DNA of 64,000 nucleotides, taken from contig CATOTF010000001.1 in NCBI GenBank assembly GCA_951813045.1, positions 1-64,000 of the forward strand, given 5' to 3'. This stretch comes from an uncultured Rhizobiaceae bacterium (GTDB lineage Bacteria > Pseudomonadota > Alphaproteobacteria > Rhizobiales > Rhizobiaceae). Within the stretch, counting starts at the first letter, position 1. Every line of letters starts with the position of its first letter. The position numbers were made by a program, and so were the translations under genes. Below, piece by piece: positions 1 to 64,000 of this stretch. The notes beneath the pieces are model-generated. The model was not told where the DNA came from, did no database searches, and was given only the letters and a program-made list of their open reading frames with translations.

Positions 1-238
1 AAACCGGCAGATCGAAGCTTTCATCGAACATTATAATCATCACAGATACCACGAGAGCCTGAGTAATCTCACGCCTGCGGACGTCTACTTCGGGCGCAAA
101 AATGAGATATTGAAGCGAAGAGAAAGGATCAAACAAAAAACCATCGAAACGCGGCGCTTGCAACACCGCAAACAAGCCGCATAATACAAACAACAGATGA
201 GCTAGAGTCTCTCTTAAATCAGACCACCATCTGTCTCA
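1..238 (+). mobile_element. Right end of an IS3-family element (copy A)
   Basis: The window opens inside an IS3-family transposase reading rightward. About 50 bases after its stop codon comes an end ending in CTGTCTCA at 231-238. The same end sequence closes the oppositely oriented element at 1478-1485, so I place the right terminus of copy A at about 238. The rest of the element lies left of the window. Confidence 0.75.
2..184 (+). pseudogene. IS3-family transposase OrfB, C-terminal part only
   Basis: The open frame starts before the window and gives about 60 residues, including HYNHHRYHESL and LTPADVYFGR. These are typical of the end of the integrase-like (rve) domain of IS3-family OrfB, which cuts and joins DNA during transposition. 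This tail is exactly the part missing from the neighbouring minus-strand OrfB at 249-1049. The gene may be complete outside the window, so calling it partial only describes what is visible here. Confidence 0.8.
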
Positions 239-248
239 AATACCCTGA

Positions 249-1049
249 CTACGAACAACTTGGTATGAAGTAGTGTTCCAGCAAGATGCGGTTCTTCAGG
301 GTTTGATGCCAGCGTTCAATCTTGCCTTGGGTTTGCGGGTGATAAGGCGCACCGCGAACATGACCCATGCCTTTGCCATCCAACCACTCTGCCAGATCAC
401 TGGATATGTAGCAGGGGCCATTATCAGATAGTAGCCGGGGTTTATGCGCAACGTTGGCCCTGTCGCAGCCTGAGGCCTGAAGCGCCATTTCCAATGTATC
501 GGTCACATCCGATGTGTTCATGGTGGTACACAGCTTCCAGGCAATGATGTATCGCGAATAATCATCAAGGATCGTACTGAGATAGAACCAACCCCAGCCA
601 ATGACCTTCAGATAGGTGAAGTCTGTTTGCCACAGCTGGTTGATGGCTGTGGTCTTGTCGCGGAACTCACTGGCAGCTTTCATGACGATAAATGCCGGGC
701 TGGTGATCAGGTCCAGGGCCTTGAGCAGTCGGTACACTGAGCTTTCCGATACAAAATAGGCCTTCGTGTCTGTGAATGTCACAGCCAGTTCACGAGGAGA
801 CAGTTCCGGTTGATCAAGGGCCAGATCAATGATCTGTGCCCGTATATTTTCTGGCACGCGGTTCCAGGCTCTGTTGGGACCAGAACGTTTGTCTTCCAAT
901 CCTGTCTCACCCAATCGCTGATACAAATCATACCAGCGATAAAAAGTTGGCCGTGAGACGCCAAGCTTATCAAGTGTCACCTTGGCTGGCAGATGTGATT
1001 GTTCAACAATTCGGATGATTTCCAGTTTCTCAGATGCTGGGTATCTCAT
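249..1049 (-). pseudogene. IS3-family transposase OrfB, 3'-truncated
   Basis: 266 residues. An N-terminal helix-turn-helix segment (SRPTFYRWYDLY) is followed by the rve catalytic core with the first Asp in WQTDFTYL, the second in LLSDNGPCY and the Glu in QGKIERWHQ. The normal C-terminal tail (HYNHHRYHESL in copy A) is replaced by a few unrelated residues and a stop after HYF. The start overlaps the end of orfA by four bases, which fits the family's usual OrfA/OrfB coupling by ribosomal frameshifting. Catalytic residues are present but the tail is lost, so activity is doubtful. Confidence 0.85.
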
Positions 1050-1456
1050 TCGATATCCTCCCCATCCGCGATCATGCTTTTTTTAAGAAGACGGTTTTCC
1101 AGCGTGAGATCTGCCACGCATTCCTTCAGATCACGGGCTTCACGGCGCAGACCTTTGACCTCATCGGTGGAAGCCTCACGCACTATATCGCCTGACAGAC
1201 GCTTTTTACCGGCCTCCATAAACTCCTTCGACCATTTGTAGTACATGCTTTCAGCAAGACCTTCACGGCGGCACAGTTCAGCTATGCTGTCTTCACCGCG
1301 CAAGCCATCAAGCACAATGCGGATCTTTTCCTCCGCACTATACTGACGGCGGGTCTTGCGTTTGATGGTTCGGATCAATTTCTCTGAACCTGATCCTTGG
1401 GTTCCTGATTTATGTCTCATCTTCGCTCCATAAGGGCTACGATGAACCAAAATCAT
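1046..1456 (-). CDS. IS3-family transposase OrfA
   Basis: 136 residues. The helix-turn-helix region (RRQYSAEEKIRIVLDGLRGE, then ELCRREGLAESMYYKW) is the DNA-binding part of IS3-family OrfA, followed by a coiled-coil-like segment ending in LTLENRLLKKS. It overlaps orfB by four bases. The element's terminal sequence lies about 20 bases upstream of the start. It binds element ends and works with OrfB; here OrfB has lost its tail, so the pair is probably not autonomous. Confidence 0.88.
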   Translation of the reverse strand: MILVHRSPYGAKMRHKSGTQGSGSEKLIRTIKRKTRRQYSAEEKIRIVLDGLRGEDSIAELCRREGLAESMYYKWSKEFMEAGKKRLSGDIVREASTDEVKGLRREARDLKECVADLTLENRLLKKSMIADGEDIE

Positions 1457-1551
1457 CTCTTAAGAAAAATCAAACCTCTGTCTCATGAATGCTGACGGGG
1501 AACATGAAGTTTGAATCAAAATAGATCAACCTGATAAAATAAACGTTGCGG

Positions 1552-3081
1552 TTATACCTCATCCATAGAGGTATCATTGAAATTTATATTACCAGCCCAC
1601 ATGAAGGTTTTCTCCTGATAGCGAGACTTTAACTGTTTTTTCCATGTAGCCCCTAGCGGTTTGCGTGTGGCAATAATCAGCCGTGATTTCTTGTATTTGA
1701 TTTTTAACTTAGCAATATCTTTAGCGGTTACAGCCTTCGCCAAATTACCATCAATCAGTAAAACGGCGGGCTCCTGCTTCAACCAATCTTCGATTAGGCT
1801 GCTAATCTGTTGCTGATCACCAATATCGGATAATTCCAAACCCATTTTTCGGGCTGGTAATTCAAGGGAATCAGAGCGGAGGAAAACCATGTCCGAAGCG
1901 CTTAATACTTCATCGTTGTCCAGATAACTTTCTTCCAGAAACCGCATAAGCGGAAGGAGATTGAAACGATCAACCTTGCTCAATGTCACGATGTTTAGCA
2001 CTTGTGGCAGCTTGTTGAGGGCCTTTTTGTTGCCCCCCCGCCGGGCCTCCAATATCGCAGCGTCATCCAGAGAAGTATCAATCAGTCCGGCCATTTCAAT
2101 TTGCGGGGCGAGGCGCGCGATACCGGCAAATGCGCCAAACAGAGCGCTTGCTTTTACGATGAGTTGCAGCACCAGAACAAGCTGTACCAACCCTGAAGCG
2201 CCAATCCTAGAAGAAAGAATTACACCAAGAAAGATGATGAAAAGAAAACCCACAAGGGTCGCAGCCCAGAAGTTTAGCCAGGCCGAAGCCATGGCAAGAC
2301 CAAGACGCCCACTTGTAAACTGGGAGAGAGCCGGTTCCGCGGTATGTGGGTTTTCTATATCAATCGGTGTCGTATAGCTGGCCGATAGCATTCGCGATAT
2401 CCCCGCGCTTGTCTTCGGCAATGTCTCATTAAAGTGCTTTTTCGAAAGCTGGAAAACACGCTTGGACATGAAAATGACAATCGTTGCCGCAAAAAGTAGG
2501 GCCAGTGGTACTAGCAGGCCAATTCTCCAATTGAGCCACAATAGGACGGTGATTGACGCGCACAGCGCGAGCAAGTCTGGTATCGTGCGCAACAGGGCTT
2601 GCATTACTTCGCTCAAATGACGGGAGTTTCGCATCACGTTTCGACCGAACCAGCTTCGTGACATGTACCAGCCATTTTCAGACAAGTAATATGGTGTCCG
2701 GTCGTATTTTTCGGTTACGGAAACCGCGACGAATTTCAAGAAACGTCGGTCCAGTGTTTTAATTGACTGGGTAGAGAAATAAATCAGGAGGCGGCCAATG
2801 ACAAAAAGACAGAAACCGATCAGCAGCATAATGCTGGTGCCCAAGGGGCCGGAATTAAAAAATGCATGAAGCTTTGAAAACACGCCCGAAGTCTGGTCGG
2901 CACTAAGTCCGGAAACGAACTGAATGAGGAACGCGGGTGCAGCAACAGTGAAAACATCTGCAAGCAGTGACAATGCGATAAATGCGACGGTCAGTTTTGG
3001 GCCTCGCGAAATGAAGCTTTTCAGATGACTGATGTATTTACGCAGATTACCCCTGAATTTTTTTGTCATATGCTCCAGCAC
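1552..3081 (-). CDS. ABC-exporter-like membrane protein with a degenerate ATPase domain
   Basis: 509 residues. The first about 330 resemble a type I ABC exporter membrane domain with about six hydrophobic segments (for example near 30-50, 75-95, 170-210 and 270-320). The last about 170 occupy the place of the nucleotide-binding domain. I can find only a Walker-B-like stretch (AVLLIDGN): there is no Walker A loop (GxxGxGKS/T), no LSGGQ signature and no visible catalytic Glu. ATP hydrolysis by this chain alone is therefore unlikely. It is the last gene of the operon, 76 bases after the LpxD-like gene. The start could be GTG at 3081 or ATG at 3069, which has a GGAG close upstream. It may pair with an active half-transporter elsewhere, or have another membrane role. 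Confidence 0.7.
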   Translation of the reverse strand: MLEHMTKKFRGNLRKYISHLKSFISRGPKLTVAFIALSLLADVFTVAAPAFLIQFVSGLSADQTSGVFSKLHAFFNSGPLGTSIMLLIGFCLFVIGRLLIYFSTQSIKTLDRRFLKFVAVSVTEKYDRTPYYLSENGWYMSRSWFGRNVMRNSRHLSEVMQALLRTIPDLLALCASITVLLWLNWRIGLLVPLALLFAATIVIFMSKRVFQLSKKHFNETLPKTSAGISRMLSASYTTPIDIENPHTAEPALSQFTSGRLGLAMASAWLNFWAATLVGFLFIIFLGVILSSRIGASGLVQLVLVLQLIVKASALFGAFAGIARLAPQIEMAGLIDTSLDDAAILEARRGGNKKALNKLPQVLNIVTLSKVDRFNLLPLMRFLEESYLDNDEVLSASDMVFLRSDSLELPARKMGLELSDIGDQQQISSLIEDWLKQEPAVLLIDGNLAKAVTAKDIAKLKIKYKKSRLIIATRKPLGATWKKQLKSRYQEKTFMWAGNINFNDTSMDEV

Positions 3082-3157
3082 TTCTAGTCTTTAGGTAGAA
3101 TCTCCTGCTTTCCCGATCCCTGGAAGTTCTACACAGCGTGCCTCGCGTCCGTCGAGG

Positions 3158-4108
3158 CTATTTGTTGTACTTATTGATTTTGCGAAGACTGCGTGCCGGG
3201 TTGCCAAAGACGTAATCATCCTCCCGAACAAATTTGGTAACACCGGAGTTGAGGCCCACCATCGCGTTGCGGCCGACCTTAGCTTTGTTAGCAATCATAA
3301 CACCGGGTGCGAGCCAGGTCCGGTCACCGATCACAGCGCTTCCTGCAATCAATGTATGGGCGCCAATGAAGCAGTCTTCACCGACGCTCACATTGTGACC
3401 AATATTGCTCAGGTTTCCGACCATGGTTCGGCGCCCGACAATGGTGTTTTGCAATGAACCGCGCACGACCACGCAGTTGGCGCCAAGTCGTACCCCATCG
3501 CCAATAATGACATGACCCAGATGAGGCAGCATAATCTGCTCGTCATCGTCCAATCGCTCGACCGCCTGACCGGCCATGCCCACAACACTGTTGGCGCAAA
3601 TTACGGCGTCCCGGCCAACCCGGGTTTCAGGGCCAATAAAACACCCGTGATGAATGACTGCTTTGTCACCGATACATGCGCCTTTTTGAATTGTCACAAA
3701 AGGCCCTATGTGAGCGGAATTGGAAATCTCGGCACCGTCTTCGATATATGATGAGGGATGAATACCAGCAGCCGGTTTTTCAGCATCGAGGAACATCTGG
3801 CGCACGGCAGCAATGAACCAGCGTCTTGGCTTGGCTGCTTCGACGATTGAATATCCCGCCCTGACGCCATCAAGAGAGTGTTCCGGGTCTCGTTTCACAA
3901 CTACCGTACAGCCGTCCGGTACCTCATACTTTGCAATTGTGTTGGCATAAGTATCGTTGCTGAAACACAAGCCACCTTGTTCAACGACATCGATGGGGGA
4001 CACCGAATGCACGTCAAGATTGGCATCTATTGCAAGAACGGCATCTTGATCGCTGGAATTACGGACCAAGTCTGCGGCGGAGTGCGACTGGTCAGCCGTG
4101 AATTTCAT
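3158..4108 (-). CDS. LpxD-like left-handed beta-helix N-acyltransferase
   Basis: 316 residues. Residues about 25-110 match the N-terminal uridine-binding domain of LpxD in general pattern. Residues about 115-305 are hexapeptide repeats of a left-handed beta-helix. His238, in NIGHNV, sits where LpxD has its catalytic His (His239 in E. coli). LpxD moves an acyl chain from ACP onto the amino group of a UDP-sugar. This copy lies directly after a dedicated ACP and KAS III instead of in the lpx/fab cluster, so I infer a paralogue acylating a special UDP-amino sugar. The UDP-3-amino-sugar genes at 11399-15099 would supply one. An acetyl-CoA-dependent sugar acetyltransferase is the main alternative. 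Confidence 0.78.
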   Translation of the reverse strand: MKFTADQSHSAADLVRNSSDQDAVLAIDANLDVHSVSPIDVVEQGGLCFSNDTYANTIAKYEVPDGCTVVVKRDPEHSLDGVRAGYSIVEAAKPRRWFIAAVRQMFLDAEKPAAGIHPSSYIEDGAEISNSAHIGPFVTIQKGACIGDKAVIHHGCFIGPETRVGRDAVICANSVVGMAGQAVERLDDDEQIMLPHLGHVIIGDGVRLGANCVVVRGSLQNTIVGRRTMVGNLSNIGHNVSVGEDCFIGAHTLIAGSAVIGDRTWLAPGVMIANKAKVGRNAMVGLNSGVTKFVREDDYVFGNPARSLRKINKYNK

Positions 4109-4119
4109 AAAGGGTTATC

Positions 4120-4359
4120 TCAAATATTGGCCAGGACATAGTCCACATAATTATCGAAAGATACCAGTTTTTCGATATCCTCGTCTGCCACTTTGACATT
4201 CATAGCTTCTTCAATCGCCAACAGGAACGTGCTGTTATCAAGGCTATCCATGCCCTGGTCTTCCATGGATTGGGAATGATCAAAAGTATCAACATCCAGC
4301 ATGGTGCCGGCATCGCGCAATTGATCCAGCATCTTGTTTTTCAACTCATCACGAGTCAT
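4120..4359 (-). CDS. Acyl carrier protein, specialised
   Basis: 79 residues. The phosphopantetheine site is Ser39 in QGMDSLDN, the usual DSL motif, followed by an acidic helix 2 (LLAIEEAMNVKV) and a typical last helix. It carries growing or finished acyl chains as thioesters. It overlaps the 3' end of the KAS III gene by 11 bases and is 11 bases ahead of the LpxD-like gene, so the three are very probably co-translated. Sequence and context differ from the housekeeping acpP, which normally sits by fabG/fabF. Confidence 0.9.
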   Translation of the reverse strand: MTRDELKNKMLDQLRDAGTMLDVDTFDHSQSMEDQGMDSLDNSTFLLAIEEAMNVKVADEDIEKLVSFDNYVDYVLANI

Positions 4360-5311
4360 GGCTCACTCTCTCCAAAATTGCGGTAGCAAAGGAAAACCCC
4401 ACACCAAATCCGCAAATTAACAAACGTTTCATGTTTGCATCTTTTTGTGCATCTTCGAGCAAATAGGCGATGCTTGAAGATATCGTATTCCCCATGCCGT
4501 CCAAGTTGCACGGCACTTTGTCGGGGTCAAGTCTCAGTCGTTTGGTAAGGGCGTCAATGATATATCGGCTACCCTGGTGAAGCAGAAACGCATCGATATC
4601 TTCGCTTTTCAAATCAAGAGACGACAGCAACGTGTTTACCTCACCCGGCACACGTTTTGCTGCAAAATTGAACACTTCACGCCCGTTCATGAACAGAACG
4701 CCATCATCCTTCACACATAGGAAATCCGCTCCAAATGGTTCCGTGCCCATGCGGATACCTGCCAGAGACCAGCCTTCCCTTAACTCATTGCTGATCAGCG
4801 TGGCGGCGGCACCGTCGCCAAACAAAAGCACTGTGTTGCGGTCGTCAGGGTCCATGACCTTGGAATAGGGGTCGGCGGTGATGAGAACACCCTTGGACAG
4901 TCCGGCGCCAGCAAGAAAGCTGCGCATCAGGCTTAAGCCATAAACATATCCCGAACAGCCCAAAGATACATCGAATGCCGCACAATGACTTTCCATGCCG
5001 AACTTCTGGCAAACAAGAGCTGCTGTATGGGGCAGTCCGTGGCCGTCGGGATTTTGCGTAACCACAATTACCGCATCCGCATCGCGCAAAGTTTCGCCCA
5101 GTTGGCTTTCCAATGCCTCCAGCGCCTTCACCGCCAGATCAGAGGTTGCCATTCCCGATGGCATACGGGTTACGGATTTGGTGCCTATGCGCCCTTCCAG
5201 AAATTCGACGCTCGTCTCAAGCGCGTCGGCGCGGGCTGCGTTATCCTGTGTTTCGCTGGGGGTGAAAGTGGCAACGGGGCCGATCAGATAGTCTTCAAAT
5301 GAGTGGGTCAT
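4349..5311 (-). CDS. 3-oxoacyl-ACP synthase III (FabH-like)
   Basis: 320 residues with the thiolase fold. The KAS III triad is complete: Cys119 in VSLGCSGYVYGL, His245 in LLHQGS and Asn275 in GMGNTISS. Such enzymes condense an acyl-CoA starter with malonyl-ACP or transfer an acyl group in secondary metabolism. It overlaps the upstream 215-residue gene by four bases and the downstream ACP gene by 11. I infer that it starts or tailors the acyl chain on the neighbouring ACP. It is not the housekeeping FabH, which usually lies beside plsX. Confidence 0.88.
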   Translation of the reverse strand: MTHSFEDYLIGPVATFTPSETQDNAARADALETSVEFLEGRIGTKSVTRMPSGMATSDLAVKALEALESQLGETLRDADAVIVVTQNPDGHGLPHTAALVCQKFGMESHCAAFDVSLGCSGYVYGLSLMRSFLAGAGLSKGVLITADPYSKVMDPDDRNTVLLFGDGAAATLISNELREGWSLAGIRMGTEPFGADFLCVKDDGVLFMNGREVFNFAAKRVPGEVNTLLSSLDLKSEDIDAFLLHQGSRYIIDALTKRLRLDPDKVPCNLDGMGNTISSSIAYLLEDAQKDANMKRLLICGFGVGFSFATAILERVSHDS

Positions 5312-5955
5312 GCAGCAATTTTATAAAAGTTAATGGTTCCGGTTGACGAAGAAAGGCCTTCAATTTCTACCGCATTGACGCTTGAAGACTTGTCCGCGGC
5401 CAACGTGCGAAGCTGAATAGAGGCTGCATTTGCGGCAGCGGCTTCGCTGACGTAAGCTAGCGGCAATGTTAATCGCGTGGCAAGCCACTTGGCATCTCCA
5501 TCAACTTGCTCCTGGTGTAGGAACTTGGTTATGGCCACGGCTACTTCCGATACGGTCAATAGAAATTCGCCGCGATAAGATGCCGCGCTTTCTTCTAGAA
5601 CAACTTTGGGACGCATTTCATCTTCGGGATCATCAATGCGTTCCGAAACATTCTGACCGGTTTCATAAAGCATACCCATAAGGCGCTGGCCCTGAGCGTT
5701 TTTGATAAAGACATTGCCGACAACCTGATCATTTACAGTCGGTTTAACGGTGGACAGCGTTACGGAAAGTCTTGAAGTTATGAGCTTGCGGAACAAAATG
5801 TCACAAATACAATCCGGTGTAGCGAATTCCCTTGGGAACGACGAATCCCCGAGAATTTTTTCTGCAAGATCGTTCCAAATGTTGGCGCTTTGCAGATAGT
5901 AGCGTTCGCCCTTGAAGGGCACATCCAGTTCACTCCGCCATTCAAAATCGTCCAT
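5308..5955 (-). CDS. Unknown 215-residue protein heading the ACP/KAS III operon
   Basis: I do not recognise a family. The protein has no evident signal peptide or membrane segment. It alternates hydrophobic beta-like stretches (SRLSVTLSTVKPTV, NDQVVGNVFIKN, YRGEFLLTVSEVAVAI) with polar loops, which might be a hotdog-like or other alpha/beta fold. That is a guess from pattern only. Its stop overlaps the KAS III start by four bases, so the two are translationally coupled and it probably acts in the same acyl pathway. The ATG start follows a weak purine stretch. Confidence 0.65.
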   Translation of the reverse strand: MDDFEWRSELDVPFKGERYYLQSANIWNDLAEKILGDSSFPREFATPDCICDILFRKLITSRLSVTLSTVKPTVNDQVVGNVFIKNAQGQRLMGMLYETGQNVSERIDDPEDEMRPKVVLEESAASYRGEFLLTVSEVAVAITKFLHQEQVDGDAKWLATRLTLPLAYVSEAAAANAASIQLRTLAADKSSSVNAVEIEGLSSSTGTINFYKIAA

Positions 5956-6214
5956 CGAGTGAGCCTGCGCCTATAAATTGGAAAGCAATATTATTTTAAA
6001 TGCTATCGTGTTTCCCCGCTTCCGCACTGTAATCGTCCCGTCAATGTTCGGTAAATTCGATACATGCCGGCGGTTGCGACAGATCAGTTGGCTAATAGCT
6101 GTTTAGCCAATTTGTGGCAACCCCTAAATTCGATGGAAGTGTGTCAGTCAGCTTGCATGCCGGTTCTACAAATTACCCTGGCCGCTTCTTATCGATTGCC
6201 TGGTCTAGTGTCGT

Positions 6215-6330
6215 TGTATCCTAATTAATCAGAATCGATGGTGATTTTCTCTTTTATTTTCAATATCAACTTGTATCCTTAATTTTTATATTGTGTCGTT
6301 AATTGCAATACTGTACCCTTATTGATCAGA
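6215..6330. repeat. Three imperfect copies of a TGTATCCTTAATT-like motif in an AT-rich gap
   Basis: The gap 5956-6353 has no gene. It should contain the promoter of the minus-strand operon starting at 5955. Within it, TGTATCC-type motifs begin at 6215, 6272 and 6312. The first and third agree at 16 of 19 positions including a shared ATCAGA end. They could be regulator sites or simple AT-rich noise. Confidence 0.35.
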
Positions 6331-6353
6331 CTCTGCGGATTGGTCGGTATTTA

Positions 6354-7287
6354 GAGCCCGATTTAAAAGTTGTTGAGTGATATCAGTTGGATGTGATTCC
6401 GTCGTATTTGTTGAAGATTCGATGGAGACCATTATGCCTTGGACTGATATCACCCGTAGTGAACATAGCCGCAAATACACTCGTTATCCAAGCGACGTCA
6501 CTGATGCCGAGTGGGGCGTGATTGCTCACTTTATTCCTGCGCCCCGTCGTGGTGGTCGTCCTCGAACCACTGATATGCGCGAGGTATTGAACGCCATTCT
6601 CTATGTGGCTGGCGGCGGCATTGCGTGGCGGATGCTGCCAACAGATTTCCCGCCAGTTTCGACCGTGCGGGGCTATTTTTACAATTGGCGCAGTGATGGA
6701 ACGCTGGCGTTGATGAATTTTGCTCTGGTTCAGGCGGCACGAGAACTGGAGGGCAAAGAACCATGTCCCAGTGCTGGGGTCATTGATAGCCAGAGTGTTA
6801 AAACCACCGAGAGTGGTGGGGTTTGCGGATATGATGCGGGCAAGAAAACAAAGGGCCGCAAGCGCCATATCATTACAGATACGAACGGCTTCATGGTCGG
6901 ATTGATCGTCCACAGCGCAGGCATTCAAGATAGAGATGGAGCCGTTCCAACACTGCAATCCATCCGTCGTTTTTATCCTTTTCTACGCCACATCTTTGCC
7001 GACGGAGGCTACGCAGGTGACAAACTCAAACAGGCGTTGGTGGGCAAAGGCCGATGGACCATTGAGGTGATCCGGCGATGCGACATCCAGAAGGGCTTCA
7101 AAGTGCTGCCGCGTCGATGGGTGGTCGAAACAACATTCGCGTGGCTCGGCAGATGTCGAAGACTGGCCAAAGATTGGGAGACATCAATTGAGAGTTCAAC
7201 CGCATGGGCCCTCATAGCACACATCCGCATCTTGATCAGGAGACTGGCAAGACATTGTTACATCTGACAAACTTTTGAATCAGACTC
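6354..7287 (+). mobile_element. IS5-family element (IS1031-like), intact ends
   Basis: Imperfect 18-bp inverted repeats lie at 6354-6371 and 7270-7287 (GAGCCCGATTTAAAAGTT against GAGTCTGATTCAAAAGTT). The element is flanked on both sides by TTA (6351-6353 and 7288-7290), the three-base TNA duplication known for IS1031-type members of IS5. The right duplication also provides the TA next to the following IS630 element. Confidence 0.88.
6434..7267 (+). CDS. IS5-family transposase (IS1031-like)
   Basis: 277 residues from ATG 6434, which follows GGAG; a GTG at 6377 would add 19 residues but lacks family resemblance. The DDE core is visible: Asp in GVIDSQSVKTTE, Asp in FADGGYAGDKL and Glu in WVVETTFAWLGRCRRL. 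It catalyses cut-and-paste movement of the surrounding element. The frame is complete and the ends are intact, so this copy could be active. Confidence 0.92.
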   Translation: MPWTDITRSEHSRKYTRYPSDVTDAEWGVIAHFIPAPRRGGRPRTTDMREVLNAILYVAGGGIAWRMLPTDFPPVSTVRGYFYNWRSDGTLALMNFALVQAARELEGKEPCPSAGVIDSQSVKTTESGGVCGYDAGKKTKGRKRHIITDTNGFMVGLIVHSAGIQDRDGAVPTLQSIRRFYPFLRHIFADGGYAGDKLKQALVGKGRWTIEVIRRCDIQKGFKVLPRRWVVETTFAWLGRCRRLAKDWETSIESSTAWALIAHIRILIRRLARHCYI

Positions 7288-7290
7288 TTA

Positions 7291-8091
7291 GAGCACTTCC
7301 GGTTTAAAGTGCACCATATACTGCTGCCCCAAAGAAGTTTGTGCATTCCTGTTTTGAGAACAGGTGAGGATTGCCCCTACGCCTCTCCATAGTTCACCTA
7401 CTGTTCTCAACGCCAACCGTTTTATGTGGGCTTTGAGTTTGGAGAAAGCCAGTTCTATCGGGTTCAAGTCTGGCGAATATGGAGGCAAAAACAGCAACCA
7501 TGCTCCACGTTTTTTCCAGGGCTGCTTCTGCAGCAGCAACTTTATGTGCGGGAAGATTGTCAGCAACAACAACGTCGCCGGCCTTTTTTAGAGCACCCGC
7601 GTAATCGGGCCATCTTTGTATTCAACCCGGTTTCGTCGATGAATACGGTCCTGTTCAACAGGTGTAGGTGTTGTTTTAACCAATCCTGACGTTTGCGCCA
7701 GCGGCGGCGTTTGGCTTGTACATCCGCCCGTTCCTGTTCAGTGGTGTGTGCCGTTTTTTTTAAAGGTGATCTGGTTGGTCCGCAGCCAGCCATCCAGTGT
7801 CGATGAACCAACGCGTAGATTAAAAGTTTCAACCAGGCGGGCACATAATTCAGCCTATGTTAAGTCGGGCCGTTGGCTGATCCAGCTCAAAATATCTGAA
7901 TGATAAGGGTCGAGCCGTGACTTACGCCTTTTGCGCACCTTCACATCAACATGGCCAACCTCCTCGGCCTGCTTAACAAACCGAATAGCTGAACTGACGC
8001 TCACTTTAAAATGAGACGCAGCTTTCCTACGGGACACCCCTGATGCAGCCAAATCAACAATACGAAGTCGTAAATCCTGAGACAATGTCAT
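7291..8091 (-). pseudogene. IS630-family transposase, several lesions
   Basis: The helix-turn-helix N-terminus (VSRRKAASHFKVSVSSAIRF) runs from 8091. An in-frame TAG follows SQRPDLT near 7855, and reading continues in the same frame as AELCARLVETFN. A frame change follows at an A8 run near 7756. The next segment carries the first catalytic Asp (VFIDETGLN). The frame then jumps, apparently by an internal deletion, to DNLPAHK and PPYSPDLNPIE, which hold the second Asp and the Glu. The stop plus the deletion make this a dead gene. Confidence 0.85.
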
Positions 8092-8172
8092 GATAATTCG
8101 TCCTGATACCTTGAATCAGAAGATACCGCGCCCGTACATGGTACTATGAATCTAAACTCACCGGAAGTGCTC
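7291..8172 (-). mobile_element. IS630-family element, decayed
   Basis: Inverted ends GAGCACTTCCGGT are found at 7291-7303 and, inverted, at 8160-8172, each bordered by TA (7289-7290 and 8173-8174), the fixed IS630/Tc1 target. Both borders are shared with neighbouring insertions: the IS1031-like element on the left and the CTAG target of the next IS5 element on the right. Confidence 0.85.
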
Positions 8173-8249
8173 TAGCAGGCTGCTGAAAAAGTACTCGCAT
8201 TGATTTAGGGAATGTGATTCCGTCTTTTTTTTGATTGATGGAGGTTTTC

Positions 8250-9335
8250 ATGCGGGGATTGGACGAGACATCTGGCTCCTTGTTTTCCTATATTGATTTG
8301 GAGGAGCGGGTTCGGCCGGATCATCCGTTGCGGACCATCCGGCACCTCGTTGATGATGCGCTTTCATCGATGGATGATTTGTTCAGCGATAGCTATTCAG
8401 ACATGGGCCGCCCGTCGATTGCTCCAGAGAGGCTGCTGCGGGCACTTTTGTTGCAGGTGTTTTATTCGATCCGCTCTGAGCGGCAATTGATGGAGAAACT
8501 GGATTACAACCTTCTGTTTCGTTGGTTTGTCGGGCTTGGGATTGATGATCAGGTGTGGGTGCCGACAGTCTTTAGCAAGAACCGTGACCGGCTACTGGCT
8601 GGCGATGTGGCGCATGTTTTTCTCAAGGCGATTGTGGGACACGCAACCGTCAGACCACTGCTGTCAGATGAGCATTTCTCGGTCGACGGCCCACTGATTG
8701 AGGCCTGGGCGTCGATGAAGAGTTTTCGTCCGATGAATGGTGAGGACGGTGCTGGGGATGGCGGCGGCGGGCGCAATGGTGAGCGTAACTTTCATGGCTC
8801 AAAGCGCACCAACGCTACTCATCGTTCAACCAGTGACGGCGAAGCACGGCTTTACAAGAAAGGCGCCGGCAAGGAGGCAAAGCTATGTTTCATGGGGCAT
8901 GGTCTGATGGAAAACCGTCACGGGCTGATTGTCGATGCAGCCACGACACAGGCGGATGGTCATGGCGAGCGCAATGCCGCGTTGCACATGATCGAGCCGC
9001 GAGCAGACCGGCCTGGGCGAATAACCCTTGGCGGTGACAAGGGGTATGATATACCCGACTTTGTCAATGAATTGCGCTCGATGAATGTCACGCCCCATGT
9101 GGCGGCGAAGGACAAGCACTCGGCTATTGACGGGCGCACCACGTGCCATGCGGGCTATCGCGTCAGCCAGCGGATCAGAAAGCGCATTGAGGAGGTCTTC
9201 GGCTGGGCCAAGACCATTGGCGGCATGGCCAAGACAAAGCATCGCGGTCTTGAGAAGGTCGGCTGGCAATTCACTTTCACCATGGCCGCCTACAATTTGA
9301 TCCGGTTGCCCAGGCTTTTGGGGCACAGCCCATGA
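8250..9335 (+). CDS. IS5-family transposase
   Basis: 361 residues from ATG 8250, which is preceded by GGAGG at 8240-8244. It has the N-terminal Tnp domain (HPLRTIRHLVDDAL, GRPSIAPERLLRALLLQ) and a DDE core: Asp in FSVDGPLIEAW, Asp in LGGDKGYDIPD and Glu in RIEEVFGWAKT. A Gly-rich linker lies near residues 168-175. Its stop overlaps the ATG of the passenger gene by four bases. The copy appears intact and may be active. Confidence 0.92.
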   Translation: MRGLDETSGSLFSYIDLEERVRPDHPLRTIRHLVDDALSSMDDLFSDSYSDMGRPSIAPERLLRALLLQVFYSIRSERQLMEKLDYNLLFRWFVGLGIDDQVWVPTVFSKNRDRLLAGDVAHVFLKAIVGHATVRPLLSDEHFSVDGPLIEAWASMKSFRPMNGEDGAGDGGGGRNGERNFHGSKRTNATHRSTSDGEARLYKKGAGKEAKLCFMGHGLMENRHGLIVDAATTQADGHGERNAALHMIEPRADRPGRITLGGDKGYDIPDFVNELRSMNVTPHVAAKDKHSAIDGRTTCHAGYRVSQRIRKRIEEVFGWAKTIGGMAKTKHRGLEKVGWQFTFTMAAYNLIRLPRLLGHSP

Positions 9336-9655
9336 GCGCGTGCCAGTTGATCGGACAATGGCGGATCACATCATCTGATCTGTGGGATAACGAGCATCTC
9401 GACTTGTGCGGTCCGGCCATGATGACAATCAGTGAGGGTGGTCACGGCGAAATCGCCTTCGGTGCCATGCAGGCAAGCCTCAACGTCGAATACAGTCAAA
9501 CAATGGTGTTCTTCATATGGGCGGGCTTTGACGAAATGGACGAGGTCACCGGATCAGGAAATGCCGAGCTCCTTGATGACGGCAAACTGGAAATCGAATT
9601 TGCATACCACAACGGCGATGAGGCAACTTTGATCGCAAAACGGCAAGGAAAATAA
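9332..9655 (+). CDS. IS passenger protein of unknown function
   Basis: 107 residues: LIGQWRI and WDNEHLDLCGPAMMTI near the start, then alternating short beta-like segments and an acidic second half. Small proteins with a similar GQWRI...LWD...DL opening are, as far as I recall, seen near transposase genes, but no function is known to me. It lies inside the inverted repeats, starts on the transposase stop (ATGA) and ends one base before the right repeat. It is therefore carried and co-translated with the transposase. It may regulate transposition or be a host-interacting cargo. Confidence 0.75.
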   Translation: MSACQLIGQWRITSSDLWDNEHLDLCGPAMMTISEGGHGEIAFGAMQASLNVEYSQTMVFFIWAGFDEMDEVTGSGNAELLDDGKLEIEFAYHNGDEATLIAKRQGK

Positions 9656-9885
9656 ACTTTTTCAGCAGCCTGCTAGGACGTTCTTGTGCCCCCAATTGCA
9701 AGATATCCAGAAGCCGGGCGTCTATGCTCAATTCACCCGAACACTCTTTTTCCGCCATCAAGATGGCGTCCGCTCGAACCAGAAATTTATTCCTATTGGT
9801 ATTAGGACTAAGTTCTTCGGTCGTCTGCCTGGCGGCGGCGAGAGTACGTGTTGAGGCTTTTTACACTGGATTGTAGATATGTCGT

Positions 9886-10858
9886 TACTCGCGGGACATT
9901 TCCATTAACCTGCCAGAAATGGGAAGAAGGAGATGTTCATGAACAAGGATCAACGCGAGATTCAGCGCAAACTACGTATTTTACGGCACGCTGAAGAGAC
10001 TGGACACATCAACAAGACCTGTCGCTACTACGGCGTCGGCAGAAGCAGATTCTATCGATGGCGGGATGCTTATCGAAAGCGCGGTGAAGAAGGCCTCATA
10101 AATCGACTGCCTATCCCTAAATGACATGCCAACCGGACGCCCATCGAAGTGGAGGAGAAAGTTCTCCATCTGCGCAAGAAGTATCACCTCGGACCTATGC
10201 GGATTGTCTGGTATCTGGCTCGCTACCACGACATCAAAATATCCGATGCTACGGTCTCTCGGATGCTCACGCGCCACGGTGTCAATCGGTTGCCGCGTGG
10301 CACGCGCTTACGGAAGATCCACACGAAGCGCTACAACAAACAGGTTCCCGGTCACCATATTCAAATGGACGTTAAGTTCCTGACGTTTAAAGGCGAAAAC
10401 GGTGAGAAGGTTCGTCGTTTCCAGTCCACCGCCATCGACGATGCAACCCGAGTTCGGGCGCTCAAGATCTACGAGAAACACACACAGGTCAGTGCCATAG
10501 ACTTCGTGGATCACATTATCGAAAAATTCCCCTTCCGCATCTGTGAAATCAGGACCGATAACGGTCATGAATTCCAGGCGAAATTCCATTGGCACGTTGA
10601 GGACCAGGGGATACGCCACGCTTACATAAAACGCGGCACGCCTCAGTTGAACGGCAAGGTCGAGCGATCTCATAGGTTCGACCTGCAGGAATTCTATCAA
10701 CTCCTCAGCTACAAAGGGGATGTGGATCTCGAAGCAAAACTGGAAGAATGGGGACGTTTTTACAACTTCGCAAGACCTCACGGCGCATTCAATGGAAAGA
10801 CCCCTTACGAAGCCCTCCGGGAGAAGTTATAATCATACCGTGCGATGTCCCACGAGTA
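9886..10858 (+). mobile_element. IS481-family element
   Basis: Imperfect inverted ends TACTCGCGGGACAT (9886-9899) and, inverted, TACTCGTGGGACAT (10845-10858) surround a single transposase gene. The true tips may extend a few bases outside these. No clear target duplication was found. Confidence 0.7.
9933..10832 (+). pseudogene. IS481-family transposase with one in-frame stop
   Basis: The first part (63 residues) has the helix-turn-helix of the family (TCRYYGVGRSRFYRWRDAY). An in-frame TGA at 10122-10124 follows PIPK, and the same frame continues (HANRTPIEVEEKVLHLRK...) to 10832. The rest carries a complete rve core: Asp in IQMDVKFL, Asp in RTDNGHEF and Glu in LNGKVERSHR. Only one codon separates it from a full-length gene of about 300 residues, so inactivation looks recent. 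Reinitiation at 10149 would give only the catalytic part. Confidence 0.88.
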
Positions 10859-10917
10859 CCCGCAGCTTACAAACCTGCTTTGTAACAAACCTCGGAAACC
10901 TTCGCGTCACCCCCTGG

Positions 10918-10995
10918 GCTGCTTCAAACTAAACGCAACATGGGCCTCACTGAACTTCGATGCTTTCATAGAACTCTCCTTGTCCCCCAAATGAG
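10918..10995 (-). pseudogene. IS3-family OrfA, N-terminal remnant
   Basis: From ATG 10969 the minus strand reads MKASKFSEAHVAFSLKQP and then a stop. The opening matches the start of IS3-family OrfA proteins (MKxSKFSExQxAFxLKQ). An AAGGAG site and an IS-end-like TCTCATTTGGGGGACAAGG lie upstream. Only about 20 codons survive, directly beyond the right end of the IS481 element. Confidence 0.6.
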
Positions 10996-11398
10996 ACCAT
11001 AAATGGAAAATTCCTGCAATAATTGGTTCGAATTGTTGGGGGCGGTTCAGTAGGTGCGGCAACAAAATTGGTTTGCCACCTCAACCCCGTTAACCATAAT
11101 GAATACAATTGGGTGCAATTCTTCTTTATTTAGTCAAGTAAGGGCCAATAGACAGTATTCTAATAAAGTTGATGATTGCCGCTCAGGACGTCTACTGATC
11201 GTAACTTGATGAATTATTTGGATATTCAATAGTATATTGGAACAATTTAAATGGGCGGACAGGAATTAAGTGCGGTTCTATCGCCCATAAAAAATGCTAT
11301 CAAACTCTCAGATATCAACCCAAAAACCTAGTGAAGTATTGATTTTACCTTACATTTCGGGTTGAAGGTCCTATTCTAAGGGACGATAAGGACGCGTA
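10996..11398. other. Gene-free AT-rich stretch before the polysaccharide genes
   Basis: No coding region is seen. It presumably holds the promoter of the UDP-sugar dehydrogenase gene at 11399. I could not single out a convincing -35/-10 pair. Confidence 0.4.
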
Positions 11399-12790
11399 AT
11401 GACAGATTCATATGAGGCCAAGACATCGTCTGTTATCAATGGAGGCACTGGTATGAATGAAACATCAATTGGTTTTGAAAATCAGCCAGTTCATCAGATG
11501 AGACAGTTCAACACCATTGGCGTTATGGGCCTTGGTTATGTCGGCATTCCGTTGATGATGGCGATATCGGAAAAAGGAGCAAATGCTCTTGGCTTCGACA
11601 TTCTTCAACACCGCGTGGACCAGTTGAATGAAGGTCAGTCGTACCTGAATACGTTTAGTGATGCTGACATTAAAACCCATTTGGATACTAAGCGGTTTCA
11701 GGCAACAACAGACATGAGCCGCCTGTCAGAGTGCGATGCTATTTTGATCTGTGTCCCAACACCGCTGAACAACCATCGCGAACCCAATCTGGATTATGTT
11801 ATTGCTTCAACGGAGGCGATTGCAGAACATCTGAAACCCGGGCAGTTGGTTGTTCTGGAATCAACCACATTTCCGGGAACGACAGACGGTCCGGTCAAAG
11901 AGATACTGGAACGAAACGGCCTCAAATGCGGTACGGATTTCTTCCTGGCGTATTCGCCCGAACGGGAAGACCCCGGTAATATCAATTTTTCCACCAGTTC
12001 AATTCCCAAAGTCGTTGGTGGTGTCGACCAAGCCTCCACAATGCAGGCTACAATCCTTTATCAGCGGTTTATCAATCAGGTCGTGACAGTGTCTTCATCA
12101 AGGGTTGCCGAAGCTGTTAAGCTGACAGAGAACATCTATCGGGCCGTCAATATCGGATTGGTTAATGAACTGAAGATGGTTTTCGACCAGATGGATATTG
12201 ACGCATGGGAAGTCATCGACGGTGCCGCCACAAAACCATTTGGCTTTAGCGCGTTTTACCCCGGTCCCGGTTGGGGTGGGCACTGCATTCCGATTGACCC
12301 GTTCTATCTGACATGGAAAGCGCGAGAATATGGCGTTTCATCCAAGTTCATTGAACTTGCTGGTGATATCAATGACCGGATGCCCGACTATGTGGTGGAA
12401 CGGACAGCCCTTGCTCTCGATAAGGTGGAAGGCAAAGGTCTTCGCAACTCAAAAGGACTTATCGTGGGCATGGCCTATAAGTCGAATGTTGACGATGTAC
12501 GGGAAAGCCCTGCGCTTGAAGTCATGTCGCGCCTGTTGGACCGACACGTCAATGTTTCCTATCACGACCCGTTCATTCCAGAGTTTGTGGATGATGAACA
12601 CGGATTGGGTGCCCATAAATCGGTGCCACTTGATGCCAAGACACTTGAAAAATTCGACTTTGTCGTAATTTGCACAAGTCACAAAGGTATCGACTGGGAA
12701 AGCCTCGTTCGCAACAGCAAGATCGTGGTTGATAGCCGTAACGCGACCAAACAGGTCGTCAACTTCCGTGATCGGATTTATAAGGCATAA
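11399..12790 (+). CDS. wbpA: UDP-N-acetylglucosamine 6-dehydrogenase (WbpA-like)
   Basis: 463 residues. It has the NAD-binding loop GLGYVG (44-49), the middle-domain signature VKLTENIYRAVNI with the catalytic Lys, and catalytic Cys296 in GWGGHCIPIDP. LAYSPEREDPGN and AYKSNVDDVRESP are typical of UDP-N-acetyl-sugar 6-dehydrogenases, which oxidise C6 of the sugar nucleotide to a uronic acid using two NAD+. A second ATG at 11453 follows a better GGAGG and would remove 18 residues. The neighbours (oxidoreductase, aminotransferase) are the next steps of the Pseudomonas WbpA-WbpB-WbpE route to UDP-GlcNAc(3NH2)A. WecC (ManNAc) specificity is the alternative. Confidence 0.85.
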   Translation: MTDSYEAKTSSVINGGTGMNETSIGFENQPVHQMRQFNTIGVMGLGYVGIPLMMAISEKGANALGFDILQHRVDQLNEGQSYLNTFSDADIKTHLDTKRFQATTDMSRLSECDAILICVPTPLNNHREPNLDYVIASTEAIAEHLKPGQLVVLESTTFPGTTDGPVKEILERNGLKCGTDFFLAYSPEREDPGNINFSTSSIPKVVGGVDQASTMQATILYQRFINQVVTVSSSRVAEAVKLTENIYRAVNIGLVNELKMVFDQMDIDAWEVIDGAATKPFGFSAFYPGPGWGGHCIPIDPFYLTWKAREYGVSSKFIELAGDINDRMPDYVVERTALALDKVEGKGLRNSKGLIVGMAYKSNVDDVRESPALEVMSRLLDRHVNVSYHDPFIPEFVDDEHGLGAHKSVPLDAKTLEKFDFVVICTSHKGIDWESLVRNSKIVVDSRNATKQVVNFRDRIYKA

Positions 12791-12889
12791 ATTAAACAGC
12801 CTGGAAAATCGGGTTGAAGAAACTGGCCCTGCACAAACAGCGTTGCAGAGGCATTTTCACTAACATCAAGTTCCAACGGAGTATTCAAT

Positions 12890-13864
12890 TTGTTACATCT
12901 GCCTAAAGTAGCCGTGCTCGGCTGCGGTTATTGGGGCAAGAACCTCGTTCGAAATTTCTCAGAACTGGGTGCGCTCAAGTCTATTTCCGACCCAATGGAA
13001 GCGAATACCAAGCCCCTGTGCGAAAACTTCAATGTTCCCGCTGTGAGCCTGGACGAGGTATTGGCTGATCCGGATGTTGCCGGCGTTGCAATTGCCGCGC
13101 CTGCTCCTCTTCATGCAGAACTCGCGATTAAAAGCATGGAAGCCGGCAAGCATGTTATGGTTGAAAAACCGATCGCCATGTCACGCGCTGAAGCGCGCAG
13201 CATGATCGACAAGGCCAGTGAGCGTGAGCGCATTTTGATGGTTGGGCATTTGCTGAACTATCACAGCGGCTTCCTCAAAGTCGTTGAACTAGTTGAAAGC
13301 GGCGTAGCGGGAAAATTGCAGAGGATTTACTCCAATCGCCTCAGCTTCGGTAAGGTGCGGGTGGAAGAGAATGTTTTGTGGAGCTTTGCACCGCATGACC
13401 TTTCCATGATTTTGCGTCTTGCCGGTGGTAAGTTGCCGAATGAAATTTCGGCGAGCGGCAGCTCGCATGTTTCAGATGGTATCGTTGATTTTTGCCATGT
13501 CCATATGACATTTGACAATGATCTCTCAGCCCACACATTTGTCAGCTGGCTTCACCCTTTCAAGGAACAGAAACTCGTCGTTATCGGTGAAGATGCGATG
13601 ATCGTGTTTGATGACACCCAGCCAGTCGATCAAAAAGTGGCGGTATACGAACATAAGGCCGGTATCGTTGACGGCCAACCTGTGCTCGACAAGGCAATCG
13701 GAAAATTTCAAAACCTTCAACCGACCGAGCCGCTCAAGAACGAATGCCTGTCGTTTCTCAATGCGATGCATGATGGTCGGGAGATTTACACCGACGGCGA
13801 AGAAGGATTGCGCGTTCTTGAAGTCCTGTCGCGGGCCGATGACGCCATGAAGCGCGGCAGCTAA
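12890..13864 (+). CDS. Gfo/Idh/MocA oxidoreductase, WlbA/WbpB-like
   Basis: 324 residues from a TTG start preceded by CGGAG. It has an N-terminal Rossmann fold with GCGYWG (11-16), the EKPIAMS motif with the conserved Lys near residue 95, and an alpha/beta C-terminal domain. In the 3-amino-uronic-acid pathway such an enzyme oxidises the sugar-nucleotide 3-OH to a ketone with NAD+, ready for transamination. It lies 99 bases after the UDP-sugar dehydrogenase gene and converges on the aminotransferase gene. Confidence 0.82.
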   Translation: MLHLPKVAVLGCGYWGKNLVRNFSELGALKSISDPMEANTKPLCENFNVPAVSLDEVLADPDVAGVAIAAPAPLHAELAIKSMEAGKHVMVEKPIAMSRAEARSMIDKASERERILMVGHLLNYHSGFLKVVELVESGVAGKLQRIYSNRLSFGKVRVEENVLWSFAPHDLSMILRLAGGKLPNEISASGSSHVSDGIVDFCHVHMTFDNDLSAHTFVSWLHPFKEQKLVVIGEDAMIVFDDTQPVDQKVAVYEHKAGIVDGQPVLDKAIGKFQNLQPTEPLKNECLSFLNAMHDGREIYTDGEEGLRVLEVLSRADDAMKRGS

Positions 13865-13923
13865 AACACATTAATTTTAATGCGGGTCGGTGAAACGCCG
13901 CTCAGCTTTAAACCTCTAAAGGT

Positions 13924-13961
13924 CCGTCGCGCTTATTCGGAAGACCGAACAAACGCGACGG
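13924..13961. terminator. Bidirectional terminator-like hairpin
   Basis: CCGTCGCG (13924-13931) pairs with CGCGACGG (13954-13961), with a further TTCGG/CCGAA pair inside. It stands between two convergent genes. Confidence 0.65.
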
Positions 13962-13968
13962 TAAATTG

Positions 13969-15099
13969 TTAAACCGAAGCCTTCACGCTTTCGATTATGT
14001 GGTTTTGTGATTCCTGATCGAGATAAGGATGCATCGGCAAGCTCACAACATTCTGCGCCAGACGGTCTGTAACCGGAAGGCCATTTCCAGCCACCGAATA
14101 TTTCTTATATGCGGTCTGTTGGTGGAGCGGTTTAGCGTAATACACTGCCGTTGGAACGTTTTTCTCTTTCAGAGCCGCCTGAAACTCATCGCGGTTTTCA
14201 ACGGTAAGCGTATATTGTGCCCAGGTTGATACGTAACCGTCTGGCATGGCAGGGGTCGTGACCACGCCTTCCAGTCCTTCGGCATAACGCCTGGCAATCA
14301 CGTTCCGCTTTTCGATTTCTTCCCCAAAAATCGCAATCTTCTCGATCAGGATTGCGGCCTGAAGCGTATCGAGCCGGGCATTCATCCCGATCACCACATT
14401 GTCGTATTTATCGCTTCCCTTGCCGTGAACTCTAATGGAACGCAGCCTGTCAGCGTGTTCGCTATCGTTTGTCAGCAAGGCGCCCCCGTCACCATAGCAA
14501 CCCAGCGGCTTTGCCGGGAAGAAGCTGGTGGTGACCACGTCGGCCAAATGGCCCGCCTGTTTGCCTTCAAAGGTTGAACCAAATCCCTGAGCAGCATCCG
14601 CCACCAGCTTTAGCCCGTGCTTATCGGCAATCTTTTTGATCGCGGGGTAATCGGCTATCAGACCAAACAGGTCGACTGCAATGATAACCGCGGGTTGCAG
14701 TTTGCCTTCGCGCTTTACTTCTTCGATGGCGAGTTCCAACTGTTCCGGGTCCATGTTGAATGTGTCGGGAAGAATATCCACAAACACAACTTCAGCACCC
14801 AAACAGGCGACGGCTTCAGCGGTTGAGGCAAACGTAAAACTTGGAACGAAAACCACTTGGCCTGGTCCAATGCCCCAGGCCATTAGGGGCATGATCAAAG
14901 CATCTGTTCCGTTGGAACATGTGACGGCCTGGCTGGTTTCCCCAAATTTACACAGGTCTTTTTCGAACGCGGCAATTTCCGGTCCCATAATATATTTGCC
15001 GTGATTGAGCACTTGCTTAATTGCATCATCGATACGCGATCCAAGATACTCTTGCTGGGCGGCAAGATCGATGAACTGAATGGGCTTGCCAATTGCCAT
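13969..15099 (-). CDS. DegT/DnrJ/EryC1 sugar aminotransferase (WbpE-like)
   Basis: 376 residues, fold type I PLP enzyme. Substrate-side motifs CSNGTDAL and VPSFTFAST are followed by DAAQGFGS. Lys197 in FFPAKPLGCYGDGG is the PLP-binding residue. It transfers an amino group, usually from glutamate, to a keto sugar nucleotide. With the dehydrogenase and oxidoreductase next door the likely product is UDP-2-acetamido-3-amino-2,3-dideoxy-glucuronic acid, whose 3-amino group would need an acyltransferase. The only candidate in the window is the LpxD-like gene at 3158-4108. It converges on the oxidoreductase gene. Confidence 0.88.
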   Translation of the reverse strand: MAIGKPIQFIDLAAQQEYLGSRIDDAIKQVLNHGKYIMGPEIAAFEKDLCKFGETSQAVTCSNGTDALIMPLMAWGIGPGQVVFVPSFTFASTAEAVACLGAEVVFVDILPDTFNMDPEQLELAIEEVKREGKLQPAVIIAVDLFGLIADYPAIKKIADKHGLKLVADAAQGFGSTFEGKQAGHLADVVTTSFFPAKPLGCYGDGGALLTNDSEHADRLRSIRVHGKGSDKYDNVVIGMNARLDTLQAAILIEKIAIFGEEIEKRNVIARRYAEGLEGVVTTPAMPDGYVSTWAQYTLTVENRDEFQAALKEKNVPTAVYYAKPLHQQTAYKKYSVAGNGLPVTDRLAQNVVSLPMHPYLDQESQNHIIESVKASV

Positions 15100-15212
15100 G
15101 ATATTGTTCTCTTTTCTTTTTGAAGATTTAGCGCATCGTTTAGTACAACTTCAGTGAGTGGGCAACCTGATATTTCTATACGCGACCAGGAAGATAAATT
15201 GTTGCTATTGGG

Positions 15213-15540
15213 GTGACTTTGGAACTCTTGAATGAGATCGGCAGAGTGTTCAACAAGTACCCGTTCTTTGGTAGCAAGCAGATAGCAGTCCATTTTGCCT
15301 CGCGAAGGGTTTTGTGTTGGCCACCATCGTGTCCAATACTAAATGCGACTCACAGGGCTGAAAACTTTCTACAAAGTACTCAACACCAGCAAGAAACATC
15401 CGAAGCATCCGGTGTACCCGTATTTGCTTCGAATGTTGCCAACCACTCAACCGTGCTGCTGCATTCATCATACAGATCGCGGCAGTCAAGGCGGATTCAA
15501 CCGGTCGTCCCAATGGTTGGATTATATCTTATATTAAAAG
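15213..15540 (+). pseudogene. IS3-family OrfB remnant with frameshifts and an internal deletion
   Basis: Successive frames give NKYPFFGSKQIAV, then NTSKKHPKHPVYPYLLR, then HHTDRGSQGGFNRSSQ. All are recognisable pieces of an IS3-family integrase core in the right order, but the catalytic middle between the second and third is missing. Nothing here could be functional. Confidence 0.7.
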
Positions 15541-15640
15541 TTCGTCCAATGCTTCAGCCGGTGTTTTCCAGCCGAGCGTTTTGCGGGGCCGTCTGTTTAG
15601 TGTGAACGCGAAGGCTTCCAACTCATCTGGCGCAACGCAT
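15529..15640 (-). pseudogene. IS30-family transposase, C-terminal fragment
   Basis: The minus strand reads DELEAFAFTLNRRPRKTLGW and on to KTPAEALDELL before a stop. LNxRPRKTLGxKTPAE is the hallmark tail of IS30-family transposases. No upstream part of the gene is present, as the metallophosphoesterase gene begins its 3' end at 15733. Confidence 0.8.
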
Positions 15641-15732
15641 GGCAAACCCGTGACCAAGTCACAGCGGACCTGTTCCAATACATCAACGGCTTCTACAACA
15701 GTCGTCGAAAACACTCAGCGATATGAGGAATA

Positions 15733-16941
15733 TCACCAATCAAGTTCGAACGAAAAACGAGTTAAACGAGAACAGGATGCGGAATTAATACGGGACAAGT
15801 CCACTTCCCCGTACCAACCGTGTGGGCTCCGGCCACGTTGCGGTTGCAACATTACCGTAAGCTTTTGGTTTTTGCCCGAGAGACCAAGCCAGAACGGCTC
15901 GTGTTGGCCATCGTCAGAGCTGGCGCTCAAAAGTGTTTGCCGTTGACCCGTTGATCTATTCGAAGTTGTACCGCTAATTCTCAATGCAGAAATTGTGGGT
16001 GTTAAATTTCCGGCCCCATGGACACCCACCAGAGGTGCTGATTGCGCGCCGTACGATAGCGTCATCCATTCACTGCTTGGCGGCAGATTTAAAGGCCATG
16101 AAAGACGCTCACGAATATCACCTTGAGTGTCCATGACTTGATACCGCATTCCATCACTGTCCAAAGCGACCTGAAGAGCGTGGAGGTATTCAATTCCTTC
16201 TGGCATTCTATGAGCTGTGCCAGCACCTGCTGTTGTTACCTGCAGAACACCATCGTGCACCTGTACATCGAAAGCGAGGATATGGCTACACAGGTAGGCG
16301 AAAACGCCTTGGTCTTTCAAAATGCTCCAGAAGGCATCTGCATATTCCGCGCCGATATTGCGGCCATAATTGCCAGCAAATCCATTGACTGTGAAAACAG
16401 GGTGATGACCAACAACAAATTTCCATTTGGCATCAGCATTGGCTCTTAGCGTGGCTTCTAACCATTCCGTTTCGAGATGGCCTTCCCCGCCGATTTTACT
16501 CCATAGCGTGTGAACAAAAACAAGGAGCAAGTCACCTTGGCGAACGAAATAGGATAGCCCTTCTTGTTCAGGCGCACCATTACGCGGCAGATAGGAAAGG
16601 ACTTCTCCAAAAACGCGCTCGCTCATCTGGCTATATGTCGTGTGATTGCCCGTGGAATTGTAAAGCGGAATGGCCTTCCTATCGAGCCATGCCATTTCGT
16701 GATTCAGCCAATAATCCCATTGCTTGCGCAATTCTGCTTCATCGTTTGTCAGGCCAATAATTTCATCACCCAGAAAAACGATAAATTCAGGCGCAGGGTT
16801 CAAACGTGCAATAACTGAATTGACAGCCGCATGGGTTTTCTCATGCGGTGCATCACGAACACCCGAACAGCTATCACCATATAGAACAAACTGGTGGCCA
16901 GAGCCGATTGGTAATAGGGCTGGTATCGCTTTTGCAGTCAT
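15733..16941 (-). CDS. Metallophosphoesterase with an extra C-terminal domain
   Basis: 402 residues. The calcineurin-like core is visible in order: YGDSCSG (first Asp), VFLGDEI, GNHTT, VGHHPVF and a later His in CSHILAF. It should hydrolyse a phosphate ester using two metal ions. Residues from about 290 on form a separate beta-rich region of unknown kind (FWLGLSGKNQKLTVMLQ). No signal peptide is clear. The protein stands alone between IS debris and an IS1111-type element, so its substrate cannot be inferred. Confidence 0.8.
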   Translation of the reverse strand: MTAKAIPALLPIGSGHQFVLYGDSCSGVRDAPHEKTHAAVNSVIARLNPAPEFIVFLGDEIIGLTNDEAELRKQWDYWLNHEMAWLDRKAIPLYNSTGNHTTYSQMSERVFGEVLSYLPRNGAPEQEGLSYFVRQGDLLLVFVHTLWSKIGGEGHLETEWLEATLRANADAKWKFVVGHHPVFTVNGFAGNYGRNIGAEYADAFWSILKDQGVFAYLCSHILAFDVQVHDGVLQVTTAGAGTAHRMPEGIEYLHALQVALDSDGMRYQVMDTQGDIRERLSWPLNLPPSSEWMTLSYGAQSAPLVGVHGAGNLTPTISALRISGTTSNRSTGQRQTLLSASSDDGQHEPFWLGLSGKNQKLTVMLQPQRGRSPHGWYGEVDLSRINSASCSRLTRFSFELDW

Positions 16942-17247
16942 TGCGTCTTCCTCAAACCATTGAAAAACAGCCTTGTTAACACGTAGCAGTCGAGAGAGCG
17001 ATGATTCTCAAAGTCGCATAATGAAATATATCGAACAACCATCTGTGAGTGACAGGGTTTTCTTGGTCACTTCATACGTACCCTGGCCATTCAGCACCGT
17101 AGAATCGGATCAGCGATGAATGGCAGCTTTGGTGAAATCTGTAGAGAAATTGAACTGCTGCTCCAACGGCCGCTAATGGGATGTACCGGCTGCTTCACCC
17201 AGCAGGTTAGATTTGTTCTATTTCACCTGCAGAAAAGGAGAAGTAGC

Positions 17248-18306
17248 ATGACTAAGAATGATTTTAATCACCAGATGTCCGTTGGCGTGGATATTGGCAA
17301 AGATACGTTCCACATTGTCGGTTTTGACAGTGACGGAAAGCTTGTTTTGCGCAAAAAGATCAAGCGGCTCGCATTGACCCAAACCTTCGAAAAATTGCCG
17401 CGTTGCATTGTTGGCATGGAAGCGTGCCTGAGTGCACATTTTGTCAGCCGAACTCTACGCAAGTTGGGTTTTGAACCCCGGATTATTCCAGCAATCTATG
17501 TGAAGCCATTCATCAAAGGGCAGAAGAATGACTTCAACGATGCTGAGGCAATTGCTGAAGCGGCGTTGCGCCCCAATCTGCCAACCGTTTCGGAGAAGAC
17601 CCAGGATCAACTTGATTTGCAGGCTTTGCATCGTGTCCGATCCCGGTTGGTCTCGCGCAGAACAGCGACGATCAATCAGATCCGTGCTTTTCTCATTGAA
17701 CAAGGGATCACGGTGCGCAGAGGTCTTCGGGCCTTGAACAATTCGTTCGATGCAATTCTGGAACAACGGCAAGAAGAGATATCTCCGCGTATGCGCAACA
17801 TTCTGCTTGGTCTTCGAAGTGATTGGTTCCAGCTTGATGAGCGTATTGAAGCGGTGTCGTCTGAGATTACGGAAATCAGCGAAACGGAAGAAAACTGCGC
17901 TCGCGTTATGACGATACCCGGCATTGGCCCGATGATCTCCACGGCTATGGTTGCTGCAATTGGAAACGGTGATGCATTTGATCGAGGACGTGACTTTGCT
18001 GCTTGGGTTGGCCTCGTTCCAAGACAATACAGCACAGGAGGGCGCACGATTCTTGGACGAATATCTAAGCGCGGCAGTCGTTACCTTCGTATGCTCTTGG
18101 TTCAGGCAGCAAAGGTCATTCTTATGCGACCGCACAATTGGCCCAAGTTCAGCTTTGGTGATTGGCTCAGCAAGGCTGCTGAACGGATGCATAAAAACAA
18201 ACTGGCTGTCGCATTGGCCAACAAGCTTGCCCGAATTGCTTGGAGTGTTTTGCGGAATGGCAAAGCATTCGATGTAGATAGAGATGAGGTGATGGTTGGC
18301 GTGTGA
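17248..18306 (+). CDS. IS110-family (IS1111 group) DEDD transposase, copy 1
   Basis: 352 residues from ATG 17248, preceded by AGGAG. The N-terminal RuvC-like DEDD domain shows Asp in GVDIGKDTFH, Glu in VGMEACLSAH and Asp pairs in KNDFNDAEAIAEAA. The C-terminal Tnp_20 domain shows PGIGPMIST and the catalytic-Ser region GRISKRGSRYLR. Enzymes of this family use a noncoding RNA from their own element to choose target and donor sites. The gene is complete and similar throughout to the copy at 61722-62780. Confidence 0.93.
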   Translation: MTKNDFNHQMSVGVDIGKDTFHIVGFDSDGKLVLRKKIKRLALTQTFEKLPRCIVGMEACLSAHFVSRTLRKLGFEPRIIPAIYVKPFIKGQKNDFNDAEAIAEAALRPNLPTVSEKTQDQLDLQALHRVRSRLVSRRTATINQIRAFLIEQGITVRRGLRALNNSFDAILEQRQEEISPRMRNILLGLRSDWFQLDERIEAVSSEITEISETEENCARVMTIPGIGPMISTAMVAAIGNGDAFDRGRDFAAWVGLVPRQYSTGGRTILGRISKRGSRYLRMLLVQAAKVILMRPHNWPKFSFGDWLSKAAERMHKNKLAVALANKLARIAWSVLRNGKAFDVDRDEVMVGV

Positions 18307-18525
18307 AGACCAGCCGTTGTCCAAAGGAGTTCGCGAAAGATAAAAAGCATGGAACGGAAAAATACGCCCCCAGAGTCTGACGGCCCTTTCGGTCATCATA
18401 GACCTTGCCGCTAATGAGGCCAAGGTGCGTGCGTAACCCCAATAAGGCCACGACCCGCGAGTCGATCAACAGGCCGGATACATATGAGCGACTTCCGAGA
18501 ACATGCAAAAAATCATTTGCGAACA
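18307..18525 (+). ncRNA. Putative seekRNA/bridge RNA of IS1111-type copy 1
   Basis: The 219 bases between the transposase stop and the right inverted repeat are conserved in copy 2, where they also lie 3' of the gene. Conserved blocks include GCATGGAACGGA, CAAGGCC/TAAGGCC with CACGAC, and CAGGCCGGATACAT. A variable stretch at 18407-18416 (GCCGCTAATG) is identical to the left flank at 17169-17178. CGGCCC at 18381-18386 is the complement of the right flank at 18545-18550. This is the arrangement expected for target-recognition loops. Transcription is inferred. Confidence 0.7.
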
Positions 18526-18830
18526 GCAGCCGGTACATACATGTGGGCCGATTTTTCGGATTTGCGCGATTGATTTTGGGATTGATTGGCTGCCCTGTCG
18601 CGCTCTATTCCGCTAAGCTCGTCCTTCGACAAGCTCCACCGAGCCAAACGGGTTTGTCTCGGCCAAGTCTGGTGACGATCACGGGCAGATGAGGTGAGGC
18701 GGACGTCTGCCAGCACCAGCAGCCGCTCCACCGCTTGTTTGCGCGTGAGGTCTCACGCTTGTCGAAACCTAGGGCCAGCTTATTTCAAAACCTGAAATTC
18801 GGCCATCATTTTACCCGTAAGAGTCACCAG

Positions 18831-18850
18831 CCAAACAACGCGTTGTTTGG
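18831..18850. repeat. Perfect 20-bp palindrome
   Basis: CCAAACAACG is followed immediately by its exact complement. It lies about 240 bases from a decayed serine recombinase gene and might be a dyad used by a recombinase or regulator. Confidence 0.6.
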
Positions 18851-18918
18851 GGTGTCGCTAACGGTCCCCCACAAAAAGGATGGCCAAATTCCAGAACTTG
18901 AACGAACGCCCAATGGGT

Positions 18919-18940
18919 CGCCACCGACTTGTCGGTGGCG
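18919..18940. repeat. Hairpin with 9-bp arms
   Basis: CGCCACCGA (18919-18927) and TCGGTGGCG (18932-18940) enclose CTTG. A short T-containing stretch follows on the plus strand, so it may act as a terminator. Confidence 0.5.
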
Positions 18941-19085
18941 TCTTGTTTCGTTTCTGTTTTGGGGCGCTCGCCGCTTGGCAAGGTTTCAGGCGCGGGGAAG
19001 TGGGTTCTCCGCTGTCGAACCCTAACGAAAGTGAAGAACAATGTGAAATCGAGCAATCATCACACTGGAAGACGATAACAAGACC

Positions 19086-19858
19086 ATCCATCCCGTCGCC
19101 CTTTATGTGTATTGGAACGGAGGATTTGTCGCTTGTGATGAATGCAATCACCCGATGACAGCAAGCTATTCAAAAGGCCGCAGCCGCCGCTACGGCTATT
19201 ATTTCTGCCAGACACGGGATTGTAACGAGAGACGAAAGAACATCCGCCGAAAAGACATTGAAGGTGACTTTACAGACCTTCTCCAGCAACTAACCCCAAC
19301 CAAAACAGCCCTCAGGCTGGTTCGATCCATGCTGGAACAGGTCTGGGAGGAGAAAAGCCAATCCATCGATGCCCACGCCACAGCCTGCCGATCAGAATGC
19401 GACAAGATTGATCGCCGCATCTCAAAGATGGTGGACAAGCTCATTGAATCAAACAGCGATATCATCGCCAAACGGCTTGAGACTGAGATTACCCCAGGGA
19501 ATTTGGCTTCGAACTGTCCAAACGTAAACAGGTGCTTTGGAACAAGGCCAGGCCCAGCAGTACGTCGGTCAACGCCAAATCCCTTTCGCATCAAACGGCT
19601 GGAATTAAAGAAACTGGCATTGGAAGAAAAACAGGCAAAAACACGCCATACATATTCGTCACAGGGGGCCACACTAGACCGCACTTATCGAACCGCCCTC
19701 AATTTCCTCTCAAACCCTCCCAAATTAAAAAGTGAAACTATGGGGTTCCGACCGTCTCGAAGACCGTCGCATACTACTCAGACTGGTATTTGATGACCGC
19801 ATCACATACCGCAAGAATGAAGGTTATCGAACCGCAAATCTGGCCTTACCTTTCAAAG
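19086..19858 (+). pseudogene. Large serine recombinase, C-terminal remnant
   Basis: The frame from about 19086 reads a recombinase zinc ribbon (CDEC ... YYFCQTRDC, with the spacing C-x2-C and C-x4-C) and a following helical region with coiled-coil character. After about 19490 the sequence changes frame. The usual final segment (KLWGSDRLEDRRILLRLVF then ALPFKVL) appears in another frame near 19735-19858. The N-terminal catalytic Ser domain is absent. It lies about 30 bases from tRNA-Ala, which suggests a former integration event, but the gene is dead. Confidence 0.8.
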
Positions 19859-19891
19859 TCTTAGCACAGGATTTACACCCAAGGTACGGTG

Positions 19892-19967
<76 letters not shown>

Positions 19968-20133
19968 ATTTTTGCCGGTTATTCCGGTATCAATGGTGAC
20001 CGCCAACCATGTGGCGGTCTGACGAACATCAAGCCTGACTGATTGGCTCAATGGTGTGGCGTGTCATACGAAACGCCTTTTAATATTACAAGTGGGATAT
20101 TACAGCAATCCCATGTGCTGATGTTCAATGTAA

Positions 20134-20556
20134 TTAAGTGTCTTCCTTGTCATCATTGGAAACCGGAATAATGTCAGCAAGATTGTCTTCATCATCATCG
20201 TCGTCGTCGAGGAAAGGCCCGTCTGCCTGGTCGTCATCGCCGTCATCCTCGATCTCGACGTCCGGAATATCCGTTGGAATATCGTCCTCGTCGTCGCCAT
20301 CAACTGTATCATCATCGTCGTCTTCCGCGTCATCAAGGCTGATGATTTCTGGGCCTCCGGCATCGACTTCGTCTTCGTCATTCGTCTCAGCAGCTTTTAC
20401 TTCTTCTTCCTTTTCCGGTTTCGCCTTGGCCGTCGCCACAACGACTTCGAACGCTGCGCCACATTTCGGGCACAGGATCGGATCCCGGTTCAAATCATAG
20501 TATTTCGCTGCGCAACTTGGGCAAAGACGTTTTTCACCGAGTTCAGGTTTAGCCAA
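20134..20556 (-). CDS. FYDLN-acid domain protein (TIGR02300 family)
   Basis: 140 residues. The N-terminus has a small zinc-ribbon-like CPSC ... CPKC pair around KYYDLNRDP, the family's hallmark. The remaining two thirds are almost entirely Asp and Glu and must be disordered. The family is characteristic of Alphaproteobacteria; its function is not known. As usual it is transcribed divergently from aroA. The Ser-rich frame on the opposite strand is a by-product of the acidic codons. Confidence 0.93.
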   Translation of the reverse strand: MAKPELGEKRLCPSCAAKYYDLNRDPILCPKCGAAFEVVVATAKAKPEKEEEVKAAETNDEDEVDAGGPEIISLDDAEDDDDDTVDGDDEDDIPTDIPDVEIEDDGDDDQADGPFLDDDDDDEDNLADIIPVSNDDKEDT

Positions 20557-20735
20557 GGGTCTGCCTCACTATTTTGGACGTTGTTATGAGAGGCGGCAAA
20601 TGGGTTCAATTGCCGCTTTGAGGGCAGGGTCTAGCGGTCGCGGGTGCACCTGTCAAAGGGGAATTTCAAGCAATTATTCCAAGGCCAACCTTATATATTG
20701 CACTACCACAAACTATTGAGGGCGTGACAGCGTAG

Positions 20736-22178
<1,443 letters not shown>

Positions 22179-22191
22179 CCGTTGCACTCCG

Positions 22192-22644
22192 ATGACAAGC
22201 CTCAAAATTAAACGATTGCCCCATAGCGCAGGCCTTCCGTTGCCGTCTTATGAAACCGCTGGTTCAGCTGGTATGGATCTGAGGGCTGCGGTTTCTGAAA
22301 ATAATCCAATTACGCTGGCACCAAGAGCGCGTATGCTGGTGCCAACGGGATTGTGCATTGAATTGCCCACGGGCTACGAAGGGCAGGTGAGACCGCGCTC
22401 CGGCCTCGCGATTAAACACGGTATCAGTCTCATCAATACGCCAGGTACAATTGATGAAGATTATCGGGGGGAGGTGATGGTGCCACTCATCAACCATGGA
22501 GAAAAAGCGTTTGAGATCACCCGTGGCATGCGGATCGCTCAATTGATTGTGGCGCCGGTTTTTCAAGCGTCTGTGGACGAAGTAGATGAACTCTCAGATA
22601 CCACGCGAGGCACTAGTGGTTTTGGCTCTACGGGCTCTGAATGA
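22192..22644 (+). CDS. dut: Deoxyuridine 5'-triphosphate nucleotidohydrolase
   Basis: 150 residues from ATG 22192. All five dUTPase motifs are present: [39 protein letters not shown] and the C-terminal GTSGFGSTG. The homotrimeric enzyme hydrolyses dUTP to dUMP and pyrophosphate, keeping uracil out of DNA and feeding dTMP synthesis. It is 13 bases after aroA and probably co-transcribed. Its last 17 bases overlap the convergent membrane protease gene. In many Alphaproteobacteria dut is linked to coaBC instead. Confidence 0.96.
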
Positions 22645-24013
22645 ATGATGAATACGAAACGCTCAATGTGTCTGATGCCGGTGATTGACCGTCAGTCTTC
22701 GCGCTTCGATAATCTTTCTCAAGGCGGAATATGTTGGTGAACTTGGGACTTCTAAACTCGCTTAACTGATCGACTGTTGCGGCGGCAGGAAGTCCAATTG
22801 CGGCAATATTGATTGCAATCGTAAACCCATAGAGTGCCAGTACACCGGCGCCCGATTGCCATGTTGAAGGTTCATATATTTGTGGACTGTCTTTCGCGAA
22901 CATGGATTTCAGAACCGGTACCGATATCAGGGCGAACAATGCTCCAAAAAACCAACCGCCGACGTGTAATGTTGAACCAATAATCAAAAGCAGGAGTATG
23001 GTGACGATGGTGTTCCTGAGTTTGCGATTAGCACCGCTCAACATTGCGTCGAGGGTTTGACCCCCATCTAATATGCCAATTGGTAGAAGTTGAAACAGAT
23101 TCAATACTGCCGCAAGTATCAGTGCACTGAGCAAGCTGGCCGTCAAGTTTTCGGGCTGAGGTAACATTGTATCCCAACTGAACACGGGCGGTGCCCACGT
23201 TACCGCCACCATATACACCCCAAGTATTGCAAGGCCGGAAAAAAGAGCGCCACCAAGACTATAGAAAGCATTCTTAAAGGCAGTATTTGGACGCGAACCT
23301 ATAGTGATCCCTCCAAATAGCGGCAGTATCCGAATTGCGTACACCTTTTCGCCAATTAACTTTAGCGCTACTGCATGTCCCAATTCATGAACTACAATCG
23401 CTATCATCAACGCAAGGCCTATTGCGAATCCAAGCCACCAACTGAACAGTGCCAGAGAAACAAGGAACATGAGCACCTCAGTTTTTAGGGAACTATGGGA
23501 AATTTCTGATATTTCCTGCTCGTTCTCTAAAGACGATGCAAACTGCTTGTAGTATCGCTTTGAGTAATTCGGCCAATAAAACCAGGCTTCTAATGGGTTC
23601 CTGAACCCCATCCGCTGGGACGTGTGCAGTTTTGTTGTTTGAGCATCGATGGCTTCTACAGTTACAGTTTCAAAGGCTTCGGACCCAAACAAAGGTTCCT
23701 GATTATTTGGATCCAGTATTTTATATGTGATCTGATTCCATTTTTGATAATCTGTTCGTTGGATAAGGACATCGGAGCCTGACTTTGTGCGCAGGATTAC
23801 CTGATCGGGATTATCAGATTCATTTTCAATTATCGTGTTACCAGTTATTCGACTGTTATAATCTTTGCTAAAAATGTCGACACTGTTCCAGACTCGATCC
23901 GACTCAGCTTTAATTGTGTCGACGCGCAGGTAATCATAATAACGCAGTGGCAACAATTTCGGAAAAATGAACAGCCCAACCACGCCGAGCAGAAGAATGT
24001 CTAGCCAACCCAT
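22628..24013 (-). CDS. Membrane M50 (site-2-type) metalloprotease with an N-terminal soluble domain
   Basis: 461 residues. One hydrophobic segment (about 3-22) is followed by a soluble region (30-165) whose pattern resembles the polyketide-cyclase/SRPBCC fold. Then come several membrane segments. HELGH at 199-203 within the second of these is the zinc site, and [11 protein letters not shown] near 310 is the second M50 motif supplying the third ligand. M50 proteases cut substrates within membranes. Coupling to an SRPBCC-like domain is unusual and could sense a lipid or other hydrophobic ligand. The substrate is unknown. Confidence 0.8.
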
Positions 24014-24175
24014 AATATTAGATAATCCCCCATTTATACGTCGGTAAATTACTTGGGGGCACTCAAGCTCATCTTAACGGGCGGACCAGGATTGATTTCA
24101 CAGTTAATACATGCGTCCAAATCACCGTAAATAATTGGTTTTACGGGCCTCAACGTCTATCTTAAAAGCGATGAT

Positions 24176-24194
24176 ACATGGCGATTCGCCATGT
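24176..24194. promoter_or_regulatory. 19-bp palindrome just upstream of gyrB
   Basis: ACATGGCGA and TCGCCATGT are exact inverted copies around a single T, ending 20 bases before the gyrB ATG. It could be an operator or a leader hairpin controlling gyrB. Confidence 0.6.
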
Positions 24195-24196
24195 GA

Positions 24197-26662
<2,466 letters not shown>

Positions 26663-26722
26663 TGCACGTCACACAACGAGTGTGCTCAGGCTGAACAAAA
26701 TTACACCTCACGCTATGAACGC

Positions 26723-28273
26723 TCAGAAAGTTTCGATTTCTGACGCTGTAAGAAATTCAATAACCTTCTGCGCGGGTACACCGAGATTTGAGCCGCCGAA
26801 TTCAGGTATGATGGCTGTGTTGACGGCGATCACTTCGCCATTTGAGTTCAATACCGGCCCGCCGCTGCCGCCATGGGTGGTTTCCGCATCGTAAACGACC
26901 CGTTCAAGGGTAGAGCGCCCGACGATACCGCGGCTTGCCAGCGGGTAGATAAATCCGGATTTTGCAAGACGCGCCGCAACGCTCCAGAATTCGGTATCCC
27001 CTTCGGACTGGAGAGCTTCGATAAAGGAAGTGCCGGCCTGCGCAATCAACGCGCGCAATCCTGTGGGATATCCCATCACGGTAATTTCATCCCCGAGCGG
27101 AGGCGCCTTTTTAGCCACTTTCAACCCCTCGGGGCGCTCCTTTGGATCAACATATTTGAGCAAGGCCAAATCGGTTTCGTTCGACGCTTCTACGAACACA
27201 ACCTCTTCCCCTTCGGTGGAACCGGGCCGATGCGCAACCAGCTTTGTAAGCACCGGCACGAATCCGCGCAGTGCAAGAAGCTTTGTATTACCGTCTAGTT
27301 CCCACGGCAGCGCGACATGCCGGTTGGTCACGAGATAGCCCTTGTCTCCGACAAGGAAACCACTGCCGACGAATTGCCGTTCGGCCACAGGCCCTTTGCC
27401 ATCCGGCGACAGCATCGGTAGTCCGTTCGGGAATTGCATGGGTTGCCCCGCGGAGTTCACCATCATGTGCATCATTCGCCCGGAGGATTCGTCCTTGAAT
27501 CCGTAACTGCCCTGAAGAAAAAGAACGGATGGAGCGGATTCGGCGATAATGCGTTGAGTGGCTGTCGATAGATGCTCAAGTTTGGACAGGCGATCACTGG
27601 CGGTAACGATCCGCTGGTCGAGCTCTTCTCGCAAAGATGTAAGGTCGCCGGGGGTCAGCGCTTCTTTTCGGGACCGCGCCAGGGTTCGGGAAAAATCTTC
27701 AAGCTGTGCTCTTCCAGAAATTAGCTGCTGTTGGAGAAGGCCTGAAAGGCGAACCTGTTGGTATGCAAGCGCCGTCAGCGCTACGAGCGCAATAACCACG
27801 CTTGCGCGAAATAACATCGTCGTTTCTACGGCGAGCCGACGAAAGATCTGAAGGACTATGTTTCTGATGCGTCTACCAAGGGGCTGGCGACTGGTGCGAA
27901 AATAAGCACCCGCATCTCTCAATATTCCCACTGTTGATTGAGGCGTGAGGCCGCCTTCAGCCTGCAGCCGATAACGGGACATCGGGCCTTCCTCACCAAA
28001 TTCGATAATATCCATGTGTTGCAGGTGCTTTGATTTGATGGACTCACCGTTAACCCAGATTGAAACGTCCTCAGGGGCATTAATCACAAACCCGTCGTGG
28101 ATGCGGTTCAAACAAGCGGCAAGGTCTGCGCCACGAACATTTTCATCTGGGGCTTCTATATGTACCTTGCAATTAGGGTCGAGGCTGACGTTCAAAGATG
28201 TCTCGCCAAGCCAGCTTGTGGTTCCGCTGGACGGCCCGGTCAGATGTGCAAGTGATGCAACGTGAGCAACCAT
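26723..28273 (-). CDS. Membrane-anchored FHA-like/trypsin-like serine protease
   Basis: 516 residues if started at ATG 28273, which follows AGGTGGGG; an ORF start at 28336 adds 21 residues. Residues about 15-100 look like a forkhead-associated-type beta domain. A hydrophobic segment (ASVVIALVALTALAY) follows near 150. A coiled-coil linker then leads to a trypsin-like domain with His in TNRHVALP, Asp in NETDLALLKY and Ser in THGGSGGPV. There is no PDZ domain, unlike DegP/HtrA. The FHA-like part would be cytoplasmic and the protease periplasmic, linking a cytoplasmic signal to envelope proteolysis. It is convergent with gyrB. Confidence 0.8.
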   Translation of the reverse strand: MVAHVASLAHLTGPSSGTTSWLGETSLNVSLDPNCKVHIEAPDENVRGADLAACLNRIHDGFVINAPEDVSIWVNGESIKSKHLQHMDIIEFGEEGPMSRYRLQAEGGLTPQSTVGILRDAGAYFRTSRQPLGRRIRNIVLQIFRRLAVETTMLFRASVVIALVALTALAYQQVRLSGLLQQQLISGRAQLEDFSRTLARSRKEALTPGDLTSLREELDQRIVTASDRLSKLEHLSTATQRIIAESAPSVLFLQGSYGFKDESSGRMMHMMVNSAGQPMQFPNGLPMLSPDGKGPVAERQFVGSGFLVGDKGYLVTNRHVALPWELDGNTKLLALRGFVPVLTKLVAHRPGSTEGEEVVFVEASNETDLALLKYVDPKERPEGLKVAKKAPPLGDEITVMGYPTGLRALIAQAGTSFIEALQSEGDTEFWSVAARLAKSGFIYPLASRGIVGRSTLERVVYDAETTHGGSGGPVLNSNGEVIAVNTAIIPEFGGSNLGVPAQKVIEFLTASEIETF

Positions 28274-28435
28274 AATAATATGCCCCACCTTTCCAAACAC
28301 AATCAGATTGCGTGTAAGGATAATATGGTGTGCCAAAAGAATGGATCAACCTCAGTGGAGATTTCACCGATCAAGCCTGCATCACTAATAGGTCAATAAA
28401 TGCCCGTTAAACAATGTAAATGGGATTATCACCAT

Positions 28436-29635
28436 CTACCGAATAGCCGTTGCAGATGTCGGTCCTTTGTGGAAAATCAACAGGCTTAACAGGGCAATTG
28501 CTACGAATACCAGGCTGACGGCAGCGAGATTAAACCAACCGAGCCCGGCAATAATGGCACCGGAAGAGAACGACGCGAATGCGGAAATTCCGGCCACAAG
28601 CGTCTCATTAACCCCTTGAATAGCACCGCGTTCCTGCGGTTTCAATGTGCTGTTGAGCAGGCTGGTGGAGCCGATAAATCCGAAGTTCCAACCAATACCC
28701 AACAGAACAAGCGAGCCATAAAAATGCATCAGGGTAATATCCGCCATGGCGATACCCGCCGCCAGCGCAAGGCAAATCAGTCCAAGGCCGATAATGCGGA
28801 TGACGCCAAATCTCTTGATCAGAAAACCGGTCACAAAGCTTGGGGCGAACATGGCCACGACATGCCAACGGATGACGTCGCTCGCCTGATCAGCGTGGAA
28901 GTCGTGCCCGATCATGGCAAGCGGCGTGGGTGTCATGACCAGCATCATGACGCCGCCCGAAACCGCGGCGCCCGCGACCGCGATCAATACAGGTCGACGC
29001 AGCAGGATCTCAATCTTGGATTGCTCCGATGAGGTCGTGTCATCCCTGGCTATTGTTGGCAGTTTGATCATTGATACCGGAAGCATTCCAATTAGGGCCA
29101 ATGCGCAGATTGAAAGATAAGCGCCTGCAAAAGGGATATCCGGAATAAGGTCCTTGGTTCGAATAAAGATTTCAGGGCCTAAAAGGGCCGCGATCAACCC
29201 TGAACCCAAGACGAGGGAAATTGCCACCGACTGCCATTCTTCCCCCACGGCTTCTCCTGCTGCAAATCTGAAATAGCCAAAGCTCACAAGCGCTCCCCCA
29301 AGGATAATGTGTGCAAGGCAAAGAGCCCAGAAACAGGAGGACCACATGGCGAGCGCCCCCGATATTCCACCCATGAATGCGAGCAATGCGCCGAGTAAAA
29401 ACCCATTTCTGCGCCCATATTTGCTCATGAATATGGATAAGGGTGCCGCCAAGAACAGTCCTGCCAACATTTGTATGGAGGGCGGGACGGTTGCAATATT
29501 GGGGGAAGGGGCCAGTCTTAACCCGGCCAGCCCGCCCAAAACGATCAGCATGGGCATTGCTGCACCCAAAATGGCGCTGCTGATCAGGATCATGATAAAG
29601 CTCGGCGTTACGATGCCGGACTGTTTAACAACCAT
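28436..29635 (-). CDS. MFS transporter
   Basis: 399 residues with about twelve hydrophobic segments. The loop after segment 2 reads FMSKYGRRNGFLLGA, the MFS cytoplasmic motif region. The protein probably exports or imports a small molecule by proton coupling. It is transcribed divergently from a GlxA-type regulator 79 bases away, which may control it and may sense the same compound. The substrate cannot be told from the sequence. Confidence 0.85.
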   Translation of the reverse strand: MVVKQSGIVTPSFIMILISSAILGAAMPMLIVLGGLAGLRLAPSPNIATVPPSIQMLAGLFLAAPLSIFMSKYGRRNGFLLGALLAFMGGISGALAMWSSCFWALCLAHIILGGALVSFGYFRFAAGEAVGEEWQSVAISLVLGSGLIAALLGPEIFIRTKDLIPDIPFAGAYLSICALALIGMLPVSMIKLPTIARDDTTSSEQSKIEILLRRPVLIAVAGAAVSGGVMMLVMTPTPLAMIGHDFHADQASDVIRWHVVAMFAPSFVTGFLIKRFGVIRIIGLGLICLALAAGIAMADITLMHFYGSLVLLGIGWNFGFIGSTSLLNSTLKPQERGAIQGVNETLVAGISAFASFSSGAIIAGLGWFNLAAVSLVFVAIALLSLLIFHKGPTSATAIR

Positions 29636-29714
29636 TGCTTTACTCCAGGCGAAGGTTTGAACCCGCCAGATTAAGCCTTATTATTTTGTCTTAAATGATA
29701 TATAATCATCAATT

Positions 29715-30734
29715 ATGGACAAACGTAATTCTTTCCGTTCAATCGACGTTTTCATCTTTGACGGCGTCAATATTCTTGATGTTGCTGGCCCGGTTCAGGC
29801 ATTTGACAATGCTTTGTCAAATGGTAAGCGCAAATATCACCTCCGTTATGTTTCACTGGATGGTAATCCGGTTACCGCGTCCTGCGGGTTGGTACTCGCG
29901 GCGCAGGCAAAACTGTCGCCCAAGTCTAACGCGGATGATCTGATGATACCGGGTGGTGGTGTTGATGGTCTGTTGGACAATAAGGGTCTTCTCGCCTTTA
30001 TTTCATCATGGGCCAATCGCGGCGGCGACAGTCGGGTGATATCCATATGCTCCGGCGCGCTGTTACTGGCAGCGACCGGCATTCTCGACGGAAAGGAAGC
30101 AACAACCCATTGGGCCCGTCATGGTATGGTCCATGATCTGTTTCCCAACGTGGCTTGGTACCTTGGAAAAATCTACACCCAGGATGGCCCTATTTATACG
30201 TCAGCCGGGGTCTCTACGGGGATTGATCTTGCTTTGTCCATTATCGGTAACGATTGTGGCGCCGCAGCCGCGTTGGATGTCGCACAGGAACTTGTTGTTT
30301 TTCTGAAACGATCCGGTAGCCAGAGCCAGTTTTCAAATTTCCTGCAAAGTCAGTATCAATTGCGCCCGGACATTGCCGCTCTTGCAAAAAAAATCATTGC
30401 GGAGCCGACAAATAACTGGACGCTTGATTCCATGGCCCATGAAATTTCCATGAGCGGGCGCACCCTGAGCCGCAAATTTATCCATCAGATCGGGATGACG
30501 CCTGTTCAGTTCGTCGAGCAGACAAGAACGGACCATGCCCGCAATCTGTTGAGCAACGGTGCATCTCTGCAAATCGCTGCAAGGGCGAGCGGGTTTGGCA
30601 GTCTGCAAAGAATGCAACGGGGTTTTAAGCGGCAGTTGGGAGTTGGCGCGAAAGAATATTTTGAGAGGTTTGATCTGCAGGGTGAAAATGCATCCCACAC
30701 TACAACGGTGGCGGGCCAACAGATTCCCGTTTGA
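29715..30734 (+). CDS. GlxA-type transcriptional regulator (DJ-1/PfpI + AraC HTH)
   Basis: 339 residues. Residues about 8-185 form a DJ-1/PfpI-like domain with the nucleophile-elbow sequence ISICSGALLLA. Residues about 225-325 carry two AraC-type helix-turn-helix motifs (DSMAHEISMSGRTLSRKF and IAARASGFGSLQRMQRGFKR). Such proteins activate catabolic genes after sensing small nitrogenous or carbonyl compounds. Its divergent neighbour is an MFS transporter. Its 3' end overlaps the convergent LacI-type regulator by 35 bases. Confidence 0.9.
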   Translation: MDKRNSFRSIDVFIFDGVNILDVAGPVQAFDNALSNGKRKYHLRYVSLDGNPVTASCGLVLAAQAKLSPKSNADDLMIPGGGVDGLLDNKGLLAFISSWANRGGDSRVISICSGALLLAATGILDGKEATTHWARHGMVHDLFPNVAWYLGKIYTQDGPIYTSAGVSTGIDLALSIIGNDCGAAAALDVAQELVVFLKRSGSQSQFSNFLQSQYQLRPDIAALAKKIIAEPTNNWTLDSMAHEISMSGRTLSRKFIHQIGMTPVQFVEQTRTDHARNLLSNGASLQIAARASGFGSLQRMQRGFKRQLGVGAKEYFERFDLQGENASHTTTVAGQQIPV

Positions 30735-31734
30735 TTACATCAACGGGAATCTCCGTGCGATCGGGTTCTCCGTCCCGGTAAAGGGCTGCGCCTGAACATA
30801 ATTTCTCCGCCGCGACCTCACCAATCCGCCGCGCTGGCAGGCGCAGGGTCGTCAGGGCGGGTACCATATGGGCGGAGCCGCGAAAGTCACCGATGCCGAT
30901 AATCGATATATCACGGGGAATGGAAACGCCGTGAAGCTGACAGGCATAAATCGCCCCCTGCGCGATGATATCATTCCCACACACAATCGCCGTTGGCCTG
31001 TCGGATTGTAGAAGAGTGGCAACCGCGCCTTTTGCGGCGCCAATATCATAAGGTGTTTCGAAAAAGCGGTTTTCCGGTAGTTCCCCCTGGTTCAAACCCA
31101 ACTCGAATAATGCTCCATCAAGACGGTCAGCCGCCCTGTCGTTGGACTTGGTTGGCGGAAAAAAGAAAGCGATATCTTTATGGCCGTGTTCTTTTAATTG
31201 CCGTGCGGCTTGTTTTCCCGCATCGAAATTGTTTGCACCGACACAGGGTATTGTTGATTCCGCCCTGTAATTCCATGTAGCAAGAACCGGAACTCCCCGT
31301 GTTGCCAGCATTTCCATTGGTGCGGTTTCGTGATCAAGACCAATCATTGCAACCCCGTCGATGCGCCTTTCCAACAGGGAGCGAATGATCGCTGCTTCCA
31401 TTGAAAGGTCAAAACCGTGGGCGGCAATCAGCATTGTGCGGTCGTATTCTTGAAGCTTGGTGGCGAAAGCATCGATAAGTTCTGCAAAAATGGCGTTGTC
31501 GATTGTCGGGACCACGAGGCCGATTGTTCCTGAAAATCGGTTGTGGAGTGCACCGGCCATACGGTCGCGAATGTAGCCAAGGTCCTGAGCGGCTTGTTCA
31601 ATGCGTTTGCGGGTAGGTGCTTTAACGACATCCGGCGAGTTATAGAAACGTGAGACGGTGGCTGGCGACACATTGGCACGATGGGCGACTTCAACAATCC
31701 CCGGCGCTCCTTTTCTACTACGTGCACGTTTCAC
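30700..31734 (-). CDS. LacI-family transcriptional repressor
   Basis: 344 residues. The N-terminal HTH (GIVEVAHRANVSPATVSRFY and a hinge with LGYIRDRMAGAL) is followed by a periplasmic-binding-protein-like sensor domain (GLVVPTIDNAIFAEL ... CGNDIIAQG). It is divergent from tctA. An operator-like ATGAAAACGTTTGCAT lies in the shared promoter region at 31802-31817, so it very probably controls both itself and the tctABC-sauS-sauT operon. The ligand may be the substrate or a CoA/aldehyde intermediate of that pathway. Confidence 0.9.
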   Translation of the reverse strand: MKRARSRKGAPGIVEVAHRANVSPATVSRFYNSPDVVKAPTRKRIEQAAQDLGYIRDRMAGALHNRFSGTIGLVVPTIDNAIFAELIDAFATKLQEYDRTMLIAAHGFDLSMEAAIIRSLLERRIDGVAMIGLDHETAPMEMLATRGVPVLATWNYRAESTIPCVGANNFDAGKQAARQLKEHGHKDIAFFFPPTKSNDRAADRLDGALFELGLNQGELPENRFFETPYDIGAAKGAVATLLQSDRPTAIVCGNDIIAQGAIYACQLHGVSIPRDISIIGIGDFRGSAHMVPALTTLRLPARRIGEVAAEKLCSGAALYRDGEPDRTEIPVDVIKRESVGPPPL

Positions 31735-31801
31735 AGATCATCGCTTTCATTATGGAGAATTATCGGCCCTGAGTCGTTTCATAATACCGCAATTTCTCGA
31801 A

Positions 31802-31817
31802 ATGAAAACGTTTGCAT
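31802..31817. promoter_or_regulatory. LacI-family operator
   Basis: ATGAAAACGTTTGCAT has the central CG and the symmetric A..CG..T pattern of LacI/GalR-family operators. It lies 68 bases before the divergent repressor start and 77 bases before tctA. Confidence 0.7.
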
Positions 31818-31893
31818 TCTTATTTTCATGCCGTATCGTTCAACCCATAAGCGTTAGTGTCTGAGTTTTTGTTTGGGAGGACAGACTTAGAAA

Positions 31894-33423
31894 ATGGAGT
31901 TTTTATCCTATTTCGGTGGTGTTTTTGAACCTGTCGCACTGGCGCTTTTGTTCGGGGGAACGATTGGTGGGCTGATCCTCGGGGCAACACCCGGGCTCTC
32001 GCCCACCATGGCCGTCGCCCTTTTGATCCCATTCACATTCCATCTGGCGCCGACGCAAGGGCTCATCCTGCTGGGGGCGGCTTATACTTCAACTGTTGCA
32101 GGGGGTGCTGTGAGCGCGATCCTGCTCAAGATTCCTGGCGCTCCGGCGAATATTGCCACCGCCCTTGACGGTAATGAAATGGCAAAACGGGGGGAGGGCG
32201 CCCGCGCCTTACAATTGTCATTCCTGGCCTCAGGTGTCGGCGGGTTGATTGGTGTTATGCTGCTTATTTTCCTCACGCCGGTATTGGCCCAATGGGCTCT
32301 TCAATTTGGATTTCCCCACCTGTTCTGGATTGCGATCCTGGGCGTGACCGTCATCGGATCGCTCGATTCAAAGTCCTTCGTTAAGGGGCTGCTGTCCGGC
32401 TGTATAGGTCTTTGGCTGTCGACAATCGGTTACGACGATATTCAGGGAGCGGAACGGTTTGTCTTTTTCGACGCCTTGTCCGGCGGGATTACGATTATCC
32501 CGGCGCTCATCGGCCTGTTTGCGATACCGCAGGTTATTGAGATGTTCGCGAAAGGGCGCAGGGAATCAAAGGTAGAATCCCTTGAAGTGCCCAAATATTC
32601 GTTCATGGATTCAGTAAGAGAACTGTTTTCTTCGATACGGGCCTTGTCTATCGGCACTGTGGTGGGCTCGGTTATCGGTCTCATTCCGGGTGTTGGCGGA
32701 CAAATTGCCGGCTTAGTGGCCTATGATCAGGCGCGTAACTTCTCGCCCCTTAAAGATAAATTCGGCACCGGTCATTCGGAAGGGGTAATCGCCGCTGAAT
32801 CCGCTAATAACGCCATGGTCGGCCCGTCGCTGGTGCCCTTGCTGACCCTGTCCATCCCCGGTAGCCCTACAGCCGCAGTATTGCTCGGTGGCCTGTTGAT
32901 CCACGGTATTTTCCCCGGTTCGGATATTTTCACCAACCACCCTGAGGTGGTTTGGACTTTCATCAATTCCATGTTGATCGGCCAGATTTTGATGGTGATC
33001 TTCGGCATTTATACAGCCGCTTGGGCCGCGCGTATCGCAAAAGCTCCTGTGCCAATCATGGCGTCTGGCGTTCTGGTGCTTGCCCTGTTCGGTTCCTATT
33101 CTGTGGGTCAAAGCATGGGTGATGTTCAAATCATGCTGATCCTCGGTGTTGGCATGTATATTCTCGAGAAATTCGGTTTCTCCGCGGCGCCACTCGTTCT
33201 CGGACTTATTCTTGGGCCAATCGCCGCCGACAATTTCATCACCGGCAGCCGTATCGCAGATGCGCAGGATGGCCCGTGGGTTTACTTCTTCACCGGACCA
33301 CTGAATATCGTGCTGGTCACGATGGTTGTTGCTTCCATCGGCTATTCCTTCTGGACAAATATGCTCCGCAGTACTTTTGCCGATAAATCACAAAAATCAG
33401 CAGGAGAGGCACCGGCAGAATGA
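31894..33423 (+). CDS. tctA: Tripartite tricarboxylate transporter, large membrane subunit
   Basis: 509 residues with about twelve hydrophobic segments. It has family signatures GATPGLSPTMAVALLIPFTF near 30-50 and LIPGVGGQIAGLVAYDQA near 265, each a conserved TctA loop. Together with TctB and the periplasmic TctC it takes up carboxylates or sulfonates by ion coupling. GGGAGGA-type purines precede the ATG. It overlaps tctB by four bases. In this operon the cargo is probably the acid activated by the downstream CoA ligase. Confidence 0.94.
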   Translation: MEFLSYFGGVFEPVALALLFGGTIGGLILGATPGLSPTMAVALLIPFTFHLAPTQGLILLGAAYTSTVAGGAVSAILLKIPGAPANIATALDGNEMAKRGEGARALQLSFLASGVGGLIGVMLLIFLTPVLAQWALQFGFPHLFWIAILGVTVIGSLDSKSFVKGLLSGCIGLWLSTIGYDDIQGAERFVFFDALSGGITIIPALIGLFAIPQVIEMFAKGRRESKVESLEVPKYSFMDSVRELFSSIRALSIGTVVGSVIGLIPGVGGQIAGLVAYDQARNFSPLKDKFGTGHSEGVIAAESANNAMVGPSLVPLLTLSIPGSPTAAVLLGGLLIHGIFPGSDIFTNHPEVVWTFINSMLIGQILMVIFGIYTAAWAARIAKAPVPIMASGVLVLALFGSYSVGQSMGDVQIMLILGVGMYILEKFGFSAAPLVLGLILGPIAADNFITGSRIADAQDGPWVYFFTGPLNIVLVTMVVASIGYSFWTNMLRSTFADKSQKSAGEAPAE

Positions 33424-33881
33424 ACACCCAACGCCTCCAACACGTCGTACCTGCCACCATAATCTTCGGCCTGTCGATTATCGTCGCCTGGTTGAGTTTT
33501 ACCGAAGAGCCCGCTGCGGCCTATACTTTTCCTCGGATTATCTCGATCATATTTATCGCGCTGGCGGTCTGGAATTTCATCCGCGCCGCAACGGGTCTTT
33601 CACGGGTGGGGCGTGGCATCGATTTTGGCGAAGCAAAAAACATCCTGCCCGGCATGGTGATCATGCTGTTACTGGTATTCTGGGGTGCAAAAGCGCTTGG
33701 CTTTTATGTGGCGTCATCAATCGCGTTTTTTGCAGCCTATAGTTTTTATGATCCGACGCCGCTGTCCAGCGTAAAGGATTGGGCAAAACGCGCCGTCGTC
33801 ACACTACTCTTTATGACTGTTATCTACGTACTATTCTCTTCGGTGTTGCAAGTGCATACTCCAAGAGGATTATTTTTCTGA
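33420..33881 (+). CDS. tctB: Tripartite tricarboxylate transporter, small membrane subunit
   Basis: 153 residues with four hydrophobic segments and AYTFPRIIS near residue 37, typical of TctB. The start overlaps the tctA stop (ATGA), so translation is coupled. It completes the membrane part of the transporter with TctA. Confidence 0.9.
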   Translation: MNTQRLQHVVPATIIFGLSIIVAWLSFTEEPAAAYTFPRIISIIFIALAVWNFIRAATGLSRVGRGIDFGEAKNILPGMVIMLLLVFWGAKALGFYVASSIAFFAAYSFYDPTPLSSVKDWAKRAVVTLLFMTVIYVLFSSVLQVHTPRGLFF

Positions 33882-33912
33882 ACTATCTGTTTTCGAAACG
33901 GGAGGAACCAAC

Positions 33913-34881
33913 ATGAAAACACTACTAAAAACAGCAACCCTATCGGTTGCCGCCCTTGCGGTTAGCGCAACAATGGCATTTGCCGCTGATTATCCCGAAC
34001 GTCCAATCGGCGTAGCGGTCTCTTATGGTGCCGGTGGTGCGACTGACTTTCAGGCGCGCATTGTTACCATGGTTGCCGGTAATGAAGACCTGCTCGGTCA
34101 GCCGATCTATATTTTGAACAAGCCCGGTGCCGGTGGCCGTAAAGGCTGGAACTGGTTTGCAACGGAAGCCGAAGCAGACGGCTACACAATGTCCGCTTAT
34201 AACATTCCTCACTTCATCGCCCAGTCGATTAAGGGTGGCGTGAAATATTCTGCAGATTCATTTGAGCCCATCGCCAACTGGGGCGCCGACCCTGCCGTTG
34301 TCGTTGTCGGGAAAGACAGCAAATTCAACACCATGGGTGACCTGATTGAATATGCAAAAGCCAACCCCGGCAAAACAACAACATCGGGCGCTGGCCTTTT
34401 TGTTGGACACCACATTGCTGCGCTGCAAATTGAAAAAGCCTGCGACTGCAAGCTGGCGTACATCCCCACAAAAGGTGGTGGCGCGGCTGCAATGAAAGCT
34501 GTGATTGCCGGTGAAGTATTGGCCGGAGTGAACAATCTGTCAGACGCTTTCCGTGCCCGCGAAGCCGGTAACGTGAAGATTCTTGGTGTTGCTGATCTTG
34601 AGCGCAACTCCTTCCTGCCGGACGTGCCAACTATGAAGGAAGCCGGTCTTGATGTTGATAATTCATCGGTCAACTTCCGTGGTCTGATGGTGAAAAAAGG
34701 AACGCCGCAAGCAGTCATCGATGTGTTGGCAGCAAAAGTGCCTGAAATGTTCAAGCACAAACGCGTTGCAAGCCGCATGAAAGCCGGTGGTTCACCCATG
34801 CACATCATGACCCGTGATGAAGTGAAAGCCATGTGGGCAAAACGCCAGGACACATTGGCTGATCTGCTCAAAGGTCTTTAA
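33913..34881 (+). CDS. tctC: Tripartite tricarboxylate transporter, periplasmic binding protein
   Basis: 322 residues. A signal peptide (residues 1-24, ending ATMAFA|AD) is followed by the TctC/Bug fold: YPERPIGVAVSYGAGGATDFQAR near the start and NKPGAGGRKGW. It captures the substrate in the periplasm and delivers it to TctAB. A strong GGGAGGA site precedes the ATG, and a hairpin follows the stop, which fits higher expression of the binding protein than of downstream enzymes. Confidence 0.93.
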   Translation: MKTLLKTATLSVAALAVSATMAFAADYPERPIGVAVSYGAGGATDFQARIVTMVAGNEDLLGQPIYILNKPGAGGRKGWNWFATEAEADGYTMSAYNIPHFIAQSIKGGVKYSADSFEPIANWGADPAVVVVGKDSKFNTMGDLIEYAKANPGKTTTSGAGLFVGHHIAALQIEKACDCKLAYIPTKGGGAAAMKAVIAGEVLAGVNNLSDAFRAREAGNVKILGVADLERNSFLPDVPTMKEAGLDVDNSSVNFRGLMVKKGTPQAVIDVLAAKVPEMFKHKRVASRMKAGGSPMHIMTRDEVKAMWAKRQDTLADLLKGL

Positions 34882-34902
34882 TTTCAGATTACACCAATCC
34901 AG

Positions 34903-34928
34903 CAGGCGGCGGAAAAAGCCGCCGCCTG
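34903..34928 (+). terminator. Intra-operon terminator/attenuator after tctC
   Basis: CAGGCGGCGG and CCGCCGCCTG form a perfect 10-bp stem with a six-base loop, followed by TTTT. It lies between tctC and the dehydrogenase gene, so it probably lowers read-through into the enzymes. Confidence 0.8.
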
Positions 34929-34957
34929 TTTTCATAAACTGATGCGGAATTTCGGAT

Positions 34958-36388
34958 ATGGCAGTTCATAGTCTTCAAAGTGATATGACTTCTGACGAGA
35001 TAATTGTCGATGAATTGATTACGCGCGCCCGCATCGCGCAGGCCGCATTTGAAAAAGACGCGACACAGGAAACCTACGACAAGGCTGCATTGGCCGCTGC
35101 ATGGGCATTGATGGAGCCATCACGAAATGTAGAGCTGGCGACTTTCGCTGTTGAGCAAACCGGCCTCGGCAACGTTAAAGACAAGGTTACAAAAAACCAT
35201 CGCAAAACGCTGGGTGTATTGCGCGACATCAAATATTCAAAAACAACCGGAATTATCAGCGATGATCCGAAAACCGGGATCACAGAAATTGCTCGCCCTA
35301 TCGGAGTGATTGGCGCAGTTGTGCCTTCCACCAATCCGGTTGCGACTCCAACAAATAATGTGGTCAACGCTCTCAAATGCGGCAATGCGATTATACTTTC
35401 CCCGTCACCAAAAGGAGCGGCTGTCTGCGAACGCTTGTTGGGATATATCCATGCCGAGTTCGATAAGATCGGCCTCGACCGGGACCTTGTTCAAATGGTC
35501 CCGTCCCCCGTGTCAAAAGCAAAAGCCCAACGGCTGATGGAACAAGCCGACCTGTTGGTCGTGACCGGCAGCCAGAACAACGTCCACCGCGCTTATTCGT
35601 CTGGCACGCCAGCTATCGGCGTGGGCGCTGGCAATGTGACGGTGATCGTCGATGAAACTGCTGATCTGGCCGATGCGGCAAAAAAAGTCACCGCGTCGAA
35701 GACATTCGATAATTCCACGTCCTGTTCTTCAGAAAACGTATTGGTGGTCGTAGACGCGGTCTATGATGCATTTATCGCTGAACTCGACAAAGAGGGCGGG
35801 CGGCTGTTAACCGGCGATCAGGGCGAAAAGCTCAAGCAAAGCCTGTTTGGTGGTGGCCACCTTAACCGGCTAATGTTGGCGCAGGATGTAGATAAGGTGA
35901 TTGCAGTTGCTGGTGTCGAAGTTGCCGATGAAGGTAACGCAAAATTCCTGCTGATTGAAGGCGCTGGTATCGGTGCTGATTACCCGGAGTCCGGTGAAAA
36001 ACTCTCTCTGGTGACAACGGTCTACCGGGCGAAAGATATTGACGACGCTCGCAATGTCGCCGAACAGGTTCTACGGTTTCAAGGGGCGGGCCATTCCATC
36101 GGCATTCATACAGCCGACGACGCGCGGGCAATGGTATTGGGTGAAGAACTGCCGACTTGCCGGGTGATCGTGAACCAAGCCCATTGTTTTGCAACTGGTG
36201 GCTCCTTCGACAACGGCATGCCGTTTTCACTTTCCATGGGGTGCGGTTCGTGGGGTGGAAATTCCATTGACGAGAATTTCAACCACAGGCACCTGATGAA
36301 TATCACCAAAATTGTGCGCATGATTGAACCAAATGAACCGGCGCTGGATGATATTTTTGGTGACTACTGGAAAGCCGCCGGAAAATGA
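34958..36388 (+). CDS. sauS: CoA-acylating aldehyde dehydrogenase, sulfoacetaldehyde dehydrogenase-like
   Basis: 476 residues. It belongs to the acylating ALDH group: RPIGVIGAVVPSTNPVATP near 110, VTGSQNNVHRAYSSG and catalytic Cys256 in NSTSCSSENV. It would reduce an acyl-CoA with NAD(P)H to aldehyde plus CoA. Its closest match by gene order is SauS, which makes sulfoacetaldehyde from sulfoacetyl-CoA, next to the ligase SauT. The stop overlaps the ligase start by four bases. The sulfonate substrate is an inference; another short acid handled by the same ligase/dehydrogenase logic is possible. Confidence 0.75.
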   Translation: MAVHSLQSDMTSDEIIVDELITRARIAQAAFEKDATQETYDKAALAAAWALMEPSRNVELATFAVEQTGLGNVKDKVTKNHRKTLGVLRDIKYSKTTGIISDDPKTGITEIARPIGVIGAVVPSTNPVATPTNNVVNALKCGNAIILSPSPKGAAVCERLLGYIHAEFDKIGLDRDLVQMVPSPVSKAKAQRLMEQADLLVVTGSQNNVHRAYSSGTPAIGVGAGNVTVIVDETADLADAAKKVTASKTFDNSTSCSSENVLVVVDAVYDAFIAELDKEGGRLLTGDQGEKLKQSLFGGGHLNRLMLAQDVDKVIAVAGVEVADEGNAKFLLIEGAGIGADYPESGEKLSLVTTVYRAKDIDDARNVAEQVLRFQGAGHSIGIHTADDARAMVLGEELPTCRVIVNQAHCFATGGSFDNGMPFSLSMGCGSWGGNSIDENFNHRHLMNITKIVRMIEPNEPALDDIFGDYWKAAGK

Positions 36389-37902
36389 GCACCACCACCC
36401 CTTTGGTTGGTGGCAAACCGGGGCTGTCGATCGGCCAATTGATAGATCATCACGCGCGCACGACACCAGATGCGATCTATCTGTCCGATCCGGCGACCGG
36501 TGAAGAAGTCACCTATGCTAAATTGCAAAGAGCATGCCGCAGCTTCTCAGCCCAGTTAAATAAACAGGGAATTTTACCCGGCGACCGCGTGGCATATGCC
36601 CTGAACAACAGTGCCCATTGCGTCTGCACAATTCTGGGAACGCTTTATGCGGGTGCCGTTATCACGGCTGTAAATCTTGTCTCAGGGCCCAGTACAATTT
36701 CGCATGTGCTTCACCATTCCTTGGCAAGTCTGGTGGTCGTTGACGATGAAACACGCGGTATGATTGGAGATTTACTTGCAGAATCCCCCGTTGAAATTCC
36801 AGTCATTGAAGTATCTGATGCACTGTTTGACAATGACACCGATTGTTCAGCAACAACGGATGTGAATGCTGACGGATTGCTAATGTATACGTCTGGAACG
36901 ACGGGTATTCCCAAAGGGGTGGTCCACACCCACAGGAGCATATTGGCGGGTGGTAACAATACGGCGTTGGCACACCAACTCACCGCCCGGGACCGCGGGC
37001 TTTGCGTATTACCGCTTTATCACATCAATGGTTTTTGCGTATCAATGATCGGTGCATTGGTATCCGGCGGAGGAATGGTGCTTCCAAAACGGTTTTCCGT
37101 CTCAACATTCTGGTCAACCGTCGTTGATCAAAAATGTACGTGGTTTTCAATTGTACCGACGCAGGTTTCTTATCTGCTCCATGAGGAGACCGCAAAACCG
37201 CCAACCCCGAACCTGCGCTTTGGTCGTTCGGCCTCCGCTCCTCTATCCCCCGAGGTGCAGCAGGCATTTGAAACCCGTTTCGAAGTACCCATCATTGAAA
37301 CAATGGGGCTGACCGAAACAGCGGCCCAGATATTGGCAAACCCGATGACCGAGCAGCGTAAAATAGGATCGCCGGGCATCGCCTTTGGCAATGAGGTGAT
37401 CATCGCCGATACGATGTTTAAAGAGCGCCCTCGCGGTGAAGAAGGAGAGCTTCTTGTGCGCGGCAGTAATGTCATGCGCCATTATCGCGGCAATGAAAAA
37501 GCGACCAGTGCATCATTGACGCCCAAAGGCTGGTTGCGGACCGGTGACCTTGGCCGAATGGATGACGATGGATATGTTTTCATAACCGGGCGTATTAAAG
37601 AGCTCATCATCAAGGGTGGCGAGAACATAGCGCCACGGGAAATTGACGATGCCTTATACAGCCATCCCGATGTAGTGGAGGCTGCTGCATTCGCACGGTT
37701 TTGCGAAAATTACGGTCAAAAAGTTGAGGCGGGTGTGAAACTCAAAGACGGATCCATATTGACGCCCAAAGAGCTTATTGAGCTTTGCCAGGGAATTGTC
37801 GGTACGTTCAAGGCACCAGAAAAAATACACATATTTCCGGAACTGCCCAAAGGCCCGTCAGGAAAAATTCAAAGGCTCAAATTGGTCGAACTGACGGAAT
37901 AA
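36385..37902 (+). CDS. sauT: AMP-forming acyl-CoA ligase, sulfoacetate-CoA ligase-like
   Basis: 505 residues of the ANL superfamily. It has the P-loop-like MYTSGTTGIPKGVVHTH near 165, GLTETAAQ near 305, WLRTGDLGRMDDDGYVFITG near 380, and the C-terminal catalytic Lys in GPSGKIQRLK. It activates a carboxylic acid to acyl-AMP and then acyl-CoA. Coupling with the acylating dehydrogenase and an upstream TTT transporter gives uptake, activation and reduction of one acid, as in sulfoacetate use by SauST. No xsc gene, needed to release sulfite, is in the window. Confidence 0.78.
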   Translation: MSTTTPLVGGKPGLSIGQLIDHHARTTPDAIYLSDPATGEEVTYAKLQRACRSFSAQLNKQGILPGDRVAYALNNSAHCVCTILGTLYAGAVITAVNLVSGPSTISHVLHHSLASLVVVDDETRGMIGDLLAESPVEIPVIEVSDALFDNDTDCSATTDVNADGLLMYTSGTTGIPKGVVHTHRSILAGGNNTALAHQLTARDRGLCVLPLYHINGFCVSMIGALVSGGGMVLPKRFSVSTFWSTVVDQKCTWFSIVPTQVSYLLHEETAKPPTPNLRFGRSASAPLSPEVQQAFETRFEVPIIETMGLTETAAQILANPMTEQRKIGSPGIAFGNEVIIADTMFKERPRGEEGELLVRGSNVMRHYRGNEKATSASLTPKGWLRTGDLGRMDDDGYVFITGRIKELIIKGGENIAPREIDDALYSHPDVVEAAAFARFCENYGQKVEAGVKLKDGSILTPKELIELCQGIVGTFKAPEKIHIFPELPKGPSGKIQRLKLVELTE

Positions 37903-37920
37903 CTAACCCGGTCGGTTCCC

Positions 37921-39573
37921 CTATGGTTTTGGATACCAATAGAGCGCATCCGGCTTGTCTTTTGTGACCTGTACAAAATTATTGGCAAACACGCGGTACT
38001 CGTGGCTCCAGTCGCCGTTGGGCCACTGCACTCTGATCTTGGCCCGTTCTGCGACGCCCAGCCCAAAATGTACGAAACCGATTTGCCCGGACGCGTGACC
38101 GCCACCCACCTGTATACGTCGGGACTGTGTGACATTGCCGGTCTTGACCGTCACTTTTGCGCCAACCGCAAACTGGTTGACCTTTCCATTATCAAGTTCG
38201 ATTGCCAGCCAATTGCCCATCGGGCGGTTGCCCCAGGATGTTTTGGCACCACGATTTTGAAAGAGACTGGCAGGGGCCTTGCGGTTGACCACGACCATAT
38301 CGAGCATGCCATCGGCGTTGAGATCGACAACGGCTCCGCCACGGCCGCGTGTTGGTAGTGCTATTCCCGCCTCTTTTCCTTTTTCGTGAAACTTTCCTCC
38401 CACGCCACCCATCAAAAGATTATCCGGATCGAATGCTGCAAAATCGGGCATGGCCTCCACATTGCCTTTGGCGATAAAGAGATCGAGGCGCGTATCATTG
38501 TTGATGTCGGCAAATTGCGTATGCCACCCGGTCGACGGTTTTAGATCGGTTCCGGTATAGGGACGGTGCGCCGTCATCTGTTTTTCGTATGCCGTATCGC
38601 GGTAGGTCGGTCGATCCGTATCGGCCTCCTTGTCGAGGGATTGCAACATGGTGTCGCCCATTGAAGAGAGTGCATATTCCGGCAGTCCATCCTGATCGAG
38701 GTCCGCTTCCGCAATGCCCATGCCCCAGATGCGCAGCGGCTTCCAACCCTGTGAGCGGCCATATTGGCGCGGCGCACCATTGGCGGGAATGCGCCACAAT
38801 TGTTCCTGCCCACCACGGTAATATTGCCTGTCATTCGTAATCCGTAGCGCTGGCGTGCCGGATTTATTCCAGTCGGTAAACAACATGGAAAGGGTGCAAT
38901 ATCCCGGTTCCAGCGCGATTGAGGAACTGTAATCCGGCGTCGTTGCATCGCTATTCGGTTTTGCCAGAACATTGGCTTCGCACGTCCCCCAAGGGGACCC
39001 GGGAGCTCTGCGGTCTACATAATTTCCAAAAGCCAAAGTGGGGAATTGTGCGCCATTTTCCCATGAGGCGGCAAAACCAGTTGACCAGGCACTCCCCCCT
39101 TCCAGTGCAAAACTTCGATTGACTTTGGTAAAACTGCAATCCGGCCCGCCTTTCAAGACGAGGTTTTCACCTAGCCGCAGGACAACAATATCGGTGTGGC
39201 CATCATTATCGACATCAAGTGGATAAGCCCCGAGGGCTTTGGCTCCGTCACGTTCGCTCAGGCCGATCGCCACTTTTTCGAACTTTATGTCCCCGCCCGC
39301 CTTTGAACGGTTGACGAAAAGTTGGACCGGTGCGGTGCCCCCGGCCATGAACAGGTCCGGCATTCGGTCGCCGTTACAGTCAAAACTGGCGACGCCTCCG
39401 CCAACAAAAAATTCCCACGGCCCTTCATACGAATGGTGCAGACCGGCGGAGGCGGCGACTTCCTCCATTTGTGGCACATCAAATGTGAAAGGCACTTCGG
39501 ATTCTGCAACGACAGGGGAGCCGACTAAACTGCAGCCAAGAAGCAGAGATATAAGTTTTGACGAATATCTCAT
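37921..39573 (-). CDS. CRTAC1-like FG-GAP/VCBS repeat protein
   Basis: 550 residues. A signal peptide (1-23) is followed by at least five calcium-binding-type repeats of the form DxNxDGxxDL (DCNGDRMPDLF, DVDNDGHTDIV, DLDQDGLPEY, DINNDTRLDLF, DLNADGMLDMV), which build a beta-propeller. A C-terminal ASPIC/UnbV domain (WLAIEL ... VTVKTGNVTQSRRIQVGGG) closes it. It should be secreted to the periplasm or surface. It overlaps the upstream di-haem protein gene by four bases, so the two probably work together. Function is unknown. Confidence 0.85.
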   Translation of the reverse strand: MRYSSKLISLLLGCSLVGSPVVAESEVPFTFDVPQMEEVAASAGLHHSYEGPWEFFVGGGVASFDCNGDRMPDLFMAGGTAPVQLFVNRSKAGGDIKFEKVAIGLSERDGAKALGAYPLDVDNDGHTDIVVLRLGENLVLKGGPDCSFTKVNRSFALEGGSAWSTGFAASWENGAQFPTLAFGNYVDRRAPGSPWGTCEANVLAKPNSDATTPDYSSSIALEPGYCTLSMLFTDWNKSGTPALRITNDRQYYRGGQEQLWRIPANGAPRQYGRSQGWKPLRIWGMGIAEADLDQDGLPEYALSSMGDTMLQSLDKEADTDRPTYRDTAYEKQMTAHRPYTGTDLKPSTGWHTQFADINNDTRLDLFIAKGNVEAMPDFAAFDPDNLLMGGVGGKFHEKGKEAGIALPTRGRGGAVVDLNADGMLDMVVVNRKAPASLFQNRGAKTSWGNRPMGNWLAIELDNGKVNQFAVGAKVTVKTGNVTQSRRIQVGGGHASGQIGFVHFGLGVAERAKIRVQWPNGDWSHEYRVFANNFVQVTKDKPDALYWYPKP

Positions 39574-40991
39574 TTTGCGATCACCAACGTACTCAGGTAG
39601 GCGATGAGGGCAGACTTATCACCATCACCAGATTTATCATAAGAATCACGGGCGGCGCGGCCTTCGCCGCCATGGGCGAGAATAATTGAATCCAATGTCG
39701 TGAAATCATTACGGTGCCCATAGGGTGCGGTCGAGCCCACGCCCCACAGTTCTGACGTCATGAAAATATCACGGCCAACAAAACGTTGCGATAGTAATTC
39801 ATTTCCAAGTGCTGCGATGCGCCTGTCCGTCATTTTGTGGCGTTTGAGGTCGCCGAATAACGCAACAAGAACCTCACCTTTATCATTACGGGGTAGGGAT
39901 TTAGCCCATTCCATCAGAGCAAGATCATAGGTCGCTGACTTATCAATCTGCCTGTTGTTCAATGTACCGGCAACGTCAAATGGTCCGGGGTCGATGAAAT
40001 TCAAAGACTTTAGGGGTAGGGCCTTTATGTGACAGGTGGCACAGCCAAGTTCCGTAAAAACGCTTTCGCCTTTTTGTGCTGCAGTACGCCAACCCTCGCT
40101 CGCAGGCGTTTTTTGAACAGGCGTTTTCAGTGTCGCCTGCCAAGCCACCAAAGCGGAAACATCTTGCGCAAATATTTCATTGTCGTTGCCATCTTCATCG
40201 AAATCATTCTCACCAGTCCAGCGGGCGCCGAACCGTTCAACCGCCTGCATGCCGTGGTGGTGGTTCAGGGCATTTACTGTGAACTGGCGAAGCGATGTCA
40301 TGACACCCTTTTGGCTGAATGGGCGAATGACAAGATCGGTATCCACCCCTTCAATTTTTGTCAGGTCTACAAGTCCGTCAGGCATTGCTGTTAGAAATCC
40401 AAATGTGACGCCTTTTGTCGTTAGCGCCACTTCAACCGGCTCTCCCGACGTTGATGCATCTTTCAGGGCGCGGGACCGCAATTTTGCCAAATCATCGCTC
40501 ATCTCACGCGCGAGTAATTCTATTAACCCCGCACCGAACAGGTGGTTGGTGCCACGCTCATTTGAAAATTGCGGATCGCTCGTATCGAAGTCTGCATTCG
40601 TAAAACCTTCCGACAGAAAGACGTTTGTTACAAAATCACCCGCCCCGCCGACAATGGGGTCATTGTGGCAGGACGAACAGGCTTGAGCGTCCGGGCCCGA
40701 GAGGCGGGCGAAAGCTTGTTCACTTCGATGGCGAACTTTGGTCGGGACAATAGCCTGTGTCGAGCCCGGTCGCCCGGCCCCATCCGCTTTTGTGAATTTC
40801 GCAGTGAACAGGTCTTCACCGACCTTTATCAGGTCATTCAACTGCTTTTTGTCCAAAACACCACGTGGCAGTTCCTTAATGGTGCCAATAGCCGCAGTCT
40901 TTTCTTCCCACACCTTGCCTGTGGCATAACTGGCTGCTGCACCGAATAGGCAGACTACAGTAGCGATGGGGGTCAAAAAGCGTGTTTTCAT
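39570..40991 (-). CDS. Periplasmic di-haem oxidoreductase (DUF1111 family)
   Basis: 473 residues with signal peptide (1-23, ASYA|TG). Two c-type haem sites are seen: CSSCH near 122 and CATCH near 330, the domain layout of DUF1111 proteins related to cytochrome c peroxidases and MauG. It would catalyse electron transfer or an oxidation in the periplasm. It begins at the last base of the ROK regulator gene and overlaps the CRTAC1 gene, forming a three-gene set. Its link to xylose metabolism, if any, is not evident. Confidence 0.85.
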   Translation of the reverse strand: MKTRFLTPIATVVCLFGAAASYATGKVWEEKTAAIGTIKELPRGVLDKKQLNDLIKVGEDLFTAKFTKADGAGRPGSTQAIVPTKVRHRSEQAFARLSGPDAQACSSCHNDPIVGGAGDFVTNVFLSEGFTNADFDTSDPQFSNERGTNHLFGAGLIELLAREMSDDLAKLRSRALKDASTSGEPVEVALTTKGVTFGFLTAMPDGLVDLTKIEGVDTDLVIRPFSQKGVMTSLRQFTVNALNHHHGMQAVERFGARWTGENDFDEDGNDNEIFAQDVSALVAWQATLKTPVQKTPASEGWRTAAQKGESVFTELGCATCHIKALPLKSLNFIDPGPFDVAGTLNNRQIDKSATYDLALMEWAKSLPRNDKGEVLVALFGDLKRHKMTDRRIAALGNELLSQRFVGRDIFMTSELWGVGSTAPYGHRNDFTTLDSIILAHGGEGRAARDSYDKSGDGDKSALIAYLSTLVIAK

Positions 40992-42241
40992 TATTCTGCC
41001 GCCTCGCTCAACCGGCGATTGGAAGAGAGTTCATCATCATGGCTCAACAGGGCGGTTATCGCACAGCCTTCCTGTACCAGCGGGCCTTCATTCGGAAAGG
41101 ACTTAAAATCGAGATATTGTCCTTTGTTTGCGCCGGGGGCAGTTGCCAAGGCTGCCCTGATCGTTGGTTCCATATGTTTTAAAAATGTCGCGCCGGGGCC
41201 AACAAAAACCACCGGGAAAGCGTCGATAATAGCAAACAGGCTGGCAAGCCCGGTGCCAATGGCAGCGCCTGCTTTGCGCACGGCCTCCAGCGCTTTCTCG
41301 TCGCCCTTTTCGATTGCCGCTGCAATCGGGTTGAGGTCGGTCATTTCCAGAACGTCAGCCGGTTCGAGGTTTTCGCAAATGCCATTGGCGTTCCGGCTGA
41401 TAGCATAATCACCTGCATAGGCTTCAATGCATCCGTTATTGCCGCACCGGCATCGGGCACCGTTAGGCGTATAGGTCATATGTCCGAATTCGACACCGGA
41501 GGAATGTGTGCCATTCATAATCTCACCGCGTAAAAACAACCCCATCCCCACCCCATGGGCCAAAAGGACCGTTGCGAAGTTTTCGCCATAAAGTTCGGGC
41601 TCTCGCCAGTTCAGAGCGCGGGTAATCATGTCACAATCGTTCGCTACCTGCGCCGAGACACCAAAATGACTTTCCAACCAGGATTTAATGGGGAGATTGT
41701 GCTGGTCGCAAATTGGTGTCCACAGAACAATTTTCCCTTTCACGTCAGTCACGCCCTGGAACCCGGTTGTAATACTTCGCAGGTTTGTTGATGAGGCCTC
41801 GCAATTGTCAATTGCCGTTTCAATACAGGCAATTAATGCCGAACGAATTTCCTCCGCTGTGATGTCACGGGTAACAATCTTGACGGTGCCGGATGAGACG
41901 ATGTCCCCGCCAAAATCGAATAGTGTGGCGGTGATGCGGTTGAGCTGAAAATACACCGCGCATACGGTGGCAGCTGTTGCGTTGATTGTAAGGTCGATTT
42001 TTGGGCGCCCGCGTCCCGGACCATTTGCCCCGGTTTTTTCGACGCTGGACTGTGTACCCCCATCGAGGCTCAACACACCTTCCTCGATAAAATCGGAAGT
42101 GATGGCGGATACTGTTGCGGCACTTAACCCGGACTGTTTTGCGATTTCCTTGCGCGACGCAACCCGTTCACGACGGATTACCGAAAGTACCCGTTTTCGG
42201 TTTAAATATCGAATGTCATCAGGTCGAAATACTGTTTCCAT
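40991..42241 (-). CDS. ROK-family transcriptional regulator (XylR-like)
   Basis: 416 residues. The winged HTH at the N-terminus (RKEIAKQSGLSAATVSAITSDFIEEG) is followed by a ROK sugar-binding domain with the zinc-binding GARCRCGNNGCIEAYAG near 265. It is divergent from the xylose uptake genes, and an imperfect 25-bp palindrome overlaps their promoter. It is therefore very likely the xylose-responsive repressor. Its 3' end touches the di-haem oxidoreductase gene, which would be co-transcribed with it. Confidence 0.9.
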   Translation of the reverse strand: METVFRPDDIRYLNRKRVLSVIRRERVASRKEIAKQSGLSAATVSAITSDFIEEGVLSLDGGTQSSVEKTGANGPGRGRPKIDLTINATAATVCAVYFQLNRITATLFDFGGDIVSSGTVKIVTRDITAEEIRSALIACIETAIDNCEASSTNLRSITTGFQGVTDVKGKIVLWTPICDQHNLPIKSWLESHFGVSAQVANDCDMITRALNWREPELYGENFATVLLAHGVGMGLFLRGEIMNGTHSSGVEFGHMTYTPNGARCRCGNNGCIEAYAGDYAISRNANGICENLEPADVLEMTDLNPIAAAIEKGDEKALEAVRKAGAAIGTGLASLFAIIDAFPVVFVGPGATFLKHMEPTIRAALATAPGANKGQYLDFKSFPNEGPLVQEGCAITALLSHDDELSSNRRLSEAAE

Positions 42242-42344
42242 GTCATTCCCTCAACGCACTAAAAACCCAGCTCGTATAGGGTAGGGTAAAGTGTGGAAAA
42301 ATCTCCAAGCGTTTTCAATGTATTGGCTATCCATAAATTTGATG

Positions 42345-42396
42345 TTGACACAAAGACATCTTCAAGTCACTATTTATTTTGAGGCTCGAATTAAAT
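42345..42396 (+). promoter_or_regulatory. xylF promoter with overlapping ROK operator
   Basis: TTGACA (42345-42350), a 17-base spacer and CACTAT (42368-42373) form a sigma70-type promoter. An imperfect palindrome at 42372-42396 (ATTTATTTTGAG, G, CTCGAATTAAAT; 10 of 12 arm positions match) overlaps the -10 region. A bound repressor there would block transcription of xylF. Confidence 0.65.
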
Positions 42397-42480
42397 GAGC
42401 TTTTGGCGGACTGCCGCCATCTATCGTGTAGGGTTTGACCGCACTTACTTGTATTGGTGTTCGCACCGGGAGGATATTTT

Positions 42481-43521
42481 ATGAAGAAAATGACACTCGC
42501 CCTCATGGGCGCAGCGATGCTGACCGCATCTTTCGCCGGCACTGCATTTGCAGCCGGTAAAACCATTGCCGTTTCCTGGAAGACTTTCCAGGAAGAGCGT
42601 TGGAAAATTGATGAAGCTGCCATTAAAGGTGCTGTTGAAGCTGCTGGTGATACCTATCTGTCAACAGATGCTCAGGGTTCTGCCCAAAAACAGGCTGCCG
42701 ATATCGAAGGCCTGATTTCTCAAAAGCCTGACGTTATTCTCGTTGTGGCATTTGATTCCGACGCGATCCTGCCTTCAATTCAGGCAATCAGCGACGCTGG
42801 TATCCAGTCAATCGCCTATGATGTGCAGTTCGAAGATCCAAACGCTTTGTACATCACATTCGATAATGTCGGCGTTGGCCGGATTATCGCCCGTGAAGTT
42901 TCCAAAGTGAAGCCGGAAGGCCGTTATGCTTTCATCAAAGGCGACAAGGGTGATCCGAACGCCACCTTCCTGTTCCAGGGCATGATGGAAGTGTTGAAGC
43001 CTTCAATCGATTCCGGTAAAATCGAGAATGTTTGTGAAACATTCACCGATGGTTGGAAGCCTGACAATGCTCAGAAAAACATGGAGCAATGCCTGACGTC
43101 GACAGACAACAAGGTTGATGCTGTTCTTTCTGAAAACGATGGCATGGCATCCGGTGTTGTGGCGGCCCTTGAAGCTCAGGGGATGTCCGGTATTCCGGTT
43201 GGTGGCCAGGATGGTGACCTTGCTGCGATCAACCGCGTGGCCCTCGGTACCCAGACTGTTTCAGTCTGGAAAAATGCGACCAACCTTGGTGAAACAGCTG
43301 CTGCAGCCGCTATCGCGCTTGCAAACGGTACGGCCATGGACGCCATCAAGGGCGTTGGTAAATTCAGCGGTGGTAAGAAAGGCGTGGAAATGAATTCCAT
43401 CCTGCTCGAACCAACTCCAATCACCAAAGACAACATCGGTGTTGCCATCGATGCCGGTCACATTACCAAGGCTCAGGCCTGTGCAGGCGTCGCAGCCGGT
43501 ACAGTTGCAGCTTGTAACTAA
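42481..43521 (+). CDS. xylF: Sugar (xylose-type) ABC transporter substrate-binding protein
   Basis: 346 residues from ATG 42481, which follows GGGAGGA. Signal peptide 1-24 (GTAFA|AGK), then the type I periplasmic binding fold of the RbsB/XylF group (TIAVSWKTFQEERWKIDE, DVILVVAFDSDAI, LSENDGMASG). Its position before permease, ATPase and xylA makes D-xylose the likely ligand. A strong hairpin follows the gene. Confidence 0.88.
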   Translation: MKKMTLALMGAAMLTASFAGTAFAAGKTIAVSWKTFQEERWKIDEAAIKGAVEAAGDTYLSTDAQGSAQKQAADIEGLISQKPDVILVVAFDSDAILPSIQAISDAGIQSIAYDVQFEDPNALYITFDNVGVGRIIAREVSKVKPEGRYAFIKGDKGDPNATFLFQGMMEVLKPSIDSGKIENVCETFTDGWKPDNAQKNMEQCLTSTDNKVDAVLSENDGMASGVVAALEAQGMSGIPVGGQDGDLAAINRVALGTQTVSVWKNATNLGETAAAAAIALANGTAMDAIKGVGKFSGGKKGVEMNSILLEPTPITKDNIGVAIDAGHITKAQACAGVAAGTVAACN

Positions 43522-43556
43522 TCAACGGCTGGCCTTTTTGGCCGCCTGGTTAATTG

Positions 43557-43588
43557 AAACCGCGCCACGCATTGGCATGGCGCGGTTT
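43557..43588 (+). terminator. Intra-operon terminator/attenuator after xylF
   Basis: AAACCGCGCCA and TGGCGCGGTTT form an 11-bp perfect stem with a ten-base loop, followed by TTCTTT. It separates the binding-protein gene from the permease and probably sets their ratio. Confidence 0.8.
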
Positions 43589-43658
43589 TTCTTTAAAATT
43601 TCCAAAATACATGTGCGCGTGAAAATTCATGCCGCATTCATCTTGGTCGGGAGGTGAG

Positions 43659-45071
43659 ATGTCTACTCAGGATTCAACCGCATTGTCACAGGCATCGGAA
43701 AAGGACGCACAACCCAGTGCCCTGTCCCGGTTTCTGACGGCTACTGAAATTGACACAAGGATGCTCGGCATGGTCGCAGCGCTGTTTGCGGTGTGGTGTG
43801 CCTTTGACATCTATAGCGGCATATTACGCCCCAACGACGGGTTGTTCGGCGGTGCATTCCTGACCCCCCGAAACCTGTGGACCTTGCTGGTTCAAACGTC
43901 TTCCATCGCGGTCATGTCCACTGGCATGGTGCTGATCATCATCATGCGGCACATCGATCTTTCCATCGGTTCGATGCTCAGCCTTGTGGCCGTGGCCGGC
44001 GCGGTATTGCAGGTTTACATCATGGCACCGGCCATTGGTGTCGGCCATCCTGTCATCTGGATTGTGGCCATCATCGCCTGCCTTGTATTGGGCACATTGA
44101 TCGGAGCCTTAAACGGATACCTCACGGCCTATGCCCAGATACCGGCGTTCATCGTTACGCTTGGCGGCCTGATTGCATTCAGCGGCGTTGCCTTTCTGCT
44201 TGCAAAAGGCGTGACCGTCGCGCCGATGGATAAGACTTTCAAATTGATTGGGGGCGGTGTTCCTGCATCTTGGCTTGGCCCGTTCTGGAGTTGGGTGTTG
44301 GCAATTGCCGCATGCGCGTTGATCGTCTTTGCTGTCATCAATGGTCGCAGCCAAAGAAAGCGCTTCAAGTTCCCCTTGCGCCCGGTCTGGGCTGAGGTAA
44401 CTCTGGCGGCGATTGGCAGCGCTGCTGTGGTCGCGACCACCTGGGTGATCACAAGCTATCCGTGGCCATTTGGCTTGATCCGAAGATATGCGCTTGAAAA
44501 TAACATCACTATTCCAGCAGGTGTCGAAAACCGCGATGGGGATGCGATCTGCATGGCGGGTGAAAAAATTGTCCGCTGTACGGAAGGCCTGATCTATTAC
44601 ACCGGCTACGCGGTGCCTGTTCTGGTGGCACTTGGTGTGGGTGCGGCGATGACATTCGTTGCCGGTCGCACACGGTTTGGTCGTTATGTCTATTCAATCG
44701 GCGGCAACCCGGAAGCGGCTGAACTCTCTGGCATCAACACCAAGATGATGACCGTTAAAGTGTTCGCGCTGATGGGTTTCCTCGTTGGCATTTCCGCGGT
44801 CATTTCTTCAGCCCGCCTTGATGCGGCAACGAATGCCCTTGGCCAGTTAAACGAGTTGTTCGTTATCGCTGCCGCCGTCATTGGTGGAACTTCGCTTGCG
44901 GGCGGCATTGGCACCATCTATGGCGCACTGCTGGGCGCGTTGATGATGCAGTCAATTCAATCGGGCATGGCGCTGCTCAATCTGCCCGCCGCTTTCCAGA
45001 ATATCGTGGTGGGTACGGTGCTTGTTTTCGCCGTGTTTGTCGATCAGTTTTACCGCAGACGTGTGAAGTGA
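43659..45071 (+). CDS. xylH: Sugar (xylose) ABC transporter permease
   Basis: 470 residues from ATG 43659 after GGGAGGTGAG. It has about ten hydrophobic segments and BPD_transp_2 family motifs ([72 protein letters not shown]). XylH-type permeases carry a longer middle section than RbsC, as here. It forms the membrane channel for the substrate captured by XylF. Confidence 0.9.
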
Positions 45072-45081
45072 GGAGGCTGAT

Positions 45082-45906
45082 ATGGCACAGAATTCGCAAG
45101 TAGAAGCCTCGATTTCAGAGCGGGAAAACCCGGATATCTCACCGCTTGTCGATATGCAGGATCTGTCCATCGCATTCGGCGGCATCAAGGCCGTGGACCA
45201 TGCGTCCTGCGACCTTTATCCCGGTGAAGTGGTTGGCCTGCTCGGTCACAATGGAGCGGGTAAATCCACGCTAATCAAAATCCTGTCCGGCGCTTACCCG
45301 CGCGACAGCGGCAGCATCTTCGTCAATGGCGAGGAGGCAACGATTACCAACCCGCGTCAGGCGAAGGATTACGGTATCGAAACGATATATCAGACCCTTG
45401 CGTTGGCGGATAATGTTGACGCCGCCGCCAACCTGTTTTTGGGGCGCGAGGTGCTGACCAAATGGGGCACGCTGGACGATGCAGCCATGGAAGCCAAAGC
45501 GCGGGAAGTCATGGGGCGATTGAACCCTAATTTCAAACGGTTCAAAGAACCGGTGGCCAAACTATCAGGTGGCCAACGGCAGTCGGTCGCCATTGCCCGC
45601 GCGATATTGTTCAATGCCCGTATTCTCATCATGGATGAACCGACGGCGGCCCTTGGTCCGCAGGAAACCAAAATGGTGGCTGACCTTATTCTTCAATTGA
45701 AGAAAGAAGGCATTGGTATCTTCCTGATCAGCCACGATATCCATGATGTTTTCGATCTTGCGGACCGTGTGACCGTCATGAAAAACGGCGCGATTGTAGG
45801 TCATGCGAGAACCACAGATGTGACTAAAGACGAAGTCTTGGGTATGATCATTCTGGGTAAATGCCCACCGGGAGCTGTTCCGGGACCCGGAGCTTTATCT
45901 GAATAG
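45082..45906 (+). CDS. xylG: Sugar ABC transporter ATP-binding protein, single domain
   Basis: 274 residues: Walker [10 protein letters not shown] near 56, signature [14 protein letters not shown] near 160 and Walker [12 protein letters not shown]. It has only one ATPase domain, whereas E. coli XylG is a tandem of two; a homodimer would be needed. It begins 10 bases after xylH and energises the importer. Confidence 0.92.
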
Positions 45907-45954
45907 CGCATTATCAGAATAAGGCATTGGCCTGATAAAATAGGAATTAGAACG

Positions 45955-47265
45955 ATGACCACCGGCTTCTTTGGCGATATCACCACCATCCCATTTGAAG
46001 GGGTTGGGAGTGAGAATCCACTCGCGTTTCGGCATTACAATCCCGACGAAATGGTCATGGGCAAACGCATGGAAGATCACCTGCGTTTCGCGGTTTGCTA
46101 CTGGCATAATTTCAGCTGGCCCGGGAGCGATCCGTTCGGCGGGCAGACTTTTGAACGCCCGTGGTTTGAGGACACAATGGATGCGGCAAAGCTGAAAGCC
46201 GATGTGGCCTTCGAAATGTTTACTGCGCTCGGTGTCCCCTATTTCTGTTTTCACGATGCTGATGTACGTCCGGAAGGGGCCAATTTTTCCGAAAATACCC
46301 GCAATTTTCAGGAAATAGTCGACTATTTTCAGGAAAAAATGGGCGAAACGGGCATGAAATTGCTTTGGGGAACGGCAAATCTGTTCTCCCATCGCCGTTT
46401 TATGTCCGGTGCCGCGAGTAACCCCGACCCGGAGGTGTTCGCCTATTCGGCGGCGACGGTGAAAACCTGCATCGATGCAACTCAAAAATTGGGGGGCGAA
46501 AACTATGTCCTCTGGGGTGGACGCGAGGGGTATGAAACGCTGCTTAATACCGACCTGAAACGCGAAGACGCCCAGCTTGGTCGTTTCATGAATATGGTGG
46601 TGGAGTATAAGCATAAAATCGGTTTCAAAGGCGCAATCCTGATTGAACCGAAGCCGCAGGAACCGACGAAACATCAATATGATTACGATGTTGCAACCGT
46701 TTACGGCTTCCTTAAGCGCCATGGTCTCGAAAATGAAATCAAGGTCAATATCGAACAGGGCCATGCAATTTTGGCAGGCCATTCGTTCGAACATGAACTG
46801 GCGCTAGCGAATGCGCTGGGTATTTTTGGTTCTATCGATATGAACCGTAATGATTATCAGTCCGGTTGGGATACGGACCAATTCCCCAACAATGTGCCGG
46901 AAATGGCGCTGGCCTATTATCAGGTGCTGAGCGGTGGTGGCTTTAAAACCGGCGGAACGAATTTTGATGCCAAATTACGCCGCCAATCACTGAGTCCCGA
47001 TGATCTCCTTATGGCACATATCGGCGGCATGGATTGTTGCGCCCGTGGCTTTAAGGCGGCTGCGAAAATGATCGAAGATGATGCCCTGTCAGGCCCGTTG
47101 AATGAGCGTTATGCAAATTGGGAACACGCGAGTGCGCAAAAGATGCTGGCCGGGGAATGGACCCTAGACCAGATCACCGAATGGGTGATAGACGCCGACA
47201 TCAACCCCGAACCGACCTCCGGTCGTCAGGAAATGTTGGAAAATATCGTCAACAGATACGTTTAA
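45955..47265 (+). CDS. xylA: Xylose isomerase
   Basis: 436 residues. It has family motifs [12 protein letters not shown] with the catalytic His-Asp pair, [25 protein letters not shown] with metal ligands, NIEQGHA and the metal-binding GSIDMNRND. It converts D-xylose to D-xylulose using two divalent ions. Last gene of the xylFHGA run, 48 bases after xylG with a small TTATCAG/CTGATAA inverted repeat between. No xylulokinase gene is in the window. Confidence 0.97.
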
Positions 47266-47280
47266 CCCAAGACTGTTGAA

Positions 47281-47349
47281 ATTATCGGGCACCTGCTACT
47301 AGAAGCGATTAGTTTTCAACTGTATTAGAACAATTGGTCGCCCGATAAT
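47281..47349. repeat. 10-bp inverted repeat covering the aqpS start
   Basis: ATTATCGGGC (47281-47290) and GCCCGATAAT (47340-47349) are perfectly complementary and 49 bases apart. The right arm includes the first bases of the aqpS ATG. It could form a leader hairpin or be a dyad operator. Confidence 0.5.
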
Positions 47350-48034
47350 GAGTAATGTGCCCGCCCCATATTCGTTCTCCAGACAATTAGCCGCTGAATT
47401 TATTGGAACGGCGCTCTTGCTGGCAACGGTGGTCGGCTCCGGCATCATGGCTGAAATGTTGGCCGGTGGAAATATCGCCATTGCCCTGCTCGGGAACACG
47501 CTTCCAACGGGTGCCATTCTGGTTGTACTTATCACCATGTTGGGTCCGATTTCAGGGGCACATTTCAATCCGGCAGTCTCTCTGGTGTTCTTTTTGAAGA
47601 AACAGTTGTCGACGGACAGGCTTAGCCTGTTTATCGCTGCGCAGATTACCGGTGGGATAATCGGTGTGTGGGCGGCCCATTTGATGTTCGATATTGACGT
47701 GTTTCAATTCTCGCAAAAAGTTCGCACGGGCGGTGCACAATGGTTTGCTGAGGGCATGGCAACATTTGGGTTGGTGTTCACGATACTGGCGACAATCCGC
47801 GCTAACAAAGATGCGGTCGCCATGGCAGTCGGCCTGTATATCACCGCCGCCTATTGGTTCACCGCGTCCACCTCTTTTGCCAACCCTGCAGTCACGATTG
47901 CCCGGAGTTTTTCAAATACATTTGCGGGCATTCAACCGACAGATGTGATCGGATTTATCGTCAGCCAAATCGCCGGGGCGATCATCGCCTGGGCACTGTG
48001 CCACTGGCTGTTTGCAAACAAAGAGGAGGTGTAG
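47348..48034 (+). CDS. aqpS: Aquaglyceroporin of the arsenic operon
   Basis: 228 residues with six hydrophobic segments. Both MIP loops are present: AHFNPAVSL near 77 and SFANPAVTIARSFS near 180. In Sinorhizobium the homologue AqpS lets arsenite formed by ArsC leave the cell, replacing an ArsB pump. Here arsC follows after two bases, which supports the same role. No good ribosome-binding site precedes ATG 47348. No arsR was found. Confidence 0.88.
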   Translation: MSNVPAPYSFSRQLAAEFIGTALLLATVVGSGIMAEMLAGGNIAIALLGNTLPTGAILVVLITMLGPISGAHFNPAVSLVFFLKKQLSTDRLSLFIAAQITGGIIGVWAAHLMFDIDVFQFSQKVRTGGAQWFAEGMATFGLVFTILATIRANKDAVAMAVGLYITAAYWFTASTSFANPAVTIARSFSNTFAGIQPTDVIGFIVSQIAGAIIAWALCHWLFANKEEV

Positions 48035-48036
48035 AT

Positions 48037-48444
48037 ATGACCATTGTTATTCATCATAATTCTGCCTGCGGCACATCGCGCAACGTGCTTGAGATTATCC
48101 GCGCGTCGGGTGAGGAGCCTATCGTGGTCAATTATCTGGAGGAGGGTTGGACAAGGCCGCAGCTGCTTGCCCTGTTCGCCGCTGCCGGACTTACCCCGCG
48201 TACGGCTTTGCGGGGAACGAAATCACCCGCAGAAGAGTTGGGACTTTTGGAACCTGACGTTGATGACGAAATAATTCTGAAAGCGATGTTGGAACATCCG
48301 GTTTTGGTGAACCGGCCAATTGTGTGTTCGCCAAAAGGCGTGCGTCTGTGTAGGCCCTCCGAGTTCGTTTTTGAACTGCTGGAAAATCCCCCTGCGAATT
48401 TCACCAAGGAAGATGGTGAGAAGATCAGTGGTTCGCAAAACTAG
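48037..48444 (+). CDS. arsC: Arsenate reductase (glutaredoxin-dependent)
   Basis: 135 residues. Catalytic Cys11 in HHNSACGTSRN, with Arg residues in TALRGTK, LVNRPIV and VRLCRPSE matching the arsenate-binding arginines of the R773-type enzyme. It reduces arsenate to arsenite with glutathione/glutaredoxin. It starts two bases after aqpS, preceded by GAGGAGG. Confidence 0.95.
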   Translation: MTIVIHHNSACGTSRNVLEIIRASGEEPIVVNYLEEGWTRPQLLALFAAAGLTPRTALRGTKSPAEELGLLEPDVDDEIILKAMLEHPVLVNRPIVCSPKGVRLCRPSEFVFELLENPPANFTKEDGEKISGSQN

Positions 48445-48504
48445 AGCCCTTTCCGCTCAGATGGAAGCATCAGAGCGATAAGAAAGTGCGTTAAAACAAA
48501 CAGA

Positions 48505-48546
48505 TAGAGCAACAAACGCGAACGCATGTGAGTGGATGTTGCTCTA
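48505..48546. repeat. Intergenic hairpin with 10-bp arms
   Basis: TAGAGCAACA and TGTTGCTCTA pair perfectly around a 22-base loop. It lies 60 bases after arsC and may end the operon. The preceding sequence resembles dispersed extragenic repeats of Rhizobiales, though I cannot confirm a family. Confidence 0.5.
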
Positions 48547-48694
48547 GAGCACCCAGTCTTTTATTCGATTCTGTCTCCCCCTGAGGTGAGACCCAAGAGC
48601 GCAGCGATTGGAGTGGGGTATTTTATTCCCAAACTGATCGTATTATCAATGGATTAACACCCTGACCCCCACCCGCATCAGCTGCGCTTCTGCG

Positions 48695-48715
48695 GCCTCC
48701 CCGCAAGGGGGAGGC
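48695..48715. repeat. REP-like extragenic palindrome
   Basis: GCCTCCCC and GGGGAGGC flank GCAAG. GC-rich CTCCCGCAAGGGGGAG-type hairpins are common extragenic repeats in Alphaproteobacteria. It lies just beyond the 3' end of the clpP-like gene. Confidence 0.55.
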
Positions 48716-48728
48716 GGGATCAAAATAC

Positions 48729-49310
48729 TTATTTTGACGGAAGCTCGCTGGATGATTCGATAACTGAGCCTAACAACCCATAGTCCAGTGCTTCCGAAGT
48801 TGTCAGCCAGAAATCGCGCTGCGTATCTTCGCTGATCTTCTCAACAGTCTGCCCTGTGGCCGCTGCAAAAAGATCATCAAAACGCTGGCGCATGAGGCTT
48901 ATCTGATTGGCCTGAATTTCAATATCAGACGCCTGACCTCCCACACCACCGCTTGGTTGGTGCAACAGGAAGCGTGTATTGGGCAGGCAAAAACGGTTTT
49001 TCTTTTCCGCAGAAATGAAGATCAGTGCACCGGCGCTCGCAACCCAGCCGCTGCCGATGCAGCGGACTTCCGGTTTGATAAATTTGGAAATATCATGGAC
49101 CATATCGCCGGATTCCACGTGGCCACCGGGCGAGCTGATAAATAGATTAATCGGGTCATCGCTGAATTCAGCAAGCGCCAACAGTTGGGAAACAACCCCT
49201 TTTGCAAGCTTGTCGTCAATCGTACCGGTCACCAGCACATTGCGGCTTTTAAACAGGTGCTCGCCAGCCAGAGCGTTGGCATCATTTTCTTTTTTCGGGC
49301 TCTCAGCCAT
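48729..49310 (-). CDS. ClpP-like serine protease subunit
   Basis: 193 residues from ATG 49310, preceded by GGAAGGA; an upstream start would add an unrelated 33-residue extension. Crotonase-like ClpP fold: [17 protein letters not shown], nucleophile Ser in [10 protein letters not shown], His in [10 protein letters not shown], Asp in [10 protein letters not shown]. It differs from housekeeping ClpP (MGQAASMGA) in the residues around the nucleophile and lacks a neighbouring clpX. It is probably a second, divergent ClpP paralogue, possibly forming mixed barrels. Confidence 0.85.
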
Positions 49311-49475
49311 CCAATATCCTTCCATTCTGGGTTCAATCCGAGCACATGCACAAAGCGTGCAAATCACACCGAATAAGGCCCGCAATCGCCAACAGATAGG
49401 TGATAGCAACGGCTTTGTGAAGGCGTACCATAACAGGTATTAATGCTTTACAGAGAGTTGGTAGAATTTGACCGA

Positions 49476-50441
49476 TTAATCGGCGTACCAAACCCGATTT
49501 GCAATCATGGTGATGGCATCAATTATGCTGGCAAAGCTCGCCCGTGCCCGGTCGCTTTGATGGCGCGCTCGCAAGTGCCCGTGAACCAATCCTTTATCCA
49601 GATTAAACCGAGCACGGCCACCGGCCTGATTTATCCGGTCGCAATATTGTTCAGCGTCGTCACATAAAGGATCGCATTCCGCCCCAAAAATGACAGTCGG
49701 CGGCAATCCATCAAAGCGGCTGTCGTTGAGTGGTGAACACAATGGGTCCGCAAGACGTTCCAGATCACCATCCAATCTTAAATTGGCGTAAAAAGCCATA
49801 TCCCTTGTGGTCAGCATGGGCGCGTCCTGATGGGTTATGGCTGACCCGGTGGTATGCGTATTGTTCAGACCGGGGTAAATTAGAACCTGACCAATGAGGC
49901 GGTCTGACTGGTCACGTGTGGCGTGGCAAAGTGCAGCTGAAAGATTACCACCGGCGCTGTCGCCCACCGCGATAATAGGCACTTGGGATATGGCGCACAG
50001 ATGGGAAAATACCACCAAGACGTCATCGAAATCTTCCGGAAAATGATGTTCCGGTGCCAGACGATAGTTGACACTGGTGATACTGAACCCGGTTTGGGCG
50101 CATATTTCAGCGCATACATCATCATGGCTGTCCAACCCGCCCACGACAAAACCGCCTCCATGGAGATAAATTGACTGGGCGGTATCATTGCCGCTGTCGG
50201 AGGTATATCGCCGAACGGGAATATCCCGGCCATCTGCCGTCACATGACCGTCAGATGCGGTAACGCCGGAAGGGATGCCCTGATGATAGGCCCGGCACAG
50301 GCGGTCATAAACATCCCGTTGTTCAGCAACACTAAGTTCAACTGCGTCAGGTGGATAATATTTTTCCGTTTCGCGAATAAAATCCCACACCTGCGGGTCG
50401 ATCAGGTGATGGTATTTTGCGGGATAGGGCGCAGAAACCAA
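49476..50441 (-). CDS. Alpha/beta hydrolase, hormone-sensitive-lipase type esterase
   Basis: 321 residues. Oxyanion motif YLHGGGFVVGG near 80, nucleophile Ser in VGDSAGGNLSA near 155, Asp in EHxD-like GAECDPLCDDA and His in KGLVHGHLR. It should hydrolyse esters of short acyl chains. It starts at TTG 50441, nine bases after the FAH-family gene, so the two form an operon. Confidence 0.87.
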   Translation of the reverse strand: MVSAPYPAKYHHLIDPQVWDFIRETEKYYPPDAVELSVAEQRDVYDRLCRAYHQGIPSGVTASDGHVTADGRDIPVRRYTSDSGNDTAQSIYLHGGGFVVGGLDSHDDVCAEICAQTGFSITSVNYRLAPEHHFPEDFDDVLVVFSHLCAISQVPIIAVGDSAGGNLSAALCHATRDQSDRLIGQVLIYPGLNNTHTTGSAITHQDAPMLTTRDMAFYANLRLDGDLERLADPLCSPLNDSRFDGLPPTVIFGAECDPLCDDAEQYCDRINQAGGRARFNLDKGLVHGHLRARHQSDRARASFASIIDAITMIANRVWYAD

Positions 50442-50450
50442 AAGAAGCGC

Positions 50451-51299
50451 CTATTTGTCCATCTTCACTTTCTGTTTTTGCACACCCAGCTTTTCGATGT
50501 GCACTTCCATCGTATCACCCACCTTGAGGTATTTCGGCTTTGGCTTCATGCCAAGGCCAACGCCGGGAGGTGTGCCCGTTGAAATAACATCACCGGGATG
50601 AAGGGTCATGAGGCCGGACAGGTGCTCGATGATTTGCGCGACGGTGAAGATCATGGTTTTCGTATTACCGGTCTGCATGCGCTTGCCGTTGACATCAAGA
50701 TGCATATCGAGGTTTTGTGGATCACCAACCTCATCGCGGGTAACAAGCCACGGGCCAGTTGGGCCGAACGTGTCGCAACTTTTACCCTTGGTCCATTGAC
50801 CGGTGAGATTGGCCTGGAAATGACGTTCCGAAACATCATTGACGACGCAATAGCCGGCGACATATTTCAACGCGTCTTTTTCGGCGACATATTTAGCCTT
50901 GCGCCCGATCACGACACCCAGTTCAACTTCCCAGTCGGTTGATTTGGAGCCCCGCGGCATGGAGACCGCATCATTTGCACCAACGATTGCCGAGTTCGCT
51001 TTGAAAAACAGGATTGGGTGCTCGGGAATGGCGGCACCAGTTTCCGCAGCATGGTCGGAATAGTTCAACCCGATGCACAAAAACTTCCCGATGTCGCCAA
51101 CACAAGGGCCGAGCCGCTGGCGCCCTTCGACTTTTTTCAACCTTTTTACATCCAACCCCCGGAGCATTTTTAAGGACTTGTCCGAGAGAAACTCGCCAGA
51201 TATGTCCCCGACCTTGCGAGACAAGTCCCGCAGATTTCCATCATCATCGATGAGGCCGGGTTTCTCCTGGCCAGTTTTTCCATAACGAACGAGCTTCAT
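50451..51299 (-). CDS. Fumarylacetoacetate hydrolase family protein
   Basis: 282 residues from ATG 51299. Metal ligands are Glu-Glu in DWEVELGVVIG and Asp in VVNDVSERHFQ, with STGTPPGVGLGMKP near the C-terminus, typical of the FAH superfamily. Members cleave or decarboxylate diketo acids, including 2,4-diketo-3-deoxy sugar acids and homoprotocatechuate products. The exact substrate is not clear. A lactonase and sugar-acid dehydratase at 58071-60766 make a sugar-acid substrate attractive. Confidence 0.87.
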   Translation of the reverse strand: MKLVRYGKTGQEKPGLIDDDGNLRDLSRKVGDISGEFLSDKSLKMLRGLDVKRLKKVEGRQRLGPCVGDIGKFLCIGLNYSDHAAETGAAIPEHPILFFKANSAIVGANDAVSMPRGSKSTDWEVELGVVIGRKAKYVAEKDALKYVAGYCVVNDVSERHFQANLTGQWTKGKSCDTFGPTGPWLVTRDEVGDPQNLDMHLDVNGKRMQTGNTKTMIFTVAQIIEHLSGLMTLHPGDVISTGTPPGVGLGMKPKPKYLKVGDTMEVHIEKLGVQKQKVKMDK

Positions 51300-51470
51300 T
51301 GTAATTTTCCAGTTGCAAATTGGTTTCGTAATTATCCGGGCGAAGAGTACAGGTCTTGTTAACCATAGCAAGACCAACCCGTCGTGATCGTTCCTGTAAT
51401 CAACATAAGGTTAAGACTGTTGTGGAATCATAGGGGTATCGATTTACTGACCGGGGGGTTGCAAGAAACC

Positions 51471-52133
51471 ATGTTTAAACCATCTGCAAATACGCTTCGA
51501 AACGCGACACCAAAAAAACACGTCGATAGGCGTGAGCCGCGCCAGCCGACGATGAAGTCGGGAAGTATTTGTGCAGATGGTGCGGATATGCATCTTGCGT
51601 GTACAATCCGTGATATTCACTCATCCGGTGCACGGTTGAGTGTCATGAACATGGCAGGACTCGGTGAATCGTTTTTATTGATAGTACGATCAGAAAACCT
51701 CGTTGCACGGGCGAAAATAGCTTGGAAAAAAGGCAATGAAATTGGGGTGCGCTTCCTTAGAAAAGATGATTTGAGCCAGGAAGAAAAATATCGCACTGAT
51801 CAACAATATCACTACAAAAAGGAAACTGAGCGTGCAGTAAAGCAACAGCAGGAGGCACATGAAAACGCACTTGCTGAAGAACAGGCTCGTGCGCAGGCTG
51901 AAGCCTATAGGGTAGCTCAAATCCGCATTACCCAAATGCAGATAATGGGAATGGACCTTACGAAGCCGTATTCTGAAGAAGATTTAAAGTCGGCTTACCG
52001 GAAGCAGGCCATGACAATGCACCCTGACCAGGGTGGTGACCCGGGCGCGTTCCATCAAATGCAGGAAGTTTATAAGATTATGATGGAAGACTTTGCCCGG
52101 CTTGTTGCATCACAACAGGGTTCGGCCGCTTAA
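51471..52133 (+). CDS. PilZ-DnaJ fusion protein
   Basis: 220 residues from ATG 51471; an upstream frame start at 51384 has weaker support. Residues about 15-95 form a PilZ domain: RREPRQP near 17-23 and HSSGARLSV match the RxxxR and (D/N)xSxxG c-di-GMP-binding motifs. A charged coiled-coil (KKETERAVKQQQEAHENALA) follows. The C-terminus is a J domain with AMTMHPDQGGDPGAF, including the HPD motif that stimulates Hsp70. This suggests c-di-GMP-controlled recruitment of DnaK. Confidence 0.82.
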   Translation: MFKPSANTLRNATPKKHVDRREPRQPTMKSGSICADGADMHLACTIRDIHSSGARLSVMNMAGLGESFLLIVRSENLVARAKIAWKKGNEIGVRFLRKDDLSQEEKYRTDQQYHYKKETERAVKQQQEAHENALAEEQARAQAEAYRVAQIRITQMQIMGMDLTKPYSEEDLKSAYRKQAMTMHPDQGGDPGAFHQMQEVYKIMMEDFARLVASQQGSAA

Positions 52134-52518
52134 AACGCGTCTGATAGCAGATCGTCAAAAAGCGCCTCCTGCTTGGCCATTTTAGCTGATAACGCCTTTG
52201 TAAGTTCCTCCGGCCTCAGCATCCCACCGTTCCATGTCGCAATCTGATCAAGTGAATCGGCGACTGTATGATCACGCGCATAGGTGATTGCCCGCTTAAT
52301 ACCGGCGATGGCGAGGGGTGATTTTATGGAGATTGAATTCGCCAGCTCCATCGCAGCATCCATCGCCGCCCCGCGACTTTTGTGAACTGAGTTGACCAGC
52401 CCCCAGCCTTTGGCCTCAGCTGCAGAAAAACGTCTGCCGGTGAAAGCCAGCTCACTGACAACGGCAGGAGAAATGAGTTTCGGCAGCCGTTGTAAAGTGC
52501 CAACATCCGCTGCCATTC

Positions 52519-54038
52519 GATTTTGATGAAAAAGGCTTTGTTTTAGTCGGCTTTGGAGTTTGATCGAGCGTCTCCCGATCCGGTTTCACACCGGTTGCGG
52601 GATCAACTTGGCTAGTTTTCTGAGGTTTTGTGCTGTTGCTGCGAGAAGGAATTCATCTTTGGCTCCGTTTGGTCCCCGCAGGCGCAGTCGGTCGAGTTTC
52701 ATGATGCGTTTGAGGTGGGCAAACAGCATTTCGACCTTTTTTCGCCGTCGTTGTGAATCGACATAAGCGTCGGTCAGCGAGAGCTCGCGGGCCAAATCAC
52801 GAGCACCTTCATAAATGTGGCGGCCGACATTGCGGACGGGTTGGTTGGGGCAGCAATATTTCTTCAGCAGGCATTCCTGGCAATCATATTTGCTGGCGCG
52901 GTAACGGATCGTATTGTCCGCCGCTACAGGAGATTTTCGATTCCGGTAAGCCCGTTGGGTTGGACGCAGCGGTAATCCGATCGGACAAATATAAGCGTCC
53001 TTTTCGTGGTCGTAGACAAACTCGCTTTTCTCAAAAGTGCCGTCCTTGCGTCGCGACTTATCGATGATTGGAATATGCGGCAGGATACCTTCTTTGTTGA
53101 CCAACCAGTTGAGGTTTTCTGCGGAACCATAAGCTGTGTCGGCGACCAGTATCTCGGGGTAGAGGTCAAACGTTTCCCGCGTTCGTACGATCATGGTGCG
53201 TGTAGAACCAACCTCGGCCTGTCTAATTGAACGGCTGGCTTCCACATCCACGATAATCGCGTGATCTGTGTCGATCAGGTAATTGTCTGAGTAAGCGAAG
53301 AAAGCTGGGCCCTTGAGCGCACCGGTCCATTGGGAAGCAGGGTCAGAACGTGAAGTGAACTTAGGTTCGACCTCACTGGCGGCACCGAATGCTGCGTCAT
53401 CCAGCACCTCTAGATATTCCTTCACAGCCCGAGGCACAGTTGCTGGATCGAGTGATGATGCGTCCCATTCCTCCTTTGGTGTCGATTTCTGCTTGTTGGC
53501 ATCTGCCCGAATAATGCTGGCATCAGTCGCAAACACCTCTCCACCAACTAAACCTTCAGCAATGCAACGAGTAACAACGCTCTCAAACAATTGCCAGAAC
53601 AGATCGCTCTCTCGAAACCGGCCATGGCGGTTCTTGGAAAAGGTCGATTGATCAGGCACGGGGTCGCCTAGATCAAGACGGCAGAACCATCTGTAGGCAA
53701 GATTCACATGGACCTCATCGCACAACCGTCGCTCAGATCGGATGCCCATGATGTATCCGACCAGCAACATGCGGATCATCAGTTCAGGATCAACCGAAGG
53801 GCGGCCAATGTCGCTGTAAAATGGGCGCAGGTGCGACCGCATATCGCCAAGATCAACAAACCGGTCAATTGACCGCAATAGATGATCATCAGGCACGTGG
53901 TCTTCGAGATTGAACTCGTAAAACAAAGCCGATTGAAATTCCTGGCGTGGTCCCAGCATCGCGTCAATCTCCCAAATCAATGGGTAAACTGAATCAGCCA
54001 ATGGTGATTACTTTAAGGCCGACTTTTTCATCAAAATC
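52519..54038 (-). mobile_element. IS1182-family element
   Basis: 16-bp perfect inverted repeats GATTTTGATGAAAAAG are at 52519-52534 and, inverted, 54023-54038. ATTC borders both sides (52515-52518 and 54039-54042) as the target duplication. The element holds one transposase gene and sits inside an enoyl-CoA hydratase gene. Confidence 0.92.
52586..53959 (-). CDS. IS1182-family transposase
   Basis: 457 residues from ATG 53959, preceded by GGGAGA. N-terminal DUF772-like region (PDDHLLRSIDRFVD, GRPSVDPELMIRMLLVGY), DDE core (FATDASIIRAD, LVADTAYGSAENL, KKVEMLFAHLKR), and a Cys cluster (YDCQECLLKKYCCP) between the second Asp and the Glu, characteristic of IS1182. Complete, so probably active. Confidence 0.93.
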   Translation of the reverse strand: MLGPRQEFQSALFYEFNLEDHVPDDHLLRSIDRFVDLGDMRSHLRPFYSDIGRPSVDPELMIRMLLVGYIMGIRSERRLCDEVHVNLAYRWFCRLDLGDPVPDQSTFSKNRHGRFRESDLFWQLFESVVTRCIAEGLVGGEVFATDASIIRADANKQKSTPKEEWDASSLDPATVPRAVKEYLEVLDDAAFGAASEVEPKFTSRSDPASQWTGALKGPAFFAYSDNYLIDTDHAIIVDVEASRSIRQAEVGSTRTMIVRTRETFDLYPEILVADTAYGSAENLNWLVNKEGILPHIPIIDKSRRKDGTFEKSEFVYDHEKDAYICPIGLPLRPTQRAYRNRKSPVAADNTIRYRASKYDCQECLLKKYCCPNQPVRNVGRHIYEGARDLARELSLTDAYVDSQRRRKKVEMLFAHLKRIMKLDRLRLRGPNGAKDEFLLAATAQNLRKLAKLIPQPV

Positions 54039-54499
54039 ATTCCGATATGGATTTCTTCAATTCCAAACGAAGTATCTTCGCTCGCAATGCGCATATCACA
54101 GGCCGTAATCAAATCTATCGCACCGCCAAGACAGGCCCCATGAGTAACGGCAATAACCGGCACACGTAGCCGTTCCAGACTTGAAAGAGAATCCTGCAGA
54201 CGTTTGATAAGGTCGCGCAGGGCGTATGCTGCTCTACCGGGTTCTTTTTCAAGCAATAAATTGATGTCGGCAAATGTATTGAGATCCATGACGCCGGAAA
54301 AATGTTTTCCAGCACCAGATAGTATGACGCAACGCACACTTGGGTCAGAATTAAAGGCGTCCGTCAGTTTTGGCAGGTCCTCCCAAAAATCTGGGGACAT
54401 TCCGTTGGCCTTTTCTGGCCTGTTCATCTCCAGTGTGACCACTGCCCCATTTCGGAAAATTCTAAAGAACGTGCTTTGAAGCTCATCCATTGCTCAATC

Positions 54500-55690
54500 C
54501 TATGTTTTCTTATCACCGAGTGACTTGGCAAATAATATGATGCGTTCCACTGCCTGTGATAGTTTCTGATCATCAATTGTCAGACTGAGACGGACGAAAT
54601 CATGTGCCTGTTGACCAAATACATCGCCAGGCATTACCGCTACCCCGTGATCCAGAAGTCCCATGGCAAAATCAGCTCCGCTTAAACCGCTGCGTGAAAC
54701 ATCGACCATCATGAACATTCCCGACGCCGCTTTGTGAGGAGATAGAATGGGAGAATTGGCAAAAGCCTCCATCAAAAGTGCAATCCGCCGTTGATAAGCA
54801 TGTGCCATAAGGGAGGCGGTGTCGTCAGGTTCGACAACCGCATGAACAGTCATATCAGCAATAAAGGGCTGGTTACCAAACAAGAGAGTTTCCGCGACCG
54901 ATTGGGCCTTGTCTATGAACCAAGAGGGACCGATGGCCCATCCCGATCTGAACCCCGGCGCTGCGTGGGACTTGGAGATTGAGGACACAACGACAGTGCG
55001 TGGGTTGAATTGGGGCTGGTCAAACGCAGACGCAAATGCGCCCTCGTAGATGAGTGATTCATATACCTCGTCACTCAGGATCCATAATCCGTGACGTTCG
55101 CAAAACTGCCCAATCTCTGTGATTTCTTCATGAGTAAGAACAGTGCCGGTCGGGTTGTGTGGCGAATTCAAAAGTAGAACTTTTGCAGTTGGCACCATCG
55201 CTGCCTCTAACGCTTCCACGGTAAGTCGGAAGCCGTTGGAGCTTTGCATTCTAACCGGAATGAAGTCGGCGCCGCTGGCTTCAACAACGCCTTCATAGGT
55301 TGCATAATAAGGGTCGGGCACCAATACGGCATCGCCTTTCTCAACCATCGACAGCATACAGATTGTAAGAGCGGCCTGGGTGCCGGGGAGGGCGAGCACG
55401 TTGTCCTCCCTTATGTCCTGGCCGGATCTCTGTGCATATTTTTGCGCAAGTACTGAAAGCAGATTTGGTTCGCCTTTGCCACCGGCGTAACCGGTACGTC
55501 CCGCCCGCATCGATGCTTCGGCAATATTGATGAGATGAGACGGGGTCGCGATATCGGGTTCGCCAATGGTGAGTTCGATGATATCATCACCAGCCTTGAC
55601 CCGGCGACGCGCTTCAAAGTGAACGGCCCAGCGGTCACTACCGAGTGTTGCAAGCCGGTCGGTAATTGATGCAGTGGACAGTTCAGCCAA
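54500..55690 (-). CDS. Class I/II (aspartate-type) aminotransferase
   Basis: 396 residues, fold type I PLP enzyme: LNSPHNPTGTVL near 172, SDEVYESLIYEG near 203, and PLP Lys in SSISKSHAAPGFRSGW near 235. It moves an amino group between an amino acid and a keto acid. It overlaps the decarboxylase gene by eight bases and precedes the enoyl-CoA hydratase gene by nine, so the three genes form one operon, probably for amino-acid breakdown. Confidence 0.9.
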   Translation of the reverse strand: MAELSTASITDRLATLGSDRWAVHFEARRRVKAGDDIIELTIGEPDIATPSHLINIAEASMRAGRTGYAGGKGEPNLLSVLAQKYAQRSGQDIREDNVLALPGTQAALTICMLSMVEKGDAVLVPDPYYATYEGVVEASGADFIPVRMQSSNGFRLTVEALEAAMVPTAKVLLLNSPHNPTGTVLTHEEITEIGQFCERHGLWILSDEVYESLIYEGAFASAFDQPQFNPRTVVVSSISKSHAAPGFRSGWAIGPSWFIDKAQSVAETLLFGNQPFIADMTVHAVVEPDDTASLMAHAYQRRIALLMEAFANSPILSPHKAASGMFMMVDVSRSGLSGADFAMGLLDHGVAVMPGDVFGQQAHDFVRLSLTIDDQKLSQAVERIILFAKSLGDKKT

Positions 55691-57101
55691 GTGAGTGGGC
55701 CACTTCAGTTATCGCTTCAAACGCGATGTTGACATCCTCTTCACGCATGTCAAATTGCCCGGCAACAAATCGAATTGCAGTTTTCCCGTCGTGGGATGTC
55801 TGGGTGAGATAGATGCGTCCATCGTCGTTGATGGCATTGACCAGATTTAGGTTGTGTTGATCCAGGTCGCGCCCGTCATCTACAACGTGCCTAAAGGAAA
55901 ACAACGACAGAACAGGCTCGCTAACAATCTCAAATCCGGGTGAAACGGATAGATTCTCAGCAAGACCTTGCGACCAAGAAACATGGTTCCGAATGCGGTT
56001 TCGAAGATTTTCCAATCCGTAAAAACGGAGCATGAACCAAACCTTGAGTGCTCTGAAACGCCGTCCAAGCTGAACCGACCATTCCGAAAAATTGACGATC
56101 CCGTCTTTGCCGTGGGTTTTCAGATATTCCGGTTGGATCGCCATCGTGCGCACCAGTGTTTCAGGGTTGCGCACAAGATGGAGCGAGCATTCGACCGGAA
56201 CGCCCAACCATTTATGCGGATTCAACACGATGGAGTCCGCCAGCTCCGCACCTTCCCACAGGTGTCTGAATTCCGGGCATATCATGGCGGAGCCAGCCCA
56301 TGCCGCGTCAAGGTGCGTATAAATTCCTTCTTCGCGAGCAATGGCGCAGATTTCTGCAACATTGTCGGTTGCACCAACCGACGTGCCACCAACACATATG
56401 ATGATGCCAGCCGGTGTGTAACCGCTCTCACGATCCGTCTTTATGGCTGCCCGAAGAGCATTGGCATTCATCGGGTATAAAGGGCCATCTCCGGTTGGGA
56501 TTTTGACGAGATTATCCTGGCCAAGACCCGCGATCCACATCGCCTTGTCGATGGAAGAATGGGTGCGCCCGGAAGCATAAACGCGCAAGGGTGCCTTACT
56601 GAAAAGACCTTCCTGATTACCTCTGAAATCTAGCGCGATTTCCCGCATGGTCAAAATTGCGCAAAGCGTTGATGAGGATGCTGAATCCTGAAAAGAACCC
56701 TTGAATTCAGCGGGCAGGTCGACCGCCTGGCGAAGCCAATCCACCATTTTCATTTCAAGTTCTGTAGCCGCAGGTGATGTCTGCCAAAGCATACATTGGC
56801 TGGCAAAAGCGGTGGCCAATTGTTCGGCTAATTGCGCCGCGGGGGACGCATTGGACTGGAAATAGGCAAAAAACCTTGGGTGCTGCCAATGGGTCATGGA
56901 ATCGGGGATGATGTTTTCGAAATCTTCGAAAATGGTGCCCATCGGCTCACCGGATTCAGGGGCGTGGTCATCGATCTGTTCTGCAACAGCACCGGGTCGA
57001 ACTGTGGGTCGAACAGCTCTCTCACCTATTGATTCAAGGTAGTCAGCAGACCAGTCTGCAGCATGATGGGACCAGTGGCGGAAATCAAACTCTTCGCTCA
57101 T
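55683..57101 (-). CDS. Group II PLP-dependent amino-acid decarboxylase (aromatic type)
   Basis: 472 residues. It resembles aromatic L-amino-acid/tyrosine decarboxylases: PRFFAYFQSNASPAAQLAE near 75, THLDAAWAGSAM near 265 and PLP Lys in VLNPHKWLGV near 297. It would release CO2 from an amino acid to give an amine. Linked with an aminotransferase and an enoyl-CoA hydratase, it may feed an amine or aldehyde degradation route. The substrate is not certain. Confidence 0.88.
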   Translation of the reverse strand: MSEEFDFRHWSHHAADWSADYLESIGERAVRPTVRPGAVAEQIDDHAPESGEPMGTIFEDFENIIPDSMTHWQHPRFFAYFQSNASPAAQLAEQLATAFASQCMLWQTSPAATELEMKMVDWLRQAVDLPAEFKGSFQDSASSSTLCAILTMREIALDFRGNQEGLFSKAPLRVYASGRTHSSIDKAMWIAGLGQDNLVKIPTGDGPLYPMNANALRAAIKTDRESGYTPAGIIICVGGTSVGATDNVAEICAIAREEGIYTHLDAAWAGSAMICPEFRHLWEGAELADSIVLNPHKWLGVPVECSLHLVRNPETLVRTMAIQPEYLKTHGKDGIVNFSEWSVQLGRRFRALKVWFMLRFYGLENLRNRIRNHVSWSQGLAENLSVSPGFEIVSEPVLSLFSFRHVVDDGRDLDQHNLNLVNAINDDGRIYLTQTSHDGKTAIRFVAGQFDMREEDVNIAFEAITEVAHSLG

Positions 57102-57449
57102 TTCCGATCCGCCTTCAAGAATCCCAATTGAGAATTGACGGCATGACCTTCAATTGAAACCGGGCATGTTTCTGTAGGAAATATGGAAAAGTATGTAATG
57201 GCCATGAAATTCCGCCAATTGAGTGCAATTGGCAAAATGTCTGACAGAATATGGGTCGTTTGAAAAGATACCGATGATCGAGGGGCAGTTCGAGTTATCG
57301 ATACTTCACGTCAAGGCGCGCATTCATGAATTTTGTCGATTGAGGCGCGCCGCTGTGGGCAGTCACATGAAGATCGAATGTGTCCGCTTCATTTATGCAG
57401 CCCATTTGATCAGAAAGTATGACTGGCAGTAATGCCGGTTCAGTCGAAT
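57102..57449. other. Gap upstream of the decarboxylase operon
   Basis: It must contain the operon's promoter on the minus strand. An open frame at 57223-57432 (69 residues) has no recognisable family and no clear ribosome-binding site, so I do not call it. Confidence 0.4.
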
Positions 57450-57857
57450 TTAACCGGCATTACTCTGATCTTCGTCGATATCTGTCTCGATCGCACTGCG
57501 AAGCGGTACAACATTTGCGGCCGTTGCCAACGTAATCTTGTTGCTATCGCTTCTCTTGCCACGTTCAGCGGCGAGTGTTTTCTCAACGTCGCGGGACTGG
57601 CGGAAGACAACTTCACCGGCTGTGCCCATCGTCCGTTTCAACGTCATGCGATCGCAGGTTGATGCGATTAGCAGGCCAAGGTGGTTGAGGTGACGGCGGC
57701 CATAACAAAATGCTGCAAGGCGTGCGCGGTTTTGCAGGGGAAGCTGTTTTGCAATTTCAATGGCTTCCTGCGGTTCGGAGCTTGTGAGCTGGCCGAAAAG
57801 ATTTTCCGGTATCGGAATCGCCTGTTCATTAAGCGAGTGTGATTGAGCTGGTGACAT
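57450..57857 (-). CDS. Small conserved-looking protein of unknown function
   Basis: 135 residues from ATG 57857, which follows GGAGGGT. No motif is recognised. The middle (EAIEIAKQLPLQNRARLAAFCYGRRHLNHLGLL) looks helical and the C-terminus is polar. It has no signal peptide or membrane segment. The strong ribosome-binding site and clean frame support a real gene. It stands alone with an AT-rich upstream region. Confidence 0.65.
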   Translation of the reverse strand: MSPAQSHSLNEQAIPIPENLFGQLTSSEPQEAIEIAKQLPLQNRARLAAFCYGRRHLNHLGLLIASTCDRMTLKRTMGTAGEVVFRQSRDVEKTLAAERGKRSDSNKITLATAANVVPLRSAIETDIDEDQSNAG

Positions 57858-58070
57858 AATACCCTCCTTCCAAGGTGTGAGGGTATGTTCGTCCACCGTA
57901 CGTTAACACGGTATGAACAAGATGGAAAAAATTTTATGGAAATCCAATTCGGTTAATAAAACGCAACCGGTAAATTTAGTGTTCATTTTTATGGTTAATA
58001 TGCATTAACAGACGGAAAAGACGTTGTTTTTTCGCTTGCGAAAGGGAAGTTAAAACCGACCGAGGGGAAG

Positions 58071-58937
58071 CTAGAGCCGAATTTGATGCTCAGTAATGCC
58101 GGGCACATCCACGTGAAGCACGAGTATTTTACCAGCATTGGGCTGTTTTTCGAGTTGTTTTGGCGGTAGGCCTTCCTTTGCAGACGTAATATAGAGCGTT
58201 TTCAGGTCATCTCCGCCGAATGCGGGGCATGTCGGTTGACTAACGGGAAGTTCAATAATCCGGTCAAGCGAACCGTCCGGTGCGTAACGCGCGATGCGCG
58301 ATGCGCCCCATTGTGCATTCCACAAATAGCCTTCGGCATCACAAACAGCCCCGTCCGGATTCAAGTCAGCTTCGTGCAGGTTGATATGAACCTCCCGATG
58401 TCCAATTGGCGTACCATCGACATTCAATTTCCAGCGCCAGATAACCTGCGTTCGCGTGTCGGCAAGATAAGCCGTCTTTCCGTCCGGAGAAAAACACGTG
58501 GCATTGGGTATCGATACCTTGTCGAACAGCTGATGAACAATCCCGTTTGCGTAGCGGTAATAGGCACCTGCATGGGATACCATCGCTTGGCTCATGGTGC
58601 CGACCCAAAAACTGCCATCCGGCCCTGTACGCCCGTCATTCGAGCGGGTGTCGTTGTTTTCATCTTCAAGCGGCGCGACGGCTTCCCAGTGACCACTCTC
58701 AATGTCAAAATTCTGCAATCCGCTTGCGGTGGCGACGAGAAGCGAATTCTCATCAATCCATCCGGCGGCGGAGGCAGGTTCACCAAAATCCCAATGGCGG
58801 ATGTGTTCCCCAAGCGCATTGCTACTGAACAGGCGGCCAATTGGAATATCAAACCAGAAAAGCTCCTTGCGCAACGGATGCCACAATGGCCCTTCGCCCA
58901 AAGTGCATTCCGGTCCAAATGTGGTGATGTCGCTCAC
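58071..58937 (-). CDS. SMP-30/gluconolactonase-family sugar lactonase
   Basis: 288 residues from a GTG start. Six-bladed propeller of the SMP-30 family: GEGPLWHP near the N-terminus with the metal-binding Glu, RSNDGRTGPDGSFWVG with Asn and Asp ligands, and PNATCFSPDGKTAYLADT. It hydrolyses a sugar lactone to the acid. The dehydratase gene ends 17 bases upstream, so the pair would turn a pentono-lactone into a 2-keto-3-deoxy acid (Weimberg-type or arabinose oxidation). Confidence 0.9.
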   Translation of the reverse strand: MSDITTFGPECTLGEGPLWHPLRKELFWFDIPIGRLFSSNALGEHIRHWDFGEPASAAGWIDENSLLVATASGLQNFDIESGHWEAVAPLEDENNDTRSNDGRTGPDGSFWVGTMSQAMVSHAGAYYRYANGIVHQLFDKVSIPNATCFSPDGKTAYLADTRTQVIWRWKLNVDGTPIGHREVHINLHEADLNPDGAVCDAEGYLWNAQWGASRIARYAPDGSLDRIIELPVSQPTCPAFGGDDLKTLYITSAKEGLPPKQLEKQPNAGKILVLHVDVPGITEHQIRL

Positions 58938-58954
58938 GGTCCAAATCCTAATAA

Positions 58955-60766
58955 TTAGTGGTTGTCGCGTGGGATAATCTTACCCACATCACGGTATTTC
59001 ACCGCCGGTTTCAGCACCATGCCTTCTTCAAACTGGTCGACCATGCCGCGCTGGATTTCCTGCCAAGGTGTTTGATGGTCGGGGACATAATCAAGGCGTC
59101 CTTTGGACAGTTTTTCCGCCACAGCCACCTTGCGTTTCGCCAGTTCCTCATCGGAAATGAGGATATTAGCTTCACGGGTGTTGAGATCGATTCGCACCTG
59201 ATCGCCGGTTTCAATCAGCGCCAAGCCGCCGCCGACAGCGGCTTCAGGTGATGCGTTTAAGATGGAAGGCGAACCGGACGTGCCGGACTGCCGTCCATCG
59301 CCAATACAAGGCAGTGAACTTATGCCGCGCTTGAGCAGGGCATCCGGTGGTTGCATGTTCACAACTTCTGCCCCGCCGGGGTATCCAATCGGGCCTGCAC
59401 CGCGAATAAACAACAGGGTATATTCGTCGATACCGATGCTCTCATCGTTGATCCGTGCGTGATAATCTTCGCGCCCGTCAAAAACGACAGCACGGCCTTC
59501 AAAGGCATTGAGATCATCCGGGTTCGACAGATAACGGTCCCGGAATTCGTCCGAGATAACCGACGTTTTCATGATCGCCGTGTCGAACAGATTGCCTTTC
59601 AGGTTCAGGAACCCGGCTTTTTCCAGCATCGGCTTGTCGAAAGGCCAGATGACCTTGTCATCCGCAACTTCCACGCCATCGCAATTGTCGCCAATCGTAT
59701 TGCCGTTGACGGTCATCGCGCCGGGGTTGGGCAATTTGCCCGCCCCCATCAATTGATTGACGATCGCCGGTACGCCGCCGGCATGGTGGTAATCTTCTCC
59801 CAAATATTCACCTGCTGGTTGCAGGTTGAGCATCAATGGGATGTCCCAACCGAGATCTTCCCAATCCTGATTTTCCAGCCGCACACCCAAATGGTTGGCG
59901 ATGGCTTTCAGGTGAATGGGTGCGTTGGTAGAACCACCAATCGCCGAATTGATCACGATGGCGTTTTCAAACGCTTCCCGGGTCATAATATCGGAAGGTT
60001 TCACGTCTTCCCACACCATATCAACAATGCGTTTACCCGATTGATACGCCATCTGTGCCCGTTCCTTATGAACTGCGGGGATGGCGGCGGAACCGGCAAG
60101 CGACATGCCGAGCGCCTCGGCAAGAGAATTCATCGTCGTAGCCGTACCCATCGTGTTGCAATAGCCGGGGGACGGGGCGGAAGAAGCAACGATATCAGCA
60201 TATTCTTCGTATGAAATATCGCCTTTGGAAAGCTCTTTCTTAGCATGCCATTTGATGGTGCCAGAACCCGTGCGCTGACCTTTGAACCAGCCGTTCAGCA
60301 TCGGGCCGACGGATAGAGCGATGGCTGGAATATTTGCCGTGGCCGCCGCCATCAACATGGCGGGGGTCGTCTTGTCGCAACCGATGGTCAGCACTACGCC
60401 ATCGAGTGGGTAACCGAACAGGGTTTCTACGAGACCGAGATAGGCAAGGTTCCGGTCAAGGTTCGCCGTTGGTCTTTTGCCGGTTTCCTGAATGGGGTGC
60501 ACGGGAAATTCAAAGGCGATGCCGCCCGCTTCACGAATGCCCTCACGTACCCGATCTGCCAATACAATATGATGGCGATTACACGGAGAAAGATCGGACC
60601 CGGATTGGGCAATGCCGATGATCGGCTTACCGGATTGCAGTTCTTCGCGGGTCAATCCCCAGTTCATATAGCGCTCGATGTAGAGCGCCGTCATGTCGTA
60701 ATCGTCCGGATTAGCGAACCAGAGTTTTGAACGTAATTGTGATTTATCGATTTTCTTATTGGCCAC
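58955..60766 (-). CDS. IlvD/Edd-family sugar-acid dehydratase (xylonate/arabonate type)
   Basis: 603 residues from GTG 60766 after GGGAGGA. Cys residues for the iron-sulfur cluster are seen in [21 protein letters not shown] and [26 protein letters not shown] and [16 protein letters not shown] are typical of pentonate dehydratases. Length (about 600) and these motifs fit xylonate or L-arabonate dehydratase more than IlvD of isoleucine synthesis. It removes water to give 2-keto-3-deoxypentonate. Downstream partner: the lactonase at 58071-58937. Confidence 0.9.
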
Positions 60767-60846
60767 GAAGGGTCCTCCCGTATTCTATTGCGTGTCGCGT
60801 CTAATCGTCTTCACGATTGGACGAAGCAAACCCGCATAAAATGAAT

Positions 60847-60890
60847 TAAAGCACGTAATCGGTGAAACCGATTATACGTAACGTGCTTTA
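60847..60890. promoter_or_regulatory. Nested inverted repeat in a divergent promoter region
   Basis: TAAAGCACGT (60847-60856) pairs with ACGTGCTTTA (60881-60890), and AATCGGT (60857-60863) pairs with ACCGATT (60867-60873) inside. It lies between the divergent dehydratase and arfB genes, so it may be a regulator site or a transcribed hairpin. Confidence 0.6.
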
Positions 60891-60960
60891 AGCCCTAATT
60901 GTCGGAATGATCCCTTAAAAGTCAAATAGCTTTCGCGCTTTTATTGGCCTAAAAGTGATT

Positions 60961-61398
60961 ATGGCCGAACAACGCATCCCCATTACCGGTGAACTTTATA
61001 TTTTGGAAAGCGACCTTTCCGAACGGTTTATCCATTCCGGCGGGCCGGGGGGGCAAAACGTCAATAAGGTCTCAACCGGGGTGCAGTTGAAATACAACCC
61101 CCGCGCCGCCCAAACGCTGCCGTGGCACATTATCGCCAAAGTCGAAAAACTGGCGGGCAGGCGTTTGAATGCGGCAGGTGAGATTCTCATTCAGGCAACG
61201 TCCTATCGCACCCAGGAACGCAATCGCGAAAACGCCCGCGCCCGTCTTGTGGCCCTGATCGCGGAAGCAGCGAAACCGCCACCACCAAAACGAAGACCAA
61301 CGCGCCCAAGCCTTGGCGCAAAAAGAAGGCGCATGGATTCCAAAACCAAACGCGGCACGGTGAAAAAACTGCGAGGCCGGGTCGATTCATCAGATTGA
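60961..61398 (+). CDS. arfB: Peptidyl-tRNA hydrolase ArfB (ribosome rescue)
   Basis: 145 residues from ATG 60961; a GTG at 60955 would add two. GGPGGQNVNKVST is the release-factor GGQ motif near 25. The C-terminal tail is very basic (KRRPTRPSLGAKRRRMDSK), as needed to enter the mRNA channel of stalled ribosomes. ArfB (YaeJ) frees peptides from ribosomes stuck without a stop codon. There is no stop-codon recognition domain, which separates it from PrfA/PrfB. Confidence 0.94.
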   Translation: MAEQRIPITGELYILESDLSERFIHSGGPGGQNVNKVSTGVQLKYNPRAAQTLPWHIIAKVEKLAGRRLNAAGEILIQATSYRTQERNRENARARLVALIAEAAKPPPPKRRPTRPSLGAKRRRMDSKTKRGTVKKLRGRVDSSD

Positions 61399-61488
61399 CC
61401 GAAGTTGAGCAAAATTTGACGCATTTTTGGGCAAGGCGATTTCTGCAGCCCAAGGTCTGCACTGAGCCCACTTGTATGGACCGACTGC

Positions 61489-61721
61489 GGTTTGCAATAG
61501 AGAAATTCGAATGGATATCGGAAGTCGCTTCTATGTATCCGGCCTGTTTATCGACCCCATTTTATAGTCTGGGGTCGTGGCCTTGATGGGAATACGCACA
61601 CCTTTTGATCTCATTATTACCCGGGCCGTTTATGGCCAAGAGGGCTCTCAGATTCTGGGGCGCATATTAATCCGTTCCATGCATTTATCTCAGTTGCGAT
61701 CTATGAAGTGAAGTTGGCTTC
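61489..61721 (-). ncRNA. Putative seekRNA/bridge RNA of IS1111-type copy 2
   Basis: 233 bases between transposase stop and right inverted repeat, alignable with copy 1 over conserved blocks. The guide-like stretch GGTAATAATG (complement of 61612-61621) equals the left flank (complement of 62852-62861). CAAGAGGGCTC at 61637-61647 differs at one position from the complement of the right flank at 61464-61474. In both stretches the bases that differ from copy 1 track the flank. Transcription is inferred. Confidence 0.72.
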
Positions 61722-62780
61722 TTAAACGGCCTCCACTTCAATTCCATGGCTATCAAAGCTCTGTTTGTTTCTCAAAACACTCCAGGCTATGCGGGCCAGT
61801 TTGTTTGCAAGCGCGACAGCGACCTTGTTCCTGTGCATTCGTTTTGATGCCTCTTCCAACCATGGACCGAAGCTGAACTTTGGCCAGTTTTTCGGTCGCA
61901 TCATGATCACGTTGGCGGCCTGAACAAACAGCATTCGAAGATAGGTGGAGCCCCGTTTCGATATTCGCCCGAGTATGGTTTTGCCACCTGTGCTGTATTG
62001 CCGGGGGATCAACCCCAGCCAAGCGGCAAAATCTCTGCCTCTGTCAAATGCTTCACCGGTGCCCACAGCAGCCACCATGCTTGTCGAGATTATTGGCCCT
62101 ATGCCCGGGATGCTCATCAGGCGTCGGCAATTTTCTTCGCTTTGTGAGATGCTTTCAATCTCGGCTGTGGTGGTGTCGATACGCCCGTCCAACCAAATCC
62201 AGTCTTCATACAACCCGGTGATGATATCGCGCATACGTGGTGATATCTCGTCTTCACGGTTTTGCAGAATAGCGTGAAGAGAATCGTCTAAAGAATGCGC
62301 GCCGGTTCGAACCGTGATGCCTTGTTCGAGTAAAAATGCACGGATCTGATTAATGGTTGCAGTACGCTTCGATACCAGGCGCGACCGCACCCGATGCAGT
62401 GCCTGAAGGTCAAGTTGATCTTGTGTCTTCTCGCTTACGAAATTTAGATTAGGGCGAAGAGCGGCTTCGGCAATTGCCTCGGCATCATTGTAATCGTTCT
62501 TTTGTCCCTTGTTGAACGGCTTGACGAACTTTGCAGGAATAATGCGCGGTTCAAAACCAAGTTTGCGCAAAACCCGACTGACAAAGTGAGCACTCATGCA
62601 CGCTTCCATGCCAACAATGCAGCGTGGAAACTTCTCGAACGCCGAGATCAATGCCAACCGCTTGATCTTCTTGCGCAACACAAGCGTGCCGACATCATCA
62701 AAACCAACAAGGTGAAAAACGTCCTTGCCAATATCAACGCCAACAACAGTAAGCTGGGATAACTCGATATTCTTCGTCAT
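61722..62780 (-). CDS. IS110-family (IS1111 group) DEDD transposase, copy 2
   Basis: 352 residues from ATG 62780, preceded by AGGAGCAG. Same architecture as copy 1: RuvC-like DEDD domain (VVGVDIGKDVFHL, VGMEACMSAH, KNDYNDAEAIAEAA) and Tnp_20 domain (PGIGPIISTSM, GRISKRGSTYLRML). Complete frame. Many scattered substitutions separate it from copy 1, so the two are older relatives and not a recent duplication. Confidence 0.93.
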   Translation of the reverse strand: MTKNIELSQLTVVGVDIGKDVFHLVGFDDVGTLVLRKKIKRLALISAFEKFPRCIVGMEACMSAHFVSRVLRKLGFEPRIIPAKFVKPFNKGQKNDYNDAEAIAEAALRPNLNFVSEKTQDQLDLQALHRVRSRLVSKRTATINQIRAFLLEQGITVRTGAHSLDDSLHAILQNREDEISPRMRDIITGLYEDWIWLDGRIDTTTAEIESISQSEENCRRLMSIPGIGPIISTSMVAAVGTGEAFDRGRDFAAWLGLIPRQYSTGGKTILGRISKRGSTYLRMLFVQAANVIMMRPKNWPKFSFGPWLEEASKRMHRNKVAVALANKLARIAWSVLRNKQSFDSHGIEVEAV

Positions 62781-62861
62781 GGGATACTGCTCCTGTTTCA
62801 AAAGATCAGTCTAGCAGACCAACCAATTCCTGGGGTGCAGTCGGTCCATCCCATTATTACC

Positions 62862-63257
62862 AATTTCGACCATGTCGCAAACTGAACACTCAGATCACAA
62901 AGATTGGATTGGTACCGATACAAATAGAAACTGTGCAATGTTGAAAGAAATCTATTCTTATTATTTAAAGATCGGAATTCTGAAACCTGCCGCTCATATG
63001 GAAGCTCCGAATTGATCGGTGACGCTGCAAAGTTGGCATTAATCGATCAAGATTTATTCCACCACACAAGGCAAATTGAGTAATATGGGTGGTTATTCGA
63101 AATGCTTCGGTATTAAAATCTCCATTCCTTGTGATTTAGCACTATAGTTTTTACGAGCTTTACAATTACATCGAAGCGCACCGTTGGCAGTGAATCGCTC
63201 ACCGGCACCAGAAATCATAGATAGACTTACGTTCCAATCATTTAGGTAGATAGGTTT
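62862..63257. other. AT-rich gap, no gene seen
   Basis: No supported open frame or RNA gene. It lies between the second IS1111-type element and the 3' end of the molybdopterin reductase gene. Confidence 0.5.
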
Positions 63258-64000
63258 TCATGCAGCACTCACTTCTACCAGACATGAATGCGCAATTGGT
63301 CCCTGCGCCAACGATGAAGTTCCCTTATCGAGGGTAAGCACGTTTGGATTGCCGTGTCGGCAGGTATCTTTATGAGGGTCCCACCAGGCACCTGTGGCAA
63401 TTTGGATCACACCAGGACGGATTTTGTCACTCATATGCAATTGAGCAAGACAGGCCCCGCGGGCGTTGTGAAGTTTGACGATCTGTCCCTCCTTCAACTT
63501 TCGAGCAGCAACATCGATTGAGTTCATCATAACAGGCTCTACACCTTTTGGTCGGTCGGCACGGCTGACCAACCCGTGATCGAGCTGGCTGTGCAGCTTG
63601 TTGCGCGGCTGGTTGGAAATCATGTGAAGCTCACACGGTTTTGCTTTTCCCAACCATTCGAGCGGCTCCATCCAGGCAGGATATCCCGGGCAATCTTCAT
63701 AGCTGAAGTCTGCAATTGTCTGAGAGAATATCTCTATTTTGCCACTTGGTGTCGCGAGTGGGTTTGATAGGGGATCCTTACGGAAGGCCTCCATCATGAT
63801 TGTGGGATTGTCAGGTGCCGGAATCTTCTCCCATCCTTTGTCTTGGAATTCCTCCCAGTTCGGTAGCTCCACTCCCTCTTTTGCGGATTGCTGGCGCGAG
63901 ATGTTCCATATCCATCGTTGCCAGTCTTCAGATGTCCGGCCCTCGGTAAAAGCCATCTCCACATCCATTTCGGTTGCGATACCCCGAAATATATCATGGT
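63258..64000 (-). CDS. Molybdopterin reductase (TorA/BisC-type), C-terminal part
   Basis: The frame is open to the window edge and gives about 247 residues of the C-terminus. HDIFRGIA, EAFRKDPLSNPLATPSGKIE, HMISNQPRNKLHSQLDHG and TGAWWDPHKD are typical of the end of DMSO/TMAO/biotin-sulfoxide reductases. TPSGKIE and ISNQPRNKLHSQ belong to the molybdopterin-dinucleotide-binding domain. Such enzymes reduce S- or N-oxides with a bis-MGD cofactor. The catalytic N-terminal domain and any Tat signal lie outside the window. Confidence 0.9.
   Translation of the reverse strand, partial: HDIFRGIATEMDVEMAFTEGRTSEDWQRWIWNISRQQSAKEGVELPNWEEFQDKGWEKIPAPDNPTIMMEAFRKDPLSNPLATPSGKIEIFSQTIADFSYEDCPGYPAWMEPLEWLGKAKPCELHMISNQPRNKLHSQLDHGLVSRADRPKGVEPVMMNSIDVAARKLKEGQIVKLHNARGACLAQLHMSDKIRPGVIQIATGAWWDPHKDTCRHGNPNVLTLDKGTSSLAQGPIAHSCLVEVSAA

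What the first reader, a model, noticed from the sequence alone, without database searches (positions are those of the whole stretch)
61464..62861. Second IS1111-type copy: guide stretches and inverted repeats change together with the flanks
Seen: copy 2 has GGTAATAATG both in its 3' noncoding region (61612-61621, complement) and in its left flank (62852-62861, complement), where copy 1 has GCCGCTAATG in both places. Its right-flank segment CAAGTGGGCTC matches CAAGAGGGCTC in the noncoding region. The 13-bp inverted repeats differ from copy 1 at two positions, each compensated at the other end. Two independent copies showing the same correspondence make coincidence unlikely and suggest the targeting RNA is reprogrammed as copies diverge.
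Basis: partly seen in the sequence, partly recalled or inferred. Interest (0 to 1): 0.88.

Follow-up and report, generated by a model that had tools for sequence, protein, structure and literature searches.

The report
RNA-guided jumping gene with swapped guides
This is an ordinary IS1111-type insertion sequence that uses a small RNA to choose where it inserts, and comparison with about 80 relatives shows that the RNA's guide letters and the insertion site change together, as published in 2024 for this family.

Summary
Copy 2 is an IS1111-type element at 61473-62856 (minus), with an 'IS110 family RNA-guided transposase' (NCBIfam), perfect 13-bp subterminal repeats, the family's 7-bp/3-bp extensions (TAATGGG, ACA) and a 3' noncoding RNA region. 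Across 82 relatives with both ends it becomes decisive: 11 right-guide hexamers, exact complement in the right flank in 72 of 82 (24 expected when guides are shuffled), and guide and flank changing on the same branches of the transposase tree. The left guide covaries more loosely. The RNA folds into two arms with compensatory changes, like a bridge RNA: loop 1 reads the target, loop 2 probably the element's own joined ends. The window's two copies are different IS species (75% identical transposases); copies of one species keep the same guides. Target-reading RNA and natural reprogramming are already published (Siddiquee 2024; Durrant 2024). What this adds: a large re-targeted alphaproteobacterial clade, weak donor-loop compensation, and one element whose guide no longer matches its site.

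The parts
61473..62856 (-). IS1111-type element, copy 2 (element B), 1384 bp, from TAATGGG to ACA
   Evidence: ends read directly; TAATGGG in 76 of 82 and ACA in 78 of 82 relatives with both ends
61722..62780 (-). transposase gene, 352 aa plus stop
   Evidence: NF033542 'IS110 family RNA-guided transposase' 3.6e-98; PF01548 and PF02371 (on the longer frame 61722-62801)
62857..62861 (-). left target flank GGTAA
   Evidence: also GGTAA at L014 and L013 in different surroundings
61464..61472 (-). right target flank AGTGGGCTC
   Evidence: same 9 nt at L014
62837..62849 (-). left subterminal inverted repeat ATGGACCGACTGC
   Evidence: 13/13 with the right repeat
61476..61488 (-). right subterminal inverted repeat GCAGTCGGTCCAT
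61518..61679 (-). noncoding RNA region (seekRNA/bridge RNA), two-arm fold
   Evidence: 29-sequence alignment, 9 pairs with changes on both sides
61642..61647 (-). right guide GAGCCC (complementary to top-strand GGGCTC of the right flank)
61617..61622 (-). left guide GGGTAA (same letters as the top strand of the left flank, 5 of 6)
61586..61590 (-). putative donor guide CCCAT, complementary to ATGGG of the IS left end
   Evidence: in loop 2 of the fold; role inferred
61532..61540 (-). putative donor guide GGATACATA, sharing ATACA with the IS right end CATACA
   Evidence: in loop 2 of the fold; role inferred
17174..18541 (+). copy 1 (element A), 1368 bp, a different IS1111-type species
   Evidence: transposase 75% identical to copy 2
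17248..18306 (+). transposase gene of copy 1
   Evidence: NF033542 1.3e-98
17169..17173 (+). left target flank of copy 1, GCCGC
18542..18550 (+). right target flank of copy 1, TGTGGGCCG
18381..18386 (+). right guide of copy 1, CGGCCC
18407..18411 (+). left guide of copy 1, GCCGC

Best explanation
Copy 2 is an IS1111-family insertion sequence whose transposase is guided by an RNA (seekRNA/bridge RNA) encoded downstream of the transposase gene. [quoted passage not shown] The IS sits between the half-sites. Loop 2 probably reads the joined IS ends (CATACA-TAATGGG) in the same strand order. The joined ends also make a promoter that would transcribe transposase and RNA. Changes in the loop-1 guides re-target elements over evolutionary time. 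Shown from sequence: anatomy, guide-flank covariation, RNA structure covariation, a conserved promoter-like junction. Inferred: RNA production, transposase binding, donor reading by loop 2, promoter activity, mobility of this copy.
For: Transposase family. 13-bp sTIRs with TAATGGG in 76 and ACA in 78 of 82; 82 of 94 loci examined had both ends by rule. Guides against flanks: 11 right-guide hexamers; exact complement within 14 nt of the right end in 72 of 82 (shuffled mean 23.8, maximum 34 in 2000); flank class called blind to the element's own guide agrees in 76 of 82; 15 guide and 18 flank changes by parsimony on one FastTree tree, joint 19 (flank labels shuffled over tips: joint mean 45.5, minimum 39 in 500). 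Plasmid loci fetched after the guides were defined: 9 of 9 with both ends carry the predicted right hexamer (10 of 51 plasmid records fetched; L172 lacks the left end; L171 is the same insertion as L063). Column scan over 58 distinct elements: top pair is right guide-right flank; left pairs L-4 and L-5 rank 2 and 4 (pairs of sTIR columns with the noncoding tail that contains the right sTIR were left out). RNA fold: 98.4% of cells paired, 9 pairs changed on both sides versus 3.5 shuffled. Junction sequence TTGnnn-17-CATAAT in 76 of 82. Uninterrupted plasmid counterparts with both half-sites adjacent: L175, L202 (class GGGCCG) and L177 (class GGGCTC). Published mechanism: PMC11187229.
Against: Ten of 82 lack the exact right hexamer (listed): L042, L057, L061, L073, L089, L090 match 4-5 of 6; L059 has it shifted out of range by extra ACAT units; L104 matches another class; L086 and L080 do not match. 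The left guide agrees only 4.47 of 6, and at its first position in 34% of 79. No pre-insertion site orthologous over long stretches on both sides was found; of six uninterrupted right-flank homologues inspected, L173 and L174 show no clear left half-site and L176 only an imperfect one. Half-site pairs are not enriched in the own genome or in most of 8 relatives. Several noncoding-region/sTIR column pairs also rank high in the scan, so shared ancestry contributes. No RNA data.
Confidence: 0.95

Rival explanations
1. Chance or shared ancestry: guide-like stretches match the flanks because related elements inherit both, without any functional pairing.
For: For copy 2 alone the left match is within chance and the right match is reached by 3.1% of random 9-mers. 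Guides cluster on the transposase tree, and some noncoding-region/sTIR column pairs, which need not interact, also score high.
Against: Guide and flank change on the same branches repeatedly (15, 18, joint 19; shuffled joint at least 39). Rare right guides (rc GTCCCA, GCCGCC, GTGCCA, CTCTGC, GGGCGC, CCGCCC) each have their own matching flank. Insertions of one element in different surroundings share the motif.
Confidence: 0.03
2. The transposase protein reads the target, and the noncoding-region match is a remnant of flank sequence captured by earlier imprecise excision.
For: The left guide is followed by TAATG, as in the real left junction.
Against: The right guide is the reverse complement of the flank and lies 5' of the left guide, so the two cannot derive simply from one captured junction. 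The guides lie in the internal loop of a structure kept by compensatory changes. The published family mechanism is RNA-guided (PMC11187229).
Confidence: 0.03
3. Loop 2 is only a structural or protein-binding arm and does not read the IS ends; ends are recognised through the sTIRs by protein.
For: In Siddiquee 2024 an 82-nt short RNA sufficed for ISEc11 mini-IS transposition (PMC11187229, section 10 read). Loop 2 hardly varies, so it offers little covariation.
Against: Loop 2 carries CCCAT and ATACA, matching both IS ends in the strand order of loop 1. Both elements with a TAATGGA end (L086, L105) have UCCA instead of CCCA in loop 2, against 1 of the other 80 (L091, G-U compatible). Durrant 2024 reports potential donor-binding nucleotides in IS1111 members (PMC11208160, passages).
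Confidence: 0.35

Closest known systems
IS1111-family elements with seekRNA (ISEc11, ISXne4, ISPa11, ISKpn4; Siddiquee et al. 2024, PMC11187229)
   Same: Transposase with downstream noncoding region, 11-13 bp sTIRs, 7/3-bp extensions, top-strand guide 5' of bottom-strand guide, natural reprogramming (ISEc11/ISXne4), promoter formed at the circle junction
   Different: Different targets; here a larger set of natural re-targeting events is seen within one, mainly alphaproteobacterial, clade; nothing tested at the bench
IS110-family bridge RNA (IS621; Durrant et al. 2024, PMC11208160)
   Same: Two-loop RNA with paired target and donor guides, shown there by the same kind of covariation analysis; the passages extend bridge RNAs to IS1111 members (six elements inspected, three per group, ISPa11 among them)
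   Different: [quoted passage not shown] here the RNA is in the right end, strand order is reversed and the repeats are 13 bp

Membership tests
IS1111 family | DEDD/IS110-type transposase related over its full length | tested here: met
   NF033542 over residues 12-340 of 352, 3.6e-98; PF01548 and PF02371 above cut-off
IS1111 family | subterminal inverted repeats of 11-13 bp | tested here: met
   13/13 in copy 2 and copy 1
IS1111 family | terminal extensions of 7 bp (left) and 3 bp (right) | tested here: met
   TAATGGG and ACA
IS1111 family | long noncoding region downstream of the transposase gene | tested here: met
   249 bp between stop codon and right end, read and the ends
IS1111 family | noncoding region with target matches, top-strand match 5' of bottom-strand match | tested here: met
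   right guide 5' of left guide; covariation
IS1111 family | RNA co-purifies with transposase and is needed for transposition | not testable with these tools
   needs an experiment
IS110 group proper (IS621-like) | RNA in the left end, 5' side of the target loop pairs with the bottom strand, very short STIR | tested here: not met
   RNA downstream, reversed order, 13-bp sTIR
bridge RNA, donor-binding loop | second loop complementary to the joined IS ends and covarying with them | tested here: inconclusive
   complementarity seen; UCCA in 2 of 2 TAATGGA elements and in 1 of the other 80

The most novel reading that the evidence does not exclude
In this clade re-targeting proceeds by a few point changes in one guide at a time, with the right guide exchanged independently of the left (L053/L065 pair a left guide of the GGGCCG class with a right guide of the GGGCTC class). 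L104 is a natural intermediate whose right guide (GGGCTC) already differs from the site it occupies (GGGCCG). That bears on how an element whose movement needs guide-flank agreement can change its guide without becoming stuck. The second loop coevolves with the IS ends as a true donor guide.
Probability: 0.4. Interest if true: 0.45.

Novelty: new member of a known kind. Interest (0 to 1): 0.3.

Why it matters
It supports, from sequence alone and with a test that could have failed, that IS1111 RNAs read their targets. It also supplies a compact natural series (11 right guides, about 15 switches by parsimony) showing which guide positions matter: right guide strict, left guide loose. Such a series could help choose positions for programmable insertion tools. 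The mechanism itself was published in 2024, so the advance is incremental.

Tried and rejected
Finding a pre-insertion site: the arfB-side flank in 41 genomes (the gene name is recalled; the best relatives align only to about query position 383-386 of 476), L012 and L014 in 15 genomes of the genus, and seven plasmid flank searches gave no site orthologous over long stretches on both sides. Six uninterrupted right-flank homologues were inspected (H61, H64, H65, H67 of the 89 records; H44 of the 12; H106 of the 31): L175 and L202 fit, L177 fits the other class, L176 loosely, L173 and L174 do not show a clear left half-site.

Target as an abundant dispersed repeat: half-site pairs against the reversed-pattern control gave 19 versus 34 and 0 versus 0 in the own genome. 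In 8 relatives the control was commoner in 5 (G041 15 vs 25, G043 23 vs 55, G045 14 vs 48, G046 23 vs 41, G048 14 vs 31), the forward pattern in 2 (G044 18 vs 9, G047 12 vs 6), one tie (G042 6 vs 6). A composite repeat suggested by several flanks was not found in the own genome.

Rfam: no match at E up to 1 in 61400-62900. Single-sequence fold: the 226-nt region has z -2.89; 111- and 121-nt pieces have z -1.12 and -0.08.

Method failures: scripts failed on regular expressions. The guide extraction was wrong for many right guides and was replaced by the alignment-based one (the tree was kept). The regular expression lists L040 as UCCA, but the alignment shows CCCA. Structure prediction was not run because family assignment was not in doubt.

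Full report
What is there. The window holds two IS1111-type elements. Copy 2, the finding, runs from 61473 to 62856 on the minus strand; copy 1 runs from 17174 to 18541 on the plus strand. Both transposases match NCBIfam NF033542 'IS110 family RNA-guided transposase' (3.6e-98 and 1.3e-98) and Pfam PF01548/PF02371. They are 75% identical to each other (265 identities between 353-letter translations including the stop; 73.6% in the multiple alignment). The window's genome (4.84 Mb, 2 contigs) has 8 PF01548 matches. Three belong to element A (one cut at its 3' side), three to element B (one cut), one region is a mosaic of short pieces (L016), and one is too distant for blastn (L015). The two complete B copies (L010, L014) are 97.5% identical.

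Comparing copies and relatives places the ends at TAATGGG (7 bp outside the left 13-bp repeat) and ACA (3 bp outside the right one): TAATGGG in 76 of 82, ACA in 78 of 82. These are the extension lengths given for IS1111 elements in Siddiquee et al. 2024 (PMC11187229, introduction read). On its own copy 2 is weak evidence: the 9-nt right target matches at 8 of 9, which 3.1% of 3000 random 9-mers reach, and the left 7-mer is within chance.

Other copies in the genome. B left flanks are GGTAA in 3 of 3 copies, and right flanks are AGTGGGCTC in the 2 copies that keep that end. A left flanks are GCCGC, ACCGC and GCCGC; A right flanks are TGTGGGCCG and AATGGGCCG, and AAGGGCCG at a 3' remnant. Surroundings differ, so these are separate insertions into matching sites. 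Guides do not differ between the two complete copies of A or between the two of B.

Wider test. One scan of the genome collection gave 80 relatives (181 confirmed, best 80 kept). With 4 own copies, 72 of 84 had both ends by a fixed rule; the 12 dropped are listed. Over 47 distinct guide pairs the left guide agrees with the left flank at 4.47 of 6 positions (shuffled 3.24, maximum 3.79) and the right guide at 5.75 of 6 (shuffled 4.34, maximum 4.72), 0 of 2000 shuffles as high for either. A scan of noncoding-region columns against flank and end columns in 58 distinct elements ranked right guide-R12 first (79% complementary), left guide-L-4 second (98% identical) and left guide-L-5 fourth; pairs of sTIR columns with the tail that contains the right sTIR were left out as trivial. 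Several other pairs with sTIR columns also rank high; I read these as shared ancestry but did not test it.

With 10 plasmid loci added (10 of the 51 records), 82 of 94 had both ends. There are 11 right-guide hexamers. The exact complement lies within 14 nt of the right end in 72 of 82, against a shuffled mean of 23.8 and maximum of 34. A flank class assigned blind to the element's own guide agrees in 76 of 82. The six misses are L059, L060 and L101 (extra ACAT-like units shift the seed out of the scanned range), L080 (flank runs into another IS end), L086 (no match) and L104 (matches another class). On one FastTree transposase tree, without support testing, parsimony gives 15 guide changes, 18 flank changes and 19 joint changes; flank labels shuffled over the tips give a joint mean of 45.5 and minimum of 39 in 500. 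In the later-fetched plasmids 9 of 9 loci with both ends carry the predicted hexamer, L171 being the same insertion as L063. The closest pair with different right guides, L045 (GGGCCG) and L072 (GGGCTG), has 94.5% identical transposases and each its own flank.

RNA. In 29 aligned regions RNAalifold finds a closing stem and two arms, each with one internal loop; 9 pairs show changes on both sides. Against controls, 98.4% of cells pair (shuffled 95.1, slid at most 37.8) and 9 pairs change on both sides (shuffled 3.5); the count of further pair types is not unusual (19 versus 17.5, 79 of 500 shuffles as high). That structure was derived from the same alignment, which favours it on cells paired. 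Loop 1 holds the right guide on its 5' side and the left guide on its 3' side. Loop 2 holds CCCAT and GGATACATA, matching the IS left end (ATGGG) and right end (ATACA) in the same strand order. The two elements with a TAATGGA end (L086, L105) have UCCA there, while of the other 80 only L091 does. This suggests, but does not prove, donor reading. Joining the IS ends in a script gives TTGnnn-17-CATAAT, a promoter-like sequence, in 76 of 82, agreeing with the circle-junction promoter described in PMC11187229. Rfam has no matching family.

Pre-insertion state. No site orthologous over long stretches on both sides was found. Six uninterrupted plasmid homologues of occupied right flanks were inspected. 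L175 reads GGCCGC-TTTGGGCCG, L202 GGCGGC-TCTGGGCCG, and L177, related to the occupied site L164, reads GCAGCATCTGTGAG-TCTGGGCTC, as expected if the IS enters between a left half-site and NNNGGGC. L176 (GACGGC-TTTGGACCG) fits loosely; L173 and L174 (GCCCGATTAGGGCCG) show no clear left half-site. GCAGCA lies within 24 nt upstream in 7 of 25 GGGCTC-class elements and 0 of 57 others, so that class may favour a longer element.

Known or new. Siddiquee 2024 (PMC11187229; outline and sections 4, 6, 8-10, 13, 14 read) reports RNA co-purification, need for transposition, reprogramming, and natural redirection between ISEc11 and ISXne4. Durrant 2024 (PMC11208160; passages only) reports RNA-target and RNA-donor covariation in IS110 and predicted bridge RNAs in 93.0% of IS1111 elements. 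The finding is therefore a new member of a known kind. The listings of searches show no title on this clade; other papers in them were seen as listings only.

Noticed in passing
L104 (Roseobacter sp. H9), right junction: Right guide predicts GGGCTC but the site has GGGCCG; L045 and L049, about 92% identical in transposase, have the GGGCCG guide. The guide may have changed after insertion. One sTIR mismatch (12 of 13), so decay is possible.
   Followed up: partly
L059, L060, right junctions: Extra tandem ACAT units between the IS end and the target (CATACATACATACATTGGGC in L059), perhaps footprints of repeated insertion or excision.
   Followed up: no
82 loci, right junctions: The gap between the IS end (ACA) and the right seed is 3 nt in 51 of 82, 2 in 16, 1, 4 or 6 in 5, not found in 10; it differs even between copies of one element (L078 versus L079).
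   Followed up: partly
left flanks of L070, L074, L078, L084, L101, L106, L164; empty site in L177: GCAGCA lies upstream of the left half-site in 7 of 25 GGGCTC-class elements and 0 of 57 others, hinting at a longer recurring target element.
   Followed up: partly
L011 (own genome C2, about 15108-16198): Element A copy cut before its 3' end and continuing into other sequence; open frame of 644 aa.
   Followed up: no
L013 (own genome C2, about 1790940-1791783): Element B copy cut inside the transposase and running into sequence that looks like an ABC-transporter ATPase (judged by eye, not searched).
   Followed up: no
L080, right junction: Right flank runs into an inverted IS end (ATGTATGTACCGGCTGCC), so two IS ends abut.
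   Followed up: no
L016 (own genome C2:4402000-4408000): Short pieces of element A/B-like sequence in both orientations, a remnant mosaic.
   Followed up: no
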